The notes under the pieces are model-generated. The model was not told the DNA's origin and did not search any database. It saw nothing but the letters and a program-made list of their open reading frames with translations. The position numbers were made by a program, and so were the translations under genes. 64,000 nt of DNA from Candidatus Nitrososphaera gargensis Ga9.2 (GTDB lineage: Archaea > Thermoproteota > Nitrososphaeria > Nitrososphaerales > Nitrososphaeraceae), in NCBI RefSeq assembly GCF_000303155.1, contig NC_018719.1, positions 620,001-684,000 on the forward strand. The letters run 5' to 3'. Shown here in pieces: positions 1 to 64,000 of this stretch. The first letter of the stretch is position 1. Each line of letters starts with the position of its first letter.

Positions 1-169
1 TCACCACCCGGGTAGTGTTTTCGTCCCTTGTCCGGGCAGACAATATCGTGCCTATCAGTATCTTGAACGGGTCGCCCTGCTCCTCCATCTGAAGCCCGCG
101 CAGCGCAGTGAGCCGGGGCGGCTTTTCCCTGTTAAGTGCCTGCTCCATCTTTTTTATTATGACGCCCAT
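1..169 (-). CDS. nth: Endonuclease III (partial, N-terminal part)
   Basis: Only the first 56 codons are in the window; the gene continues past position 1 on the minus strand. The translation reads MGVIIKKMEQALNREKPP and then DPFKILIGTILSARTRDENT, which matches the conserved start of the endonuclease III helix-hairpin-helix fold (family signature PF..L...ILSAQT.D). The family removes oxidised pyrimidines from DNA in base excision repair, using a catalytic Lys and Asp and a 4Fe-4S cluster that all lie outside the window. ATG at 169 is the first Met; an in-frame TTG at 184 follows an upstream stop and is a possible alternative. Identification rests on this short but distinctive segment. Confidence 0.82.
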   Translation of the reverse strand, partial: MGVIIKKMEQALNREKPPRLTALRGLQMEEQGDPFKILIGTILSARTRDENTTRVV

Positions 170-295
170 TGAGAGCCTGGTCAACTTGAAGGATTATGCG
201 TACAGAGCATATAATTGCTTGACTACTCCCACAGCTAAGGCATGTGAGATTCCTCTGTGATCATTTTGCTCCAATCTGCAATCACCAGAAGTTCT

Positions 296-1307
296 TCATT
301 TGGGATAGTCAATGTGCCCCTGCTCCAGACAGTATGCCAAGAGCTCGTTGCATGATATATTCATGCTACCATTATATTCGGCGTTTGTATCCAGTCCGCA
401 GTTCTTGCACACAAACAACCCTTAAGTCTTTCTTGCAGCTTTATGGCAGTTGTGGCATATTTGAGAGGAGTAAGCCCCGCTTACCTCCATCACTTTGACA
501 CCTAACCATTCTGCTTTGTATTTGATGTATGTATAAAAGCCTAAAGTATGGAAAGTTATTGATCACCCTGCGTACTCACCTACTACTATTTCTTATTCTA
601 TTTCGTATTCCTTTCAGCTTTCCAGCTACTATTACCACGTTGGTCCTCTATGCTTCTTCGACCATTGCCTCTGAAATTTTGTGCAGCTCGTGATTGACCT
701 GCAAGAACTCTGTATGTTTGAGTTGTCTCTTTATCTTGTAGAACACCTTTTTCTGTCCCAGCTTGCGCCGTAGGTTAAAGTAGAACCCTCTTATCCTGCG
801 TAAGTCTTGTCCATAAAGGTTGGGTCTTTTGTTTGCGGTGTTCGTTGTCACTGCAATGTGCCGTACTCCCAAATCTATTGCAAGCACGTTTGTCGCTGGC
901 CTTGGATATTTAGTTTCTTTTTCTATGCCGAGAAAAATATACCATTTACCTGCTTGTTGATTTACCTTGGCTTCTCTCAAATCATATTCTGTTAGTTCAT
1001 GTCTATAATCGGTATGTATTTTTAGATGTAGGCTCTTTAGATAGACTGGCACCTTCATCCAGTAGACGCTTGGAAATTTGCTATCTTTTTGTATGTCTAT
1101 CAGATCTCGTCGGAGAATCAATGGATACTGCTTTTTACTATTGATTTTGCCGCCATTTCGAATTATTCGTTCTGCCAGCCTATCAGCCTGTTGCTTTGTA
1201 GCAGAATATAGTTTGGCACCTTTTCTGCCTTGAATATATGCTTGGAAGTTATCGTACTCGCGATTGAGAAGTCCTAATTTGATTCTGCTATCGTTATCGT
1301 CTGTCAC
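296..1307 (-). pseudogene. tnpB: Decayed TnpB (IS605 OrfB/IS1341-type)
   Basis: The open part (648-1307, from a GTG) encodes 219 residues with the first RuvC motif (VLAIDLGVRHIAVTT) and the KRQLKH...LHKISEAMVEEA helix typical of TnpB. An in-frame TAG then interrupts it. The rest is recognisable across frames on the same strand: TNVVIVAGKLKGIR, INNFPYFRLL, YKAEWLGVKVMEVSGAYSSQ, the zinc ribbon CHNC...CKNCGLDTNAEYNGSMNI with another internal stop, and a final stop near 296. The usual N-terminal domain is also missing. TnpB is an RNA-guided nuclease of IS200/IS605 elements; this copy has at least three lesions and cannot be functional. It belongs to a different subfamily from the other three tnpB copies in the window. 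No intact ends were found. Confidence 0.85.
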
Positions 1308-1425
1308 TTTTGCCTTGATAGTTAGCTAGCTTTGCAAGAGTCCTCGACTCTTTGTATGACACAATTATAGGCGGCAGCTAATATAGGCGGCGACTGGTTT
1401 CACAAAGACTGCGGGCTTTCTCACC

Positions 1426-1440
1426 GTTTATAAAAATAAT
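1426..1440 (+). promoter_or_regulatory. TATA box for the phosphomevalonate dehydratase operon
   Basis: TTTATAAAAATAA lies about 40 nt before the TTG start at 1477, in an otherwise gene-free gap. It is the best TATA-like element upstream of the operon and would give a short leader. Inferred from position and composition only. Confidence 0.4.
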
Positions 1441-1476
1441 GGTTCTTATAGTCTCTGCAGAGACTCTATATCGGGA

Positions 1477-2625
1477 TTGGAACTTTCAAAGGACGAGGAA
1501 GAAGCGCTTGCCGGCAAGCACAGCGAGGCGCTTGCGTCTGCATACAGGATTCTTGTTGCCATAGGCGAGGCGACAGGCGCAAAAAAGCTCGTCCCTGTCA
1601 AGTGGGCCCACGTTTCTGGCGTCAACTATAACACAATAGGCGATGCCGGCGTCCAGTTCCTTGACAAGTTCAGTCGCACAGCCAAGGTTGTCGTAAGGAC
1701 AACTGTAAACCCGATGGGCTATGACAGGAACAAGCCAGAAGGCATCCCTGAAAAATTTCAGGAGAAACAGGCAAGCATAGTCAAGTCGTACGAAAGGATG
1801 GGCGTCACTCCATCGTTTACGTGCACGCCGTACGAAGTTTTTAACATCCCCGACAAGGGCACAGCTGTCAGCTTTGCAGAAAGCAACGCGGCCGTGTATT
1901 CAAACTCGCTTTTAGGCTTGATGACAAACAAAGAAAGCGCGCTTTCTGCTCTTGCCAGCTCTGTCACTGGCAAGGCGCCGCTCTCTGACCTCAGGCTCGA
2001 AGAGGCAAGAAAGCCTAAGGTGGGCATCAAGGTAGACTTCAAATTCGAAAGCGAGCTTGACTATGGGCTCTTGGGCTACTTTGCAGGCAAGACCGTCAAG
2101 GACAGCTCGGTTGCCTTTAGCGGTATACCCAAGCCTTCGACAATTGAGGCAAAGGCGCTGTCCGCGGCTATTGGGACATCGGGCTCTTGCGGCATGTTCA
2201 CACTTGGAGAGGCTAAGGAGAGGGTTTCATTTGGCAAACAAGAGGCCAAGGCGGTGATGGAAGAGCTGAACACTGCCGAAGACGGCGACATCATTACGCT
2301 TGGGAGCCCCCAGCTTGGCATGAACGAGCTTGATCTCTTGGCCAGACTTACCGAAGGCAAAAAGTTCAGCAAGCGCTGCATGATATTCTGCTCAAGGGCA
2401 ATACACAACCAGGCGGCAAAGGTGGGCCTGGCTGGCAAACTCGAAAGGGCAGGTGCGGAATTCATGTGCGATTCGTGCACGTGCCTTACCCCCTATGTTA
2501 CAAAGGAAAAATATGACTCAGTCGTGTCAAACAGCGTCAAGGGCGCCTATTATCTGAGCAACTCTAACAAGGTCAAGGTCGCTCTGAAAGACATCAAGAC
2601 GATAGTAAAGGAGTACGCCAAATAA
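1477..2625 (+). CDS. Phosphomevalonate dehydratase large subunit (aconitase X catalytic domain)
   Basis: A 382-residue aconitase-X large subunit. In archaea this enzyme, with the swivel subunit encoded next, dehydrates 5-phosphomevalonate to trans-anhydromevalonate 5-phosphate in the modified mevalonate pathway that supplies isoprenoids for membrane lipids. Visible family features: KWAHVSGVNYNTIGDAG near the N terminus, the TCTPYEVF block, GTSGSCGMF near residue 238, and CDSCTCLTPYV near residue 330, which carries the cysteines expected to hold the Fe-S cluster. Length is usual for the stand-alone archaeal subunit. TTG at 1477 is the natural start. The stop overlaps the next start by one base, so the two subunits are translationally coupled. 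Confidence 0.93.
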   Translation: MELSKDEEEALAGKHSEALASAYRILVAIGEATGAKKLVPVKWAHVSGVNYNTIGDAGVQFLDKFSRTAKVVVRTTVNPMGYDRNKPEGIPEKFQEKQASIVKSYERMGVTPSFTCTPYEVFNIPDKGTAVSFAESNAAVYSNSLLGLMTNKESALSALASSVTGKAPLSDLRLEEARKPKVGIKVDFKFESELDYGLLGYFAGKTVKDSSVAFSGIPKPSTIEAKALSAAIGTSGSCGMFTLGEAKERVSFGKQEAKAVMEELNTAEDGDIITLGSPQLGMNELDLLARLTEGKKFSKRCMIFCSRAIHNQAAKVGLAGKLERAGAEFMCDSCTCLTPYVTKEKYDSVVSNSVKGAYYLSNSNKVKVALKDIKTIVKEYAK

Positions 2626-3029
2626 TGATAATAATCAGCAACTGCAGAAAGATTGTCGGCGGGTCAGGCGAAGGCCAAGCTCTTGTCACGGCGCAGCCGA
2701 TCAACTTTCTTGCAATGGTCGACACCAAGACCGGCAGGATAACCGACCCAAAGCATGATCTATACGGCAAGTCGCTCAAGGGAACAGTGCTCGTATTCCC
2801 ATATGCAGTTGGAAGCAGCGTGGGCGCGTATGCAATCTACTCATTGAGGGAGTGCGGGACTGCGCCAAGCGCCGTCGTGTGCTCCAAGGCAGACATCACC
2901 ACCGCGTCCGGCTGTGCAATAGCCAACATCCCGGTAGTTGACCTACCAGAGAACGCACCGGCGATAAAGCAGGGCTCGATCACAAGGGTCGAAGCCGACA
3001 TAGGCAGGATCACAGTAAAGGTTTTATGA
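2625..3029 (+). CDS. Phosphomevalonate dehydratase small subunit (aconitase X swivel domain, DUF126)
   Basis: A 134-residue swivelling-domain partner of the preceding large subunit. The sequence has the family core GKSLKGTVLVFPYAVGSSVGAY, with the conserved GSS loop that contributes the catalytic serine in aconitase-X enzymes, and the SGCAIANIPVVDLP segment. ATG at 2625 overlaps the stop of the large subunit (TAATG), the usual arrangement. Both genes are intact and GC-richer than the mobile elements around them, as expected for core metabolism. Confidence 0.93.
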   Translation: MIIISNCRKIVGGSGEGQALVTAQPINFLAMVDTKTGRITDPKHDLYGKSLKGTVLVFPYAVGSSVGAYAIYSLRECGTAPSAVVCSKADITTASGCAIANIPVVDLPENAPAIKQGSITRVEADIGRITVKVL

Positions 3030-3341
3030 GTCATAAATATTGAAGATTTGCTCCAATGCGAACTTCTATTTAACATCTCAATCAAGATTCATCCAGAGTT
3101 AATCTGTTACTATATTGTAAAGCTGATAAATCTTAATTCAACTTGCTAAATTTAGTGGTCATTAAAACATGAATAAACAGTAAGGGTTATTGTTAAAATT
3201 CACAAATTTTTGCGCGGTTCTAACAAAGGAAGCTTGCTATCTTTTTGCAGCCCATATGACGGATATAGTTATATCGATTCATCAAGAAGTGAAAAATTGC
3301 ATAGCTGTAGCCAGTAGGCTTTTGTTATCATAATGAAGAGT
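3030..3341. other. Gene-free, AT-rich stretch
   Basis: Between the phosphomevalonate dehydratase operon and the left end of a tnpB remnant I see no credible reading frame, RNA gene or clear terminator. Only short AT-rich runs are present. Confidence 0.6.
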
Positions 3342-3397
3342 ACGGGAACCAAAGAAAACCCCACACTCTTTAGAGGTGGGATGAATCTAGTTCCCGT
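3342..3397 (+). repeat. Left-end double hairpin of a tnpB element (copy 1)
   Basis: Outer inverted repeat ACGGGAAC / GTTCCCGT encloses an inner hairpin CCCAC-A-CTC TTTA GAG-GTGGG. The same structure, nearly base for base, occurs at 44325-44379 upstream of the intact tnpB, so it marks the left end of this element family. Here it precedes a truncated tnpB by about 80 nt. Confidence 0.75.
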
Positions 3398-3476
3398 TAA
3401 TGAATCTCCTCCCCTCCCACCAAGGTGCTCCAGACGTTAAATAGTAGTAGCAGTGCATACAAAAAGAATAAAAACG

Positions 3477-3860
3477 ATGCAGAACTACAAGTTCCGCCTG
3501 TATCCAACATATGAGCAGAAGCTTGTGCTAGAACAGACGCTGGATGGCTGCAGATGGGTGTACAACTACTTGCTTGACAAAAACATGTCAGAGTACGACA
3601 TGAACTATGCCTTGACTGAATTAAAAGAGCAGCATCCATGGCTTTGCAAATACTACTACCATTCCAAGATGCTTCAGATGGTAGCAAAGCAGCTCGCAGC
3701 AGCTGCAAGAAAGACCGCAAGTGGAGGAAAGCTGTCTGTCATACAGAAAGGATGGTGATTTCAACGCTTTTACCTACAACCAGTCTGGCTTTAAAATTGA
3801 AGATGGAAAGCTCTACCTGTCCAAGATATAGGCAGTAGCATAAGGATTGTACTGCATACA
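3477..3860 (+). pseudogene. tnpB: Truncated tnpB remnant
   Basis: Starts like the intact copy at 44465 (MQNYKFRLYPTYEQKLVLEQ, CRWVYNYLLDKNMSEYDMNY, HPWLCKYYYHSKMLQMVAKQ). After about residue 90 it shifts frame (tandem AGCAGC tracts and a duplicated TAC are near the lesion). It continues in another frame as DFNAFTYNQSGF and IEDGKLYLSKI, then loses similarity near 3860. The RuvC catalytic domain, zinc ribbon and right-end hairpin are all absent. It is a dead relic of the same subfamily as the copies at 44.5 kb and 56 kb. Confidence 0.85.
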
Positions 3861-4085
3861 CTTTGTTTAAAAAGTCAACAATCCATGCTTGGATAGCTGT
3901 TTGATTGCATGACTTTGTTTTTATGAGTTATTACTTTTTACAGAAAACCTCTAAGACATATGAAGAATTATAGAAAAGGCCAGCCAAATTTTCTGATATC
4001 AGATCGGCTAATAGAATTATTAAAAATTCTAAGTTCAGGTATTTCCTTCCTAATCCAGATTAGGGCGGCATACAAGTACTAAGAG

Positions 4086-6428
4086 ATGAAATCCCACGCT
4101 AATAGGTTGGGACTAATATCGTTCATTTCTGCAACGTTGGTTATATTAGCAACAGCGCAACCAAATTTAGTTGTCCTCTCTTCTCAACAGCCTGCGAATG
4201 TAGAGATTGCAGGCGTGTTTAACATAATATATGATGACAAGCCTCAATACATACTAACAGATAACAGCGGAAAATCCTATTCACTTGATTTGGACGAAAA
4301 TCTAACTGAAGAACAAGGCGGACCGCTAAAGCTTAATCGCAAAGATGTTGTGGTTAGTGGTATCCTAGATCCTGTAACAAACACGATCAAGGTCATCGCG
4401 ATAGAACTGGCTAATGAACACGATCTTGCCAGCAACAATACATCCTCGCAAAATTTAACCGAGGTAAAGGTGACTGGTGTACTAAACACAATATGGCCGC
4501 TTATGGCACCAAATGATACAGGTGATCATACAATTGAACCTAAGTACTACCTAGTAGATAACAGCGGAAAATCCTATTCACTTGATTTGGACGAAAATCT
4601 AACTGAAGAACAAGGCGGACCGCTAAAGCTTAATCGCAAAGATGTTGTGGTTAGTGGTATCCTAGATCCTGTAACAAACACGATCAAGGTCATCGCGATA
4701 GAACTGGCGGATTCCCCGCCAGTAGGCGTTCATAGGCCTACAAGTTCTCATTTGCTGGGTGCTCATGTTTCCGGCCCTCAGAAGTGGGCAGTCATATTAT
4801 GCCGCTTTGGAGATGCAACGAGTGTGACACCACAGCCGACGACATACTTCCAAAATGAAATGAATTTCTTGGACGGTTACTGGAGAGAGTTATCGTATGA
4901 CATCATCAATCTTGGTGGAAGTCAGGTTTTTGGATGGTACAACCTGCCTAATCCACGATCAACATACATTCCCGCTGGAGGCTCAGCGGACCTAGTATCT
5001 CTTGCTAATGATTGTACGGCGGCTGCCGACCCAGATGTTTTCTTTCCAGACTACATGGGTATTATATTGGCTTTCAACCAAGACCTTGATTGCTGCTCTT
5101 GGGGTGGCAGTCTCGGCTTGAATAGGGATGGAAGCGTAATATCATACAGCATGACTTGGATGGCCACTTGGGGGTGGAGTAATGCAAATGTAATGGGGCA
5201 TGAAATGGGTCATGGTTTTGGTCTTCCACATTCCTCAGGCTCCTACGGAGCAACTTATGATTCAAGGTGGGATGTAATGAGTAGTTGGCCTACTTGTCCA
5301 CCTGCACATCCTAACTTTGGCTGTGTTGGGGTCCATACCATTGCCTTCCACAAGGATGCGCTAGGTTGGATCTCTGGTGCTCAGCGGTATGTTGCTACTA
5401 CAGCTCCAGACCAGTCAGTCTACATTGAGCGCTTGGCACTACCTGCAACTTCTGGCTATATGGTAGCACAGATCCCCATAGGTGGCTCAACTACAAATTT
5501 CTACACTATTGAGGCACGAAAACTTGTAGGATTTGATGATAATGTACCTAGTAACGCAATTGTAATTCACAAAGTTGATACCACTAGAGGCGACAGGCTA
5601 GCACAAGTTGTAGATGAAGATGTCAGCCCGAATACTAATCCTAACGATGCTGGAGCTATGTGGGTATCCGGAGAAATATTTAGAGATAGTGCAAATAATA
5701 TAGCAGTAGAAGTAGTTGAAGAGACAGCGACCGGTTTCAGAATAATCATTAACCCTAGCAATCATCCACCTGTAGCGAATGATCAGTCTGTAGATACCAA
5801 TCAGAATACTCCTATCTCAATTACATTATCTGCTACTGACCCGGACGGTGATCCAATAGCCTACTCAATAGTAACAAACCCCTCTCAAGGAAATCTGAAC
5901 ATGTTCAATCCATCCACAGGTACTGTAACCTATGTTCCAACCGCTAGCTACTTTGGTCCAGACAGTTTTACATTCAAAGCAACAGATAGTAGAGGAGCAG
6001 ATAGCAATATTGCTACAGTGTCAATAATGATAAAGGGTCCACCTGATTGCAATAACCCAACTATAGTTGGCAATGATAACAGAAATGATATCATACAGGG
6101 TACTACGGGCAATGATGTCATCGATGGATTAGGTGGGAACGATATCATAAATGGTAATGGAGGTAATGATGAAATATGTGGAGGAAACGGCAATGATACA
6201 ATCAACAGCCGCGGTGATAATGATCGCATTAACGGCGGCTCTGGCAACGACATAATCAACAGCCACGGTGGTAACGATCAACTATATGGTGGAGAGAGCA
6301 ATGATATAATCAATAGTGGTGCGGGCAATGACTTGATCGATGGCGGATCAGACAATGATATTGGCAACGCAGGTCCCGGCACAGACAAGTGCTTTAATAT
6401 AGAGACTGCCGCAAATTGCGAACCTTGA
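4086..6428 (+). CDS. Secreted metzincin-type metalloprotease with Ig-like domain and RTX repeats
   Basis: A 780-residue surface or secreted protein. Residues 1-25 form a signal peptide (LISFISATLVILATAQ). Two near-identical modules of unknown fold follow (SGKSYSLDLDENLTEEQGGP, DVVVSGILDPVTNTIKVIAI). The protease region contains HEMGHGFGLPH at 372-382, a complete HExxHxxGxxH zinc site with the Glu base, followed by a Met-turn-like DVMSSW. An Ig/cadherin-like domain (about 570-655) has the VANDQSVDTNQNTPISITLS and [13 protein letters not shown] signatures. RTX nonapeptides (GGNDIINGN, GSGNDIINS) fill about 665-760 and end in a Cys pair. RTX repeats bind calcium outside the cell. Likely role: extracellular protein degradation or surface remodelling; substrate unknown. 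Confidence 0.82.
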   Translation: MKSHANRLGLISFISATLVILATAQPNLVVLSSQQPANVEIAGVFNIIYDDKPQYILTDNSGKSYSLDLDENLTEEQGGPLKLNRKDVVVSGILDPVTNTIKVIAIELANEHDLASNNTSSQNLTEVKVTGVLNTIWPLMAPNDTGDHTIEPKYYLVDNSGKSYSLDLDENLTEEQGGPLKLNRKDVVVSGILDPVTNTIKVIAIELADSPPVGVHRPTSSHLLGAHVSGPQKWAVILCRFGDATSVTPQPTTYFQNEMNFLDGYWRELSYDIINLGGSQVFGWYNLPNPRSTYIPAGGSADLVSLANDCTAAADPDVFFPDYMGIILAFNQDLDCCSWGGSLGLNRDGSVISYSMTWMATWGWSNANVMGHEMGHGFGLPHSSGSYGATYDSRWDVMSSWPTCPPAHPNFGCVGVHTIAFHKDALGWISGAQRYVATTAPDQSVYIERLALPATSGYMVAQIPIGGSTTNFYTIEARKLVGFDDNVPSNAIVIHKVDTTRGDRLAQVVDEDVSPNTNPNDAGAMWVSGEIFRDSANNIAVEVVEETATGFRIIINPSNHPPVANDQSVDTNQNTPISITLSATDPDGDPIAYSIVTNPSQGNLNMFNPSTGTVTYVPTASYFGPDSFTFKATDSRGADSNIATVSIMIKGPPDCNNPTIVGNDNRNDIIQGTTGNDVIDGLGGNDIINGNGGNDEICGGNGNDTINSRGDNDRINGGSGNDIINSHGGNDQLYGGESNDIINSGAGNDLIDGGSDNDIGNAGPGTDKCFNIETAANCEP
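4259..4411 (+). repeat. 153-bp perfect direct repeat, copy 1
   Basis: Positions 4259-4411 and 4556-4708 are identical base for base, 297 bp apart, in the same frame of the metalloprotease gene. They encode the repeated N-terminal module. Perfect identity at synonymous sites points to a recent duplication or gene conversion. Confidence 0.95.
4556..4708 (+). repeat. 153-bp perfect direct repeat, copy 2
   Basis: Second copy of the intragenic repeat at 4259-4411. The sequence between the copies, encoding NEHDLASNNTSS through PKYYLV, is unique. Confidence 0.95.
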
Positions 6429-6531
6429 AGAAACGAAGATAAAAAATACAAAATAGTAAATGGTGTGATTGATTGCAGCAAAGCACGCACTAGAGTAAAG
6501 GTTTAATTGCAAAAAATGCAACATCATGTCA

Positions 6532-6603
6532 TTCGGTGCATGGCGCTTCGACGGGCGAACCGACTGCGACAAGCGGAATGACGACCAAAGTCCATGCACC
6601 GAA
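6532..6603 (+). ncRNA. Candidate structured RNA, 72 nt
   Basis: A perfect 12-bp inverted repeat, TTCGGTGCATGG (6532-6543) and CCATGCACCGAA (6592-6603), closes a GC-rich 48-nt interior in an AT-rich intergenic gap. The interior can form a further CGCTT/AAGCG helix. It lies between the 3' ends of the convergent genes 4086-6428 and 6611-6886, so it could be a shared terminator structure or an independent small RNA. No known RNA family was recognised. Confidence 0.45.
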
Positions 6604-6610
6604 AAATACA

Positions 6611-6886
6611 CTAAATTTCTGATGCTCTGGTTTCCATTTGCAGCAGCTCGCACATTCTGTTGAGCGCCGCAAGGTACTCTACGCCTTTTGGCGTCGTACG
6701 GTAGTACTTTTTGCCCTGCTCTATGTCGTTTACCACCAAACCATCTTCCATCATCTGTTGCAGATATGCTGTTGCCTGAGAATGGCTCAGGCAGGCTGAA
6801 AACATTATCCTTGATATGCCGGCACCAGGGCCCATTGCCGTCTGCAATACATCTCTCATCACCTCATCCCTCTGCCTATTGCGCAA
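6611..6886 (-). CDS. Small winged-helix DNA-binding protein (ArnR1-like)
   Basis: A 91-residue single wHTH protein. The pattern MRDVLQTA..GAGISRIMFSACLSHSQATAYLQQMMEDGLV......KYYRTTPKGVEYL is that of the small archaeal wHTH family common in thaumarchaea, with the recognition helix at SHSQATAYLQQM and a basic wing. The gene at 13563 is a paralogue. Target genes are unknown. It stands alone, convergent with the metalloprotease. Confidence 0.75.
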   Translation of the reverse strand: MRNRQRDEVMRDVLQTAMGPGAGISRIMFSACLSHSQATAYLQQMMEDGLVVNDIEQGKKYYRTTPKGVEYLAALNRMCELLQMETRASEI

Positions 6887-6954
6887 ATCCCGTTCCCAGT
6901 CTAAATGGCGATTGCTGTCAGCTTAAAAACAATCCGCTATAATCTTCTATAACT

Positions 6955-7167
6955 TTATAGCACTTCGACTACCTTTTTTCGTGATGTCAGGCCCGAAACT
7001 ATCCTGATCCGATCTTCCCCTACGCCGAAATGTGCAGCCAGTTTTTTCACCAGCTCCCTATTTGCCTTTCCGCGCTCTGGTTGCGACTTGATCGATACAG
7101 CTATTTCGTCATCGCTTACCTCTAGTCGGTCGTCAGAGCTGAACCTGACTAAAACCAAGTACCGCAC
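6955..7167 (-). CDS. DUF167 / YggU family protein
   Basis: A 70-residue protein with the family pattern IAVSIKSQPERGKANRELVKKLA..FGV...RIRIVSGLTSRKKVVEV. The family is widespread in bacteria and archaea, has a solved small alpha/beta fold, and lacks an assigned activity. Length is typical. Its start lies about 60 bp from the divergent zinc-ribbon gene at 7230, so the two promoters share this gap. Confidence 0.85.
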   Translation of the reverse strand: MRYLVLVRFSSDDRLEVSDDEIAVSIKSQPERGKANRELVKKLAAHFGVGEDRIRIVSGLTSRKKVVEVL

Positions 7168-7229
7168 CGGTTATAGTGGAAATGTGTGCTTGAAAACCTT
7201 TTATTAGCGAAAGAGCGATAGCATCACGA

Positions 7230-7445
7230 TTGGCAAGCTTTTGTCCTGAATGCGGAGGAGAGCTGAAATTTGACCTTACTAGTAAGAACTTTATCTGCAA
7301 AAGCTGTGGCCTCTTTGCTTCCCGGGAAAAGATAGACGAGCTGCGCGACAAGGCTGAAAGATCTAGGGACGATCCGAGAAGAAAGCATCATGACGACTAC
7401 CTCGATTGGTGGCAGTCGTCAAAGAAGGACAAGCAACAAAAGTAG
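7230..7445 (+). CDS. Small zinc-ribbon protein
   Basis: 71 residues: an N-terminal zinc ribbon with two CxxC knuckles (CPEC...CKSC, residues 5-27) and a charged C-terminal helix (KIDELRDKAERSRDDPRRKH). TTG at 7230 is the only start giving the whole ribbon. It may bind RNA or act in transcription or modification, but nothing specific can be assigned. It is convergent with the Lrp-type regulator, whose stop is 3 bp away. Confidence 0.7.
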   Translation: MASFCPECGGELKFDLTSKNFICKSCGLFASREKIDELRDKAERSRDDPRRKHHDDYLDWWQSSKKDKQQK

Positions 7446-7447
7446 CT

Positions 7448-7951
7448 CTATGTCGCAGCCGCTGTAGCGTCTGAAATGTCCCTTTTCAACGATACGGACT
7501 GCTCTTCCTTTATCGTTTTCAGGACTGTCATCAACTCTGCTTCGGTTATCTGCGGAAGCCTCCGTATCTTGTTCACCACAATGTCTCTCATTTCGTCGAG
7601 GTTCCTTGCGCGTATTTTCAGTAAAAGATCGAACCGACCATGCATTTCATGTATCTCCAGTATCTCGTCGACCTGCGACAGGAGGGCCGTAACTTCATCC
7701 GACGAGCCTTCCTTGATGTTTATGCCCATGAAGGCAAGGTGGTCGTAACCTAAAAGCCGGTTATCAGTCGCAATTGTGAACTTGCGGATAATTCCGGCGG
7801 CCATGAGCCTGCGGACCCGCATATGCACCGTCGCGTCTGAGATCTCGAGCTCTTTGGCTATCTCTACGAACGGCCGCGACGCGTCGCGGCTCAGTATGTC
7901 TATTATCTTCAGGTTTATCTCGTCTAGTAGCAGATCCGGTGGAAATGGCAC
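7448..7951 (-). CDS. Lrp/AsnC family transcriptional regulator
   Basis: 167 residues with the classic two-domain layout. An N-terminal HTH (LDEINLKIIDILSRDASRPF, EIAKELEISDATVHMRVRRL, residues 9-60) is followed by a RAM ligand-binding domain (LAFMGINIKEG, VDEILEIHEMHGRFDLLLKI). These proteins form dimers to octamers and usually sense amino acids. Effector and targets cannot be read from the sequence. The start lies 74 bp from the divergent tRNA thiolase gene. Confidence 0.9.
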   Translation of the reverse strand: MPFPPDLLLDEINLKIIDILSRDASRPFVEIAKELEISDATVHMRVRRLMAAGIIRKFTIATDNRLLGYDHLAFMGINIKEGSSDEVTALLSQVDEILEIHEMHGRFDLLLKIRARNLDEMRDIVVNKIRRLPQITEAELMTVLKTIKEEQSVSLKRDISDATAAAT

Positions 7952-8025
7952 TAGAAAAGTACGAACTTTGGATCTAATAACGGTTCATGCTCGAATGGTT
8001 AATAACCCTTGCAATGCGCTAGCCA

Positions 8026-8979
8026 ATGTGTATGTTTTGCAGCAAGTGCCAGAAGGCAGAGAGCGTATACCACAGGGCGTACTCTGGCGAATATCTATGC
8101 AAAAAGTGCTTCATGCGCTCCATCGAGGACAAGGCTGCAAAGACAATTTCAAAGTATTCGATGATAGGCTACGGTGACAGGGTCGCCGTCGGGGTGTCAG
8201 GCGGCAAGGACAGTTTGTCGTTGCTGTACGTGTTAAAGGCGCTTTTTGAGCAGCACCCAAACAATGGCAATGAGCTGGTGGCAGTCACCATCGACGAAGG
8301 CATCAAGGGCTACCGTGATGAGTCGCTTCGGATAGTGAGAGACTTTTGTGCGCAGCTTGGAGTAGAGAGCAAGGTGCTCAGCTACAAGTCGTTGTTTGGG
8401 GTCGACATGGACGAGGCTATGGTGCTGAGGCCATCGGAAAAGAAGATATCATCCTGCTCGATCTGCGGCACATTCCGCCGCCGGGCAATCGACATCGCCG
8501 CAGAAACCGTCGGCGCGGATGTCGTCGCGACTGCACACAACATGGACGACCAATTACAAACATTCATGATCAACCTGCTCGCTGGCGATGTGGAGCGCAT
8601 CGGCTGGATCTATCCCGAGCCGGTGCAGTACGCAAACAACAGGATGAAGAAGGTCAAGCCGTTCATCGAGATCTACGAATACGAGATCGCATTCTATGCA
8701 CTCCAGCGCGAGATCCCATTCCAGTCAGAAGAGTGCCCCTACATGAACGAGAGCATACGTACCGACCTGCGTGAGTTTTTCAATAGGATGGAAAAGGCCC
8801 ATCCGGGCATAAAGCACAACGCCTACAACTCTATGATGAAGGTGTCAAAGACGCTGCGCAACATCCCGGGCGACCAAGGCAAAAAGTGCTCGGTGTGCGG
8901 CCGGGACTCTACCGGCGACGTCTGCTCGGTATGCAAGACCGTCAGCGTGCTGACATCGTCATCCAACAAGCAAATATAG
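8026..8979 (+). CDS. NcsA/TtuA-type tRNA 2-thiolation protein
   Basis: 317 residues. An N-terminal zinc finger (CSKC at 5-8, CKKC at 25-28) precedes the adenylating PP-loop VGVSGGKDS (58-63), the SSCSICGTFRRRAID block with two Cys of the catalytic Fe-S site, and the TAHNMDDQLQTF motif. A C-terminal zinc finger (CSVCGR...CSVCK) closes it. The family activates tRNA U34 or U54 with ATP and transfers sulfur from a thiocarboxylated ubiquitin-like carrier. The start may be ATG 8026 or the second Met at 8032, which fits the family better. Its last codons overlap the probable promoter of the SRP RNA. Confidence 0.9.
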   Translation: MCMFCSKCQKAESVYHRAYSGEYLCKKCFMRSIEDKAAKTISKYSMIGYGDRVAVGVSGGKDSLSLLYVLKALFEQHPNNGNELVAVTIDEGIKGYRDESLRIVRDFCAQLGVESKVLSYKSLFGVDMDEAMVLRPSEKKISSCSICGTFRRRAIDIAAETVGADVVATAHNMDDQLQTFMINLLAGDVERIGWIYPEPVQYANNRMKKVKPFIEIYEYEIAFYALQREIPFQSEECPYMNESIRTDLREFFNRMEKAHPGIKHNAYNSMMKVSKTLRNIPGDQGKKCSVCGRDSTGDVCSVCKTVSVLTSSSNKQI

Positions 8980-8980
8980 G
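8968..8980 (+). promoter_or_regulatory. Probable SRP RNA promoter (TATA box)
   Basis: AAATATAG, about 25 nt before the first base of the SRP RNA helix at 9001, lies within the final codons of the upstream thiolase gene. Spacing is that of an archaeal TATA box. Inferred from position. Confidence 0.5.
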
Positions 8981-8999
8981 CATACTGCAAAATAGTGTG

Positions 9000-9317
9000 C
9001 GGAGGCAGGGAGGATCGGGGTGCCAGCCGTACCCCATACTGGAAATCGGCTTTATGCCAGGATCAGTAACGGCCGGGTAAATCCGCTGGCAGGAGGTTCC
9101 CGCTTGCCTTGCTGAAATGAAATCACGCCGTGTCGGATGGTTATGAGCGGCGAACTGCGCGAAGGCGCGGTCTCGACCGCGCATCGTCGAAATGGGTGAG
9201 GTCCGGGAGGGAGCAACCCTAAGGCGGCGTAACCATGCTAGCACGTCTACGTGGTGGATCTTGCGGGGCCTGAAATGGGGCCTTGTGCCAACGGTGGTAC
9301 CGGTCGGCTGCCTCCAT
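9000..9317 (+). ncRNA. ffs: Signal recognition particle RNA (archaeal 7S RNA)
   Basis: About 316 nt. The SRP54-binding hairpin is unmistakable at about 9193-9225: GGGTGAGGTCCGGGAGGG followed by AGCAACCC, the symmetric-loop and tetraloop region of helix 8. The ends pair as in archaeal SRP RNA: GGAGGCAG (9001-9008) with CTGCCTCC (9308-9315). Length matches archaeal 7S RNA. A T-rich run (ATATTTTCTATTATGTTTTC) follows as a terminator. The RNA binds SRP19 and SRP54 and targets signal-peptide proteins to the membrane. Exact ends are estimated from the pairing. Confidence 0.93.
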
Positions 9318-9330
9318 ATTTTCTATTATG

Positions 9331-9480
9331 TTTTCAGTGGAAAAATGTTACACCGTGTGGCATTTTACGCACAAAAAATGCTACAATTTACTATCTGTGC
9401 TTCTATTAAAAAATGGTGTATACAATGCACCATTTCACGCATGAAAAATAGTGCAAGGTACATGCGTGTTTCCAGTGGTC
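9331..9480 (+). repeat. Degenerate tandem repeat with hairpin-forming units
   Basis: Four units of 32-36 nt begin at about 9341, 9373, 9408 and 9444, each starting with an A-run and ATG-like core. Two stretches, TGTGGCATTTTACGCAC and TGCACCATTTCACGCATG, align, and each pairs with its own downstream arm through different bases, so the stems are kept while the sequence changes. The block sits directly after the SRP RNA terminator and has no coding potential. Confidence 0.45.
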
Positions 9481-9610
9481 CCAATCTAGAAATCAATTAG
9501 TTCTTTTATAGCCTGTTTGAAAGAATCAAGTAGCTACACAATACAAAGGCGATAAAAAGAGGAAGGAAAGGAAATGCATCTCTTCTTCTCTGCCCCATAG
9601 CCCAATTCTA

Positions 9611-10354
9611 CTACGGGTCTCCGAATTTCTCGCAACTATAGTATTTTGTGTCCGAGTATTTTTTGTTTACAGTGTCGTACCCAGGCCCGCAATAGACAAT
9701 ATCATCCCCGTCCATGGTGCTGATGTAATCGTCCTGACTTCCCCCGTTGACCGTGTCTGCGCCGGTGCCTGCGTAGAGCCTGTCGTTGCCTTCCCCTCCT
9801 TCTATGTAGTCGTTCCCGGGGCCTCCGTCAACCATATCTGCTCCTCCTCCGCCATACATCCTATCATTTCCGCCTTCCCCATACATCCCATCGTTGTCCT
9901 TTTCTCCAAATATTTGATCACTCTCTTCGCCGCCATAGAGAACATCATCGCCTTCCTTGCCATTGACATAGTCCTCTTCCAGTCCGCCGTAGACGTGGTC
10001 GTTTCCAAGCTGGCCAAAGACAAAGTCGTAGCCGTCGTCTCCATATACATAATCATTTCCGCCTTGGCCGTACAGCCTGTCATTGCCGTCGCCCCCGTGT
10101 ATTGTATCGCTTCCCAAGTCGCCAAAGACTTTGTCGTTTCCAGCCCCGGAGTTTACTTTGTCATTTCCGCCTTCCGCGTAAATCTTGTCTGCGCCGTTTG
10201 TTCCGGACATTGGGTTGTTTCCACTGTTTCCAAATTTCCCTGCAGCAAGAACATTTGCCGCCGGTGCGAACAAAATAAGAAATGCCAGAGCGCCTATCGT
10301 AGCAGCGCCTGCAAGCAATGCTGTTGTCGTAGATGAGATTTTCGATTGCATCAT
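9611..10354 (-). CDS. Secreted RTX (hemolysin-type calcium-binding) repeat protein
   Basis: About 247 residues: a signal peptide (TTTALLAGAATIGALAFLIL...ANVLAAG) followed by almost uninterrupted GGxGNDxxx nonapeptides (GGDGNDRLYGQ, GGGADMVDG, GEGNDRLYAG), ending in a short tail with a Cys pair. Such repeats form a calcium-stabilised parallel beta-roll. No enzymatic domain is present, so a structural or adhesive surface role is likely. ATG 10354 fits a leaderless transcript, about 27 nt after the TATA box TTTTAAATA; a GTG at 10366 is the longer alternative. Confidence 0.85.
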   Translation of the reverse strand: MMQSKISSTTTALLAGAATIGALAFLILFAPAANVLAAGKFGNSGNNPMSGTNGADKIYAEGGNDKVNSGAGNDKVFGDLGSDTIHGGDGNDRLYGQGGNDYVYGDDGYDFVFGQLGNDHVYGGLEEDYVNGKEGDDVLYGGEESDQIFGEKDNDGMYGEGGNDRMYGGGGADMVDGGPGNDYIEGGEGNDRLYAGTGADTVNGGSQDDYISTMDGDDIVYCGPGYDTVNKKYSDTKYYSCEKFGDP

Positions 10355-10388
10355 AACGCGGCACACAAATCAGATGTACTTATTTAAA

Positions 10389-10405
10389 ACGGAATCAAAT
10401 TCCGT
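10389..10405 (-). promoter_or_regulatory. Palindromic operator candidate in the RTX gene promoter
   Basis: Perfect inverted repeat ACGGAAT-CAA-ATTCCGT lies directly upstream of the TATA box (TTTTAAATA) of the minus-strand RTX gene, where an archaeal activator or a repressor blocking TFB would bind. The cognate regulator is unknown. Confidence 0.4.
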
Positions 10406-10505
10406 CTCTTCTACCTTAACTATGTTAGTAAACAAGAATATGCGGTTCGATTGACTGGGATGAAATGCCTGCAGATATAGAAGTGATGGTATAACGCTTA
10501 TTTGA

Positions 10506-10885
10506 TTGGAGATCATGAAGCAAGATCAGATCCATTTTAGAGCGGAATTTACCATAGAAGACGGGAAAATAGAAGAATACAAGGAGCTGGTACAGGACAT
10601 GAGCAGACTAGTAAAAGCCAACGAGCCAGATACGATCGGTTACCAATTTTATCTTAATAGAGATGAAACAAAGTGTATTGTACATGAAACATACGCAAAC
10701 TCAGAGGCGGTACTTGCTCACAATACAGGCATTGCATCGCAAACAATACTTCCAAAGATTTTCAGTGTGCTAGGATAAGCAGGTTTGACGTTTATGGCAA
10801 TCCCAGCAAGGAATTACGAAAGCTGCTAACAAGTTTTAGTCCTAGTCCACAGTTTTACAACCTATTTGCTGGATTCAGCAGTTGA
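10506..10885 (+). pseudogene. ABM-like monooxygenase-fold protein, frameshifted
   Basis: The first 90 codons (to 10778) read as an antibiotic-biosynthesis-monooxygenase-like ferredoxin fold: IHFRAEFTIEDGKIEEYKEL, ANEPDTIGYQFYLNRDETKC, VHETYANSEAVLAHN. At about 10770 the frame breaks. The next frame continues the family C terminus as ISRFDVYGNPSKELRKLLTS and SPQFYNLFAGFSS, stopping at 10885. A single missing base explains this. The gene is either a recent pseudogene or carries a sequencing error; one corrected base would give an intact protein of about 126 residues. Confidence 0.75.
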
Positions 10886-11010
10886 CAGTTCGGCATTTCA
10901 TGTCCCTTTATCGAACAGAATTGCGAACAAGAAACACGGCTATTATTCTTGGCTAAGAATAGTCCTGATATCATCAGCAGCTTCTGGAGCGAGATCCTAT
11001 ATTCGGAAAT

Positions 11011-11963
11011 ATGAATGAGCAGAAAGATGGTCAAAAAGATATGTCATGTATGCAAGGTTCTATTTTGCATAAAGTTCAAAGAACCATTGCTTTTAACATA
11101 AACAGGTTGCTCAAGATAGGCTATTGGCTATCTCTGTTTGGGATTTTAGCTATAATGATTCCAAGTGGACTTGTTTTGCTCTCCGGAATAGGGGCAAACA
11201 ATAATGCCTACGGTGCAACCCCTGACGTCATACACTATATGTCTGGCCCATCTTTGCATAACATGGCTGGCGAGGAAATAACCAGCTTGCAAGTTGGGCG
11301 GTAGGCAATCGTAAGGATATCAGTACACAATAACAATCCGGAAGCAGAATCCTTTGTGATTATAGTTGAAATAAGGAACAAGTATGGCATAACCGAGTAC
11401 TTGGCACGGCATGGTGCCTTGATTGAACCCAATGGCGATTAATACTATGGAAGCCTCGTGGATGCCACATGCAGTATGTGGAACTTCAGAGGAAGCATAT
11501 AACAACTAGCTATCAGAAGTTTCGCTTTAACTTCTCTTGAGGAACCTCAAATCTATCGTCTGTTTCCGTAACTGACGGAATAATAACTGTGACAGGGTTA
11601 CCGCCTCTTTCCAGTTCCGGAACCTATGATCTATTTATAAATAATCAGACATTTGAGATCGACTATTCGTTCTCCGGAGGAAAAAGGAAAGATATAACTC
11701 AAATTGCAGTCGATCAAAGCACTCCGACTATGACTTTTTCCTTAAGGACAGTAAGTGATGGCCAGCTTATTATTACGATGCCAATGGAATTGGCAGAACA
11801 GGTATTCAAGAGTATTCTTGTGGATGAATTGGCAGTGTTTGTTGATGATCTAAACGTGGCAATTGAGCAAACAACCGACAGCACTACAAGCTCATTCATA
11901 TTCGTAGTACCAGTCGAAAAGAGACCAGAGACATTAGAGCTAGTTGGAACATGTCCTATTTGA
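11011..11963 (+). pseudogene. Decayed secreted surface protein (PEFG-type)
   Basis: Starts MNEQKDGQKDMSC with a signal or transmembrane segment (IGYWLSLFGILAIMIPSGLV) and ITSLQVG, then shifts frame. It continues as AIVRISVHNNNPEAESFVII and VEIRNKYGITEYLARHGALI, hits stops near 11440 and 11503, and resumes as IRSFALTSLEEPQI and SVSVTDGIITVTGLPPLSSS. The last open part (11589-11963) gives TYDLFINNQTFEIDYSF, DGQLIITMP and a terminal LELVGT. This order matches thaumarchaeal secreted proteins that end with a PEFG-type sorting tail, which is lost here. At least three lesions, so non-functional. Confidence 0.7.
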
Positions 11964-12010
11964 CAGAGTTCTGCTGCAAAAAGATGAACGTTGAAAGAAC
12001 ACATGTTAAT

Positions 12011-12087
12011 CCTCTGACTTTCTCGCAGTGTGCCCTAGTGAAAAGCGAAACCTCTTTTAGTGTTAGTTGTTCGCTTTACTGCAGAGG
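12011..12087 (+). other. Nested inverted repeats, possible RNA structure
   Basis: CCTCTG (12011-12016) pairs with CAGAGG (12082-12087), and inside it AGCGAA (12044-12049) pairs with TTCGCT (12070-12075). It lies just 3' of the decayed surface-protein gene and 15 nt before the element at 12102. It may be a terminator-like remnant. Confidence 0.25.
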
Positions 12088-12101
12088 CTAAGTTGAACAT
12101 T

Positions 12102-12166
12102 GCCAAGCCCGAAAGCTGGGTTAAATGTCTGCCGATCGCCATGACCAGCCCGGCGAGTAGGGCTTG
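12102..12166 (+). ncRNA. 65-nt element with conserved ends, copy A (candidate small RNA)
   Basis: Begins GCCAAGCCCGAAAGC and ends CCCGGCGAGTAGGGCTTG; CAAGCCC and GGGCTTG can pair to close it. The same ends occur in the reverse strand at 40693-40756, while the 25-32 nt core differs completely. The layout (fixed ends, variable core, same length) resembles a family of small RNAs or a minimal mobile element. Confidence 0.45.
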
Positions 12167-12381
12167 AACTCTGATTTTATTCTCTCTCTTCTTCAATGTA
12201 TTCTCGATGCCCAGTCATGGCCTTGTGAAATGTGACCTCAGACAGAGAAAAGAAGAGAGCCTTGCATGTTTTACAAGTGTACTTTGATTTGGGTTCTCCC
12301 AATCCCCAAACTCCTTGACAAGCAAAATAATGATCTAGAGAAATCAAATATAAGATTCATGATAGCTTGCTCTAGAACATT

Positions 12382-12868
12382 TTATCGTGCCGAATACAAA
12401 TTGAACTCATGGCATTCGTATTGATAATTCAGTAACAACCCTTCTAACAGCTTTTTAATATTACTGGTCTGGATAAATGATGAGGGAGCGCCTATTGCCA
12501 CCACCCTCTTATGCTTGATAGACTTTCTTTTCGCTTTCAAAATGAGAGAATACCATGAGCGCAGTAGCTTATCAATATCGAACTGATTTGTGCCTGAGTA
12601 AACTTCATCCTTATCTATGACAATTAAAGCACCACTAGTAACGTAATTCTCAAATTCCACATCTTTATTGGAGACAGCGTGCTGACTCTTCACCTTTGAC
12701 ATTTTCTGTATCACGTTTGTTTGATGGATTTGGCTCTGCGGCATAGATGACGGCTTGATCATTTGAAAGGTAATTCAATATTTCTTCGTAGATAGCATGT
12801 GTTGATCCTTTATCTGATAGTATTATTATTGAATGAATATTATGAGAAGCGTTGCCTCTCTTTGACAT
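12382..12868 (-). pseudogene. MEDS/DcmR-like sensory protein, frameshifted
   Basis: The first part (from 12868) reads HNIHSIIILSDKGSTHAIYE and EILNYLSNDQAVIYAAEPNP and runs out of frame near 12700. The second part overlaps in another frame: SKVKSQHAVSNKDVEF, SGALIVIDKDEVYSG, LLRSWYSLILKAKRKSIKHK and VVAIGAPSSFI. Joined, they give a protein of about 160 residues with the layout of the MEDS domain also seen at 23141 and 31915 (an Asp/Lys-rich turn and a VVAIGAP strand). One indel separates the halves. Confidence 0.6.
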
Positions 12869-12988
12869 TGCAGTAAGTTAGTTCTCTAATTATAAAGCAT
12901 TACTACACTACCACTTATTTTTCCCTTTCTATAGCTTTTTTTATAAAAAAGTAATACAAGATATAATAATATCTTAAATTCTCTTGAT

Positions 12989-13399
12989 ATGAAAGGTTTG
13001 GTGAACTTTCGCGAACTTTGTCAAAGGGTATTGGAAAAAGACAAAGCAATACGATTTGCGGGCGCTGCCACTTCCGATGGCGAAATACTTGCTACGGTAT
13101 ACCGAGAGGGCTTAACTCCGTTACTGACCTCACAAGAATCACAACTTTCCATCATGCAATCATTAATCAAAATGAATATGGGAAAGACTCTTGAGCCAAA
13201 GTTAGGCAAGACAATTTGCATATTTACAGAATACCAGAATGTAAAAACAGCAACTTTTGCATTGTACAATCAACAAACTTTGGAGCAAGAAGCTATTGTA
13301 CTAGCGTCATTTGATAAATCAGCAGATGCTTATTTGATAATAGAGGAAAAGATAAAGCCATTAGTTAGGCAAATTAGGAAGTCAATAGAAGTGGCATAA
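12989..13399 (+). CDS. Roadblock-like conserved thaumarchaeal protein
   Basis: 136 residues without signal or membrane segments. FRELCQRVLEKDKAIRFAGA, ATSDGEILATVYREGLTPLL, ESQLSIMQSLIKMN and KTLEPKLGKTICIFTEYQNV match a small single-domain family abundant in ammonia-oxidising archaea (I recall it as DUF6659). The fold resembles Roadblock/LC7 sensory or scaffold domains. A related domain appears fused to a receiver at 50294, which suggests a role in signalling. The gene follows an AT-rich promoter with a TATA-like TTTTTTATAAAAAAG at about 12939. Confidence 0.65.
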   Translation: MKGLVNFRELCQRVLEKDKAIRFAGAATSDGEILATVYREGLTPLLTSQESQLSIMQSLIKMNMGKTLEPKLGKTICIFTEYQNVKTATFALYNQQTLEQEAIVLASFDKSADAYLIIEEKIKPLVRQIRKSIEVA

Positions 13400-13562
13400 A
13401 CCGACGCTCCTTACTTGCGCTAACCAAACTCCTATCTCTCCAATAGCCTATGTTATGTAGAAAAACAATATTTTAGACGCTCGTCATATATAGGAGATTC
13501 TACTATAACTCTAGTTCGCGAATCTTATATCTCTCTCTGTAATCTAGAATCACTCGACCCCT

Positions 13563-13856
13563 ATGATAAAATACCGCAGCCGAACAGACATTGCTTCACA
13601 GATGCTTGAAGCTGCTAATGGCGGCACTACAAAGACCAAGATAATGTACAAAGCATTTCTCTCTTATTCTCAGCTAAGGGAATACCTATCAATGCTTACA
13701 GACAATGGTCTTTTGGAATATGATAAAAGCACAGAGACTTTCAAGACTACAGAGAAGGGAACTAGATTCCTAAGAATATGCAATGAGATGGGAAAGTACG
13801 CATCTCCTGAGACTGCAACTACCGAGACAAAAGGAAAAATGCAGAGTAGACAATAG
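13563..13856 (+). CDS. Small winged-helix DNA-binding protein (ArnR1-like)
   Basis: 97 residues, paralogous to the gene at 6611: RSRTDIASQMLEAANGGTTK, TKIMYKAFLSYSQLREYLSM, LTDNGLLEYDKSTETFKTTE, KGTRFLRICNEMGKY. A single wHTH with a dimerising C-terminal helix. A TATA-like CTTATATCT lies about 38 nt upstream of the ATG. Regulatory targets are unknown. Confidence 0.8.
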   Translation: MIKYRSRTDIASQMLEAANGGTTKTKIMYKAFLSYSQLREYLSMLTDNGLLEYDKSTETFKTTEKGTRFLRICNEMGKYASPETATTETKGKMQSRQ

Positions 13857-14001
13857 GGCTTTATGAGCTCTTAATAGTTCTGGATTTGATTTTTCAGTGA
13901 CTTGTTTTTGATCCAACGGATTCTTCTAGGTTCAATTTTTTATTCACACCTATTTTTTATGAAAGAAAACAGGAAGACTCTGCTAGCTAGCAAGAGTCTT
14001 G

Positions 14002-14718
14002 TCACTCTATGATTATTTTACCCTTCATGAATGGGTGAACTGTACAATAATAGTCAAAGGTGCCCGTCTCTTCCAAGCGACTTACAGGCAGACTGAACTT
14101 CTGTCCTTTGCCTATTGAACCTGAATCAAACATATTGCCTGTCTCTGGGTCACTAATGCCGATGCCGCTTGTTACTGTATGTGGTGCTGCATCTTCATTT
14201 ACCCAAATTATAACACTATCTCTGCTTGCAGTCACTATAGTTGGTTCATAAGCAGGATTGCCTTGAATCGACGAACCTTCAAGTATTTTTATAGAGATTT
14301 CATTAGCTATCTGTTGCCCGCCAGTGCTAAATGCAGCTTCTTCTCCATTGCTACCTAACTGCATTACAGTCGGCAACTGACTCCAATCTAAGCTGGCTTT
14401 TGCAAAGCCTGTTCCAATGCCAAGCGACACCAAGAAGAATATCAACCACGTCCTCAGGTTACTCATGCTCTGCCTGTGCCGGAGTGCAAAGAATAGCCCT
14501 ACCCACAGACTGCCCCATATCACATTGCTGTAGAAGAATATGCCACCATATTGCGAGGCTGGCTCATATACAACAAGCCATGTCTTTAATGGCTCCATCT
14601 TGCGAATATATGCCAGTATTCCCATTGCAGCGATGGCAATTGATGCAGCCACTATAGCCGCCACTACTGCGCCGGATACCTGAGTTTTTGATAGGCCAAG
14701 TGATGGTATCAACGACAT
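14002..14718 (-). CDS. Membrane-anchored cupredoxin (plastocyanin-like)
   Basis: About 238 residues from the Met at 14718. Three transmembrane segments come first (VSGAVVAAIVAASIAIAAMG, GIFFYSNVIWGSLWVGLFFA, LRTWLIFFLVSLGIGTG). A C-terminal type-1 copper domain follows, with VIIWVNEDAAPHTVTSG (first His), DYYCTVHPFMKGK (Cys, second His, Met) and the terminal KIIIE strand. All four copper ligands are present. In ammonia oxidisers such proteins replace cytochromes as electron carriers. It directly follows the membrane gene at 14744, so the two are very likely co-transcribed and physically linked. Confidence 0.85.
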   Translation of the reverse strand: MSLIPSLGLSKTQVSGAVVAAIVAASIAIAAMGILAYIRKMEPLKTWLVVYEPASQYGGIFFYSNVIWGSLWVGLFFALRHRQSMSNLRTWLIFFLVSLGIGTGFAKASLDWSQLPTVMQLGSNGEEAAFSTGGQQIANEISIKILEGSSIQGNPAYEPTIVTASRDSVIIWVNEDAAPHTVTSGIGISDPETGNMFDSGSIGKGQKFSLPVSRLEETGTFDYYCTVHPFMKGKIIIE

Positions 14719-14743
14719 TTTTCCTTTCTCACTCTCCTTTCGC

Positions 14744-15361
14744 CTACCCTTGCACCGACGCAATCTTTGTCGGCACTATGCCCATCAGTGAAATGTAGAG
14801 TGCATAGAAGATTGCAAGCGATATCAGAATTATCATCATGTTTTTCACGCCTGCATCTGTAAACATCCTCTCCTTGAAATGCCATGTGAGATATGCTACA
14901 AGCCCTGTCCACATGGTGCCTACCAGTCCTAGGTATTCCATCACCTCAAACATCGGCGCATGAGCAAATGGGAATATCTCCAATATCTTGGACTTGGCGC
15001 TGTCTGGGGTCGGCAGCCTGTATTCAATATAGCCTATTGTGCCAGTGATTTCAATGAGGAATGCTGAAGCCACTGCGGTAAATGCCAGAACTTTCAGCAC
15101 ATTGATTGAATCAAGACGGCGCTGAACCTGCTGTCCCATAGAAGTTGAGCCAAATATGAGCACTCCGATAAATCCTGCTCCGGACATTATGGCAAGGACT
15201 GTGTAATAGTCATGTATGATCATGACGCTTTCAATTCCTTTGCCGACCATCTGGCCGAGTATTACGACGCCTATCGACACAAGAACTGAACCTCCGACAA
15301 CAAGTATTGCAAGCGCTTTTGCAGCAGTTAACGATGATCCCTTGTTAGATTCAATTTGCAT
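14744..15361 (-). CDS. Polytopic membrane protein paired with cupredoxin
   Basis: About 205 residues from ATG 15361. Five hydrophobic segments: LAILVVGGSVLVSIGVVILG, YYTVLAIMSGAGFIGVLIFG, VLAFTAVASAFLIEITGTIG, LGLVGTMWTGLVAYLTW and NMMIILISLAIFYALYIS. A conserved polar loop, IFPFAHAPMFEVMEYLG, contains a His that could face a cofactor or quinone. I do not recognise the family with certainty. Order and spacing with the cupredoxin gene suggest a two-component electron-transfer module in the membrane. It is divergent from the HTH gene at 15501. Confidence 0.7.
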   Translation of the reverse strand: MQIESNKGSSLTAAKALAILVVGGSVLVSIGVVILGQMVGKGIESVMIIHDYYTVLAIMSGAGFIGVLIFGSTSMGQQVQRRLDSINVLKVLAFTAVASAFLIEITGTIGYIEYRLPTPDSAKSKILEIFPFAHAPMFEVMEYLGLVGTMWTGLVAYLTWHFKERMFTDAGVKNMMIILISLAIFYALYISLMGIVPTKIASVQG

Positions 15362-15500
15362 GAAATCTCCTGATCGCAAAAATACTATTTTAATCAAGAA
15401 TACGTTTTTCAATATGTGCTCTTAAGAATGGTAATCACACTAGATAATCAGCTATTAAATTAAATGTGGCTTAGAAGCGGAAAAGATACTGAGCTATACC

Positions 15501-15908
15501 ATGAAAAGGAGAAATAATGATGTCACAACACAGACCTTGCATAACGAGCCAAAGGATATATTATTAATGCTCCAAGAACTGGGGGACAAAATATCATTCT
15601 CGATACTGAAATCAACAATAAAGAAGTGCAAATCGGTCGCTGAAATTTCTAGAGAAAATAACATACCACTAAGTTCGGTTTATAGAAAAATTCCAGATTT
15701 GCAGAACATGGGTATTGTTGCAATAGAAACAATAGTTACTGATGCTTCTACAGGCAAAAGGATTGCAATGTATAGGAGCAAGATAAGGTCAGTACACTTT
15801 CACCTAGATGAAAATGGTGCAAAATTAATGTTCGAGAATAACAACAATAGTTCGCTTACAGAGAGGAGTAATAATAGTAGAAGTGTGTCTACACTAATAA
15901 CAGTATAA
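15501..15908 (+). CDS. Winged-helix transcriptional regulator
   Basis: 135 residues. The HTH is ISFSILKSTIKKCKSVAEIS, RENNIPLSSVYRKIPDLQNM and GIVAIE, an ArsR/TrmB-like arrangement with a recognition helix at SSVYRKIPDL. After it come a wing region (IAMYRSKIRSVHF) and a disordered Asn/Ser-rich tail. It is divergent from the cupredoxin pair and may control it; this is a guess from position only. Confidence 0.75.
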   Translation: MKRRNNDVTTQTLHNEPKDILLMLQELGDKISFSILKSTIKKCKSVAEISRENNIPLSSVYRKIPDLQNMGIVAIETIVTDASTGKRIAMYRSKIRSVHFHLDENGAKLMFENNNNSSLTERSNNSRSVSTLITV

Positions 15909-16161
15909 TAAAGTAGTGATACAACATTTTAAGTACAGCTGCAAACTCGCGGTGCGGGCAAAACTTTACCTGATCATCGTATATCTCATAGTATGCAACA
16001 GTGGGCTTAGAGTAAGCACACAGAGGCTTTTGCAACATAATTATTACATATATTTTACATAATGTGATTTGACAGGTAAAACTTCCACATCAGGTTTTCT
16101 TGGCTATTTGACCACAATTGTTAGTTTAAAAGAGTATATACTTGCTTCTTCATCAATAATG
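15909..16161. other. Gene-free stretch
   Basis: No credible reading frame or RNA gene. AT-rich, with short TATA-like runs near 16035-16060. The promoter of the gene at 16271 follows. Confidence 0.5.
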
Positions 16162-16247
16162 CTATTTTCGTTTACATATGTGGTAGAAGATTATTCCCGT
16201 CCATTATTCTTATCCTCTATAGTGAGAATCCTATTTTCGTTTATATT
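16162..16247 (+). promoter_or_regulatory. Promoter with two direct repeats
   Basis: CTATTTTCGTTTACAT (16162-16177) and CTATTTTCGTTTATAT (16231-16246) are near-identical direct repeats 69 bp apart. The second includes the TATA box TTTATATT, which ends 24 nt before the ATG at 16271, so the transcript is probably leaderless. The upstream copy may be a second promoter or a regulator site. Confidence 0.5.
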
Positions 16248-16270
16248 CCAACATCAGTGCCCTTCGGATT

Positions 16271-18448
16271 ATGAAGCAACATCTAAGACTAGCAAGTATT
16301 GCATTGGCAGCCATTCTAGTGATGGCAACAGCAGCAGCCACTACATCTGTTGCAACAGGATCTCTTGAAAAAAGAGCACAGGCACAGCATGCAGACAATG
16401 AGGAAGGAATCAGCAGTACTACTGCACTAGTCAGATTCGTAACTAATGTAGAATTTGTCAGAGGACATCTTGAAAAGGCTATAGAGAACAAGCAAGCTGG
16501 CAGTACCGAACTAGCTGTAGCTCATGCAGGACACCCAATTGAAGAAGTGTATACACTGATCCATCAGGATATATCTGTCAAAGATAGTCAGTTAGCCTCT
16601 AACTTAAAGTCAAAATTAGAAGCATTACCAAACACTGTTTCTTCAGATTCTATTTCAACCTTTACACAAAAAGTGACAGAGATTAATGGATTGCTTGACC
16701 AAGCTGTACAAAAAGTAGCAGCAGGTAGCGAAGCACAAGAGGAAGCCAACTTTACTATTGAGATAATAACGGGTCTATTAGAAACAGCAAACATAGAATA
16801 TGAAGAGGCGGTAGCAAACGGACAAATCATCGAAATGATCGAATACCAAGATGCCTCTGCCTTTATCAACAGAGCAAATGTATTATTCAAAACCATCCAG
16901 ACAGGGATAGACGATCATGAAGCTGAGGAAATTGTTGAATTTATGGATGAATTGAACTTCCGCGTAGCCTCAAAGACAGACCCCTCGCAGGTAGAGACAG
17001 TCATCCAAGGAATAATACGTGAGCTTGAAGAAGCATCATCTGCTGCAAACGAGCATGCAGAGTTTGTCGCTAACTTGGAATTCATCAAAGGACACTTGGC
17101 TCAGGCAGTAGCCAACAAGCAAGCTGGCAGTACCGAACTAGCTGTAGCTCATGCAGGACACCCAATTGAAGAAGTTTATGCTCTAATTGAGCCAGAAATT
17201 TCAGAACACAATTCTTCACTTAATACAAAGCTTAAAGAAGCATTGACAAACCTTGCAAACCAAATCCATTCCCTTTCTACCTCTGCTGTTCAGACAATGG
17301 TGACAGAAATTAATGGCATGCTAGACGAGGCCGGGACATCGGTGGTAAGCGAAGCTGAGAGAAATGACCCAAAGTTCAATGCAATGGTAATCCTATTGCT
17401 TCTAGCAACTGCGCAAGTTGAATATGAAGAAGCTGTTGAAAATGGCGAGATTGTAGAGATGATTGAATATCAGGACTCTACGGCATTTATTGCGAGATCC
17501 CAGATCATTTCAGATTCCATAAAGAGTAAGATCCCGGCCCACAAAGCAGAAGAAATACAAGAGTTTTACGCGGAGCTCAACAGCCTTACAAAGTCGAACG
17601 CCAGTTTTGAGCAAGTAAAGACGGTCTTTGGAGGCATAATACACGAATATGAGGAAATATTTGGATTGGAAGCGATGGAAGAAGAGGAGCCAGGTGAACA
17701 TGAAAACAGTTCAACAACAACTACTAAATCACTTGGATACATCGAAAACATCAGAAAGATACTGACTAAGCTATCAGAAGCCTACAGGGCAGGCAATTAT
17801 GCCGAAGCAGACAGGCTTGCTGTTGATGCGTATCTTAACAACTTTGAGTTTGTAGAGGGGGATCTTGAAAAAAGCGGCAACAGAGCTCTAATGCTCGAGA
17901 TAGAGCAGTTGATGAGAATTGAACTAAGGGAGATGATAAAGGGTAAAGCATCTGTCGGAGAAATAGACGCACATATCGCCAAGATCAATTCCAAGCTTGA
18001 TCAGGCGGTTAATGCGCTATCTCCAGATACTATTGCCAAAACGACAGCAACAAGAGGATATCATATCGTCAGGACAACAATTACACAACAATCAGAACCT
18101 CATGATGCAGAAGGTCACTCCGCGCACCAAGTTGTATACATGGTGTATCCAACGGAAGGTATGATATACGAGGGATCAATCACATTCACATCAACCAGAA
18201 GTGTAGACGTCTTTGTCTACCATGATGTTACATGGGCAGAAGCAGAAGACACTGCCGGCCTGAACATACACAAGGTCAACGGAAGGCTCTACGCGGTCAC
18301 CACCTTGTTGAAAAATGCAAGCTCTGGAACAGTACAATTTGCTGGTGCAGGTATACTAGCGCACGTCCACTCTGAGACTGAGGGCGAGGGAGAGTACAAT
18401 TTGGTTGCAAGCATGGAAGTATATGGGAGGTTGTTGAGTAAACAGTAA
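16271..18448 (+). CDS. Secreted helical repeat protein, FTR1-ectodomain-like (725 aa)
   Basis: Signal peptide (LASIALAAILVMATAAATTS). Two ~220-residue helical repeats follow, each with a GHL-A motif, AHAGHPIEEVY and a Glu-rich EYEEAVANGQIIEMIEYQDA helix. A third helical part (about 480-590) has AEADRLAVDAYLNNFEFVEG and ELREMI, which resembles the extracellular helical region of FTR1-type iron permeases. The C-terminal ~130 residues form a beta domain with several His (SHPHD-like loops, VYHDVTWAEAED, AHVHSE). His and acidic clusters fit metal binding. No permease segments are present. With the two downstream paralogues it forms a cluster; the paralogue at 18961 has an iron-box-like promoter, so an iron-scavenging role is inferred. 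Confidence 0.7.
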   Translation: MKQHLRLASIALAAILVMATAAATTSVATGSLEKRAQAQHADNEEGISSTTALVRFVTNVEFVRGHLEKAIENKQAGSTELAVAHAGHPIEEVYTLIHQDISVKDSQLASNLKSKLEALPNTVSSDSISTFTQKVTEINGLLDQAVQKVAAGSEAQEEANFTIEIITGLLETANIEYEEAVANGQIIEMIEYQDASAFINRANVLFKTIQTGIDDHEAEEIVEFMDELNFRVASKTDPSQVETVIQGIIRELEEASSAANEHAEFVANLEFIKGHLAQAVANKQAGSTELAVAHAGHPIEEVYALIEPEISEHNSSLNTKLKEALTNLANQIHSLSTSAVQTMVTEINGMLDEAGTSVVSEAERNDPKFNAMVILLLLATAQVEYEEAVENGEIVEMIEYQDSTAFIARSQIISDSIKSKIPAHKAEEIQEFYAELNSLTKSNASFEQVKTVFGGIIHEYEEIFGLEAMEEEEPGEHENSSTTTTKSLGYIENIRKILTKLSEAYRAGNYAEADRLAVDAYLNNFEFVEGDLEKSGNRALMLEIEQLMRIELREMIKGKASVGEIDAHIAKINSKLDQAVNALSPDTIAKTTATRGYHIVRTTITQQSEPHDAEGHSAHQVVYMVYPTEGMIYEGSITFTSTRSVDVFVYHDVTWAEAEDTAGLNIHKVNGRLYAVTTLLKNASSGTVQFAGAGILAHVHSETEGEGEYNLVASMEVYGRLLSKQ
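16487..16548 (+). repeat. 62-bp intragenic direct repeat, copy 1
   Basis: Identical to 17114-17175. It encodes NKQAGSTELAVAHAGHPIEE in each of the two helical repeats of the 725-residue protein. Identity at all synonymous sites implies recent duplication or conversion. Confidence 0.9.
17114..17175 (+). repeat. 62-bp intragenic direct repeat, copy 2
   Basis: Second copy of 16487-16548, in the second helical repeat of the same gene. Confidence 0.9.
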
Positions 18449-18931
18449 AAGTGGGTTAAAGGAAGAACGGCGACCTTTTTCTTTTTTATTTTCCTTAATT
18501 TGTAAGTAATAATATATTATTATTTTGCTAGTCGTGAGCAAAAAATGAGTCAAGGTCCAGTAAGACTATGAAATAGATAGCGGCTTCATCACAATACTGA
18601 TAACAACTCCGTTTTAGGGATCACATTGGCTAGTATTTTTTGAAAATTTTTTTGTGATATTCTTTTCACTTCTCAAAATTACCAGAACTGTGATATAAGA
18701 TATTCTCTTTGCTCCCGAGAATCAAAGTTGTTTTTATGCTAGGAAGCAAAAGGAATATCCTCATCTTTTAATGCCTGCAGAGTTCAAGAATCATAATCTA
18801 CAATGAGATTTGACCCTCTGTTCACATACACAGCTTATGTCGGTTAGTTATTGATGTTGTATAGATTTTTTGCACAAATAAGACAGCTGTGAATCTTTTA
18901 CTGTTCCTATTTTTCGCAACCATTAAAAGCA
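18449..18931. other. Gene-free stretch with a T-rich terminator
   Basis: A T-rich run (CCTTTTTCTTTTTTATTTTCC) about 25-45 nt after the stop at 18448 is a probable terminator. The rest is AT-rich and shows no reading frame or RNA gene that I can support. Confidence 0.5.
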
Positions 18932-18960
18932 TAGGCTAGCCTAATTAGGCGAACCTAATT
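18932..18960 (+). promoter_or_regulatory. Double DtxR/IdeR-like iron box at the start codon
   Basis: Two overlapping palindromes: TAGGCTAGCCTA (18932-18943, perfect) and AATTAGG-CGAA-CCTAATT (18943-18960, 7-bp arms). Both resemble the DtxR-family consensus built on TTAGG...CCTAA. The second abuts the ATG at 18961, so bound repressor would cover the transcription start of a leaderless message. This predicts derepression in low iron or manganese. Confidence 0.65.
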
Positions 18961-20199
18961 ATGAAGCGTAATGAAAAATTGAATTACAAATACCGGCGTT
19001 CCATCATCGTAGTTGGAGCTGCTGCAGCAGTTTTTCTTGCGTTGTCTTGGGGGACATATCCTCACTCGTTTGCAGCACAACACCTACAGTCAGAAAACAA
19101 TCTGCCACCCAATGATGAAAATAAAACCACAATGTCTTCTATTACTACTACTGCTACTACCACTGCCGACGGCACTACTGGCGTTGCAAATGCAACGGCT
19201 GCTGATATGCCAAACGCTACGTTTGTAGAATTTGTATCAAACATAGAGCAAATAAGAGGTCACCTTGATCAAGCAGTTGCAAATAAAGAATCAGGAAACG
19301 ACACCTTGACGCAAGCGCACACGCTGCATCCAATCGGAGAAGTATATTCAAGTATTGAGGTCTTGCTAGCAAATCAAAATAGCACATTGAACCAGACCCT
19401 CTCTGAAGCACTTAAGGATCTTTCATCCAATGTTGCAACTACCTCAGTCCAGCAATTTGAGAATCAGACACGTGCAATCGATATGATACTGAACCAGACT
19501 GTACAGGCGGTAATACCTACTTTTGAATTGAATAACACAGCATTTAATGCAAGTGTAGTGGCGCGCCTGCTCGATATTGCAGGGCATGAATACGAGGAGG
19601 CCGTTGCAAACGGAATGATAAAAGAAATCGTAGAATATCAAGACGCGCAGGCATTCATCCATAGGGCAGAGGCCATATTCAATTCTACATCGGACACCAT
19701 AGATGAAGCAATGGCACATGAAGTACAGGAAGTGAACGAATTCTTTGCAGTGTTGAACAGCACAGTTGACAGCAAAGGCGACCCACAAACTGTTGAAACT
19801 ACTATAAATGGCATCATACATGAGCTGGAAGAAATAACTGGTTTTTCATCGAGTCAGCTGCTGGGAGGAGAAGAAGCTGGCACAACAGCGGAAGAACAGG
19901 ACCCTATCGCAATAATAAACAACATAAAGTCTCTGCTTGATAAATTGCTATCGGCATACCAGTCACAGAACTACGATGAAGCAGAGAGCATAGCTATAGA
20001 GGCATACTTGGAGAATTATGAGCATATTGAAGCGCCTATTGCAGAGCATGATGAGCAGTTAATGTTACAAACAGAAACAATGCTAAGGGAAGAGCTCAGG
20101 CAGATGATAGAGGATAAGGCTCCAGTGGATCAGATACAACAGCATATTGCAAATATAGAGGCCAATTTGGATAAAGCTGCCAGCTTGCTGCAGCAATAA
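18961..20199 (+). CDS. Secreted helical protein, FTR1-ectodomain-like, iron-box controlled
   Basis: 412 residues. A signal segment (SIIVVGAAAAVFLALSWGTY) and a Thr-rich linker precede one helical repeat: EFVSNIEQIRGHLDQAVANK, AHTLHPIGEVYSSIEVL, HEYEEAVANGMIKEIVEYQD. The C-terminal helical part is AESIAIEAYLENYEHIEAPI and EELRQMIEDKAPVDQIQQH, resembling the FTR1 extracellular region. It matches the protein at 16271 but has one repeat and no beta domain. ATG 18961 follows directly on the iron box. It is 24 bp upstream of the next paralogue and likely in an operon with it. Metal capture at the cell surface is inferred. Confidence 0.75.
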   Translation: MKRNEKLNYKYRRSIIVVGAAAAVFLALSWGTYPHSFAAQHLQSENNLPPNDENKTTMSSITTTATTTADGTTGVANATAADMPNATFVEFVSNIEQIRGHLDQAVANKESGNDTLTQAHTLHPIGEVYSSIEVLLANQNSTLNQTLSEALKDLSSNVATTSVQQFENQTRAIDMILNQTVQAVIPTFELNNTAFNASVVARLLDIAGHEYEEAVANGMIKEIVEYQDAQAFIHRAEAIFNSTSDTIDEAMAHEVQEVNEFFAVLNSTVDSKGDPQTVETTINGIIHELEEITGFSSSQLLGGEEAGTTAEEQDPIAIINNIKSLLDKLLSAYQSQNYDEAESIAIEAYLENYEHIEAPIAEHDEQLMLQTETMLREELRQMIEDKAPVDQIQQHIANIEANLDKAASLLQQ

Positions 20200-20223
20200 T
20201 CCTGGGGGAAATGGAAAGATCGG

Positions 20224-21339
20224 ATGAATGCCTGCAGCAGAACCATATTTTTTATGTCCATGGCGACAGTTCTGCTAGGCACAGCTGTGGTACTACATCT
20301 GATCAATCATGAAGTCTTTCATCATAATGCCGCCTACGCACAAGACACTACTACAGTCCTAGCTGATACAGAAGCATTAATCGTCATAGTCAACATCGAG
20401 AGAATCCGCACGCAACTCGAGCTCACAGAAAAAAGCCTCAACACAGATGATTTGGAAATGGCATTTGCTCATGCATTCATCCCGCACACTACAACATTTC
20501 CTGCGATCAAAAGTCAGCTTAGGGCCATTGACGAGCAGCCAGCCACGCAGCTTGAAGCAATGCTGACAGACCTTCCAATCAAGATTAGGACTGCGGGGAA
20601 AGATTCTGAAGGTGAGGCTAGGGATGACATAAAGCAGATTCAGACTCTGCTAGATAAAATCTCTCAAAAGGCTATAGGGTCCCAACTGATGTCAGACAAG
20701 GGAATGGTATCCAAGACAGTCGTGTTTCTTTTGCGTGACGCTGCTCAATCATACCAAGTATCCAATGCCGCCGCAGGAGGCCAAGAGCAATTTAGCCAAG
20801 TTGATTATGAAAATGCGATTAGCATTACAGCAAGAGCAGAGAGTACTTATCAGATAATTGCACCGGAGATTGACAAAAGGCGTAGAGGCGAGATTGATTC
20901 TTTCATTGCCGAGCTTTTGACCGCTTTTGATCAAAAAAGTGATATAATGAATCAATATCGCGTTTGGTTACTGCGATAGAACGAGACTTGGCTGAAGAGA
21001 TCTCTCTAAGCTCGGGCAGCACAAGCGCGACTGAACACCAGCAGTACTTTGCGACTGTACGAGAGCTACTATCAAAAGTGGTCGCTGGAGTGAAAAATGG
21101 CAATTATGAGCAGGCAGACCAGTATGCGATAACTGCTTACCTTGACAACTACGAATATCTGGAGGTCCCGATCGAAGAGCATTACCCTGAGCTAATGCTT
21201 GATATCGAAATGGAGATGAGGGAGGAGCTTAGGGCAAAAATACAGGAAGAAGAGTCGCCAGAGGCTTGTAGAGCAAGCAAGGAAATCACGTGCGGATTTA
21301 GTCAATGATCGGCGGCCGCATGATGAGGGCGAAAGATAG
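20224..21339 (+). pseudogene. Third FTR1-ectodomain-like paralogue, frameshifted
   Basis: Signal segment (MSMATVLLGTAVVLHLI), then IVIVNIERIRTQLELTEKSL, MAFAHAFIPHTTTFPAIKSQ and the acidic helix region, open to 20979. The frame then shifts by one base near 20960 and the C-terminal helical part continues as LVTAIERDLAEEI, YEQADQYAITAYLDNYEYLE and EEHYPELMLDIEMEMREEL. A second shift near 21263 is needed to reach RLVEQARKSRADLVND and the stop at 21337-21339. Two lesions suggest loss of function, though each could be a sequencing indel. The motif GHPI is replaced by AFIPH, so it diverged before it broke. Confidence 0.7.
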
Positions 21340-21537
21340 GTATTATTGTAGCAGCGCTATACTCGCGTGTATGTAGAGGCGCATATTATCATAACACATA
21401 CCACCCACCCATCTAGTATGTGCTGAAAATGGTAGAATGAGCTGGATCCATAATGCCGCTTATAATACATGCTTCAGGCTGCACGTGCCCTTACATTCCA
21501 CATAGGATATAGTTAACTAACATTCAAAAATTGGTAT

Positions 21538-21752
21538 TTGAGAACATTCATCCCAACGGGCTATGAGCTTCGCATTTTGGTTGATCTTGGGATCGCCCTT
21601 GCAGCCGGCTTTGCCATAAGTGCGAAATGTGAGTCTAGAGGAAAGCCTGCCGGTATTGGCACGCACTATCTTGTGATTGGTGGAGCTGCTATCTTTTGCA
21701 TTTCTTTCATCTCCAGTTGATCCAAACTCTGCGTCAAGAGAGTGGTGATGAT
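21538..21752 (+). pseudogene. MgtC/SapB-like membrane protein fragment
   Basis: LVDLGIALAAGFAISAKCES, RGKPAGIGTHYLVIGGAAIF and, after a one-base shift, VDPNSASRE match the first helices of the MgtC/SapB family (typical LLGLALG.LIG.ERE..GK.AGLRTH.LV..GAALFT). No start codon, no further transmembrane helices: a relic. Confidence 0.55.
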
Positions 21753-22307
21753 ACAAGTGATGAGCCCCGGCTTTCGGGCTTGAATGGACATAACCCGTTC
21801 TTCCCTTTTGCTGGCAACTTTGAGGGGTCACACACGGTTGTTGCATGTTGCTCGTTCATCTTATATTTTCAATAATATTATAGCTTAAAGAGACTGTAGA
21901 GACCCTTCTTACGAATTCTAGGTATGGAAGGACGATAAGTTCCCGCCTACCAAGTTTTTATTGTAAAAATAATGGAAGCGCCCTTTGGTTATTTCAAACG
22001 ATTCTCTCTTCCTCCCTCACGATCATGGGTCTGTTATGTGTGGTGGTAGTTGATCGCAGACGTGACAGGACCACGAATGATGATATATGCACACACATGC
22101 GCGCACATAAGTGCAGATGCATATATGTATTGGGGGTAACAAGAAAACCAAGAGAGTGGGGAGAAGTGATATCAAAATATCTGATTAATCAAGAAAAGTC
22201 TCTGGAGCTCCTTGCATTTTACCCACTGAAATGAATCGGTGAGCTAGAATTTCGTACCATTCCGGTTTTTAATTATGATACGCAGCAATGCATTCACATC
22301 AATCACC
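21753..22307. other. Gene-poor stretch, possible IS605-type right end
   Basis: Around 21765-21785 the minus strand reads CAAGCCCGAAAGCCGGGGCT, a short hairpin like tnpB right ends and like the start of the element at 12102. No intact reading frame is credible here. Purine/pyrimidine-alternating CACACACATGCGCGCACA occurs near 22090. Confidence 0.35.
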
Positions 22308-22451
22308 ATGCTTAGCTGCCCTCAATGCCAAAGCCTCTTGGAGAAACATCGTAGGAAGGTAACATTTGCAGAGGTTGAAGGATGGCGATGTACAGTTTGC
22401 CGAGCTTTTTACAAGACCAAGGAGCTTTTAGAATTGATTTTTACCGTCTGA
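22308..22451 (+). CDS. Small zinc-ribbon protein (47 aa)
   Basis: MLSCPQCQSLLEKHRRKV, then EGWRCTVCRAFYKTKELLEL: a single zinc ribbon with two CxxC pairs (CPQC, CTVC). ATG 22308 lies about 40 nt after TTTTTAATTAT, and an in-frame ATG at 22275 gives a longer form. Similar stand-alone ribbons are common in archaea. The function is not known. Confidence 0.55.
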   Translation: MLSCPQCQSLLEKHRRKVTFAEVEGWRCTVCRAFYKTKELLELIFTV

Positions 22452-22552
22452 CTCTATGTGTATATGATGTTATTACTATAAAATAATACAGCAAGAGAGA
22501 GCCTTTGGAGCTTGAATTACGCAACAATCTGCTAAATATATCATAACGTAAA

Positions 22553-22620
22553 AGAATTAAACTGGTATTTTGTTGCATAACGAGAAGCAGTCAGACCGGG
22601 AGTAATAATATATGCAACAC
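22553..22620 (+). repeat. Intergenic repeat, copy 1
   Basis: AGAATTAA...TTTTGTTGCATAACG..., then AGAC, GGG and GTAATAATATATGC. The same block with about 80% identity occurs at 29197-29262. Both lie downstream of a minus-strand receiver gene. The TGTTGCATAAC core equals part of the terminal repeat of the IS5-like element at 53-54 kb. Confidence 0.55.
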
Positions 22621-22766
22621 GATTACCTTTCTTGAGGAAAGAGGAGCAAAACACTCGGCTAACGTTAAGAGCGAGTGCTTTTACTCAGTCAATCCCCATT
22701 ATTCAAAAATCACTTGCGATTTATCTTAGTTAAAGCTTCTAGATTTGATCTAATATTCCTTAAATC

Positions 22767-23126
22767 TCAAAGCTGCTTCACTATTAGAGAAACAAGCATA
22801 TGCATTGAAACTGGCTTTTCAAGCATGCCATTCACTTTGATTGAAGGCAATACTTTTTCGAATTCAGATATACTAAGCTCAAATGCAGACATTAGAAAAA
22901 TCTTGATCTCTGGATTTGCCGCTTTGACTTTTCTTGCCAATTCAAATCCATTCATGCCGGGCATTCTCATATCAGATAATAGCGCAGTGTATTCTGTTAG
23001 ATTTTGTTCAAAGTGCTGAAATGCCAAAACAGGGTCGGTAAATGCCTTGACAAACCATCCGCATTTTTACAGATAAGCTTTGAAAATAATGACAATATCC
23101 AGCTCGTCGTCAACACAAGAATTGGT
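22767..23126 (-). pseudogene. Response-regulator receiver, broken
   Basis: The open C-terminal part gives YTALLSDMRMPGMNGFELAR, with the phosphoacceptor Asp, IKIFLMSAFELSISEFEKVL and a final EKPVSMHML with the conserved Lys. Upstream in the same direction the N-terminal VDDELDIVIIFKAYL is followed by an in-frame TAA and KCGWFVKAFTDPVL; a further shift separates it from the first strand. A full receiver can be rebuilt, so this is a recently inactivated single-domain regulator next to a MEDS gene. Confidence 0.75.
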
Positions 23127-23140
23127 TTGATTTGCCAGTC

Positions 23141-23722
23141 TTATCTCGCCAATGCCGTAATGGTTAGGCTGTGTTGGCGCGAAATCCGCTCCTTATGGCT
23201 ATGCTTGTTTAACACTGAATTTGGATGCGGGCAGATAACTGTGATCTTTTGATTATTCTTTTGCCATTCAAGGTGAGTTTCTTGCCACCATCTCTCAACA
23301 TATACACACTCGTCAAACTTTTCATTTCTTGATAAATTGTCGGCACAGTCAGCCACGACAATAACTTCGCCGCTTTTGCCGGCAGCGATTCTTTCATTTA
23401 CTATCTCTTCCAATAGAGCCTTGAAGTCCTTGAACGGTTCCAAGTCGCCATTTAATGCGCGCTCGTAAAAAGGTTTCAAACTCAAAATTAGCAGGTTGCC
23501 GTTGTTCACGTTATCATCATAACCCACAATTTTTGAGGATATTTTTGACATGAACATCTTGTCAGATGCATTGACAGAAGCATAGACGGCCAGCTGACCT
23601 TTTCTGATTCCTTCGTTAATGTAGTTTATCGCAACCTCATTACGCTCATCATCACTATCATATAACAATATGACATGTTCGCGGCAGGATGGATCAACTA
23701 AACTTGACATATCTGCCACCAA
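23141..23722 (-). CDS. MEDS domain sensory protein (DcmR-like)
   Basis: 193 residues: HVILLYDSDDERNEVAINYI, NEGIRKGQLAVYASVN, GNLLILSLKPFYERALNGDL and EVIVVADCADNLSRNEKFDE, the layout of the MEDS (methanogen/methylotroph DcmR sensory) domain, a P-loop-like alpha/beta fold found in archaeal signalling proteins. No output domain. It sits between two receiver remnants, which suggests a former local phosphorelay. Paralogues are at 31915 (intact) and 12382 (broken). Confidence 0.7.
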   Translation of the reverse strand: MVADMSSLVDPSCREHVILLYDSDDERNEVAINYINEGIRKGQLAVYASVNASDKMFMSKISSKIVGYDDNVNNGNLLILSLKPFYERALNGDLEPFKDFKALLEEIVNERIAAGKSGEVIVVADCADNLSRNEKFDECVYVERWWQETHLEWQKNNQKITVICPHPNSVLNKHSHKERISRQHSLTITALAR

Positions 23723-23776
23723 TAGACACTCTGTACAAACTTAAGAACTTTGCCCGATTAATTGCAGTTTTGTCAA

Positions 23777-24058
23777 TCATGTTTTATCCTCACGCTCAGC
23801 TATTGCTAATAATCTCTTAACAGTAGAACAGAGATCGACTATGCGTACTGGCTTTGTGATTAGCCCGTCCACCCTTATTGAGGGCAGGATTGTTTCAAAT
23901 TCTTTCAGATGCATCTCGAAAGCCGTCATAAAGCATATCTTGACTTTTCCATCCAATTTTCTTATCTCTTTACACAATTCAAACCCGTTCATTTTTGGCA
24001 TCCTGATGTCAGAGATGATCAAGTCATAGGTTATTGGGTTTGAGCTGAAATGTTCCAA
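23777..24058 (-). pseudogene. Receiver domain lacking its N-terminal third
   Basis: Open from an internal Met: YDLIISDIRMPKMNGFELCK with the phosphoacceptor Asp, VKICFMTAFEMHLKEFETIL, and VDGLITKPVRIVDLC with the conserved Lys. The first strand and acidic pair (VVDDE) are absent; upstream sequence is unrelated and runs into the kinase-like pseudogene at 24.1 kb. It cannot fold as a normal receiver. Confidence 0.65.
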
Positions 24059-24093
24059 AGCGCGTTAGGAGATCGACGAAGAAACGGACTATA

Positions 24094-25087
24094 AAGACAG
24101 ATACTGTATTGATAGTAAATCCTAATTCATGTAGTGGGCTGACAGGCAAGAACTGGGATCAGCTGTACAGCCAAATAAAAAAGGTGCTTGGCAAAAGCAG
24201 CATCAAAGTGGCCTTTAGCAAAAAGGCGGGTGATGGCACCAGTCTAGCAAGGGGCTATTTGAGAAAGGCTTTACAGAGATATATGCAATAGGAGGCGACG
24301 GAACAATTAATGAAGTTGCAAACGGCTTTTTTGAAGAGAATACGGGGATTCGGAACGGAGCAAGCAAGGCAGATGCCATACCTCGATTAAAGCCGATCAA
24401 TCCAAGCGCCAAGCTAGCCATTGTTCCCTGTGGCACAAGAAACGTGCTTGTTAAGTCGCTTGACATTCCGGCAGGGGTAGTAGAATGCTGTAAAAATATT
24501 GCTTCTGTAAACAAGTCCGTAAAGCTGGATGTAATTGGTGTGCGGGCTACCCGCAAGGAAGATGGTTCAACAACACCTATGCGAATAATGCTTAACGCGG
24601 CAGAAATGGGTGTTGCCGCTGAAATTATCGACAGGTCAAAAAGGTAAGAAATGTGGTAAAAAGCAGGCTTGCATCAACTGTTGCGGCGATAGTCTCTACG
24701 CTCCCTGCCTATGAAAGCAACTTGTGTACAATTTCACTGGACAACAACCCGCGCAAAACATTTGACACAAAAATGACAATGGCTATCGTTGCCAATGGCA
24801 AGTTTCTTGGAGGCGGCTTTGTGGCTGCTCCCGACGCAGATATGTCAGACGGTTTGCTCGACGTAGTAATTCTGAAAGACTCTGGAAGCCTGAAAATGCT
24901 TGACGAACTGATCAACCTCAAATCAGGCGACCATTTCGATGATGATAACATTATGTATGCTCAGGCAAGCACAGTATCAATAGAGTCAAAGGAAAGGGAT
25001 GTAACAGTCACTTTAGACAGCGAGCCAATAGGCGTTCTTCCAGCTGACTTTTACATCTTTCACAATGCTCTGAATGTAATCACTTGA
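24094..25087 (+). pseudogene. Diacylglycerol/sphingosine kinase-like lipid kinase, frameshifted
   Basis: Three consecutive frames give one protein: TVLIVNPNSCSGLTGKNWDQ, then the nucleotide loop KGFTEIYAIGGDGTINEVAN, KLAIVPCGTRNVLVKSL and MRIMLNAAEMGVAAEIIDRS, then SRLASTVAAIVSTLPAYESN, AIVANGKFLGGGFVAAPDAD, MSDGLLDVVIL and VTVTLDSEPIGVLPADF. These are the YegS/DAGK family blocks (GGDGT, GT.N, P.A...DG.LD). Frameshifts fall near 24270 and 24645. The intact family phosphorylates lipid or polyol head groups. The product here is dead unless both indels are sequencing errors. Confidence 0.8.
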
Positions 25088-25098
25088 TGATGGGTAAA

Positions 25099-25590
25099 TC
25101 AGACTTTTGTTCCGTGTCCTATCTTTACAATAAAACCACAGCTCATCTTTGGTTTGAATTTGCCGGTTATCAATAGACAGTCGCCAGAATACAAGTAATA
25201 TTTGCAGTCCTTGCATTGATAGCCTGGCGCTCCTTCATGGATAACATGACCTTCTTTGTATTTCAATTTCTTACCTGTTTGCTTTACATATATCCAGACG
25301 ATGTCTCCTGGCAGCATACCATCGCCTTTAGGGGAAAAGAACTTTGAGACGCCTTTTTCGTTGTTGATCTTACCTCTGACTATGTGGCATTTGCCTTCAT
25401 CGCCCAAGTTGAATTTGCATTTGACACATGATTTGCGCTCTCCTGTTCCATTTAGCACATAGTTTGCTTCATCTTTTGCAACCTTTTTCTTTTGAGAAAG
25501 CACTTGTAGAAAGGTAGTATCAGGCTGAGACATGTCAAGCTCATTCTGCGAACCTTTCGCCTTTGCATCAGCCGATTCTTTTGCTCCCAA
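25099..25590 (-). CDS. Cysteine-rich protein with twin CxxC modules
   Basis: 163 residues, no signal peptide. A low-complexity N terminus leads into two similar modules: SCVKCKFNLGDEGKCHIVRG near residue 53 and YQCKDCKYYLYSGDCLLITG near residue 124, the second followed by KMSCGF. Each has CxxC plus a spaced Cys before (V/I)xGK, fitting a metal or Fe-S site (HiPIP-like spacing). Between them, KGDGMLPGDIVWIYVKQTGK resembles a small beta-barrel. I do not recognise a named family. It is convergent with the lipid-kinase pseudogene. Confidence 0.6.
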   Translation of the reverse strand: MGAKESADAKAKGSQNELDMSQPDTTFLQVLSQKKKVAKDEANYVLNGTGERKSCVKCKFNLGDEGKCHIVRGKINNEKGVSKFFSPKGDGMLPGDIVWIYVKQTGKKLKYKEGHVIHEGAPGYQCKDCKYYLYSGDCLLITGKFKPKMSCGFIVKIGHGTKV

Positions 25591-25741
25591 CGGATAAGAT
25601 CTGAACTCATACTATTTTTAGCGACGCGTTATGTTTTTTGGAATAAAGATTGCTATTGTTTTTTTATGCTTTAAAGTTCTAATTTCTCTTTATATCAAAA
25701 GTTGCCTATTAACAGCAGATAAATCGTTGATAGGAAAAATT

Positions 25742-26203
25742 ATGGTTGCAGGAGTTATAATTGCAGTTGTGGCTATCACAGCAGTTATCGTATTTTCAAT
25801 GCAGCAGGGCAGTGGCGGCGCCAATGTAGCTGCTGCTCCAAATGTCAAGTTTGTCTCTTTTGACGCAGACAGAAAAGGCATCAAGGTAGGCGAAGCCACG
25901 AATATGTTTTATAATGTTCAGAACTTTGAAGAAAGAGCTATCGAGGATGCCAGAGTAACGATAATGATCGAGCCATCTGGCTTTGAACCATACCTCTCAA
26001 TAAGCAATCAAACTGTAGATTTACCTCAGTTACTTGGCAAAGATGCGGCAACAGGTGAAATCAAGGTATCAATAACTGCAAAAAGTACACCTGCGAAAGA
26101 GGCAGTCTATGTAGTAAAAGGTGTTTTGCTTGTCGAAGGCATCCAAACAGATACTAAACAGTTTGAATTGAAAATTAGTCAACCCACGGGTATTGCAGAG
26201 TAA
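25742..26203 (+). CDS. Membrane-anchored CARDB-like beta-sandwich protein
   Basis: About 153 residues from ATG 25742. An N-terminal transmembrane anchor (MVAGVIIAVVAITAVIVFSM) precedes one Ig-like beta-sandwich: VKFVSFDADRKGIKVGEATN, VQNFEERAIEDARVTIMIEP and VVKGVLLVEGIQTDTKQFEL, close to the CARDB pattern of archaeal surface proteins. A TATA box (CTTTATAT) ends about 48 nt before this ATG, and a TTG at 25727 is an alternative start. Likely a small extracellular domain of unknown partner. It abuts the convergent gene at 26204. Confidence 0.6.
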   Translation: MVAGVIIAVVAITAVIVFSMQQGSGGANVAAAPNVKFVSFDADRKGIKVGEATNMFYNVQNFEERAIEDARVTIMIEPSGFEPYLSISNQTVDLPQLLGKDAATGEIKVSITAKSTPAKEAVYVVKGVLLVEGIQTDTKQFELKISQPTGIAE

Positions 26204-26398
26204 TTAGAAAAATATATAAACACTTCTTGATTTCTTGCGGGCTTCCCTCCTACGATCCTTAATATTGTCGTTACTGCTATCTTGTTCGACCTTTCCATCT
26301 GGCAATGGTTCAGGTCTTGGTTCTTCTCCAAATTGCCCGTGAGTTGGATCATGTAGTGCCTGATCTCGCTTTAGAGGCTTTTTCTTTTCAATACCCAT
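26204..26398 (-). CDS. Small conserved hydrophilic protein (KRDxALHxxTHxQFGEEPRP family)
   Basis: 64 residues. The central motif KRDQALHDPTHGQFGEEPRP is shared with a second small gene at 35126-35284, which shows that both are real. The rest is charged and probably disordered. Function unknown. Its stop touches the stop of the convergent gene at 25742. Confidence 0.6.
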   Translation of the reverse strand: MGIEKKKPLKRDQALHDPTHGQFGEEPRPEPLPDGKVEQDSSNDNIKDRRREARKKSRSVYIFF

Positions 26399-26431
26399 AC
26401 TTACACATAATGTTATAAAATGAGATACTAA

Positions 26432-26460
26432 TGGAAGGCTAAATGATATTTAGCCTTCCA
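26432..26460 (-). terminator. Perfect 13-bp hairpin
   Basis: TGGAAGGCTAAAT and ATTTAGCCTTCCA are separated by GAT. It lies at the 3' end of the minus-strand cluster that starts with 26637-27092 and overlaps the stop codon of the zinc-finger frame at 26439. A terminator or RNA-stability hairpin is the simplest reading. Confidence 0.55.
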
Positions 26461-26636
26461 GCACACTCCACATGATAGTATCTTCTTGGATTCTTGCCAA
26501 CTGCTACAATTTCCTCTACATCTTCGATATTGTGCCTGCAAAAGTGACAGAGGCCATCTTGTTTAACAATGATATGTTTCTTGCTCTCCGGGTAGAGATA
26601 ATGGCAGACATTTGCGATCTCAGTGATTCTGCTTTC
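26439..26636 (-). other. Zinc-finger reading frame without a canonical start
   Basis: Directly after the stop of the LEA-like gene at 26637, in the same frame, comes VCHYLYPESKKHIIVKQDGL, CHFCRHNIEDVEEIVAVGKN and RRYYHVECAGRLNII, a convincing zinc-binding small protein (CHFC...HVEC) ending at 26439. No ATG, GTG or TTG lies in frame before the finger. It could be a pseudogene remnant, start at a non-standard codon, or be a readthrough extension. Confidence 0.45.
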
Positions 26637-27092
26637 TTATTTTTCTGCTTCTTTCCTTGCCTTCTCCATCGTTTCCCTTGACTTTTGTTTGACAGTTTCA
26701 GCGCCTTTTCTTACTGCTTCAGTAGTCTGAGGAGCCGCTTCTGCGGCCTCCCTTGCTGTTTCTCTTACTGTCTTTACAGTATCTTGTGCCATCCTTGTAG
26801 TCTCTTCCACAGCGCCTGCCGTGTCGCTAATAACGCCGCGCTCCTTCAAGTCTTTGGCAGTTTCATTGATCTCTTTGGCAGTATCCCGTGCTGCGGCCGA
26901 AGCTTCCCGGATTGCCTCTGCAATTTCGTTTATAGCGCCACTTTCGCGTAAAGTTCTGATAGTATCCCTTAATCTAGTCGATGAATTGCGAATGGTTCTT
27001 GCAATATTCTTGATGTTCTCGGCAGTTTGTTCGGGCGTAAGCCCTGTCTTTGTATTATCAGTCAGACTGGCATCAGAATTTGCAGAAGACAT
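26637..27092 (-). CDS. LEA-like amphipathic helical protein
   Basis: 151 residues, almost entirely helical with 11-residue-type periodicity: LRDTIRTLRESGAINEIAEA, AARDTAKEINETAKDLKERG, TRMAQDTVKTVRETAREA. No signal peptide. Such Ala/Thr/Glu/Lys repeats resemble LEA and apolipoprotein-like stress proteins that bind membranes or shield proteins during drying. The segment order (LRESG, RDTA, QTTEAVRKGAE) is shared with the gene at 28481. Confidence 0.65.
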   Translation of the reverse strand: MSSANSDASLTDNTKTGLTPEQTAENIKNIARTIRNSSTRLRDTIRTLRESGAINEIAEAIREASAAARDTAKEINETAKDLKERGVISDTAGAVEETTRMAQDTVKTVRETAREAAEAAPQTTEAVRKGAETVKQKSRETMEKARKEAEK

Positions 27093-27142
27093 GACAAGTA
27101 ATGGCTTTCTTTTCTTAAAAAGAGTGTGATAGACTTTGGGAT

Positions 27143-27679
27143 CTATCTTTCTATGTCACGCTTGACTGTCTTGACAGTGTCTGACAATTCTCTTGCTGTT
27201 TCTTCAACACTACGAAATGTTCCCGACCTTTTTGACTCAGCGACAGTAACTTTTAGCTCATCTACAAGACCTTTGATCGACTCTAGCATTTCTTTTACAG
27301 CCTTGCTCATTTCCTTCAAGTCTTGCATACCCATACTTCCACCGCCTTCTCCACTACCACCAAACGAGCCAACCTTCTCTTTGGCAGTTTTGATGAGCTC
27401 TTTTGCATCGTCAATTACGCCGGTTTCTTTTAGCTCTTTCATGGTATTATCCATCCTTTCCGATGCTTGGTTAAAGTTCTCCGAAATCATGCGGATGTTT
27501 TCCATATTCCGCTGCCATTCTGGGGTCTTCATTGTCTCCATTATTTCCTTTGCAGTTATCGCCACCTCTCTGATTTTGTCAAACGTCTCTTGGACGCCGG
27601 GCGTCCCAAGCTCGCGCATTATTTCTACTGCATCCGAAGCTGTCTCTTTGATGTCTGAAAGCTTGCTTCTGCCTGCCAT
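27143..27679 (-). CDS. LEA-like / coiled-coil helical protein
   Basis: 178 residues, helical throughout: SDIKETASDAVEIMRELGTP, ASERMDNTMKELKETGVIDD, AKELIKTAKEKVGSFGGSG, then a second helical half (SKAVKEMLESIKGLVDEL, TARELSDTVKTVKRDIER). The repeated TVK..R and LKE.GVI.D phrases relate it to its neighbours at 26637 and 28481. It is 50 bp upstream of 26637 on the same strand, so the two are probably one operon. Cytoplasmic; function not known. Confidence 0.65.
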   Translation of the reverse strand: MAGRSKLSDIKETASDAVEIMRELGTPGVQETFDKIREVAITAKEIMETMKTPEWQRNMENIRMISENFNQASERMDNTMKELKETGVIDDAKELIKTAKEKVGSFGGSGEGGGSMGMQDLKEMSKAVKEMLESIKGLVDELKVTVAESKRSGTFRSVEETARELSDTVKTVKRDIER

Positions 27680-27800
27680 AACTATGGAAAGATGTACTTT
27701 GCAAACTTAAGTGCACTTGGGTAAAATAATACGAGTAGAACGTTCATAGTTTTGTTACTAGAGAAAGGTGGAAAAATAAAGTAATCGTTAACCGAGTAAG

Positions 27801-27956
27801 CTAGGTTAACTTTGTTTTTTCTTTGAACTTTTCCTTTTCGTATTTTGTGTTTAGATCTTTGTCTGGGTCTTCAACCTTTTTCCCTAATGCTTTTACTCCT
27901 GCTTTGATTTTGTCACCAGCATCTTCTGCGTCTCTGCGTGCTTCACTTTCTGTCAT
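27801..27956 (-). CDS. Small conserved charged protein (51 aa)
   Basis: MTESEARRDAEDAGDKIKAG, VKALGKKVEDPDKDLNTKYE and KEKFKEKTKLT. The phrase KVEDPDKDLNTKYEKEK recalls a small protein type widespread in ammonia-oxidising archaea (DP..D..TEY..EK); this recognition is from memory. Highly charged, likely a free helix. It lies in the LEA-like cluster and may share its stress role. Confidence 0.55.
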   Translation of the reverse strand: MTESEARRDAEDAGDKIKAGVKALGKKVEDPDKDLNTKYEKEKFKEKTKLT

Positions 27957-28026
27957 GTTAGTAATGGTTGGCTGATTGTGGATATAACAAATTGCATAAA
28001 TTATTCCGTATATCTATTGCTTGCTG

Positions 28027-28368
28027 CTAGTCAGCAGCCGCTACTTCAGCTCTTTTGCGATCTAATGCTTTTTTAGATGGCTGCATATTCAGATGCCTGC
28101 CCCTATAGCGATATTCATATCTGTGAATTTTGCGCCTTTTCAGAAGCTGCCCGAGGAATATCAAAGACACCACTGCCAAGATCACATTGAATATCCCCGG
28201 CGCAATATGACCCCAAACGAACAGATCGAAATACGCAAGAATCAAATTAAGCGTAGCAAAGCCTGCTATCATTAGGGGAAGGTATTTGCCTATGGTAATT
28301 AAAAGGCCAAGCGAATGTATCATTGCTTCTAGCTTTGCCGTGTCCGAGATTGAAATGCCGCCTGCCAT
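28027..28368 (-). CDS. Small membrane protein with basic tail
   Basis: 113 residues with two or three transmembrane helices (MIHSLGLLITIGKYLPLMIA, LNLILAYFDLFVW, FNVILAVVSLIFLGQLL) and a strongly basic C-terminal tail (KRRKIHRYEYRYRGRHLN, KKALDRKRAEV). No family recognised. It is divergent from the LEA-like gene at 28481, and the basic tail would face the cytoplasm. Confidence 0.6.
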   Translation of the reverse strand: MAGGISISDTAKLEAMIHSLGLLITIGKYLPLMIAGFATLNLILAYFDLFVWGHIAPGIFNVILAVVSLIFLGQLLKRRKIHRYEYRYRGRHLNMQPSKKALDRKRAEVAAAD

Positions 28369-28480
28369 CTATTGGTTCAATATGCTATATTGCTTTTAAT
28401 CATAATAGTTGCAGCCCATTTATTTACTATAAGAAATGTAGGCTCTATTTTTATAGATTGTTGGTGTTCTGTCAATTGTA

Positions 28481-29032
28481 ATGGCTACAAGAACTGGTGG
28501 CAGATCCAAACCTGAGAAAAATGATTTTTCTCCAGAACAAGCTGCTGAAGCCGTAAAAGAAGCTGCCAAAAAGATCCGCGAGACATCCCAGCAAGTAAGG
28601 GATAGCGTGAAGACCTTCAAAGATAGTGGGGCAGTAACAGAAATGGCTGAAGCAACACGGGACGCTGCCCTTGCCGCGCGTGATACAACGAGAGATGTCA
28701 GGGATACCGCAAGAGAAGTTAGAGACACCAAAGTTGTAGCAGAGACAGCTAGCGCACTAGATGAAACAGCCAACGCGGCTGTGGAGACAGGTGGGGCTGC
28801 CAAAGATACTGTAGAACAGATACCGAGGTCAGCACCGCGTACTACAAAAGCGGTGAAACGTGGAGCGGCAGAAGCTAGAAAGGGAGCAAAAACTGCGGCG
28901 CGTCAGACAGAAAGGGCTGTCAAGAAAGGTTCTGCGAAAATGCGCCGTACTGCAAAAAGGGCAGTAAAGAGGCAGGTAAAGTCTGTGAAACGCAAAGCCA
29001 ATCAACAAAAGAAAAAGACTCGCAAAAGATAG
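28481..29032 (+). CDS. LEA-like protein with histone-H1-like basic tail
   Basis: 183 residues. The first 120 match the helical LEA-like protein at 26637 (FSPEQAAEAVKEAAKKIRET, VRDSVKTFKDSGAVTEMAEA, RDTTRDVRDTAREVRDT). The last 60 are Lys/Arg/Ala-rich: AVKRGAAEARKGAKTAARQT, AVKKGSAKMRRTAKRAVKRQ, KSVKRKANQQKKKTRKR, similar in composition to histone H1 tails. The N-terminal part is acidic or neutral and the tail would bind nucleic acid. ATG 28481 follows a TATA box (TTTTTATAG) by about 26 nt: leaderless. A desiccation-linked nucleoid protein is a reasonable guess. Confidence 0.7.
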   Translation: MATRTGGRSKPEKNDFSPEQAAEAVKEAAKKIRETSQQVRDSVKTFKDSGAVTEMAEATRDAALAARDTTRDVRDTAREVRDTKVVAETASALDETANAAVETGGAAKDTVEQIPRSAPRTTKAVKRGAAEARKGAKTAARQTERAVKKGSAKMRRTAKRAVKRQVKSVKRKANQQKKKTRKR

Positions 29033-29196
29033 ATCATTCTGTAATGCCTATGAATGGTTGGAAATCGGATAGGCAATTGCAGCATTCAAAAGTGTCTATC
29101 AATATTTGAATTTGTAGCATTGAGGATAAGACTATCAAACTTGACGTGAATTGATTTTGCTATCTGCGTCTTGATATGCTCTGGAATGCCGCCATA

Positions 29197-29262
29197 GAAT
29201 TAAGGTTATTTTGTTGCATAACGGGAGGCATTAAGACTAGGGGTAATATTATATGCCACAGT
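29197..29262 (+). repeat. Intergenic repeat, copy 2
   Basis: Matches 22553-22620: AGAATTAAGG, TTATTTTGTTGCATAACGG, GGGGTAATATTATATGC. It lies about 50 bp after the stop of the minus-strand receiver gene at 29311. Confidence 0.55.
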
Positions 29263-29310
29263 ATAATCCGTACGCTAGCCGTCAGTATAAAGTGTCATTT
29301 TTGCAGACTG

Positions 29311-29721
29311 CTAGCCGCTTGATAATTTGATTTCATCTGTTAGTTCCAGTTCATCTCTTATCGTATTTGCTAGCTCTTCGATCCTGACTGGCTTGCGGAC
29401 AAAGCAGTTCACACGCAGCTTTGGAAACACTTTTCTAAATTCGTCGTAATAGATTTCAAATGCGGTGATGAAGCACACCTTTACTTTGTCGTCGATCTTT
29501 CTCAGTTGCTTGAACAGTGCAAATCCGTTCATCGGCTGCATCCTGATATCAAGGAGCACCAGATCGAAGGCACCGACCTTGAAATGCGACAACGCTTCCG
29601 TGGGATTGTTAAATGCCTGAACCTCAAACCCTTCCTTTTCGAGGCCTTTTTTTATTACACTGGTGATGTCCGGCTCGTCATCAACTACCAGTATTTTATA
29701 TTTTTCCCCTTTGGTAGCCAT
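29311..29721 (-). CDS. Single-domain response regulator (CheY-like)
   Basis: 136 residues: KILVVDDEPDITSVIKKGLE with the acidic pair at 14-15, phosphoacceptor D58 in DLVLLDIRMQPMNG, VCFITAFEIYYDEF with the conserved Thr-like position, and FVRKPVRIEEL with the conserved Lys. No output domain, as is usual for thaumarchaeal receivers. The loop after the Asp reads RMQPMNG, one residue longer than the usual RMPxMNG. The histidine kinase at 30210 is the nearest possible partner. Confidence 0.88.
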   Translation of the reverse strand: MATKGEKYKILVVDDEPDITSVIKKGLEKEGFEVQAFNNPTEALSHFKVGAFDLVLLDIRMQPMNGFALFKQLRKIDDKVKVCFITAFEIYYDEFRKVFPKLRVNCFVRKPVRIEELANTIRDELELTDEIKLSSG

Positions 29722-29805
29722 CAGCCGCTAAGATGATGTAATGGCATTAAAGTCTATTCCCGGGATATGAAAACGCATTACATTTTATCATTCAGCATAA
29801 TCAAC

Positions 29806-29985
29806 ATGGGTCAACATGGAAAACATGTCTTCATAGTAGCAGCATTTGCAGTTGTTGTGGATACAATCTTCCCTGCAATCATGCTTGCATTCATTGCATT
29901 TGCATGCCTTGTAAGAATCCCTGATTTCAGATACCGCATTGTTACGCAATTTGCCAGTGTGTTATTGCAGAGTTCAAATAATTAA
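29806..29985 (+). CDS. Possible small membrane protein
   Basis: 59 residues from ATG 29806: MGQHGKHVFIVAAFAVVVDT, FPAIMLAFIAFACLVRIPDF. One or two hydrophobic helices and a short polar tail. No family or homologue in the window. It could be a chance frame. Confidence 0.3.
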   Translation: MGQHGKHVFIVAAFAVVVDTIFPAIMLAFIAFACLVRIPDFRYRIVTQFASVLLQSSNN

Positions 29986-30209
29986 AAATTGTTTCTCCTA
30001 TTAACTTTGATGAGCGAAAAGAGGTCAGGGGAGTTTCCTAATTTCTCTACCGATCGAACAGCTCTCGGATAATTCTGAATGTTGTTACTAGCATTGGGAT
30101 CCTCTAGACTGATTTGCTCAGTGCCTAGGGTCAGGGTTTTTGTAAGCTGCTGGGTCATATGTTATCTAACATTTTTCCATGAGGTTTTAAATTACCACTC
30201 TGCTGTTCT

Positions 30210-31904
30210 TTGATCAGTACCTTGGAGTATTTCTATCCTAACGATAATTCTAGGCCATCTCATGCTGAAAAGACCGAAGTGTATCATGGGGAGGAAAACG
30301 CCATGAAAATACTGCTGCAAGCAATGCGGAACGTAAAAAAAGAGGCAGTTGTTTGTAGCGACGCGAACTCTCCTGCCTTTTCTATGGGCACGGAGTCTGT
30401 AAAGAGAGGATATGTTGACTTCAAAAAAAGAGGAGTAAGGATAAGGCAGATAGTTGAGATCACCAAAGATAATCTGGAATATTGCAAGGAGTTCATGAAT
30501 TATGCAGAATTACGACATATGGATAACGTCAAAGGCAACATGGCAGTTAGCGAAACAGAGTATGTCGCGACTGCTGTACTGGAAGGAGCCAAGCCTATAA
30601 CCCAGACTATATACAGCAATGTCAAAACATTTCTGGAACAACAACGATACTTTTTCGAGAATCTGTGGAGCAGAGCAATGCCCGCAGAACAACGAATTAA
30701 AGAAATTGAGCAAAATATTGAGCCACAACAGATAGTGATAATCCATGATGCAAAACAAGCGCTAGAAATATATCAATCATTAATATTATCTGCCCAACAG
30801 GAAATAAGAATTGCATTCCCTACTGCAAGGGCAGTCATACGTCAAGAAAAGGCCGGAATAATACATCTTCTAAATAAAGCTGCAGAAAGACGGTGTCGAG
30901 TAAAAATCTTGATGCCAAACGATGAGTCTGTATTTAAATTTATACGAAAGGGTGACGCCAACACCGAAACTAGGCTTGTCGCGCAAAAAGACCTTGGTAA
31001 AGCTACGATTCTCGTTGTGGATAACAAAGAATCTTTGATCATGGAGCTAAAAGATGATGACAAGGAAACATTCCAAGAAGCAATAGGGTTTTCAATACGT
31101 TCCAATAGCAGACCCGGAGTATTATCTTATGTTTCAATGTTTGAAGGTTTATGGAAGCAGACTGAACTATACGAAAAAATGAAGGCCAGCGATAGAATGA
31201 AAAGCGAGTTTATTAATATCGCGGCTCATGAAATAAGAACGCCGGTGCAGCCTATATTGGGAAGAGCTGAGATTTTAAAGGAGGAGATTGAGTCGGGAAA
31301 TTATGATATGGAATCTGTGCGGGAAGCAGTGGAGATGATTATAAGAAATTCCCAAAGACTACATAGGCTTACGGAGGATCTTCTAACAGTATCCAGAATT
31401 GAGCGTAATGTCCTGATACTGAACAGGCATGACTTTGATCTAAATTCTGTCATCGACAATGCCATAAATGACATCAAAAATCAGCTCCAGATTATCACCA
31501 AAGATATAACAATACTCTATCAGCCAAAAGAAAAAATCATTGTTAATGCGGACAAAGATAAGATAACTCAAGTGATACATAATCTTTTGAACAATGCAAT
31601 CAAATTTACAGATAGAGGAACTGTAACCATCATGGTTGAAAAAGAAAACAAAGATGGTTCGACTTTGTTTAAGATAAGAGATACCGGCATTGGAATTGAT
31701 GCTTCTCTTTTTCCAAGATTGTTTCAAATCTTTGCGACAAATACGATCGGTACATCTTTTAATCAGTCAGGCTCGGGTGTGGGGTTGTATATTTCGAAGA
31801 ACATTATTGAAGCTCATGGCGGCAGGATATGGGCAGAGAACAACGAGGATGGAAAAGGTGCAACTTTTACCTTTATGCTGCCGTCAGTCAAACCCAATAG
31901 ATAG
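30210..31904 (+). CDS. Cytoplasmic histidine kinase with TrmB-like sensor domains
   Basis: 564 residues, no transmembrane segments. The N-terminal ~300 residues have two similar alpha/beta modules (EVYHGEENAMKILLQAMRNV, KKRGVRIRQIVEITKDNLEY and QQIVIIHDAKQALEIYQSLI, AAERRCRVKILMPNDESVFK) like the C-terminal effector domain of archaeal TrmB-type proteins. The HisKA domain follows with H340 in FINIAAHEIRTPVQPIL, then HATPase_c with N-box HNLLNNAIKFTDRG, DTGIGID and GSGVGLYISKNIIEAHGG. TTG 30210 lies just after the TATA box TTTTAAAT, fitting a leaderless message. It probably senses an intracellular cue. Confidence 0.85.
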   Translation: MISTLEYFYPNDNSRPSHAEKTEVYHGEENAMKILLQAMRNVKKEAVVCSDANSPAFSMGTESVKRGYVDFKKRGVRIRQIVEITKDNLEYCKEFMNYAELRHMDNVKGNMAVSETEYVATAVLEGAKPITQTIYSNVKTFLEQQRYFFENLWSRAMPAEQRIKEIEQNIEPQQIVIIHDAKQALEIYQSLILSAQQEIRIAFPTARAVIRQEKAGIIHLLNKAAERRCRVKILMPNDESVFKFIRKGDANTETRLVAQKDLGKATILVVDNKESLIMELKDDDKETFQEAIGFSIRSNSRPGVLSYVSMFEGLWKQTELYEKMKASDRMKSEFINIAAHEIRTPVQPILGRAEILKEEIESGNYDMESVREAVEMIIRNSQRLHRLTEDLLTVSRIERNVLILNRHDFDLNSVIDNAINDIKNQLQIITKDITILYQPKEKIIVNADKDKITQVIHNLLNNAIKFTDRGTVTIMVEKENKDGSTLFKIRDTGIGIDASLFPRLFQIFATNTIGTSFNQSGSGVGLYISKNIIEAHGGRIWAENNEDGKGATFTFMLPSVKPNR

Positions 31905-31914
31905 TATGTGATCG

Positions 31915-32553
31915 CTATACTGTAAAAACAATTGTCTTATTCTTGTTTGCATAAATTGCAAAGCTGTGCGCATCAACATATTCCCTTTGTTCCCTGTTCA
32001 CCATCTTGTAGTATTCGATAATATCTAGATCTTTGGATGCAGGTATCAGTTGAGCATCGTATCCGCAGACTATTGTTAGAGGTATTGCAAGCTTTCTTTC
32101 CAGTGCATACTCTAGCTGAAACCATTGTTTTGCTAGCCCTTTTGAGAGAAAATATGATGATAGATCTGCTGCGACTCTGACCCCTTTCTTTCCTTTGGCG
32201 ACAAAACTATCACAAATAGATTTGGCGACAGCCGTCCACCCTTTCAAATCAGGATTTTCCGGGTCTTTATACAGGTCTTCTCCCCTTACTATCACCAAGC
32301 TCCCTTCATTTTCATGCTCTTGAACATCTATCCCAAATTGTTTCATGTCATCTCGCACTTTATTCACCGTCTCTGTAGCTGTAGTATATACAACCCCCCA
32401 ATTCTGCTCTAGTCCTGACTTTACAAAAGTAAATTGAATACCCTTAAAATCTTCTCTAGATGTAAAGAACACACATCCGTGCTCTCCCACTTTGAGGTTC
32501 TTGACAAATTCATTTGCATGCTCTGAAATTTTCCTACCCTCAGTACTTAACAT
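31915..32553 (-). CDS. MEDS/DcmR-type sensory protein
   Basis: 212 residues: FVKNLKVGEHGCVFFTSRED, QNWGVVYTTATETVNKVRDD, MKQFGIDVQEHENEGSLVIV, KKGVRVAADLSSYFLSKGLA, KQWFQLEYALERKLAIPLTI and VCGYDAQLI. Full-length, single-domain MEDS protein; the final VCGYD resembles the KaiC-like/MEDS core. It is convergent with the histidine kinase at 30210, separated by 10 bp. Functional pairing is possible but not shown. Confidence 0.72.
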   Translation of the reverse strand: MLSTEGRKISEHANEFVKNLKVGEHGCVFFTSREDFKGIQFTFVKSGLEQNWGVVYTTATETVNKVRDDMKQFGIDVQEHENEGSLVIVRGEDLYKDPENPDLKGWTAVAKSICDSFVAKGKKGVRVAADLSSYFLSKGLAKQWFQLEYALERKLAIPLTIVCGYDAQLIPASKDLDIIEYYKMVNREQREYVDAHSFAIYANKNKTIVFTV

Positions 32554-32959
32554 GATGATATGTACTTGTTAAACACATTAATCAAGATTTAAACTATCCA
32601 CGACATTAGTTGGAGCCCACTATGATAAAAGCGGTCTTGATGCCCAACATCATCCTAGATGGTTTTGCAGAGCGACTTGTATAATTAGTCTTCCGGAGTT
32701 CTACAGTTTCAAATTGCAGCTCACCATGTGCATGGGATAGGCAGTTCTAAGAATTAGAAACAATACAATTCAATCAGCATTTGTGTGATGAAAAATTACA
32801 TCAATATTGAAGATTCTCGAAGCAACACAAACAGCGCAAAATACTAACATAGACATATGGATCGGAAGGATCAGGATTTTCGTCAGAGAAGCAAGGTATG
32901 TTGGTTTTGCCTCCCGGGAATGCAAATAAATGATAAATCCGTGTCAGTAGTATAAGTCC
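32554..32959. other. Gene-free stretch with promoter at its end
   Basis: No credible gene. AAATAAATGATAAAT at about 32925-32938 is a TATA-like element 22-30 nt before the TTG start of the phosphatase gene. Confidence 0.45.
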
Positions 32960-35107
32960 TTGTCAGACTCTACAGAACTATGCTCGCTGCCTCTAGTACT
33001 TCTTGGTCCCATTTTGCGTAGAGCTGAAGAAAATCAAGTGTGCATCTGGTTTGCGTGCAGCAAACCCGTAATGATAAAAGCGGAGATTCTTAGATTTGCT
33101 GATTTGAAGGCAGGCCAGACCACGCCGGTTGGATTGGGAATTGCTAAATCACTGCGGCTAGGTCAGCACCTTCATATGGTACTTGTAGTCACTCGGCCAA
33201 ACAATTTTTCAAAAATGGCTTTCCCTACTGACGAACTGCTTGCTTATGACGTTGAAATTACAGATGATGTGGGTAAAACTATGACCCTAAAGGATCTGGG
33301 TCTTATAGGTGGCAAGAACTCCATCGTCTATCAACGCGAAACACTGCCAACTTTCTTTCTAAGAGGAAAGGATGCTCCGCTAAACTTTCTTCATGGTTCC
33401 TGCCGCAAGCTGCATGGAAAGGGCGAGGACTGCCTCGCCGCGGCTGACGATTTGATAGAATCTTCATTTGCAGATTTGAAAAGAAGGCCGAATGTGCTCT
33501 TTCTAACAGGCGACCAGATATATGCTGACGATGTGGCAGGCCCGCTATCGCACTACCTTACCCAGTTAGGAATCAGGCTTTTAGGATGGGAAGAAAAAAT
33601 CAACGGTGTTGGGAAAAAATTGACTGAAATAAGGATTGGCGAGCGGCAAAGCCTAGTTAAAAAATATGCTGGATTTACGTCACCCAATGCTGGCAACCAC
33701 CTGCTTTCCTTTGGCGAATTTGCAGCGATGTACCTGCTGGCATGGAACGCGGAGAACTGGCCTGCAAAATTCCCAGACATCTCAACAGTCTCAAAAGAGC
33801 ACCAAAACAAGTACCGTGAACAAATCAGGCAGCTGGAGCACACACGTAAAGATCTTCCTGCAGTGCGCCGTGTCCTTGCCAACATTCCTACGTATATGAT
33901 ATTTGACGACCACGAAATAACTGACGACTGGAACATTACAAGAGAATGGCAAGAGAACGTAAAAGGCAGCAAATGCGGCAAGCAAGTCGTGGCAAATGGT
34001 CTTGCAGCTTACTGGGCGTTTCAAGGATGGGGAAATGATCCTGCCTTGTACAGCAGCGACTTTATCGGCAAGATTGTGGAATTTCTTGGAAAAAATGGCG
34101 AACCAACTGAAGCTGAAAGGGATGCCTTTGAAGATCTGTTATGGAATTTCGATAACTGGACATTCAGGGCGCCCATCACTCCACTGACAGTTGTTATGGA
34201 TTGCAGGACTCAGCGCCAATATGACAGCCATGATGGGCCACCTCAACTGCTGAGCAGCAAGGGCTTTCATTCAATCTTGCAGGCTGCAAAGGAAGCCAAT
34301 TACCAAAAAGGCGATCCAATTATCATAGTTTTGCCAACGCCGGTCTTTGGTTTTCTCCTTCTTGAAGCGTTACAAAAGGCTGCGGCCAAGATAACAGGTG
34401 TCTACAAGCTGGACCTGGAAACATGGTTTGCAAACGAAAGTGGACTTGTGAATTTCCTTTCGTTCCTGATGCATTCGCTTGGGCCAAGGCACTGCATATT
34501 CTTGTCAGGCGACGTTCACTATGGTTTCACGATCAGCGCCGCCTTTGCGCTATTGCAGAATGGGCATGAATACCTTCACATGAGTATAACGCAGCTCAAT
34601 AGCAGTGCCTTAAAGACCACCAGTCTGGTCAAGATAGCGTTCATAAGCGAAATTATGGGCAGAATTCGCCAGCTCTTCCCTTGGAGGCAGGTGGTGCGTA
34701 TAGGGTGGGTCAATGGTGGTCTCAGTAACAACCGGTTCTCATCCAAGTCTCTGAGAATAAAGGGCAAGCCGACGCGGCACCTGTACGTTCGGCCAAGGAA
34801 AAGTCCTGAGCTCTCAAAACAGCGGTCTCCAGATTGGATAGAAGCCAGAACCATTGTCAAAGCCTCTGGCTCGATAATACCTCCTCTGCTGATTTCCGAC
34901 AACAACATTGGCTTGGTCAGCATAGAGGATAGCAAAGTGATCCAGAGGTTCCTAGTCCGCAAAGAAATAACAAAAGACACGAGGATTCATCAAACGGTAG
35001 TTGAAATGAATCAAGGCAGAAATGAATTGGATGAGCTGATCAGCGCGAAAATGCGTGAATTTGCAACGGAACATTCCACCGTTTCCTCACATGAGAGCGC
35101 GAACTAG
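32960..35107 (+). CDS. PhoD-like metallophosphatase
   Basis: 715 residues, no signal peptide. Metallophosphoesterase motifs are in order: LHGSCRK, GDQIYADD (184-191), DDHEITDDW (316-324), and SGDVHYGF (516-523). These carry the Asp, Asn/His ligands for a dinuclear metal site of the PhoD/alkaline phosphatase D type. The N-terminal ~130 residues are a beta-rich domain as in other PhoD-like proteins. Substrate (phosphodiester or phosphomonoester) is open. A TTG at 32960 fits the leaderless promoter. Intact and unlinked to phosphate transport genes. Confidence 0.85.
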   Translation: MSDSTELCSLPLVLLGPILRRAEENQVCIWFACSKPVMIKAEILRFADLKAGQTTPVGLGIAKSLRLGQHLHMVLVVTRPNNFSKMAFPTDELLAYDVEITDDVGKTMTLKDLGLIGGKNSIVYQRETLPTFFLRGKDAPLNFLHGSCRKLHGKGEDCLAAADDLIESSFADLKRRPNVLFLTGDQIYADDVAGPLSHYLTQLGIRLLGWEEKINGVGKKLTEIRIGERQSLVKKYAGFTSPNAGNHLLSFGEFAAMYLLAWNAENWPAKFPDISTVSKEHQNKYREQIRQLEHTRKDLPAVRRVLANIPTYMIFDDHEITDDWNITREWQENVKGSKCGKQVVANGLAAYWAFQGWGNDPALYSSDFIGKIVEFLGKNGEPTEAERDAFEDLLWNFDNWTFRAPITPLTVVMDCRTQRQYDSHDGPPQLLSSKGFHSILQAAKEANYQKGDPIIIVLPTPVFGFLLLEALQKAAAKITGVYKLDLETWFANESGLVNFLSFLMHSLGPRHCIFLSGDVHYGFTISAAFALLQNGHEYLHMSITQLNSSALKTTSLVKIAFISEIMGRIRQLFPWRQVVRIGWVNGGLSNNRFSSKSLRIKGKPTRHLYVRPRKSPELSKQRSPDWIEARTIVKASGSIIPPLLISDNNIGLVSIEDSKVIQRFLVRKEITKDTRIHQTVVEMNQGRNELDELISAKMREFATEHSTVSSHESAN

Positions 35108-35125
35108 ACTCCGACATTTTTAGGA

Positions 35126-35284
35126 TTACTGTGATTCGGTCTTTTCGGTGAATATCATCTGTATTTTCATCCGCATATGATAATGGTCGGGTCTTGGCTC
35201 TTCTCCAAATTGCCTATGAGTTGCATGATGCAGGGCGTGATCGCGCTTTTCGGAGGATTTGTTTCCTCTTCTGACTCTGCCCAT
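35126..35284 (-). CDS. Small conserved hydrophilic protein (KRDxALHxxTHxQFGEEPRP family)
   Basis: 52 residues: MGRVRRGNKSSEKRDHALHH, then ATHRQFGEEPRPDHYHMRMK. It shares KRDxALH..TH.QFGEEPRP with the gene at 26204-26398 while the flanks differ, so the motif is under selection. His-rich around the motif (HALHHATH, DHYH), which might bind metal. Convergent with the phosphatase gene. Function unknown. Confidence 0.55.
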   Translation of the reverse strand: MGRVRRGNKSSEKRDHALHHATHRQFGEEPRPDHYHMRMKIQMIFTEKTESQ

Positions 35285-35384
35285 TTTGCTAACTAACAGT
35301 GACATGCACTATGTATATAATAAAATAGCAGTTGTCAACCTTGCAAATAAGGGAAAAATTAGTTTAAAAAAGAAAAAGGGAACG

Positions 35385-35404
35385 GATACCGAACTAACGG
35401 TATC
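35385..35404 (-). terminator. Terminator hairpin of the secreted protein gene at 35459
   Basis: GATACCG-AACTAA-CGGTATC, a 7-bp perfect stem. Read on the minus strand it is followed by a T-rich run (CCCTTTTTCTTTTTT), so it fits termination of the minus-strand gene ending at 35459. Confidence 0.6.
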
Positions 35405-35458
35405 ATCGTTTGGTTTACGACATATGCTGCACTATTTTGGTCCAAGGGGGAGTTCGTA

Positions 35459-36571
35459 TCATTGTTCTTTTTTGTTGTTGTCGTAGTTATCTCCAACAAT
35501 GTCGTCGATGGTTGTCAATTTTACTTCCGTATCTTGGTACACCAAGAATGTGAAGAACAGCGGTTGCTCCGGATTGGCTACCGGCCATGTTGTTGACTGT
35601 GGTTCTGGCTCATCTATTGTTCCCTGTCTTGGTGCTGGAATCTCTACTGGATAGTCTACTGGTGGCGGGTTGTCAAGCGATACATCTTCTGGCAGAGGTG
35701 TGAATGATTGTGCTTGCTCTGCGCTCAATTGACCAACACCCGGAAGTTCTGTGTCGTTTGGAATGTTGACTGCAAACAATAGCACCAAGTCAGGGCTTGC
35801 AGGCAGGTCTTTCATGCTTCTATAGAATGCGTCTTCGTCCATTATGTGACCGACCATTACATGCGTGAATATGTCTTCTGCAACTACCCTATCCTCAGTT
35901 AGGTCTGTGACTTTTGCGTGACCATACAGAAATGCCACTTTTAGCTGCGGAACGTCTGACCTGTCAATGTGCGAAGAGCCATGTTGTATCTGGTCTAGAC
36001 CAACGTTGTTTACCATCTGTGCAAATTCTGGCTGCCTTGTCGGCATTGCAGCATCGCTACTATTCCATTTTAGGTCGGTTAGCTCAATTTTGTATTGGTG
36101 TCCTTCCATCTGCTGGTCCCCATAGGTGATAGGTGAAGTGTATGTTGCTTCGTAGCCGGTCAGTTCATTTTCATTTCCTTCTTCAAATACCCCTACGAAT
36201 TTTGCATTGTCTCCTGCCGACACTCCGCATTCTAGCGAGTCAGCGCAGTCAAAGACGTTTTCAAACGGGAACAATCCGCCAGGTCCAAACACGTTGCTCA
36301 AGCCAGCTGCTGGCTGAAATACTGCATTTGTAGCTTCAGCGGTCAAAACTTTTTTTTCATCATTTGGTTGTGGGAGTGCGTCTGTATTTGCTGTGCGTTG
36401 CACTGTTCTGTCTATGTCGCCTCTATGGTTGTCATTATATTCGTCTGCCAAGACTGTCTGGCCCTGCATTGCTGAAGGGAAAACAGCGATTGACAGAACG
36501 AGCATTGAAGCCGCAATTATTGCTGCAGGCATCAATGCAAAAGTTCTTTTTCGTCCGTTATTGTCGTTCAT
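35459..36571 (-). CDS. Secreted protein of an unrecognised family (paralogue A)
   Basis: 370 residues. A signal peptide (LMPAAIIAASMLVLSIAVFP...VLA) precedes a beta-rich domain: NVFGPGGLFPFENVFDCADS, TSPITYGDQQMEGHQYKIEL, WNSSDAAMPTRQPEF, DQIQHGSSHIDRSDVPQLKV and YGHAKVTDL. A Pro-rich stretch and FFTFLVYQDTEV end it. It is about 45% identical in these blocks to the protein at 37633. One Cys pair lies in the CADSLECGV loop. I do not know the function; the conserved His/Asp/Arg cluster (QHG.SHIDR.DVP) could be a binding site. Confidence 0.75.
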   Translation of the reverse strand: MNDNNGRKRTFALMPAAIIAASMLVLSIAVFPSAMQGQTVLADEYNDNHRGDIDRTVQRTANTDALPQPNDEKKVLTAEATNAVFQPAAGLSNVFGPGGLFPFENVFDCADSLECGVSAGDNAKFVGVFEEGNENELTGYEATYTSPITYGDQQMEGHQYKIELTDLKWNSSDAAMPTRQPEFAQMVNNVGLDQIQHGSSHIDRSDVPQLKVAFLYGHAKVTDLTEDRVVAEDIFTHVMVGHIMDEDAFYRSMKDLPASPDLVLLFAVNIPNDTELPGVGQLSAEQAQSFTPLPEDVSLDNPPPVDYPVEIPAPRQGTIDEPEPQSTTWPVANPEQPLFFTFLVYQDTEVKLTTIDDIVGDNYDNNKKEQ

Positions 36572-36731
36572 CGCACTCAGCGTGAATATATCGTATTTAT
36601 GAAAAAGCCCAAATCACACCCAAATTCATTGCAATGGCAGCAAGCTTGAAGAAGATCGCATTAGGGCGAAAACTATGATTTTAGCACAGGCCAACATCAT
36701 CATAGTTATTCTATAAATAATATGTTGTTGA

Positions 36732-37031
36732 CTATCTACGACTAATCCACAGTAATATTGAGAGTCCGGCAGTCTGTGCACTGTTAATTGCAAATAGATA
36801 AGGAGCTGCCGCATCAACAATATTCTTTATTGCAGGACCAGCGGCGTACAGATTAGACCAAAACACTACGATAACGATATTCTGCACTATGAAAAGCGAT
36901 GCAACAAGTATGAGGCCATAGGTGAAGTAAGATTTGATTAACCGGGCATTTTGAATATAGGTAGCAATAATGACAGCTAAAAGCCCTATGTTTGTGATGG
37001 CCGCAGCGGCAGCGGCTAACATAAAGTCCAT
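36732..37031 (-). CDS. Small three-helix membrane protein
   Basis: 99 residues: AAITNIGLLAVIIATYIQNA, SYFTYGLILVASLFIVQNIV, and PYLFAINSAQTAGLSILLWI. It follows the wHTH gene at 37099 on the same strand. Pairs of a wHTH gene and a three-helix membrane gene are common in archaea and are thought to be regulator plus membrane sensor. Confidence 0.65.
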   Translation of the reverse strand: MDFMLAAAAAAITNIGLLAVIIATYIQNARLIKSYFTYGLILVASLFIVQNIVIVVFWSNLYAAGPAIKNIVDAAAPYLFAINSAQTAGLSILLWISRR

Positions 37032-37098
37032 TTTGCCTATATTTCCCCGATGACAGCACTTCCGCGGCGATGGTGGGTTAATTTACTTTGTCCCAAAT

Positions 37099-37521
37099 TC
37101 AACCCGCATTGCCACTGCTCCTTTTAATTTTGGCTAGAATTTCAACAAACGACTGATAGTTATTTTCCATAAGGGGCGTCAAAAAGTAAGCAGCGCCGTA
37201 CGATTCTTTGTTATCTGTAATTATCAATCCATTGTCTGATAAAACTTTCAGATGGTGCAGCACAGTCTTGTAGTCCAGTTTTAATTCATTAGCTATCTGG
37301 TTTGGGTTAGCAGGCCGAGAGTTGAGAAGCTCTATAATTTTAGCCCTATTGACGCCACCTTTTGTGCTGCCAATCAAATACCATAACACCCTTTTGAATC
37401 TAGGATCTACATATCCTCCAGATGACGGCCTGCCCGATGCTAGAACGCGAAGATAGCCCAGTAGCCCTGAAAATTGAAAAAATGAGATAGAGCCAAGACA
37501 TGATAGCGGCAATAAATGCAC
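37099..37521 (-). CDS. ArsR-like winged-helix regulator
   Basis: 140 residues. The HTH core: RVLWYLIGSTKGGVNRAKII, ELLNSRPANPNQIANELKLD, YKTVLHHLKVLSDNGLIITD, with recognition helix YKTVLHHLKVL. The first ~25 residues look unlike the family, so the true start may be a later codon. It pairs with the membrane protein 67 bp downstream. It lies between the two secreted paralogues at 35459 and 37633 and may regulate them. Confidence 0.75.
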   Translation of the reverse strand: MHLLPLSCLGSISFFQFSGLLGYLRVLASGRPSSGGYVDPRFKRVLWYLIGSTKGGVNRAKIIELLNSRPANPNQIANELKLDYKTVLHHLKVLSDNGLIITDNKESYGAAYFLTPLMENNYQSFVEILAKIKRSSGNAG

Positions 37522-37632
37522 AACAGCTAAGACTCTGGATTTGCGATATAAAGTTGTCTGACTGCAGATTTGGGCAAGATTTGGGTGTCAGTTGGGAAAA
37601 AACCCTTTATTTGTTGTGCAGACCGACCAGTG

Positions 37633-38667
37633 ATGATACCTACAAAAATCCGTGGCGAAGACGGAAGGATTCGAGGAAACGCTATCATCGGCATGGTTGT
37701 AGCGGCCATGATTGTTGCGATGGTTCCTGCTATAGTGGCCATCAACAATAATGGCAACGCAGACATGATAGCAGAGGCAGCAAATCACAAGAACAGACCA
37801 TACTTCAAAGTGATAGCTAACAACGCGCTCTATGAGCCAAATGCAGGCAAGACAAACGTGTTTGGACCCGGCGGGATTTTCCCGTTCTTCAACGATACTT
37901 TCTCGTGCGGTGACGCAATCACATGTGGCGTACAAGTGGAAGGCGACAGATTCAGAGGAGTCTTCAAGGAAGGCGGAGGGGAAGAGAACAAGTTCATTGC
38001 TGAATATGTCTCACCGATCACATACGGCGACCACCAAGTAGCTGGGCACAAGTACAGAATCGAGCTGATAGACACGCTATGGAACAGCAGTGAAGTAGCT
38101 ATGCCAACTAGACAGGCGCAATTCCTGGCAGAGAAAGGAAATGTAGCGTTTAACCAGATACAGCATGGCCACTCAAACATTGACAGAGCCGATGTACCGA
38201 TGTTCTTCAACGATGTAGCACTCTATGGGCATGTCAATGTCTACGATGTAACAGACGGAAACAAGCTGGTAGCAGAGAACCTCTTCACTCACCTAATGGT
38301 AGGAAAAGTGGTTGACGAGGAGAAGGCATTTGAGAACCTACAGTTCACCCCTGCCACACAGACGGTGGTAGCATTATTTGTTGTGAACATCCCAAGCGGT
38401 GTTGAGTTACCCGGTGGGATAGGTCCTCTGACTCCAGAGCAGGCAATCAGCTTCACTCCCTTGGGTGACGACACATCGCTTGGCAGCACACCTCCTGTTG
38501 ACTATGGACAACTTGAAGATGAAGGATTGTCTACGCAAGAGCCAATGTCACAATCCACACCCTGGCCTGTTGACAACCCCGAGCAGCCAGTGTTCTTTAC
38601 ATTCCTGCTGTTCACAGATGTAAAGGCAGGCTTCTCTTCGAATGGCCAGATGGCTGGATTGTCTTAA
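37633..38667 (+). CDS. Secreted protein of an unrecognised family (paralogue B)
   Basis: 344 residues from ATG 37633. An N-terminal hydrophobic segment (AIIGMVVAAMIVAMVPAIVA) precedes NVFGPGGIFPFFNDTFSCGD, SPITYGDHQVAGHKYRIEL, WNSSEVAMPTRQAQF, NQIQHGHSNIDRADVPMFF and YGHVNVYDV, matching paralogue A block by block. LFTHLMVGKVVDEE and FFTFLLFTDV end it. The Cys pair (SCGDAITCGV) is kept. The two paralogues face away from each other around the wHTH/membrane pair. Function unknown; an exported or cell-surface role is likely. Confidence 0.78.
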   Translation: MIPTKIRGEDGRIRGNAIIGMVVAAMIVAMVPAIVAINNNGNADMIAEAANHKNRPYFKVIANNALYEPNAGKTNVFGPGGIFPFFNDTFSCGDAITCGVQVEGDRFRGVFKEGGGEENKFIAEYVSPITYGDHQVAGHKYRIELIDTLWNSSEVAMPTRQAQFLAEKGNVAFNQIQHGHSNIDRADVPMFFNDVALYGHVNVYDVTDGNKLVAENLFTHLMVGKVVDEEKAFENLQFTPATQTVVALFVVNIPSGVELPGGIGPLTPEQAISFTPLGDDTSLGSTPPVDYGQLEDEGLSTQEPMSQSTPWPVDNPEQPVFFTFLLFTDVKAGFSSNGQMAGLS

Positions 38668-38710
38668 TTTTGGACAATCAATCCCTCTATTTTTTTATGC
38701 ACTAGAGCAA

Positions 38711-38935
38711 TTCTTATACGTCTACGGAAGTTGTGGAGAAAATATTAATACTCTATGGGTTCAGAGTGATGTCTTACATGGACGCAAAAAAGGTATTAAG
38801 CAAATTAACAGCTGGACGCTATGAGCTTTTGTCATTTAATTCAAGATGCCCGAGATAAATGGCCTTGACCTGTATGAGAAGACAAGAGATTGCCAATCAA
38901 GCAAAAGTTTGCTAACCTGTGAATCCAAAATGTGA
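38711..38935 (+). pseudogene. Receiver-domain remnant
   Basis: EVVEKILILYGFRVMSYMDA, KKVLSKLTAGRYELLSFNSR and, after a one-base shift, PEINGLDLYEKTRDCQSSKS align with a thaumarchaeal CheY-like receiver (KKVLSKLKAGRYDLLLLDIRMPEINGL). The phosphoacceptor Asp is lost (FNSR instead of LDIR) and the N-terminal strand and C-terminal half are gone. Dead. Confidence 0.6.
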
Positions 38936-39685
38936 GAGTGCAATGCACTAACTACGGCTTTACCTCTGATATTCAGTTCCATGCAGACTGTGCTAATGCG
39001 GAGCTATTTCTGCGATAGCGCTCTTAATGAGGAGCCTTTGGGTTAATAAAATACTTGTCAATAAAAAAGAAAAGGCTGTGGGATTTTTTACACTGTCATG
39101 CTTCAGAAGCTTGATCACGTCTTGTATGGGTAGAGATATTATTATTACATCGTATCAGGTGCCCATCCTGACCCCTACGTATCTGTTTTTCCGCTTGTTG
39201 GTTGTACCAAATACGACTGCGATAAGAAGGGCGAAAGCCGGTTATTACAGCATATATATTCATAAAAACATCGCATCGGCCATAATGCGATTAGGCAAAT
39301 GTCGCAGATAAAGGTGGGTAGGCATCACATCATTACCATCCCTTGGAGCTTTTGTCAAGGACGGCGGCATTAGTCAGCAATTAGATAGAATTTTTCCTAG
39401 ATGGGCTCAAAGAACTTAGCCATAGTAACCCCTACGATGATGTACGCAATGTAGGTCAATATCTTGGCTGCACTAAAGAATTTCCGGAATCGTTTAGTCA
39501 TCAAACCACAATACAACCGGCGCGCATAGACTATAAGCAATTCTGACGTTAGATATAGTGGCAGACTGCCATCTATTATCTATCTTTGCAATTCTTGGAG
39601 CTAATAAAGCGAGCCAAAGATAAAAGAGGTTAAACGCGCGATCCACCCACTCTGTGGATAGAATGGAGTATATATATGAGATCGA
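38936..39685. other. Gene-free stretch
   Basis: About 750 bp with no frame I can support; a 95-codon frame at 39027-39311 has no family-like pattern. A TATA box (GTATATATATGAG) at about 39668-39680 closes the stretch. Confidence 0.45.
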
Positions 39686-39826
39686 TTGGATGTGTCCAGT
39701 TCAAGTCCAAATCCAGAAGTGAGTCGACTTACTGGCATTATCATCATAGATTCAGGGCAAGAACGAAGCATCCGAGAATTATCAAAGATGGCAGAACGGG
39801 TAGCGCAAAAGAATAAAAATTCTTGA
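39686..39826 (+). CDS. Possible small protein (46 aa)
   Basis: From TTG 39686 (or GTG 39692): SSSSPNPEVSRLTGIIIIDS, GQERSIRELSKMAERVAQKN. A strong TATA box, GTATATATATGAG, ends just before it, about right for leaderless expression. No family recognised, and composition alone does not prove coding. Confidence 0.35.
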   Translation: MDVSSSSPNPEVSRLTGIIIIDSGQERSIRELSKMAERVAQKNKNS

Positions 39827-39988
39827 CCTGCAGCGCGCTTTGAAAATAATTTATGCTATCAGTGATCGACCCATTAATTTGATAAAAAGAGACCTGCTTG
39901 AGCCTTTGATCTGGGGATTTGCAGAGTGGCGCTAGGTTTCACTCCTTTACCATCGTAGTAGGTTCTTCTGCTCCTTGACTATGCTTCC

Positions 39989-40276
39989 TTATGTCGTCAA
40001 GTGCTCGTTTGTTAGTTCTGGTGCCGTGTTGAATGTCGCGCCATAGTCGCTAGATGTGGCTTGTCTTGATCGTCTCTTGTTGGTGCTGTGTGTATATGCG
40101 CCAGATATGAGCCGCCCATCTTTTTTCAGTATGGTATTTTTATTACTGGTTATGGAGGAAGAGTAGAAAAAAGAAAAGCTATATTCGATCTTGAATGACG
40201 ATGATGATTGGAAACCTGTATTCTGAATTATGGCGGCAGCAGCAGCTTGGCAAGTGGTGCAAAAAATAATTTGCAC
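39989..40276 (-). pseudogene. Possible BNR/Asp-box fragment
   Basis: KKDGRLISGAYTHSTNKRRS and RQATSSDYGATFNTAPEL contain an Asp-box-like SSDYGATF, as in sialidase-type beta-propellers. The preceding residues are low-complexity and no full propeller is present. Probably a relic; weakly supported. Confidence 0.3.
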
Positions 40277-40330
40277 CTGTTAATTTTTTGAATTATGGGT
40301 TACAAAGAAAGAAAGGGTAGGGCCCTCTTG

Positions 40331-40621
40331 CTACTTTAATGCTACTGAAAGCCCCTTCTTCAAATCATCCAGAACCATCGCTGGGTGAAACTCTACCTTT
40401 GCACCCATCAAAAAGAATGGTTCTGCAATTACAGGAATCATGTCTGCAGATGGAATATCCACGATAAAGACGCCAGTTCTGTCTCCATTTATCTCTGTAA
40501 AATATGCCGCTTCAGCTTTTGTGTTCTTCATAAAATCCTCAATGTTTTTGGTAAAATTTGGGTCTTTGACTGCTCTATTTCCTGCTTCGGTTGGAAAGAT
40601 TGTGCGAACAATAAATCTCAT
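40331..40621 (-). CDS. Small ferredoxin-fold-like conserved protein
   Basis: 96 residues from ATG 40621: MRFIVRTIFPTEAGNRAVKD, NTKAEAAYFTEINGDRTGVF, IVDIPSADMIPVIAEPFFLM, GAKVEFHPAMVLDDLKKGL. The beta-alpha-beta pattern and the final VEFHPAM..DDL are typical of a small family of alpha+beta barrel proteins (DUF3303-like). Possibly ligand-binding; no catalytic site stands out. It lies near the minus-strand 64-nt element at 40693. Confidence 0.7.
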   Translation of the reverse strand: MRFIVRTIFPTEAGNRAVKDPNFTKNIEDFMKNTKAEAAYFTEINGDRTGVFIVDIPSADMIPVIAEPFFLMGAKVEFHPAMVLDDLKKGLSVALK

Positions 40622-40692
40622 TTCAAAGAAGGCATGCGGTGCCGATGAATATAAGATTTTATTGATATTTTTAGAAAAGAAGTAAGTAAAAA

Positions 40693-40756
40693 CCAAGCCC
40701 TACTTGCCGGGATTAGGGAGAGAGCTAATACAGTCATTATGGCTTTCGGGCTTGGC
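40693..40756 (-). ncRNA. 64-nt element with conserved ends, copy B (candidate small RNA)
   Basis: On the minus strand it begins GCCAAGCCCGAAAGC and ends CCCGGCAAGTAGGGCTTGG; CCAAGCCC and GGGCTTGG form a perfect 8-bp closing stem. The ends match the element at 12102 while the core is unrelated. It lies between the minus-strand gene at 40331 and PAC2, upstream of the former. Confidence 0.45.
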
Positions 40757-40938
40757 GTGCGTACTGCGTTGTGCATGTATGGGCCCTTGTACTAAAATAA
40801 CAGTTGTAACATAGTTCTGGTAACTTGGCCGGACATAAGCAGGATTTGACGAAGGAACTTTGGCCCCTTGTCACTTTAAGTTACCAGTATCCAAATAGTG
40901 TATATATATGTGTGCAATTTTTCTGCGTTAGCCAGGGT

Positions 40939-41853
40939 TTAACCATATATCCTTGAGCTTCGGAGGTACCTGCCCTTGCCCTCATCCTCTTCTTCCTGCT
41001 GCTCCTTGCGTACAGAGTCTATGAATTCCTTGAGCTGCCTCTTGATAATCTGACCTTCATGCCGAAGCGGTTCAACATCAATCTCCAGCGGTATAGTAGG
41101 CATCCTGCTTATGGTCTCTAAGAGTATTGCAGCCCCTTCTGGATCGGGGATCCCGCTGGTTGAAGGAATAAGGACAGCAGTGCAGGACATTCCATCTGAC
41201 AGACATGCAGAAATCAAGCCGGCCGATAACCCCACCATCATGGCACCCTTTACTGAATGATCTTTTGGGGCATCGGCTGGCGAAGAGCTTGATAGAACAA
41301 CCGGCTTTCTATTCTTAGCCGGCAATCCTCTTACTGGCATGCCATCCAAGATCAGCAGCTCAGAAATGTTGCTCCTTAAAGCCCATGCAACTACCATATC
41401 CATGATGCTGTGGACACCATCTGGCCTCAATGGCGCTTCGCAGACCATAACGCAAAGCGTGCTAGTGTCGTCAGCATAAATACGAAAAGGATGCCTGAGC
41501 TTGCCTCCTATGTATATTGCAGAGGGAACTACGTACTCTGAATCAACAAAAGCTATCTGGTGCAGATTCTTTTTTTCAATAATGTAGTTTGCACATATCG
41601 ACCCTACAAGACCTACTCCTGGAAAACCGACAATGAGCACCGGTCCTCTCTTCTTATTGTTCGCACGATGCTCGTCTTGATCTGCTGCTGCATCTTGCTT
41701 TATTGCTTCTACTACGTTGGAACTGATGGTGACAGGCTTTATCCTACTCTTTCCATCTAGAGATTCTATTACACTGTCAGAGTGCCCTTTTCTGACGACA
41801 GAATCTTCATTGGCATTTTTCTTTTCAAGAGCGCTATTGCAAGTAATAATCAT
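40939..41853 (-). CDS. PAC2 family protein (proteasome assembly chaperone-like)
   Basis: 304 residues. The conserved core starts near residue 70: PVLIVGFPGVGLVGSICANY, IAFVDSEYVVPSAIYIGGKL, PFRIYADDTSTLCVMVCEAP, LLILDGMPVRGLP and CTAVLIPSTSGIPDPEGAAI. This is the PAC2 fold of archaeal homologues of eukaryotic proteasome assembly chaperones, some of which have ATP-independent chaperone activity. The first ~65 residues are charged and probably disordered, and the C-terminal helix is Glu-rich. No proteasome genes nearby. Confidence 0.85.
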   Translation of the reverse strand: MIITCNSALEKKNANEDSVVRKGHSDSVIESLDGKSRIKPVTISSNVVEAIKQDAAADQDEHRANNKKRGPVLIVGFPGVGLVGSICANYIIEKKNLHQIAFVDSEYVVPSAIYIGGKLRHPFRIYADDTSTLCVMVCEAPLRPDGVHSIMDMVVAWALRSNISELLILDGMPVRGLPAKNRKPVVLSSSSPADAPKDHSVKGAMMVGLSAGLISACLSDGMSCTAVLIPSTSGIPDPEGAAILLETISRMPTIPLEIDVEPLRHEGQIIKRQLKEFIDSVRKEQQEEEDEGKGRYLRSSRIYG

Positions 41854-42396
41854 ATGACGCTAGCTCACAATCTCTGTCAATTTGATCCAATGCTTGTAGT
41901 AAAATGTTTCCTTTAGGGGCACTGCTGAAAAATCAGGTGATGATGTTAATCTGTGCTCAATATCGCTTGCGAGCACCCGCAAATTCAATAACACAAACTG
42001 AAATGTCAGCAGAAAAAGCCTCGTGTCAGCAGCAGCCGGTGCAGTAGAGTCACATAACATCACATCTTACCATCACTGCTATACGAAGTTAATGATCAAG
42101 TTCATTGATTATTCCGTCATATACTCCTCTTGCCCCACAACAACCCTGCCGGCCTTGATTCTTGGTATCGATTTTGATACGGAATCCGGAGAAAATCAAG
42201 CCTAGGCCGGAATCTTTCATGCACTAGCTGTCGAGCATAGTCATTGCAGTTGCAGGTCTGGACAGGACGTGACCACTTTTTAACTTGAATTACCCTTTGA
42301 CTCTATAACATTTTCATATATCATCATAATAGAAAAGTAGAAGCGGTTTGTTTATTTTGTCGTTAATGGAAGGAGAGACTGCATACAAACATCTTT
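41854..42396. other. Gene-free stretch
   Basis: Short frames occur (for example KLMIKFIDYSVIYS near 42090), but none resembles a known family or has a convincing start. No RNA gene seen. Confidence 0.45.
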
Positions 42397-44256
42397 ATGA
42401 AAAACATCACCAAACTCATACTATCAAGGTCAAATATCATATTACTTGTCATTATTGGAGCTGTTGCGATATCACTATCGGCCCTCTCTTACCAATACTC
42501 AACTTACAATGCAAGGCAGATTGCTGCGAATGCTGACGAAGATGTCAGAAAAGACACTGAAAGACAGGCGACAGATATCAGGGGAATACTGGAAAACAAG
42601 ATAAATACAGTAGTTTCAAACCTGCACATCATTGCAAACACTCCTTCCGTTGAAAGAGGAGAAGAGCTAGAATCTCGCGTTTTGTTTGATACTGCAGAAA
42701 ATACAATTGGAGCACCGCTTGACTTTGTGGCCTGGCTCAATTCAGATGGCAGGCTTGTCTGGTCAAGCAACGTCAACGCGTCTACATGGGCGCAATATGG
42801 GGGAGTTGATTTGAGCATGCGACCTTACTTTATTGAGGCAAGAGACACACGGGAACCGTATTTTAGTAGCATCATAGAGTCAGTAGATGATATCCCAAGG
42901 GTGTTCATGTCAGTTCCCGTAATTGACAACGAACAGAATTTCAGAGGTATAGTGTATGCAGGATATAGGCTTGACACTGCTGCCCAATTGGTAAGGGATG
43001 AAGTGATAGAAGAGGATTCAGAGAGCAGAATACTCTTGATGTCAAAAGATGGTGTCTTGCTGTATAGCAGAAGCCCTGAATTTGTAGGGAGAAACTTGCT
43101 CGATGAAGCCGTTCTAGCTGAAATCATCCCCTCCAGAATACCTGGCGAAGAAAGGGAAAAGGTAAATGTCGTACTTCGAGATGCTTTAGCAGGCAAATCT
43201 GGCTCTATAGACATAACAATTAACGATGTCCGAAACACTGTTGCATTTGAACCTGTGATCCTCAATGGAAAGCATTTTCTCACTCTGTTTATACTGACAC
43301 CCCATATTTTCGCTAAAGGTACTGCATTTTTGATAGAGCAACAAAATAATGTCAACACCATCATAATTGCAGCAATTGGAGCTATGGCGTTTGCTATGTC
43401 ATTTCTGGTTCTTGGCTGGAACAAAAGGTTGCAGGCAGCTGTTGATGCTCGAACTGAGGAATTGCAAGAGGCTAATAAACGCCTTATTGAAGCCAACGAG
43501 CAACTAAAAGTCGCCAGCAAGATGCAAAAAGAATTCATCAATATCGCTGCTCATGAGCTGCGTACTCCCACCCAGGCTATCTTGGGATATATTGAACTTT
43601 TGGAGTTACAGAAGGAAGAGACAGAAGACGGCAAGAAGATGATGACGACGACGGATCTAAGAGGAATTTCTAGAAATGCAAAGAGGCTGCAGAGGCTGAC
43701 TGAAGACATTCTTGATGTAACAAGAATTGAAAGCAACAGCCTACACCTCAATCTAGAGAAATTCGATTTGAGCGAAGTAATTCAAACTGCAATATATGAC
43801 GCACAAAGTAGGCTGGCAAATGGTAAAATCAAGTTTATATATAATAATGAGCCTAAAGAAAAAAGAGTCGTCATCACTGTCAATGCCGATAAAGAGAGGA
43901 TAATGCAGGTGCTATCAAACCTGCTTGATAATTCTATCAAGTTTACAAAGGAAGGGACCATCTCTATTTCTGCACAAAGGGCTGGCGACAGACAGGTCGC
44001 TATGGTGAGCATAAAAGATACTGGCACAGGCATACATCCGGATATCATGCCAAAACTGTTTACCAAGTTTACCACCAAATCAGAAAAGGGCACAGGTCTT
44101 GGTTTATTCCTAACAAAGAGTATTGTAGAGGCTCACGGCGGTGAAATATGGGCGGAGAACAATAGCGATGTAAAGGGAGCGACATTTACATTTACAATAC
44201 CGCTAGAACAACAAAAGACAAAGGATGATGATAATAATAGTGACAACAGATGTTAG
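42397..44256 (+). CDS. Membrane histidine kinase with extracellular Cache sensor
   Basis: 619 residues. TM1 (SNIILLVIIGAVAISLSALS), a double-Cache-like extracellular domain (DFVAWLNSDGRLVWSSNVNA, LSMRPYFIEARDTREPYFSS, RVFMSVPVIDNEQNFRGIVY), TM2 (IIIAAIGAMAFAMSFLVLGW), a coiled-coil linker, and HisKA with H386 in FINIAAHELRTPTQ. HATPase_c follows: SNLLDNSIKFTKEG, DTGTGIHPD, GTGLGLFLTKSIVEAHGG. Catalytically complete; it should sense an external small ligand. No receiver is attached, so a separate CheY-like protein is needed. Confidence 0.9.
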   Translation: MKNITKLILSRSNIILLVIIGAVAISLSALSYQYSTYNARQIAANADEDVRKDTERQATDIRGILENKINTVVSNLHIIANTPSVERGEELESRVLFDTAENTIGAPLDFVAWLNSDGRLVWSSNVNASTWAQYGGVDLSMRPYFIEARDTREPYFSSIIESVDDIPRVFMSVPVIDNEQNFRGIVYAGYRLDTAAQLVRDEVIEEDSESRILLMSKDGVLLYSRSPEFVGRNLLDEAVLAEIIPSRIPGEEREKVNVVLRDALAGKSGSIDITINDVRNTVAFEPVILNGKHFLTLFILTPHIFAKGTAFLIEQQNNVNTIIIAAIGAMAFAMSFLVLGWNKRLQAAVDARTEELQEANKRLIEANEQLKVASKMQKEFINIAAHELRTPTQAILGYIELLELQKEETEDGKKMMTTTDLRGISRNAKRLQRLTEDILDVTRIESNSLHLNLEKFDLSEVIQTAIYDAQSRLANGKIKFIYNNEPKEKRVVITVNADKERIMQVLSNLLDNSIKFTKEGTISISAQRAGDRQVAMVSIKDTGTGIHPDIMPKLFTKFTTKSEKGTGLGLFLTKSIVEAHGGEIWAENNSDVKGATFTFTIPLEQQKTKDDDNNSDNRC

Positions 44257-44324
44257 CACAGGATCTTGATTCTCAAACCTTATAAGTTAAGCATTCAATT
44301 CTACATTTTATCATATCGGAGGGT

Positions 44325-44379
44325 ACGGGAACCAAAGAAAACCCACACTCTTTAGAGGTGGGATGAATCTGGTTCCCGT
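44325..44379 (+). repeat. Left-end double hairpin of the intact tnpB element
   Basis: ACGGGAACC / GGTTCCCGT enclose CCCAC-A-CTC TTTA GAG-GTGGG. Nearly identical to 3342-3397. The tnpB start is 85 nt downstream. Confidence 0.78.
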
Positions 44380-44464
44380 TAATGAATCTCCTCCTCTCCC
44401 CCACCCTCCCGCCAAAGTGCCTGAGACGTTAAATAATAGTAGTAATAGTGATGTGTACAAAAAA

Positions 44465-45595
44465 ATGCTCAACTACAAGTTCCGTCTCTATCCAACAACG
44501 AAAGAGCAGGAGCTTCTGTTAGAGCAGACACTTGATTGCTGCAGGTGGGTGTACAACTACTTTCTTGACAAAAACATGTCAGAATATGACATGAACTATA
44601 TTCTGACTGAATTAAAAGAGCAGCACCCTTGGCTTCACAAATACTACCACTCTAAAATGTTGCAGATGGTAGCAAAGCAGGTTGCAGCAGCTAGAAAGGT
44701 CGCTGTTGGCAGGCTTTCGTACAGAAAGGATGAAGATTTCAACGCTTTTACATACAACCAGTCTGGCTTTCGGATTGAGAAAGACAAGCTCGTGCTTTCG
44801 AAGATAGGTAGTATAAAGATTGTACTCCATCGTCAACCTGTCAATGTCAAGCAGGTCACTGTATGTCGCAGTAAGACGGGAAAGAAGTGGTACGCAGTTG
44901 TAGCCTGCGATGTACTGCGCAGGCTGTATTCAACGATAATCAAATACACAAAACCAGCAGTAGGCATTGATGTAGGTATAACAAAGTTCTGCCACGACTC
45001 TGACAACCATGCAGTGGAAAATCCGCAGTTTCTGACCAAGATGCTAAAACCATTGAGAAAAGCTCACAGAAGAGTATCAAGAAGGCAGATAGGCAGCAAC
45101 AACCGAGAGAAAGCAAAGCATATGTTAGCCAGATTGTACGAACGCATCCATAATAAACGCCACGATTTCCTACACAAGAAATCGGCGTACTATGCCAGCC
45201 ACTACGACCTGATATTCCTAGAGCGCTTGAAAGTATTGAACCTGACCAAGAACCACAGGCTTGCACGCAAAATCCTGGACGCAAGCTGGTCTGCTTTTAA
45301 AAATATGCTGCAGTACAAGGCTAACAGAGTGATAGAGGTAGAGCCTGCATATTCCTCGGTTGACTGCTCAAGATGTGGACACCCTGTTCCAAAGTCACTT
45401 GCAGTACGTACCCATGCATGTCAAAAATGTGGAGCAGTACTTGACAGGGACTACAACGCTTCTCTTAACATCCTCCAGCGAGGGTTAGAATCGCTGATGA
45501 TGTTGCTACCGGTGGAACGCCGGGAAGTCACGCCTGTAGAGATCGCACAGCAACGGTCGCTGAAGCAGGAAGCCCACGAATTTATTCGTGGGTAG
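44465..45595 (+). CDS. tnpB: TnpB RNA-guided nuclease (IS605/IS1341 type)
   Basis: 376 residues from ATG 44465, the start shared with the copy at 3477; a longer frame from 44363 would translate the left-end hairpin and is unlikely. N-terminal YKFRLYPTTKEQELLLEQTL, RuvC motif I GIDVGITKF (D169), motif II FLERLK (E253), zinc ribbon CSRCGHPV...CQKC and motif III DRDYNASLNIL (D329) are all intact, so it could be active. TnpB cuts DNA under guidance of an omegaRNA from the 3' end of its own element. No TnpA transposase is in the window. The last codons form the right-end hairpin. Confidence 0.9.
   Translation: MLNYKFRLYPTTKEQELLLEQTLDCCRWVYNYFLDKNMSEYDMNYILTELKEQHPWLHKYYHSKMLQMVAKQVAAARKVAVGRLSYRKDEDFNAFTYNQSGFRIEKDKLVLSKIGSIKIVLHRQPVNVKQVTVCRSKTGKKWYAVVACDVLRRLYSTIIKYTKPAVGIDVGITKFCHDSDNHAVENPQFLTKMLKPLRKAHRRVSRRQIGSNNREKAKHMLARLYERIHNKRHDFLHKKSAYYASHYDLIFLERLKVLNLTKNHRLARKILDASWSAFKNMLQYKANRVIEVEPAYSSVDCSRCGHPVPKSLAVRTHACQKCGAVLDRDYNASLNILQRGLESLMMLLPVERREVTPVEIAQQRSLKQEAHEFIRG
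45573..45592 (+). repeat. Right-end hairpin of the intact tnpB element
   Basis: CCCACGAA-TTTA-TTCGTGGG, a perfect 8-bp stem overlapping the last codons of tnpB and followed by TAGTTCACA, which is shared with the copy at 57014. The omegaRNA scaffold is expected to end here with the guide just downstream. Confidence 0.8.
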
Positions 45596-45684
45596 TTCAC
45601 ATAGTATTTCATATACATGGACGCTGGCTCAAAGCACTTCCGATCTAATGTGAGCAATTAAATGTAGAGATGATGACTTTAAAA

Positions 45685-45722
45685 TTAATCATGTACGTGA
45701 ATTTTTTCACATACATGATTAA
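45685..45722. repeat. Long imperfect hairpin (17-bp arms)
   Basis: TTAATCATGTACGTGAA and TTCACATACATGATTAA around TTTT, with one mismatch. It lies between tnpB and a histidine kinase gene, about 100 nt before the kinase TATA box. It may be a terminator or a small insertion. Confidence 0.5.
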
Positions 45723-45794
45723 TAGCTGCCAGCAGAGACTTAATATGGAATGATCTCATTGGGCGCACCGTTCATAGGTAAGATACTACTCTAG

Positions 45795-45805
45795 ATTTTT
45801 ATAGA
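45795..45805 (+). promoter_or_regulatory. TATA box of the histidine kinase at 45825
   Basis: TTTTTATAG ends about 21 nt before ATT 45825, the in-frame codon where the kinase N terminus seems to begin. The spacing supports a leaderless transcript starting at or next to that codon. Confidence 0.45.
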
Positions 45806-45824
45806 ACATTAGTTATAGCTTTAT

Positions 45825-47612
45825 ATTACAACGGCGAATAGCAAAGAGCCAGAGGCAATAGTAAACCGTCTACTGTTTATTGTCATTCTCGTAGCGCTTG
45901 CAGCAATTTCAGGTGTTTCTATATTTCTAACTTATACTTCTCTCCAGAGCACTGAGGTTCGCCTAAGTCTCGCTGCTGCACAAGAACTGAGAAGTGAGAT
46001 AAGAGAGCATACAAATGATGCAGTGGCAGATATTGGTACAGAGTTGGACACCATAAGCAAGAGGATTCAGACCGCCGCATCAAGCCCAATTTTACTCAGA
46101 GGAATAGACAGTGAAGAAGCACGTATACTGCTGGATGCGACTGCTGTAGGAATGGAGGAATATGTTCAAAGTATAACATATCTTGACTCAAATGGCGTAC
46201 TCTTGTACACTACAGAAGCAGAGTTGCTTGATCAGATAGGATCGGATAGATCTGATACTATGTATTATCTGCAGGCAAAGGAAAGAAACCAGCCTATTCT
46301 TGCCGGGCCTTTCTTAACAGAGAATAATAGAATGAGCGTTTCTGTTTTGTCACCAGTATTTGCTTCTTCAGGCAGTAGCTTCAATGGAGTTCTGGCAGCA
46401 ATAATTCCCATAGAATCAATAGTAGACAAAATCGGTCAGCAACTACCGCCTACGACAGGAAAAAACCAGATTTTCATAGTAGCAACCGACGGCACAATCA
46501 TAGGGTATGGAGATGAGACAGCTATAGGTAGGAACATCTTTGACGAATTTAGGGTGCGAAATGAAATAGCAGGCAGGAACTTGCAGCTTATGATTGAAGG
46601 AAGGTCAGGGGTCTTTGAATATGATGCGCTTGACGGTCAGAGGAGAGTAGCAGTATATTCGCCTGTGACATTTTCAGGCGCTCATACATGGTCTGTTCTC
46701 ATCACTGCGCCGGCTTCCCAGAGTGAGACATTTGCTTCAGTCATCAACGATCAACGGATCTTTACTATAGTGGCTGTAATACTGATAGGGATAACATCTG
46801 CGATACTTATGATATTTATTCTTATGATTAACAAGAGGCTACAAATGATCATCCAAAAACAGAACGTACAGATAAAGAATCAGTTAAATGAACTGCAGGA
46901 TGCGTATGAAAAGCTCACCGAGCAGGACAAGATAAAAGATGAGTTTATCAATGTAGCAGCTCATGAGCTGCGCACACCTGTTCTGCCAATAATTCTAAGT
47001 GCAGAAGGATTGTCTGAGGACATTGGGACTGACAACAGCAAGATAGAGATCATTCTCAGAAATGCCAAGCGAATAAACAAGCTGACAAACGACATACTTG
47101 ACGTCAGCAGGATCAAGAGCAACACTTTCAGGCTTCAGAAGGAGAGAACCAATGTCAAAAAGCTCATTGAAGAAGCGATTCAGGACATATCCTTCTCTAA
47201 AACGGCTGAAAACAAGAACCCCAACTTGAAGATAGCATTTGAATCGCAGCTTCCTGAAAGTAAACTAGAGATCGTCGCAGATAGATCGAGACTCCATCAA
47301 GTGCTTGCCAACCTGCTGGACAACGCAGTTAACTTTACAGATGAGGGCACGATCACTGTTAGCCTGCAGCAGAACAAAGATGACCCGAGTTTTGTCGAGA
47401 TAAGGGTGGCAGACACCGGAAAGGGCATAGACCCTTCGGTAAGACCAAGGCTTTTTGAAAAATTTGTGACAAAATCTACTGCCAAGGGCACCGGTCTTGG
47501 TCTGTACCTGTGCAAGGCCATAGTTGAAGCACATGGAGGTAAGATATGGGCCGAGGACAATAGTGTAGGCAGGGGCAGCGTTTTTGTTTTTACCCTTCCA
47601 ACAAACATCTGA
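45825..47612 (+). CDS. Membrane histidine kinase with extracellular Cache sensor; possible ATT start
   Basis: From ATT 45825 the frame reads ITTANSKEPEAIVNRLLFIV, then ILVALAAISGVSIFLTYTSL (TM1). The first standard start, GTG 46023, would delete TM1, so the longer form is preferred. Sensor: VQSITYLDSNGVLLYTTEAE, MYYLQAKERNQPILAGPF, GTIIGYGDETAIGRNIFDEF. TM2: IFTIVAVILIGITSAILMIF. HisKA: FINVAAHELRTPVLPI, His at residue 380 of the long form. HATPase_c: ANLLDNAVNFTDEG, DTGKGIDP, GTGLGLYLCKAIVEAHGG. Complete catalytic set. Similar in design to the kinase at 42397. Confidence 0.82.
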   Translation: MTTANSKEPEAIVNRLLFIVILVALAAISGVSIFLTYTSLQSTEVRLSLAAAQELRSEIREHTNDAVADIGTELDTISKRIQTAASSPILLRGIDSEEARILLDATAVGMEEYVQSITYLDSNGVLLYTTEAELLDQIGSDRSDTMYYLQAKERNQPILAGPFLTENNRMSVSVLSPVFASSGSSFNGVLAAIIPIESIVDKIGQQLPPTTGKNQIFIVATDGTIIGYGDETAIGRNIFDEFRVRNEIAGRNLQLMIEGRSGVFEYDALDGQRRVAVYSPVTFSGAHTWSVLITAPASQSETFASVINDQRIFTIVAVILIGITSAILMIFILMINKRLQMIIQKQNVQIKNQLNELQDAYEKLTEQDKIKDEFINVAAHELRTPVLPIILSAEGLSEDIGTDNSKIEIILRNAKRINKLTNDILDVSRIKSNTFRLQKERTNVKKLIEEAIQDISFSKTAENKNPNLKIAFESQLPESKLEIVADRSRLHQVLANLLDNAVNFTDEGTITVSLQQNKDDPSFVEIRVADTGKGIDPSVRPRLFEKFVTKSTAKGTGLGLYLCKAIVEAHGGKIWAEDNSVGRGSVFVFTLPTNI

Positions 47613-47776
47613 TTTGCCGTCTTTGCTATAAATGCTCTTTTTTTCCTAAGGCAAAATCTACTAGGCATATGTTACGATTTTTGCTGTGAATAAGTCACAC
47701 ATATCTGTCAAAAAACTCTGCTATATATATGTGTATATATACATTCATGTATTGCTAGCAGACCGACCACCGGACT

Positions 47777-50119
47777 TTATCGTGATTTCTTGGTTGGCTC
47801 TGGTGGCTTGTCATTCTTTTCCTTTATCGTCTTGTTTCCTTCGCAGTTGACAACTGTATTCCTACCTTCCTTGTCATAGCAATTGTCCGTACCAGCACCG
47901 CCGTCTGTATTGTCATTGCCGTTGCTGTCACTTATCTGATCGTTTCCGCTGCCCCCAGCTAGGGTGTCGTCGCCATTCTTGCCATAGATAGTATCATTAC
48001 CATCCCCTCCGTTGATAACATCGTCTCCGTTGCCGCCGCTTATTAGGTCGTTGCCCGATCCGCCTTCAATCATGTCGTCTCCGTTGCCGCCCCATAACTT
48101 GTCATTACCGTCGCCTCCAATGATGCAATCGTCTCCGTTGCCGCCTACAATAATATCGTTGCCTCCAAAGCCGCGGATAAGGTCGTCACCATTTGTGCCA
48201 AACAGCTTGTCATTTCCGCTTGTACCATCTATTACATTGTCAAATGAGTCAATCGGCACACCACAGAATTCCTCTACAGGAGGCAGCGGATTTTTTACAG
48301 TGATTATAACTGTCGCAGTGGCCGTTCCTCCATTGCCGTCTGATATCGTATAGGTAAATGAATCAGTGCCGACAAATGTGCCTGTTGGAGTGTAGGTTAT
48401 AGTGTTGTCACTGTTGACAACTGCGACTCCGTTTGCGGGGGTTGTCACTGATTCTACACTCAAGCTATCCTCTGGGTCGTCTATATCTCCATCGTTATCC
48501 AGTACGTCGATAGTTACTGCTATGCCTTGGCTTGTAGTGGCAACATCATCTAAAGCCTCGGGATTATCGTTGACTGGATTCACAGTGATCGATACCGTCG
48601 CACTATCTGTTAGATCGCTATCGCTAACCTCGAATGTGAAACTGTCCGGGCCAAAATAGTTTGCTGCAGGGATGTACTGTAGGTTGGGCGCCGAGCCTGT
48701 CAAAGTTCCATGGGACGGCTGGGAGGTTATGAGGTAACTCAAGTCGTCCTGCTCAGCATCGGTGGCGCTTAAGCTGATGCTTGTCATCATGTCCTCGTTG
48801 GTTACCACATTTTGGTCGTTTGCCACCGGCGGATCATTAATAGGATTGATGTTTATCCAAACAGTGGCTTCTGCTGTGCTTCCACTAACGTCAGATACAA
48901 CATATCTGAACGAGTCTGATCCGTAGAAATTGGCATTTGGTGTATAGGTTATCGTCTTGTAGCCGGCAATAATCGTTACACCATTCTCTGAATCGGACAC
49001 AGATATCACTGCCGTATCATCATTCATATCAATATCACCATCGTTGGCAATAACATCAATAGTTATCGTCTCATCTTCATTTATCATAACAGCATCATCA
49101 ACAGCAGTCGGAGGATCATCAATCGCAATAACTAATATCATTACTGTAGCGGGGTTGCTATTCACTGTTCCGTTGCTGGCCGTGAACGTAAAGCTATCAG
49201 TGCCAAAAAAGTTTGAATTGGGAGTATATACAAAGTGTGGAGCACCGCCGGCTAGACTACCGTTGGATGGAAGGTCCACTATAGCGAATGTCAATATATC
49301 ATCTTCATTGTGGCTTGAGCCTGTAAGAGTGATATGTACCTGCGTATCTTCATTGATCACTATGGTTTGACTATTTGCAACAATTGGCTGACCGCAGAGA
49401 TCAATTGGCTGGTTTCCATTTATAGGTCCATTTATTATCCCAGTGCAAAAGTTGTCGATCATGCCTGGATTATTGAAAATTTCCGCGTTATTGATAGTGC
49501 CATGATTATTGATTGTTCCGCCATTATCAAAATTACCCGAGTTATCAACGACTCCATGGTTATTGATCATATACGAATTGTTGATGGTGCCTCCAAAAAG
49601 GTTGATTATGGTACTGAAATTGTCTAGAGTATCATCGTTGTTAATTACACCACCAAACAGGTTGTTGATAGTACCATCATTTCTGATAGTTTCAAGGTTG
49701 TTGATGCTACCAGTGTTCTCAATAATGCCATTGTCGTTATCAATTGTTCCCTCGTTGTTGATAGTATCATGATTGTTGATAGTACCCTCATTATCGATCT
49801 TATCGGCATTACTCAATATGCCATGATTGTCGATAATACCTCCATTATTGCTTATCATACCGTTGTTCTGAAGGGTTATACCGCTGCTGATATCAAGGAT
49901 GTCGCCAAATTCAAGCGTAAATCCTTCGACAAAGCATGTAGTGGAAACTTCGTCCCAGTTCCCAGATAACGGTTCCAATTTGCACGACTCCTGATCGGTC
50001 AGCAAGTACTCATCGGCAAATGCCTGCTGCAAAGACAGGATGGCAGGAATGAACGACAGCAGAACCACTAAGACTATGACAGCTGGCTCTATTTGACTCC
50101 GCACCTGCCGATCGTTCAT
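47777..50119 (-). CDS. Giant surface adhesin: Asn-ladder solenoid, Ig-like domains, RTX repeats
   Basis: 780 residues. Signal peptide ([21 protein letters not shown]). Residues ~85-230 are a regular Asn-rich ladder ([36 protein letters not shown]), expected to form a beta-solenoid. Four cadherin/Ig-like domains follow ([73 protein letters not shown]). About 650-740 are RTX nonapeptides ([22 protein letters not shown]), then a basic tail. This is a calcium-binding, cell-surface architecture for adhesion. The start codon overlaps the V4R-regulon motif at 50119-50137. Confidence 0.85.
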
Positions 50120-50137
50120 TTAAACGTAGATTTAAAC
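50119..50137 (-). promoter_or_regulatory. V4R-regulon operator candidate, site 1 (adhesin gene)
   Basis: TTTAAACGTAGATTTAAAC. On the gene strand it reads GTTTAAATCTACGTTTAAA and ends on the A of the ATG. The TATA-like CTCTATATG lies just upstream, so this site is between TATA box and start codon. Confidence 0.6.
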
Positions 50138-50293
50138 ATATAGAGATACTATAGAAGATTGTTTCCTAAATATGCCAATAGTCTAACACCCGCCCCAGTT
50201 TTCTTATTTTATGATGGTGATAATAATGTGGAGCATAACTCTACAAGATTGATAGTTGTAGATGCAAGAGTCAGCGGTAGTATTCAGATCCTC

Positions 50294-51040
50294 TTAACTC
50301 TCAATTACTTCATTTATAGACTGCAAAAGCTCTGTCCTGCTGAAAGGCTTGTGCAGGAGGTGCACCTTTGGACTTGAAATCTTTTCAGCAATATCTTTTT
50401 GTGAATACTCAAAAGCGGTGATAAATAACACATTAGTGTTTGAGGATATGGCCTGAATCTCCTTGAATGTCTGGAAGCCATCCATTTCAGGCATCCTAAC
50501 GTCCAGAATGACGACTCCAAACTCTATCTTGTCCTCCCGCGCCTTTTCCAGCGTACGTATGCAATCCCTTCCGCTAGCGCAGAGGGTCACTTGAAATCCT
50601 CTTTTTTCTAGGAGTTCTTTAATCACTACTCTAATGTCTGGTTCATCATCAACTACAATGGCTCGTTTGATCTTTGTTGGGAATGTTTTTGATATCAGGT
50701 CAAGTAGTTCCGGCATCTTTGCGGCATCAATCAAACCAATGACGATAAGTGAAAGATCGTTGTCAAGTGGCTGCACTACCATGTCCATCGCATTATATCG
50801 GGCATGAATGCTCGAGCTGCCTGTCTTGTTCTTACTTGCATTGAAGGCTCCCTTTCCGATGTTGACCCTCATTGCAGTCCTAGCAATATCTTCGGGCGAC
50901 ATCTTGCCAATCGAGCTAGAAGGACTCGGCCTTGAAGCCTTGGCTACGATATTTGCAAATTTGTCGATCACCATGGCAAGATCTATTAACTCGTGTGCCT
51001 GCACGATTGACTTACAGGCCTGTTCGTAGTCGCTCGGCAT
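50294..51040 (-). CDS. Roadblock-like domain fused to response-regulator receiver
   Basis: 248 residues. The N-terminal ~120 (IVQAHELIDLAMVIDKFANI, IARTAMRVNIGKGAFNASKN, ARYNAMDMVVQPLDNDLSLI, VIGLIDAAKMPELL) resemble a Roadblock/LC7 or DUF6659-like sensory domain, cf. the gene at 12989. The C-terminal receiver is complete: AIVVDDEPDIRVVIKELLEK, phosphoacceptor in GVVILDVRMPEMDG, VLFITAFEYSQKDI, and LLHKPFSRTELL. Domain order (sensor first, receiver last) is unusual for thaumarchaeal receivers. It is adjacent to the adhesin and may link a phosphorelay to surface behaviour. Confidence 0.78.
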   Translation of the reverse strand: MPSDYEQACKSIVQAHELIDLAMVIDKFANIVAKASRPSPSSSIGKMSPEDIARTAMRVNIGKGAFNASKNKTGSSSIHARYNAMDMVVQPLDNDLSLIVIGLIDAAKMPELLDLISKTFPTKIKRAIVVDDEPDIRVVIKELLEKRGFQVTLCASGRDCIRTLEKAREDKIEFGVVILDVRMPEMDGFQTFKEIQAISSNTNVLFITAFEYSQKDIAEKISSPKVHLLHKPFSRTELLQSINEVIES

Positions 51041-51169
51041 TTCAGCAGGATTAGTACAGAAAAATCATACTAATAAATGATTGTTAGCATAAATTATGAA
51101 AAAAGATTACAGCTTGTAGTACTAGGTCACTGAGCTACGCTTTCTTGTTCTGTCACCGGCGTCCGCCCC

Positions 51170-52189
51170 TCAACCACTACCATTATTATTTGATACAGGT
51201 TCTTCGCTACCCTCATCGCTACTACTATTACTGCTGCTACCACTACCTTCTACGTTGCTCTCTTCAGAAGAAGAGGAAGAACTTGCTGTCTGCTCCTCTT
51301 TAGAGGCTTCTTCTTCACTGCTGTTCCCTTCTTCCGTTCCAGTGCCATTTGAGCCGGTACTAGGTACTGTTTCCGCAGAGGTCTGGTTTGCCGAGTCATT
51401 ATCTGCTGTTTGTTCAGAGCTCGTATCTGCATCTGTACTGTTCGAGCTGTTATTATTATCCAAGCCATTCTGTTCAGGTTCTGACTCTTGAGGTTCATCT
51501 ATGCCCGATTCAGTAGGAGGCTGTTGTTGCTGCTCGGCGGGTGGCAGGATTTGTTGTTGTTTTATTGGTGTGGCAGCAGAACCTGTTTCAAAATCATAAG
51601 TTACATGGTTGTTCGTGTAATCTGTATCTTTGGTTGTGGTCGATATGTCTACAGTCCAAGTGTTTGCCTTGCCATATTCTTTTGCAGTAGCGTGAATTGT
51701 AATAAGAGATTCCTGGCCTGCCTCTAGCGTGCCAAGAGTGCACTCTATGATGCCCCGGCTCTTGTCTTCACACAGGCCATCACCACCACTATCAATAGAG
51801 TTGATTTGGAAAAGCTGCATGAGGTAGAACGTTGTAAGCTTGATACCGGCTGCCCTATCGGGACCATTGTTGCCAGCTGTGATGTAGACGATTGATTGTC
51901 CGTCGCCTTCTGCTGCACTTTCGACCCTTATCCTTGCATATGCGTCGCTGGCTAATGCCACTGGCTCATCTGTTTGGGCACTAGATAGCCCATCATCCCT
52001 TTCGGCTCTGAGCTCGTCTATCTGGGCCTGCAAATTCTTGTCCTTGATCTGGAGGTCAAAAATCGCATCCCATAGAGCACCAAAAGGGTTATTGTCTGAA
52101 TTGTCACCAAGCGCTGAGGGAATCTGTGAAATGATGCCACCCGCAAGCACGGCTAGCATTATAGCGACGGGTGTCTTCCTAAAGCGCAT
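51170..52189 (-). CDS. Secreted CARDB/DUF11-like surface protein with disordered tail
   Basis: 339 residues. Signal peptide (VAIMLAVLAGGIISQIPSALG), a short coiled coil (DLQIKDKNLQAQIDELRAER), one beta-sandwich domain (ARIRVESAAEGDGQSIVYIT, AGNNGPDRAAGIKLTTFYL, GTLEAGQESLITIHATA, NTWTVDISTTTKDTDYTNN), and a ~130-residue Ser/Glu/Asn-rich tail likely to be disordered and possibly glycosylated. The promoter carries the V4R-regulon motif exactly at the TATA position, and the V4R regulator gene ends 47 bp upstream on the same strand. Confidence 0.75.
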   Translation of the reverse strand: MRFRKTPVAIMLAVLAGGIISQIPSALGDNSDNNPFGALWDAIFDLQIKDKNLQAQIDELRAERDDGLSSAQTDEPVALASDAYARIRVESAAEGDGQSIVYITAGNNGPDRAAGIKLTTFYLMQLFQINSIDSGGDGLCEDKSRGIIECTLGTLEAGQESLITIHATAKEYGKANTWTVDISTTTKDTDYTNNHVTYDFETGSAATPIKQQQILPPAEQQQQPPTESGIDEPQESEPEQNGLDNNNSSNSTDADTSSEQTADNDSANQTSAETVPSTGSNGTGTEEGNSSEEEASKEEQTASSSSSSEESNVEGSGSSSNSSSDEGSEEPVSNNNGSG

Positions 52190-52216
52190 ACCAATGATGT
52201 TTAACTATGGTGTATT

Positions 52217-52237
52217 ATTTAAATCTACGTTTAAATC
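52217..52237 (-). promoter_or_regulatory. V4R-regulon operator candidate, site 2 (CARDB-like gene)
   Basis: On the gene strand GATTTAAAC, GTA, GATTTAAAT, followed by AATAC. Its downstream edge is 27 nt before the ATG at 52189 and serves as the TATA box. It touches the stop codon of the V4R regulator gene. Confidence 0.7.
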
Positions 52238-53019
52238 TAAGTTATACGCTTTCCGCTGAACCTGCACCGCGAGGCGCCCATCGATCTACATTCTACCTCT
52301 GTAAACATCCAATTGCCGCCAAATGATGTTGATGAAGCCTCGACCAGCGCGCCTACCATAAAATCGTCTACTGGTGCGGTCTCGGACTCTACTTCTGACC
52401 AAATCGAGTCATGCCAGATAACCTCTACCGACCTTTCATTCATTGTGGTTATCTCAAACCTTCCCCATCCCCTAAGTTTGAGAAGTGACAGGAAAGAGCT
52501 GATAAAGTTGCTTCCGGTCCTCTTGGCGATACTCTGCACGAGATCTTTGGTCTCTCTGGTGAAGCTCTTGCCCCATTCATAAAAGAATGCATGGACCTCT
52601 GACCCGAGCACCGACTTTGTGTATTTGTAAAGGTTGAGAAGTATTATGGTGTGCATCACCAAGACCTGTTTATTGTCTGGATCAAACAGCCTGCCGTCAT
52701 TCTCTACAAGCGAGAGCGCGTAATCCTTGAAACTGACATTCTCTGATCCAAGCTTGTCTGCCAGAAGGTTGGTCCTGTCAGCGCTTGAAACAAGCTTCCA
52801 GAGCTTGGCCACTCCAACTTTGCGGCTGGTTATTATGCCATCAACATTCATCATAGAAAGGTACTTTGACATGGCACCTTGAGTGACGCCAACTATTTCC
52901 GCAATTTTGGCACCTGTCATGCCCTCAGCATGATTCTCAAGGGCTTCTATGACTTGTCGCTTTATTTGGTCATAGTCTTGCCAATGTCGCGGTTTTTCGT
53001 TATTATCCGCCTTCTGCAA
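52237..53019 (-). CDS. Winged-helix plus V4R-domain transcriptional regulator
   Basis: 260 residues. N-terminal wHTH (VIEALENHAEGMTGAKIAEI, VGVTQGAMSKYLSMMNVDGI, ITSRKVGVAKLWKL, residues 20-75), a helical linker, and a C-terminal V4R (4-vinyl reductase) domain ending VEASSTSFGGNWMFTEVECR and SMGASRCRFSG, the family signature with two Cys. V4R domains bind small hydrophobic ligands or metals and act as sensors in regulators. TTG 53019 is the start. A copy of the shared palindrome lies between its own TATA box and start, suggesting autoregulation; four surface-protein promoters carry the same motif. Confidence 0.85.
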   Translation of the reverse strand: MQKADNNEKPRHWQDYDQIKRQVIEALENHAEGMTGAKIAEIVGVTQGAMSKYLSMMNVDGIITSRKVGVAKLWKLVSSADRTNLLADKLGSENVSFKDYALSLVENDGRLFDPDNKQVLVMHTIILLNLYKYTKSVLGSEVHAFFYEWGKSFTRETKDLVQSIAKRTGSNFISSFLSLLKLRGWGRFEITTMNERSVEVIWHDSIWSEVESETAPVDDFMVGALVEASSTSFGGNWMFTEVECRSMGASRCRFSGKRIT

Positions 53020-53027
53020 TAATCTCG

Positions 53028-53046
53028 TGTAAATGTAGATTTAAAT
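53028..53046 (-). promoter_or_regulatory. V4R-regulon operator candidate, site 3 (regulator's own promoter)
   Basis: On the gene strand ATTTAAATCTACATTTACA, the most diverged of the five sites, ending 8 nt before the TTG start at 53019. TTAATAGGTATTTAAAT upstream may hold the TATA box. A site this close to the start would block transcription when occupied. Confidence 0.5.
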
Positions 53047-53074
53047 ACCTATTAAGGATTTGGGTGTGTTGCAT

Positions 53075-54122
53075 TGTTGCACAACTGACTGGCCTGTCAA
53101 GGAGATTTGACCAAGCTGCATTTAGCTTGATCTTTTGAGATCGCCTCCCATGCATGGTCAACTGGCGCTCTTACAACGAATCCCTGGTCAGGCGTGTGGA
53201 GAAGTTATGCCTGACTTTGATGTCATAGATGGCTGGCGTGACGAATTAGAAAAGATGAACGAAGGCAAGGAAGGTGTGCATCATTCAGGTACCCTGACTC
53301 TTTTTTGTACAGCTGCTGGGGAGCTACATGCGGGCCTATTTCCACCTGCCGTACAGACACAGGCTACTGTAGGTGTGGTAAAGGCGCATGCAAAAAAAGA
53401 AGGTGTGTGCCTTCTATCGCCAACTACAGCACCACACTCTATGTGACCGGCGTATCATCAACAAGCTGGACATCAAGATAAACGAAAGAGTTGGCAACGA
53501 CATCGTAATCGCACTTGTACAGGTATCAAGGTAGCCAACCGTGCCGAAAGAATGGATGCGGCACAAGTGGCACGTCAGGCGTGGCTACCTGAAGAAGATA
53601 CACATGGCAGTGGACATCAGGAAAAAGAAGGTCGTCTCGCTTGTAGTTACAAGTGAGGACGTACACGACAGCAGCAGGGTGCTCAAAAAGCTGGTCGACC
53701 ATGCATCTGAAAACAACGATAATGTCAGCTGTGCACTTGCAGACGGCGTGCGTACACGACAGCAAGGAGAATTTCAAGTACCTTGATGATATGGGTATCG
53801 AACCTGCAATCAAGGTGAAGAAGAACTCGTCCGGCAAGTCTATCGGCTGCTATCTAAGGAAAGTGGCAGTACTGCAGCAGCTGTCTGATTTTGGCAGATG
53901 GAAGGCTAGCGTCACAGCTATGGGCATAGGTGGATTGCAGGATCTGTGTGTTCTCTGTTCTGCCATGAAGAGGATGATGTTTGGAGAGTATGTCATGGCA
54001 AGGAATTACCAGAACATGGCAAAGGAGATGTTTCTGAAAGCGTCGCTGTACAACATGTTTGTAGGGATGAAATTGTAGCCAACAGTCGACTAGACATGCA
54101 TGGATTGGTCAGTTATGCAACA
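53075..54122 (+). mobile_element. Decayed IS5-like insertion sequence
   Basis: About 1,048 bp bounded by imperfect terminal inverted repeats: TGTTGCACAACTGAC at 53075-53089 and, on the other strand, TGTTGCATAACTGAC at 54108-54122 (14 of 15 match). It contains a broken DDE transposase. No clear target-site duplication was seen. It lies just upstream of the V4R regulator promoter. Confidence 0.7.
53154..54078 (+). pseudogene. IS5-family transposase, multiply frameshifted
   Basis: Recognisable in pieces across frames: VNWRSYNESLVRR, PDFDVIDGWRDELEKMNEGK, VKAHAKK, IINKLDIKINERVGNDIVIA, EWMRHKWHVRRGYLKKIHMA, VDIRKKKVVSLVVTSEDVHD, YLDDMGIEPAIKVKKNSSGK, VAVLQQLSDFGRWKASV, and YVMARNYQNMAKEMFLKASL with YNMF. 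At least five indels. The remnants match archaeal IS5-group DDE transposases with a terminal YREK-like helix. Non-functional. Confidence 0.8.
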
Positions 54123-54199
54123 GAGCAGGGTGCGTTAGACCCTGGGACAGACTCTGGCAGGCAGGCGTTGCTGATGTTGTTTTCGAGTGTTTTACACTA

Positions 54200-54971
54200 A
54201 CAGATACTACATTGTTGTTGGCGTTAGAAGATACTATCAGGACTCTTCAGGAACTGGGAAAAAGGAAGCCGCTGCAAGGCGAAGAGAAAAGGCAGAGTGA
54301 AGAAGCAGCAAGCGCAAGCCGGGAATTTGGCTTCACAGATAGGCATTCGAGTATTTTATCAAATGGAGGCTTTGCCGAGACCACAATCAAAGAGAAAGCA
54401 AGAGGAGCCAGAGTAAAAGATCGTTCGGTAATGGACAGAGAGCGGTAGAGTTGATGGCCCAGATGGTAGCCCAAGGACTTTCTTTTCAAAATGTCAAGGA
54501 TGCTATCCGCATGAAAGCCATACTTGATGAAAACAAGGTAGATCTAGTAGATATTGCTGCATTGGTGGGCGAAGCGCGAAATGCAGGGGTAAAGCTCCAA
54601 GCGGTTGTTTCAGATTACAAGCAGATGAAAGCGTGCCAACTTCGGGAACGGCTCCTGACGCTTTTGCATTCTGCGAATCCATCGTAAACCATGATAGTAA
54701 GATCCTCATCGCTTCACTCTTGAAAAATCGTGATCCGCTTGGTTGGTTTGTACGGCCCGGAACACCGATACCCGACCAAACTACTTCAATCATCAAGGCA
54801 GTTCAAGCTCAACTAGTTGCATCAGTTGTCAAGGAAAATGAAAGCTATCTTGGGAAGATGCAATACATATTGGTCCGTCAAGAGCTAGCAGATATAGGAC
54901 ACATTCTTGTTCCACTTTTGTCAACCGCTATTTCATGCAACAAAAAAGACCATTGTTCATTAATTTCATGA
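54200..54971 (+). pseudogene. Broken gene of unknown family
   Basis: Three overlapping frames read as one product: LLALEDTIRTLQELGKRKPL, a charged linker, ELMAQMVAQGLSFQNVKDAI, VDLVDIAALVGEARNAGVKL, then VPTSGTAPDAFAFCESIVNH, DSKILIASLLKNRDPLGWFV and VVKENESYLGKMQYILVRQE. Frameshifts near 54440 and 54640. The middle resembles helical linkers in archaeal signalling proteins; the last third looks like a small sensory domain. I cannot name it. It adjoins the IS5-like element, whose insertion may have caused its decay. Confidence 0.45.
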
Positions 54972-55020
54972 ATCATAGAGTTTTTGCCCTTTTACCGTCT
55001 TTGTCATATATCGTAGGGTG

Positions 55021-55233
55021 TCATTGTTCTCTAAACTTAATTTCCTCATTCAGGTTGACAGTGTAGTTCTTGCCACCAGTAGGAGTTGGGATGTTGCCGC
55101 CATCGTTGTCCGGGCCTGAGTCGCCTGGATTTGCCGCTGGCATTGTTGTTGCAATACCAATAGCCACCACTGCCGCAATAACAATACCTGCAATTATAGC
55201 AATCAGCAAACCCTTGGACATGAAATTCATCAT
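55021..55233 (-). CDS. Small membrane-anchored extracellular protein
   Basis: 70 residues: MSKGLLIAIIAGIVIAAVVA (TM), a Pro/Gly/Asp-rich linker and GGKNYTVNLNEEIKFREQ. The motif KNYTVNLNE is typical of the first strand of thaumarchaeal surface proteins, so this may be a truncated remnant of a longer one. The Met at 55221 would fit a leaderless transcript from TTTTTATAATA. No V4R motif. Confidence 0.55.
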   Translation of the reverse strand: MMNFMSKGLLIAIIAGIVIAAVVAIGIATTMPAANPGDSGPDNDGGNIPTPTGGKNYTVNLNEEIKFREQ

Positions 55234-55315
55234 AAGTCTGTATTATAAAAATCTGCTGAAACTAACAACAGGTTCAATAGCAAAAGAATGGAAAAGAAAG
55301 GTAGCCTTGAGACTT

Positions 55316-55885
55316 TTAGCTAAGTCCCAAGTCGATTGTCCACGTTATAGTTAATGTGTCGCCGTTTGCTAAGTTGACTGGAGAGAAGGTGTTTTCAGCC
55401 ATCATGGTTCCGCCAGAGCTCGCGTTAAACAGACCAGCCTTTTGGACTCCGGTAGCCGAAGCAGTTGCAGTGAATGTCTTTGAAATTGTCCAGTTGTCAG
55501 TGTTTGCAGTGTGTGAATAAGTACCTTGCGCCCTCTGCAATCCACCGCTTGTGAATTCGCCGGCCAGTGTTGTGTCAGTTACAGAGGGGCTAGCTGTATT
55601 ATTGCTCAGTGCGATATAGTTAGCTGGAGCCGCTGTAGCATTTCCTAGTTGGGTTGCTATAAAGTTCATTCCTGCGTTGGTGATTAGGTTGTGGTCTTCA
55701 TAGTGGTATATCTCTGCACCATCTCTTACTACAGAGATAGTAACATAACCATGTGGACCCAGTTGTTCGCTCATTTTATTCCCTGCTAATGCACCAATCG
55801 GAAGGACAAAAGCCATTACGAGAATGGCCACCATTCCTATCGCTGGCACAGCTAGTAGCAGAGTCTTTTGCCTTGTTAGGGTCAT
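55316..55885 (-). CDS. Secreted appendage-type protein, paralogue A
   Basis: 189 residues. N-terminal membrane/signal segment (LLLAVPAIGMVAILVMAFVL), then YVTISVVRDGAEIYHYEDHN, ITNAGMNFIATQLGN, NYIALSNNTASPSVTDTTLA, AGLFNASSGGTMMAENTF and NGDTLTITWTIDL. The pattern (TNAG..FIA, YIA(L/I)..G, GLFNA..G..(L/M)A...F, DTL.(I/V).WTI) recalls virion and tail-associated proteins and matches the paralogue at 57093. The promoter has the V4R-regulon motif. A structural subunit of an extracellular assembly is the working idea. Confidence 0.72.
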   Translation of the reverse strand: MTLTRQKTLLLAVPAIGMVAILVMAFVLPIGALAGNKMSEQLGPHGYVTISVVRDGAEIYHYEDHNLITNAGMNFIATQLGNATAAPANYIALSNNTASPSVTDTTLAGEFTSGGLQRAQGTYSHTANTDNWTISKTFTATASATGVQKAGLFNASSGGTMMAENTFSPVNLANGDTLTITWTIDLGLS

Positions 55886-55908
55886 GTGGCCTATTACAAA
55901 GTTCTATT

Positions 55909-55929
55909 ATTTAAATCTATGTTTAAATT
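55909..55929 (-). promoter_or_regulatory. V4R-regulon operator candidate, site 4 (paralogue A)
   Basis: On the gene strand AATTTAAAC, ATA, GATTTAAAT, followed by AATAG. Its downstream edge is 23 nt before the ATG at 55885, i.e. at the TATA position. Confidence 0.7.
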
Positions 55930-55972
55930 TCAGCTTATGGTCTGTGTTTATAGGAGTAATAATAATGTGTAC

Positions 55973-57016
55973 ATTGACAAAAACATGTCAGAGTACGACA
56001 TGAACTATGCCTTGACTGAATTAAAAGAGCAACACCCTTGGCTGCGCAAATACTACCACTCCAAGATGCTTCAGATGGTAGCAAAGCAGGTTGCAGCAGC
56101 TGCAAGAAAGGTAGTAGTAGCAGCAGCTACTGGCAAGTTGAAGTACAGAAAAGGCGATGACTATAATGCCTTTACATACAACCAGTCTGGCTTTAAAATT
56201 GAAGAAGATGGAAAGCTCTACCTGTCCAAGATAGGCAGGATAAGGATTGTACTGCACAGGCAGCCAGTCAACGTCAAGCAGGTGACTGTATGCAGGAAGA
56301 ATGGAAAGTGGTATGCAGACGTTGCATGCGAAACACTGCGCAGGTCATTTTCAACGATAATCAGGTACAGAAAGCCGGTAGGCATTGACGTTGGCATTAC
56401 CAAGTTCTGCCATGACTCTGACAACCATGTAGTGGAAGACAACCCGCAGTTTCTCACAAAGATGCTAAAACCATTGAGAAAAGCTCACAGAAGAGTATCA
56501 AGAAGGCAGATAGGCAGCAATAATAGAAAGAAAGCAAAGCGCATGCTTGCCAGATTGTACGAACGCATCCATAACAAGCGCCGTGACTTTCTACACAAGC
56601 TATCAGCGTACTATGCCAGCCACTACGACCTGATATTCTTGGAGCGCTTGAAAGTATTGAACTTGACCAAGAACCACAGGCTTGCGCGCAAAATCTTGGA
56701 CGCAAGCTGGTCTACTTTTAAAAATATGCTGCAGTACAAGGCCAACCGCGTTGTAGAGGTAGAGCCAGCATACACATCGGTTGACTGCTCAAGGTGTTGT
56801 TACCCAGTACCAAAGTCACTGGCTGTAAGGACGCATGTTTGTACAGAGTGTGGTGCTGTACTTGACAGAGACTACAACGCTTCTCTTAACATCCTCAAGC
56901 GAGGGTTAGAATCGCTGATGATGTTGCTACCGGTGGAACGCCGGGAAGTTACGCCTGTAGAGATTGCAATGCAGTCGAGGAAGCAGGAAGAAGCCCACGT
57001 CTTAAGACGTGGGTAG
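55973..57016 (+). pseudogene. tnpB: 5'-truncated TnpB
   Basis: Homology to the intact copy at 44465 begins only at DKNMSEYDMNYALTELKEQH, so the first ~39 residues (YKFRLYP... to WVYNY) and the left-end hairpin are gone; an in-frame open stretch upstream to 55886 is unrelated. The rest is complete: GIDVGITKF, FLERLK, CSRCCYPV...CTEC, DRDYNASLNIL and the right-end hairpin. Without the N-terminal strand it is probably inactive. It sits between the divergent promoters of two paralogous secreted-protein genes. Confidence 0.8.
56994..57013 (+). repeat. Right-end hairpin of the truncated tnpB element
   Basis: CCCACGTCTTAAGACGTGGG, a perfect 20-bp palindrome, then TAGTTCACA. It has the same outer CCCACG/CGTGGG as the hairpin at 45573 with changed but still paired inner bases, which shows selection for the fold. 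Confidence 0.8.
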
Positions 57017-57049
57017 TTCACAGTGAAATAACACAGCCTAATAACACGA

Positions 57050-57070
57050 GATTTAAACATAGATTTAAAT
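57050..57070 (+). promoter_or_regulatory. V4R-regulon operator candidate, site 5 (paralogue B and giant gene)
   Basis: GATTTAAAC, ATA, GATTTAAAT, followed by AAAAC. Its downstream edge is 22 nt before the GTG at 57093 and acts as the TATA box of that gene and probably of the giant gene behind it. Confidence 0.7.
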
Positions 57071-57092
57071 AAAACACTAGCATACGATTATT

Positions 57093-57683
57093 GTGCGCAC
57101 AATAGGACCTTCGGTAGGACTAGCTTTTGGCTTAAGTGCGGCAGGGTTAGGGGCAATACTACTAGTTGCCTCGTTCATCCCAGCTGGCATTATCAAAGCT
57201 GCCAACCACGGAGGTGCAAATGAGCAGTTTCTGCAACTTCACGGCAGGCTTGATGTCCTGCTTTACGACGAATCTGGCAGGATAAAAGATGAGCGACATA
57301 TTGACAACATGATCGTGGATGCCGGATTTGAAGGAATCGCGTATAGGATTGCGCCGCACGATGGCACAGTGACTCCAAGCAATCCTTGGAATTATATCGC
57401 GATAGGAACTGGCAACACAGCTACAGCGGCAGGCGATACTGCGCTTGTATCCGAGTTGGTTCGCATTCAAGACACACAGGCTGAGTACTCTACATCAAGC
57501 AAGCAGTTGAAACTTCAAGTATCGTTTGACCCCGGCGTTGGTACGGGCAACATCGCAGAGAGCGGGCTGTTCAATGCTGCAAGTGCAGGCGACATGCTTG
57601 CAAGGCAGACGTTCACGACTATCTCAAAAGGCGCAAGCGACACACTGACTGTCACTTGGACGATAACGTTGGCTAGCACGTAA
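57093..57683 (+). CDS. Secreted appendage-type protein, paralogue B
   Basis: 196 residues from GTG 57093. Signal segment (LAFGLSAAGLGAILLVASFI), then FLQLHGRLDVLLYDESGRIK, DNMIVDAGFEGIAYRIAPHD, NYIAIGTGNTATAAGDTALV, GNIAESGLFNAASAGDMLAR and SDTLTVTWTITLAS. It matches paralogue A at 55316 in every block (DAGFEGIA / NAGMNFIA, NYIA, GLFNA, DTL.(V/I)TWTI). It lies 46 bp upstream of the giant reading frame and probably shares its transcript. Resembles tail or fibre-associated modules; role as a secreted structural subunit is inferred. Confidence 0.75.
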   Translation: MRTIGPSVGLAFGLSAAGLGAILLVASFIPAGIIKAANHGGANEQFLQLHGRLDVLLYDESGRIKDERHIDNMIVDAGFEGIAYRIAPHDGTVTPSNPWNYIAIGTGNTATAAGDTALVSELVRIQDTQAEYSTSSKQLKLQVSFDPGVGTGNIAESGLFNAASAGDMLARQTFTTISKGASDTLTVTWTITLAST

Positions 57684-57729
57684 CAAGAGCTAAAGAAATA
57701 CCGAAGGAACTCTGTAAGGAACAAAGAAA

Positions 57730-60700
57730 ATGAAAGAGGAAAAATACAGGCTGTCGGATCAGGCCGATGGTAAGGCCAAGATTGTCTTAGCTGGTGCTAT
57801 CGATAATCGCCACATTGTTACTATCATGCTTTTGTTAGCAGTAGGCATTGCAATACACTTTGTCAGCACAGAATTGCTCCAGCCAGTATTTGCAGAAAGG
57901 TATTTGACGCCGCTTCCAGAAGCTTCGAGCACGCAGCAGGTGCCAGCAGGCAACTCGTACTATCGTTCTATGTCTGAATCGATGGCGGTTGTGGCATCTT
58001 ATGGAAGTGGCAGCGCAAACTCGCCCATGTCTTACCAGCGCTCGATGTCGGAGTCAATGTCTGTGACTACCGTTCAGGGCAAGCCGACGAATTCATACTC
58101 GCGCTCCATGTCAGAGCAGGTGTCACTTAGCACAGGCATGCCATCAGCTCCAATGCAACCAGCCAGAATAAATGCCGAGGGCAGTGGCGGATCTTCTTAT
58201 TCATTATCAAATCTGAGAAGTGATGAGAGATCAAGAATTCTTGGAAAGGGCAACAACGCGCTTGGAAGAATAGCTGGAAGTGGCACCAGCATATACAGCA
58301 GCGGCTCGAATCAAGGTATAACTGAGGATGAAACTGCTTCCTTTGATATCATTAGCCGCATTTTCCGCCGTACATCCTCTGGAGACGATGGTTCTGACGG
58401 AGAGTCGTCTCAAGAAAGCGACAGTAATAGTAATAATTTTGTGCTAGATTACACTGGTCTTGACGGCAAGTTCCTTGAGAAGAGACTTGCAGCCGGAAAT
58501 GTCGGTAGCAACACTAGCAACTTCATAGGCTACTACTATGTCAATGTAATAAATGGATTTTATAGCATAGGAGTAATTGCGATTGTCGCAAAGCGATCAC
58601 GCATTATCCTTAGGAGTAGGCACAAGCTTGCAAAGACAGCAGAACTAGTTGGATTTACAGTAGAGTCCAAGGCGTCAAGAGCTTGCCTAGTTGTACTAGT
58701 ACTCTTTATCGTGATAGCAGTAGCAGGTAGCTTTGGCGCTTTGCCGATAGATGCAGTATTTGCAGACGACGCCTTGGCTTCTGCTTACGTGTCGGCCACT
58801 GGTACATTTGGGACCAAAAGCGCCAAGTACAGAGAGTGGAACCCTATCACAAGCACATGGAGCAGCGAAGTTGAGCTGCCTGACACAGGATCCCCTATTA
58901 GCTCTGTCAAGATTTTGTTTAGTCCAATAAACTCTATGCGGGTAATTATCTCGTACAGCAATAATGGCGCACTTAACCTATTCACGTGCTCAAGCGCCTG
59001 CACCACAGCCAGCTCTTGGACACGCGTTGGAGGGGCAAGCTTTGCAACCGCAGCACTTCCATCCAGCAACCCTTCCAAGCCATACGACATCGCATTTGAG
59101 CAATCAAGCGGCAGGCTGGTAATAGTATATGACAAGGACCTGAATGAGGAAAACGACTTTTACTACCGGACATTCAACGGCGCGACCATATCGGCTGAAT
59201 CAGGACTGAGCTACATTGGCCTGCCCCTACTAGGAGATTCAGAATTCATAAGGACATTCAAAATGGCATCCAAGCCAGGAGCAGATGAGATAGTGATGAT
59301 ACTTGAAGACGTCACCAACCAGGATGCCTATGCCTTTGTATGGAATTCTGGCTCTTCGTCATTTGGAAACCAGTTTACGGTCTCATCTGCAATGGGCACT
59401 ACCTCTGTGGCTGGCTTTGCAATAGATGTTGCGTACGAGACGAGCAGTGGTGCGGCCGTTGTGTTTGCAGGAAATGGCGCCAATAGCGCTGCATATGTTA
59501 GATGGGATGGAGCCTGGCCGCTCTTGTTCGCCTCGACAACAGATCCAAACCCCCTATCAAACAACGATGTCAGGTTTGTCACCCTAAAGGCAGACCCTGT
59601 CTCTACTTCTAACAAGATAATGATATGTCAAGTGGATGACCTGAGCGACCTGACATGTGCACAGATTGATGGCGGCGTGCTTGGAGCTTGGACAAAACAT
59701 GATGACAATGTAGATAATACAAGCAGAAGAGTATTTGATTTCGCATGGAATCCAACAGGCTCTGCAGGAGTGCTCGTTTGGGGTACCACCTCGGGTTCCA
59801 TACACTACAGACAGTGGTCTGGCACAGTGTGGTCAACAGCATTTTACGCGGTACCTTATGCGAATACAAAGGCATGGGTTGTTGGAACAACAAACCCTAT
59901 GAGCCGCAAGTCGGCCTTTCTTGTGCTCAACGGAGCAAGCGACATAGGCAGCCTGATCTACGACGGTCTTGAACTCAAAGTCATTGGCACGCAGACGCAT
60001 ACAGCTGACACTGCAAGTGTATTGAATGAGGCATTGAGTATAGATTACCAGCGCAGGCCTGCCGTGAGGGCTATCCTCGAATCCGTGTTTGTTTCAGATT
60101 CGGTTGGCAATCGCGCCGACAACCCTGCTGCCATAGTATATCGCTCTAATACTGGAGCGAACGGCCTCCATTCTGTCAAGTACAGGGAGTGGAACCCAAC
60201 CACAAGCACATGGAGCACAGAGGTTGAGCTGCCTACAACGGGCAATGACGTCAGAGACGCCAAGATCTTGTTCAGCCCAACCAGCACCCTGCGAGCTGTT
60301 GTGAGCCACAGTGCAGACGGCAGCTTGAACCTCTTTACCTGTTCAAGCGCTTGCACAACAGCTGGTTCTTGGACACGCGTCGGCGGAGCTAGCTTTGCAG
60401 ACACTGGCTCGCCGATTGGAGACGTACCATACAGGCCATACGACATCGCATTTGAGCAATCAAGTGGCAAGCTGGTAATAGTGTATGATAAGGATTTGAC
60501 TGAGAACAATGACTTTTACTATAGAATGTTTAGTGGTGGGATACTATCCTCTGAGACAGGATTTAGCTACATAGGAGGAGCGGCAGACAGTGAAGAAATT
60601 CGCTACTTCAAGTTAGCATCAAAAGCTGGTTCCAATGAGCTGACAATGATACTCGAGGATGCGACCAATACAGACACCTATGCCTTTATCTGGAATTCAG

Positions 60701-63700
60701 TGTCAGGGACATTTGGAAATCAGAAAACAGTATCCACAGCATTGAGCACTGCAAATACCGAAGGAGAGTCGATAGGGGCAGCATATGAAACGAGTAGTGG
60801 CGCCTCGGTGGTCTTTTCAGGGAATGGTGCAAATAGCGCAGCGTACGCCAGATGGAATGGAGCTTCATGGTCAGCTGTCTCTACGACTGATCCAAATACA
60901 AATTCAGGCAACGATGTCAGGTTTGTCACCCTAAAGGCAGACCCTGTCTCTACTTCTAACAAGATAATGATATGTCAAGTGGATGACCTGAGCGACCTGA
61001 CATGTGCACAGATTGATGGCGGCGTGCTTGGAGCTTGGACATCACTAAATGCTAACTTGGACTCTTCTACTTCAAGACCAGCGGATTATGTCTGGGACAG
61101 CAGTGGCTCGACAGGTCTTGCAGTATATGGAACAACAACAGATGTAATAACCAAGAGGGCATGGGACGGGGCAAACTGGTCAGGGGCTACATCAGTTGAT
61201 TCCGTTGGCACGCACCTATGGATCGTGCTGGTAAGAAACCCCCTGGGTTCCGACAAAAACAAGGCGCTCATGGGCATGATAAATTCCAATGCAGACATTG
61301 GCACGATGGTTTATGATGGTACAAATGTGAAAAATCTTGGTGACTCTATCCATACAGCATTTTTGACTAACATGGACTTTGAAGCGGTGAGCATAGACTT
61401 CCAAAGGTACGGCAGGGTTATTTCCAGACCAATCAATATCAACTTGGCTGTTACTGATGCGATAAGCGTTGCTTTCACAAGGCAAGTATCAGAGCAGCTT
61501 CACCTGACGGGTACTATCAACCGTACGCTTGGCTCTCCCTATACCAGATCTATGTCAGACCAGATGATGACCGTGACAGATATCCTTGCCAGATCCGTTA
61601 CACTGTCAAGATCAATATCTGAAGTGTTGGCAGTGAATGATGGTATAACAAAAAATATTTCCAAATCAATGACCGACCAGCTAAGATTAACTGACAGTAT
61701 TCAGAGAACAGTAGTTGCCGCCAGAGCTTTTTCAGAAGGTCTTGGCGTGACAGAAAAAATAACCAAGGCGCTCTCGAAGACAATAACACAACAGCTAACA
61801 CTTACTGAAGCAATAGCAAGGTCAACAACAGCTTCAAAGTCGATAACTGAGCAGTTGGCTATACAGGATACCATAGCAAAAGCCTTCGCACCTTCAAGAT
61901 CACTGTCAGAGAATCTTGCAGTAACGGAAACAACTACAAGAACAATTGTAACCAGCAGAGCCCTCTCTGAGCAAATAACACTAACAGAGACTGTTGCCAA
62001 GAGCATATCTGTGTCGCTATCTGAACAGCTAACGACAACGGATCAGTTGGCTAGAGCTACTATCACCTCAAGGGCAGTAACAGAGCAGCTCACCACCGCC
62101 GAGTTCATAGCTAACTTAGTATCCAAAGCAATAAGCGAACAGCTCTCAATAACAGAGAATATTGCTAGGTCTATTGTCACCGCTAGGAGCGTGTCTGAAG
62201 AGCTTGGACTAACAGAATCAGTAGCTAAGCGAATAACCCATTCATTATCGGAAGATCTCTCTGTTACAGACACAATCGACAGGTCTAGCACGCTTTCAAG
62301 ATCCATATCTGAGCAGCTCGCTCTGACGGAAACTGCATTAATAAACACAAGTAAACCACTGACAGAACAGCTGGCTGTGATAGATAGTCTAGAGCGATCA
62401 ATAACCACTACCAGAACTCTGTCGGAGCAACTTGGAGTGACTGATGCAGTAAGTAAAGCCTTCTCAACAGCGCTGTTAGAACAACTTGGCATTACAGAAT
62501 CACCCGCCAGAGTTGCAGCGCTGTCAAGATCTATGTCGGAGCAGTTTACTTTGGTTGATTCTATTTCGAAGGATGTTTCTGTATTGCAAACAGAGCAGCT
62601 CGCATTTGCGGATACTTTGACGAGAATTACGGCTCTGACAAGGGCAATGATGGAGCAGCTAGCGGTCAACGAAACTATGACCATATCGATCTCAAAGTCG
62701 ATGTCAGAACAGCTTAGAATGACAGACGAGCTCCAGCGGTCGATATCTGTTACCGCGGCACCATCAGAACAACAACTTGCACTAACAGATTCAATAGCTA
62801 TATCCTTATCCAAGTCGCTATCAGAGCAGCTAGAAGTTGAGGACACCATTGCCCGGTCCATTGCATTGTCAAGGTCAATATCTGAAGAGCTGACAGTGAA
62901 TGATCAGATATCAAAGGCGATATCAAAGGTAATATCCGAAGATCTCGCGGTAACAGACGAGATTCAGAGAACGATAGTTTCTACCAGAAATATGTCAGAA
63001 CAGCTTGGAGTGACGGACACTGTGACAAAGGCTATCTCTGTTGTATTGCTAGATCAACTTGGAGTAACTGAATCAGAAATAGGGTCTATTGAAGTTGCAA
63101 GGTCAATGTCAGAGCAGCTTACCATCACAGATTTTCTAATTGAAGGCAGAGCGTTCCAGATTGCAATTTCAGAACAGCTATCGTCTACAGAGGCGACGAC
63201 GGCAACAACAACGACATCATTGCCGTCCAGTCTGATAGAAGGGCTTGCCACATCCGACGCCATCACTACTACAACATCTACCTTTGCAAGAGCAATCACT
63301 GAGAATATGGCAATTACAGAGAATGCGTCACGAACAGCATCCATAATAATACTTGAAATACTGCAAACCAGCGATCAATTTACTGACATCTCCATCCACT
63401 ATCACCTAGTCCTCGGTGAGACACTAGTTCTACCAGATTCCTTTGCTACCGATCATGCTAGCTATGTAAATTCATTTATAGGCCATAAAGTAATCATCGA
63501 AGACTCGGTACTATTGGCCCTGAAGTCAACTAACAACCCAACAGAACAGCTCGTAGTTCAGGATCAGCTATCGGCGATGCATACAAACAGAAGAGTGCTA
63601 ACAGAAACTATGCAGTTGCGTGATTCGCGAATTATTGTTGCAACACGTCCGCCACCAAGTCCACCTTCTGCAATCGTAGCCATGCCCGTAGTAACTATGA

Positions 63701-64000
63701 CTGAGAAAGAAACTGTGAAAGAATATCCCAACAGCATGACCTCTCCCATGGTAGCGGTTCAAGTGCAAGGCACATATCCGATGGAAAGGCTTGACAATAC
63801 AGCACTTGGATCTCTGCTTACCACTATTGGTATGCCAGTCTACGATGTCAGCACAGAGGCATCAAGCACAGGCATAGACAACATGACCATGATCCTTCCG
63901 ACCTTCAAAGTCCCAATAGAAATGGATGGAGCGCCATTAAACGGAGGAGCGTTCCTTACACCTGTATTGTCAAACGTACCTGCCAACACACAAGTGGTAA
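57730..64000 (+). CDS. Giant surface protein with ~30 SEQLxxTD repeats (partial, runs off the window)
   Basis: Open from ATG 57730 to the last base: 2,090 codons without a stop, continuing beyond. Layout: TM segment ~28-47 ending in QPVFAE; three SMSES-type repeats (76-130) of the same kind as the later ones; a second hydrophobic segment ~319-345 (ACLVVLVLFIVIAVAGSFGA) followed by DAVFADD; two tandem ~450-residue modules (each with KYREWNP.TSTWS, LFTCSSACTTA, PYDIAFEQSSG, MICQVDDLSDLTCAQIDGG), perhaps beta-propellers; then from ~1240 about 30 copies of a ~19-residue unit (RSMSEQLGVTDTVTKAIS type); and a Pro-rich plus beta-like C-terminal region. Surface or appendage scaffold is inferred. No minus-strand frame inside it is credible. 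Confidence 0.88.
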   Translation, partial: MKEEKYRLSDQADGKAKIVLAGAIDNRHIVTIMLLLAVGIAIHFVSTELLQPVFAERYLTPLPEASSTQQVPAGNSYYRSMSESMAVVASYGSGSANSPMSYQRSMSESMSVTTVQGKPTNSYSRSMSEQVSLSTGMPSAPMQPARINAEGSGGSSYSLSNLRSDERSRILGKGNNALGRIAGSGTSIYSSGSNQGITEDETASFDIISRIFRRTSSGDDGSDGESSQESDSNSNNFVLDYTGLDGKFLEKRLAAGNVGSNTSNFIGYYYVNVINGFYSIGVIAIVAKRSRIILRSRHKLAKTAELVGFTVESKASRACLVVLVLFIVIAVAGSFGALPIDAVFADDALASAYVSATGTFGTKSAKYREWNPITSTWSSEVELPDTGSPISSVKILFSPINSMRVIISYSNNGALNLFTCSSACTTASSWTRVGGASFATAALPSSNPSKPYDIAFEQSSGRLVIVYDKDLNEENDFYYRTFNGATISAESGLSYIGLPLLGDSEFIRTFKMASKPGADEIVMILEDVTNQDAYAFVWNSGSSSFGNQFTVSSAMGTTSVAGFAIDVAYETSSGAAVVFAGNGANSAAYVRWDGAWPLLFASTTDPNPLSNNDVRFVTLKADPVSTSNKIMICQVDDLSDLTCAQIDGGVLGAWTKHDDNVDNTSRRVFDFAWNPTGSAGVLVWGTTSGSIHYRQWSGTVWSTAFYAVPYANTKAWVVGTTNPMSRKSAFLVLNGASDIGSLIYDGLELKVIGTQTHTADTASVLNEALSIDYQRRPAVRAILESVFVSDSVGNRADNPAAIVYRSNTGANGLHSVKYREWNPTTSTWSTEVELPTTGNDVRDAKILFSPTSTLRAVVSHSADGSLNLFTCSSACTTAGSWTRVGGASFADTGSPIGDVPYRPYDIAFEQSSGKLVIVYDKDLTENNDFYYRMFSGGILSSETGFSYIGGAADSEEIRYFKLASKAGSNELTMILEDATNTDTYAFIWNSVSGTFGNQKTVSTALSTANTEGESIGAAYETSSGASVVFSGNGANSAAYARWNGASWSAVSTTDPNTNSGNDVRFVTLKADPVSTSNKIMICQVDDLSDLTCAQIDGGVLGAWTSLNANLDSSTSRPADYVWDSSGSTGLAVYGTTTDVITKRAWDGANWSGATSVDSVGTHLWIVLVRNPLGSDKNKALMGMINSNADIGTMVYDGTNVKNLGDSIHTAFLTNMDFEAVSIDFQRYGRVISRPININLAVTDAISVAFTRQVSEQLHLTGTINRTLGSPYTRSMSDQMMTVTDILARSVTLSRSISEVLAVNDGITKNISKSMTDQLRLTDSIQRTVVAARAFSEGLGVTEKITKALSKTITQQLTLTEAIARSTTASKSITEQLAIQDTIAKAFAPSRSLSENLAVTETTTRTIVTSRALSEQITLTETVAKSISVSLSEQLTTTDQLARATITSRAVTEQLTTAEFIANLVSKAISEQLSITENIARSIVTARSVSEELGLTESVAKRITHSLSEDLSVTDTIDRSSTLSRSISEQLALTETALINTSKPLTEQLAVIDSLERSITTTRTLSEQLGVTDAVSKAFSTALLEQLGITESPARVAALSRSMSEQFTLVDSISKDVSVLQTEQLAFADTLTRITALTRAMMEQLAVNETMTISISKSMSEQLRMTDELQRSISVTAAPSEQQLALTDSIAISLSKSLSEQLEVEDTIARSIALSRSISEELTVNDQISKAISKVISEDLAVTDEIQRTIVSTRNMSEQLGVTDTVTKAISVVLLDQLGVTESEIGSIEVARSMSEQLTITDFLIEGRAFQIAISEQLSSTEATTATTTTSLPSSLIEGLATSDAITTTTSTFARAITENMAITENASRTASIIILEILQTSDQFTDISIHYHLVLGETLVLPDSFATDHASYVNSFIGHKVIIEDSVLLALKSTNNPTEQLVVQDQLSAMHTNRRVLTETMQLRDSRIIVATRPPPSPPSAIVAMPVVTMTEKETVKEYPNSMTSPMVAVQVQGTYPMERLDNTALGSLLTTIGMPVYDVSTEASSTGIDNMTMILPTFKVPIEMDGAPLNGGAFLTPVLSNVPANTQVV
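59562..59694 (+). repeat. 133-bp perfect direct repeat in the giant gene, copy 1
   Basis: Identical to 60909-61041, 1,347 bp apart, at the same place in each of the two large modules. It encodes NDVRFVTLKADPVSTSNKIM and the following CQVDDLSDLTCAQIDGG block. The flanking parts of the modules are only moderately similar. Confidence 0.93.
60909..61041 (+). repeat. 133-bp perfect direct repeat in the giant gene, copy 2
   Basis: Second copy of 59562-59694, in the second large module. Confidence 0.93.
61453..63390 (+). repeat. Tandem array of ~57-bp coding repeats (SEQLxxTD units)
   Basis: About 30 in-frame copies of a ~19-residue unit, consensus R-(A/S)-(I/L/M)-S-E-Q-L-x-(L/V)-T-(D/E)-x-(I/V)-x-(K/R) plus a small linker. 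DNA copies are strongly diverged, so the protein pattern is kept by selection. Confidence 0.88.

Follow-up and report, generated by a model that had tools for sequence, protein, structure and literature searches.

The 64-kb window (the whole stretch of DNA analyzed, 64,000 nucleotides; G000:C1:620001-684000 of the 2,833,868-bp source chromosome) contains a gene for a 412-aa helical protein whose start codon is immediately preceded by palindromes, which raised the question of what controls this gene and what its product does. The sequence-only reading had proposed a double DtxR-like iron box at a gene resembling the extracellular part of FTR1 iron permeases. We consider it probable that the double is an operator of the DtxR/IdeR type and that the product is an exported iron-handling partner of a co-regulated FTR1; the earlier reading was thus supported and largely right. 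Computation showed the box together with how it recurs and is conserved, the homology, the candidate regulator and the linkage of this regulator to FTR1. The elements at the start of the gene are as follows.

18923 to 18928, plus strand: TATA-like element TTAAAA, from the sequence; its start lies 22 bp upstream of the second box.
18931 to 18944, no strand assigned: first operator, ATAGGCTAGCCTAA, from the sequence, with one mismatch to TTAGGNNNNCCTAA.
18945 to 18958, no strand assigned: second operator, TTAGGCGAACCTAA, from the sequence, an exact TTAGGNNNNCCTAA ending 2 bp before the ATG.
18961 to 20199, plus strand: 412-aa helical protein, predicted to be secreted, a free-standing FTR1-type ectodomain according to BLASTP homology and an AF2 model.

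The region at 18931-18958 consisted of two directly abutting 14-bp palindromes placed between the TATA-like TTAAAA and the ATG at 18961, and the only other site in the window was a lone one-mismatch copy at 45953. The positions of the palindrome pair given earlier were confirmed; the two sequences described there, TAGGCTAGCCTA (18932-18943) and AATTAGG-CGAA-CCTAATT (18943-18960), share the base at 18943 and are followed by the ATG at 18961. The palindrome TTAGGNNNNCCTAA of DtxR/IdeR iron operators was therefore present at this promoter, exactly at 18945-18958 and with one mismatch at 18931-18944. In 31 of 45 related promoters, an element of the TTTAAAT, TTTATAT or TTTAAAA type began 13-23 bp before the box. 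A protein bound to the double box would cover the expected start of the transcript, which would be nearly leaderless in the 412-aa gene.

A crystallographic and binding study of IdeR proposed changing the consensus from 19 bp to the 14-bp TTAGGNNNNCCTAA, which accommodates one dimer (PMC8464063). The archaeal 14-mer was identical to this half box of the Saccharopolyspora erythraea IdeR, and iron-uptake genes are targets in both cases (PMC8464063). In contrast, the classical 19-bp DtxR box, on which two dimers overlap with a 5-bp step, was absent among neighboring sites: the archaeal 14-mers were single or abutting with a 14-bp step, and the step was never 5 bp. Of 51 steps between neighboring boxes, 47 measured 14 bp and the other 4 measured 17 bp. 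The window operator is thus a tandem 14-bp variant, distinct from the overlapping 19-bp box, so the earlier description of a double DtxR-like box held for the published IdeR/DtxR consensus but not for the classical arrangement. Further differences from the IdeR/DtxR operators are that the promoter here is an archaeal TATA promoter and that the operator is predicted from sequence.

Chance was ruled out as the origin of the palindrome by the spacing counts, control patterns and conservation. The pattern TTAGG-N(3-8)-CCTAA occurred at 16 places in the whole genome, 11 of which had a spacing of 4, with 5 shared among the other five spacings; a second-order Markov model of the window predicted about 1.9 exact spacing-4 14-mers per genome (11 observed) and no doubles in 3 Mb. 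One-mismatch 14-mers showed no excess genome-wide (29, compared with 54 for the reversed control). Because this count stays below the control, isolated one-mismatch sites are not trustworthy alone, and the argument therefore rests on exact sites, doubles and conservation. The single one-mismatch boxes at C1:607959, 616892, 1097049 and 1981067 and at window position 45953 were set aside, because sites of this class did not outnumber those of the reversed control.

With up to 2 mismatches allowed, the 28-bp double was found in 36 of 61 family genomes and in every one of the 12 genera sampled from the family; the reversed pattern used as a control gave 0 hits. Among 120 genomes drawn from the class, 22 contained the double, all from the same order, and none of the 37 genomes outside the order did; in this draw, one control hit also turned up in two genomes from a different family of that order. 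As a separate observation, a drifted form of the 28-bp double, TTAGAnnnnCCTAA, occurs once per genome, without an obvious target ORF, in several members of another family of the order (L256-L266).

We found that the box recurs at FTR1 and at other metal genes when the genome is searched for it, mostly at promoters. Its positions in the source genome are as follows.

C1:552505: single exact box at the promoter of the FTR1 fusion.
C1:578834 and 578848: double box, 118-aa winged-helix (HTH) gene.
C1:579267: site 3' of the 118-aa winged-helix gene, without a clear gene.
C1:638931 and 638945: double box, 412-aa window gene.
C1:955692 and 955706: double box ending at the ATG of a 534-aa secreted ectodomain gene.
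C1:1616604: single box, hydantoinase-family gene.
C1:1689466: single box, run of two short ORFs and a Dps/ferritin gene (PF00210).
C1:2783454 and 2783468: double box, ORF-less conserved transcript candidate.

The relatives identified by sequence were Nitrososphaera and Nitrosocosmicus. In relatives, the box stood before genes for ZIP transporters and for the winged-helix family, before the Dps run and before ectodomain and FTR1 genes; its recurrence at FTR1 and further metal genes suggests that an iron-response network is conserved in these archaea. An exact box was located no more than 200 bp upstream of 36 of 48 distinct FTR1-fusion genes (those with enough upstream sequence), whereas spacings of 0-3 or 5-10 gave no box there and the five control palindromes were absent. 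The FTR1-fusion genes without an exact box were mostly from marine genomes, some of which had a one-mismatch site; in marine species the box seems to have drifted toward TTAGA. The closest ortholog of the 412-aa protein (61% identity) was found in Nitrososphaera sp. HEB_FP_1_bin.28 (G058), where a perfect double box likewise occupies the -30/-16 positions of the gene: the first site is an exact TTAGGCTGGCCTAA at the equivalent place, and the second 14-mer is identical and at the same distance to the start. Within 6.5 kb of this ortholog lie an FTR1 fusion with an upstream double box, a DtxR gene and a hydantoinase gene. Among orthologs at about 50% identity, those of 3 of 5 genomes retained one site, TTAGGTTCAACTAA, with one mismatch and close to the start. 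Free-standing ectodomain genes from a second family of this order (L252, L254) had a double box extending into the start codon. Only 4 of 36 other free-standing ectodomain genes had an exact box. Since most of them, including the 725-aa neighbor of the window gene, lack it, the ectodomain family is not uniformly iron-controlled.

Two DtxR-family genes of the source genome exceeded the Pfam cut-off, which rules out the absence of a DtxR homologue, and one of them encodes iron-type ligands, as in the genomes with IdeR/DtxR operators. This iron-type protein (G000:C1:1140557-1141018) matched PF01325 and PF02742 over the cut-offs. Upon alignment with DtxR (1p92), the primary ligands M10, C102, E105 and H106 were found to be kept, whereas relatives of the manganese type carry D and E/A in place of M10 and C102. 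In the ancillary metal site, the E83 position was kept, but H79 and H98 were not; the aligned DtxR chain itself has A at 79. Of 36 good family genomes, 33 encoded the protein at near full length (73-90% identity), a count that leaves out MntR-type matches and rises to 36 of 36 with them. Of the remaining three genomes, G048 and G053 contained contig-edge DtxR fragments and G045 contained none. In addition, the gene was located within about 8 kb of the FTR1 fusion in 17 genomes (G001, G005, G010, G013, G015, G021, G022, G027, G028, G030, G033, G034, G039, G040, G051, G058 and G060).

The second DtxR-family protein suggests another reader. The genome has a clear MntR ortholog at G000:C1:1649005 (PRK03902 over the cut-off, 145.7 bits), and ZIP transporters and Dps would suit manganese as well as iron, so that the regulon could answer to manganese or to both metals. 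We regard this as quite unlikely, as the most constant target of the box is the iron permease FTR1, it is the iron-type DtxR whose gene shows linkage with FTR1 and with boxed ZIP genes, and the 14-mer is that of the iron IdeR/DtxR consensus. Alternatively, the 118-aa winged-helix protein could read the box as an autoregulator, with DtxR not involved: its own promoter has a double box, its gene is the commonest double-box target in relatives, and the window contains a paralog at 15501. This protein matches no metalloregulator family, and its close family is missing in genera g4, g5 and g9 and in nearly all of g8 (best matches about 30% identity; the g8 exception is one genome with 6% contamination). 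These four genera, mostly without FTR1-type ectodomains, nevertheless have a double box before a ZIP gene, mostly beside the DtxR gene. Because they keep the box and DtxR without the winged-helix family, DtxR is the likely reader; such an autoregulator is very doubtful, and as the sole reader of the box the winged-helix protein was rejected as unlikely, being absent from genera that have the box. It may instead be a second-tier regulator. The box is most likely read by the iron-type DtxR protein, judging from the sequence comparisons. DtxR-family control of archaeal metal uptake would be common to this system and to the Idr1/Idr2 regulons of Halobacterium; the differences are the ammonia-oxidizing hosts and the tandem 14-bp boxes. 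Leyn and Rodionov (2015) reportedly surveyed archaeal DtxR regulons, and the regulon may in part be known already through overlap with that survey. In the copper-limitation transcriptome of N. viennensis, FTR1 and DtxR are unmentioned (PMC7785015).

To describe the product, we compared the 412-aa protein with its neighbors and with the FTR1 fusion. The relevant features of the window are as follows.

14002 to 14763, minus strand: membrane protein with a cupredoxin domain (PF00127, E 4e-7).
15501 to 15908, plus strand: 135-aa winged-helix protein, 42% paralog of the boxed HTH gene at G000:C1:578.9 kb.
16271 to 18448, plus strand: 725-aa paralog with two ectodomain copies, 41% and 35% identical to the 412-aa protein over two stretches; no upstream box.
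20224 to 20979, plus strand: N-terminal ORF of the third member, 55% identical to aa 12-222 of the FTR1 fusion.
20964 to 21308, plus strand: C-terminal ORF of the third member in another frame, 71% identical to aa 229-330 of the FTR1 fusion.

Residues 94-410 of the 412-aa protein aligned with the ectodomain of the FTR1 fusion with 28.8% identity over 320 aa (BLASTP, E 5e-28), which bears out the proposed likeness to the extracellular part of FTR1. By eye, the N-terminus MKRNEKLNYKYRRSIIVVGAAAAVFLALSWGTYPHSFAAQ looks like a signal peptide. The ectodomain is not covered by any Pfam or NCBIfam family. The homology also confirmed a three-member cluster (16271-18448, 18961-20199 and 20224-21308), except that a frameshift divides the third member into two ORFs and that this member ends before any permease; it would be either a truncated duplicate of the FTR1-fusion ectodomain gene, in decay, or a sequencing error. 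The suggested lack of the permease applied only locally: a search for FTR1 found the full fusion 84 kb away, at C1:552.5 kb, with the ectodomain, the permease domain (PF03239) and the REGLE and REGFE motifs kept. The 412-aa protein itself was rejected as a permease since it has no PF03239 match. Additionally, a relative of the cupredoxin protein adjoins an ectodomain paralog in at least two other genomes (L127, L128). Some ectodomain proteins (L023:1586-3190, L088:1396-2514) end with PEFPL followed by a hydrophobic segment and arginines, similar to a sorting signal of the archaeosortase type; NCBIfam returned no match for these ends, and the 412-aa protein has no such anchor.

The AF2 model of the 412-aa protein revealed three consecutive four-helix bundles, with 268 residues at pLDDT >= 90; bundles 1-2 modeled alone reached a pLDDT of 96.7. 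Comparison of 23 relatives identified invariant polar residues, among which H101, H120, H123 and E127, then E210, E225 and D228, and finally E354, E357 and E372 are candidate metal ligands. The bundles are as follows.

19216 to 19512, plus strand: four-helix bundle 1, aa 86-184, with invariant E96, H101, H120, H123 and E127 (HPIxE motif).
19537 to 19839, plus strand: four-helix bundle 2, aa 193-293, with invariant E210, Y211, E225, Q227 and D228.
19903 to 20193, plus strand: four-helix bundle 3, aa 315-411, with the AYLxNYExIE motif and invariant E354, E357, E372 and R376.

In a Foldseek comparison of bundles 1-2 with solved structures, Algp7 (EfeO-like), EfeO and EfeM accounted for five of the six best rows with probabilities of 0.84-1.00, but the E-values of 0.04-0.1 were below significance and the TM scores were about 0.4. 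The fold likeness of the model to EfeO/EfeM is therefore suggestive only; the protein was not placed in an unrelated fold, although the similarity that was found is weak. A second fold search (VIA-align) gave mostly one-bundle matches to common helical proteins, and the absence of EfeO/EfeM from its best 50 rows excludes nothing. The PDB sequence search was empty for the 412-aa protein, and profile matches were insignificant. Membership in the M75/EfeO family by sequence was rejected, as none of 23 members had an M75/imelysin Pfam match. The invariant H120, H123, P124, I125 and E127 form the HPIxE motif, which is one residue longer than the HxxE of EfeO/EfeM.

The top Foldseek hit for bundles 1-2 was the M domain of an alpha-catenin homolog, and single bundles matched many unrelated helical proteins. 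These matches would suit a structural surface or adhesion protein with catenin/vinculin/talin-like bundles that is iron-regulated but is not an iron-binding partner of FTR1. Matches between common helical bundles weigh little, however, and the direct sequence homology is to an FTR1-fused domain, the invariant polar residues include H and E, and the homologous gene of marine relatives lies directly upstream of FTR1 in the same gene run. We therefore consider an adhesion role unlikely, and an iron-repressed, secreted, iron-binding partner of FTR1 is the most likely identity of the 412-aa protein from these comparisons.

Known systems provide precedents for such a partner. EfeUOB/M combines an FTR1-family permease with helical extracytoplasmic partners (PMC9174327), and the system described here likewise has a permease of this family, and helical extracytoplasmic partners with predicted metal binding; a conserved H..E motif is seen in the 412-aa protein. 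Compared with EfeO, EfeM and Algp7 (peptidase-M75/imelysin), the 412-aa protein has no M75 Pfam match, three bundles instead of two, HPIxE instead of HxxE and weak fold similarity. An FTR1 permease with a separate extracytoplasmic protein is also common to P19-cFtr1, FtrABCD and Fet3-Ftr1, and the window contains a cupredoxin membrane protein; in contrast, the partner here is a paralog of the permease ectodomain and not a copper oxidase or a P19 fold. The free ectodomains seem to have arisen when the ectodomain of the permease itself was duplicated.

Binding, the direction of repression, iron as the effector, export, iron binding and contact with FTR1 we infer as follows. The reader would be a metal-activated repressor of the DtxR/IdeR type, most likely G000:C1:1140557-1141018. 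With iron in the cell, repressor dimers would fill both 14-bp sites between the TATA box and the start codon and block the promoter; with iron absent, the repressor would leave and the 412-aa gene would be expressed. Repression by iron is the proposed direction because of the site position and the DtxR precedent. The exported protein, a detached ectodomain of the co-regulated FTR1 permease, would then capture or hand over iron at the cell surface, in a role like that of EfeO/EfeM or P19 in bacterial FTR1 systems. Counting against this mechanism are the DtxR residues H79 and H98 that are not kept, a 14-bp step that differs from the 5-bp step of solved DtxR/IdeR complexes, the scarcity of exact boxes at other free-standing ectodomain genes (4/36), the EfeO/EfeM fold match below significance and a boxed Dps gene run that is no obvious iron-uptake target.

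Iron uptake in ammonia-oxidizing archaea has been described as open, and Nitrosopumilus maritimus was reported to be without iron-specific transporters, its ferric reductase being unknown (PMC6776035, PMC9723733). One regulator, one operator and a defined target set across the order would make iron control in globally important nitrifiers directly testable, and the results provide a function hypothesis for a large family of helical, secreted proteins that has no name as well as for the hydantoinase-family gene that travels with FTR1. Tentatively, ammonia-oxidizing archaea could possess an iron-starvation program of their own, with tandem 14-bp DtxR sites, free secreted iron collectors multiplied from the ectodomain of the permease, a second-tier winged-helix regulator and, in Nitrososphaera, a small regulatory RNA under the same switch.

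The hydantoinase/oxoprolinase-family gene was boxed in the source genome (L024:3124-5250, G000:C1:1616.6 kb), located beside DtxR and FTR1 in G058 (L105:6121-6477) and found directly 3' of FTR1 in marine ammonia-oxidizing archaea (L206, L208, L220, L223, L225, L227). The marine gene order was two winged-helix genes, a free-standing ectodomain, the FTR1 fusion and the hydantoinase (L208:1630-6903, L220:867-7371), a run that is likely an iron operon judging from this order; the cultured model of this marine group has been reported to have no iron-specific transporters (PMC6776035).

A perfect double box and a TATA element were also observed on the minus strand at L026:2836-2985 (G000:C1:2783335-2783484) with no ORF behind them. 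This locus occurred once in each of four Nitrososphaera genomes (L026, L053, L062, L132) and nowhere else in the sampled family, and Rfam returned no match for it. A short peptide is unlikely because of a 2-nt length change inside the core. The conserved core, GGAAGnCTGGC..TGGCATCTACCA, was accompanied by a strong GC hairpin whose stem pairs covary between species (CCTGCCC/GGGCAGG, CCCGCCC/GGGCGGG and CCCGG/CCGGG), and the locus is a candidate for a metal-controlled small RNA, which, if so driven, would be a counterpart of the bacterial iron-sparing RNAs.
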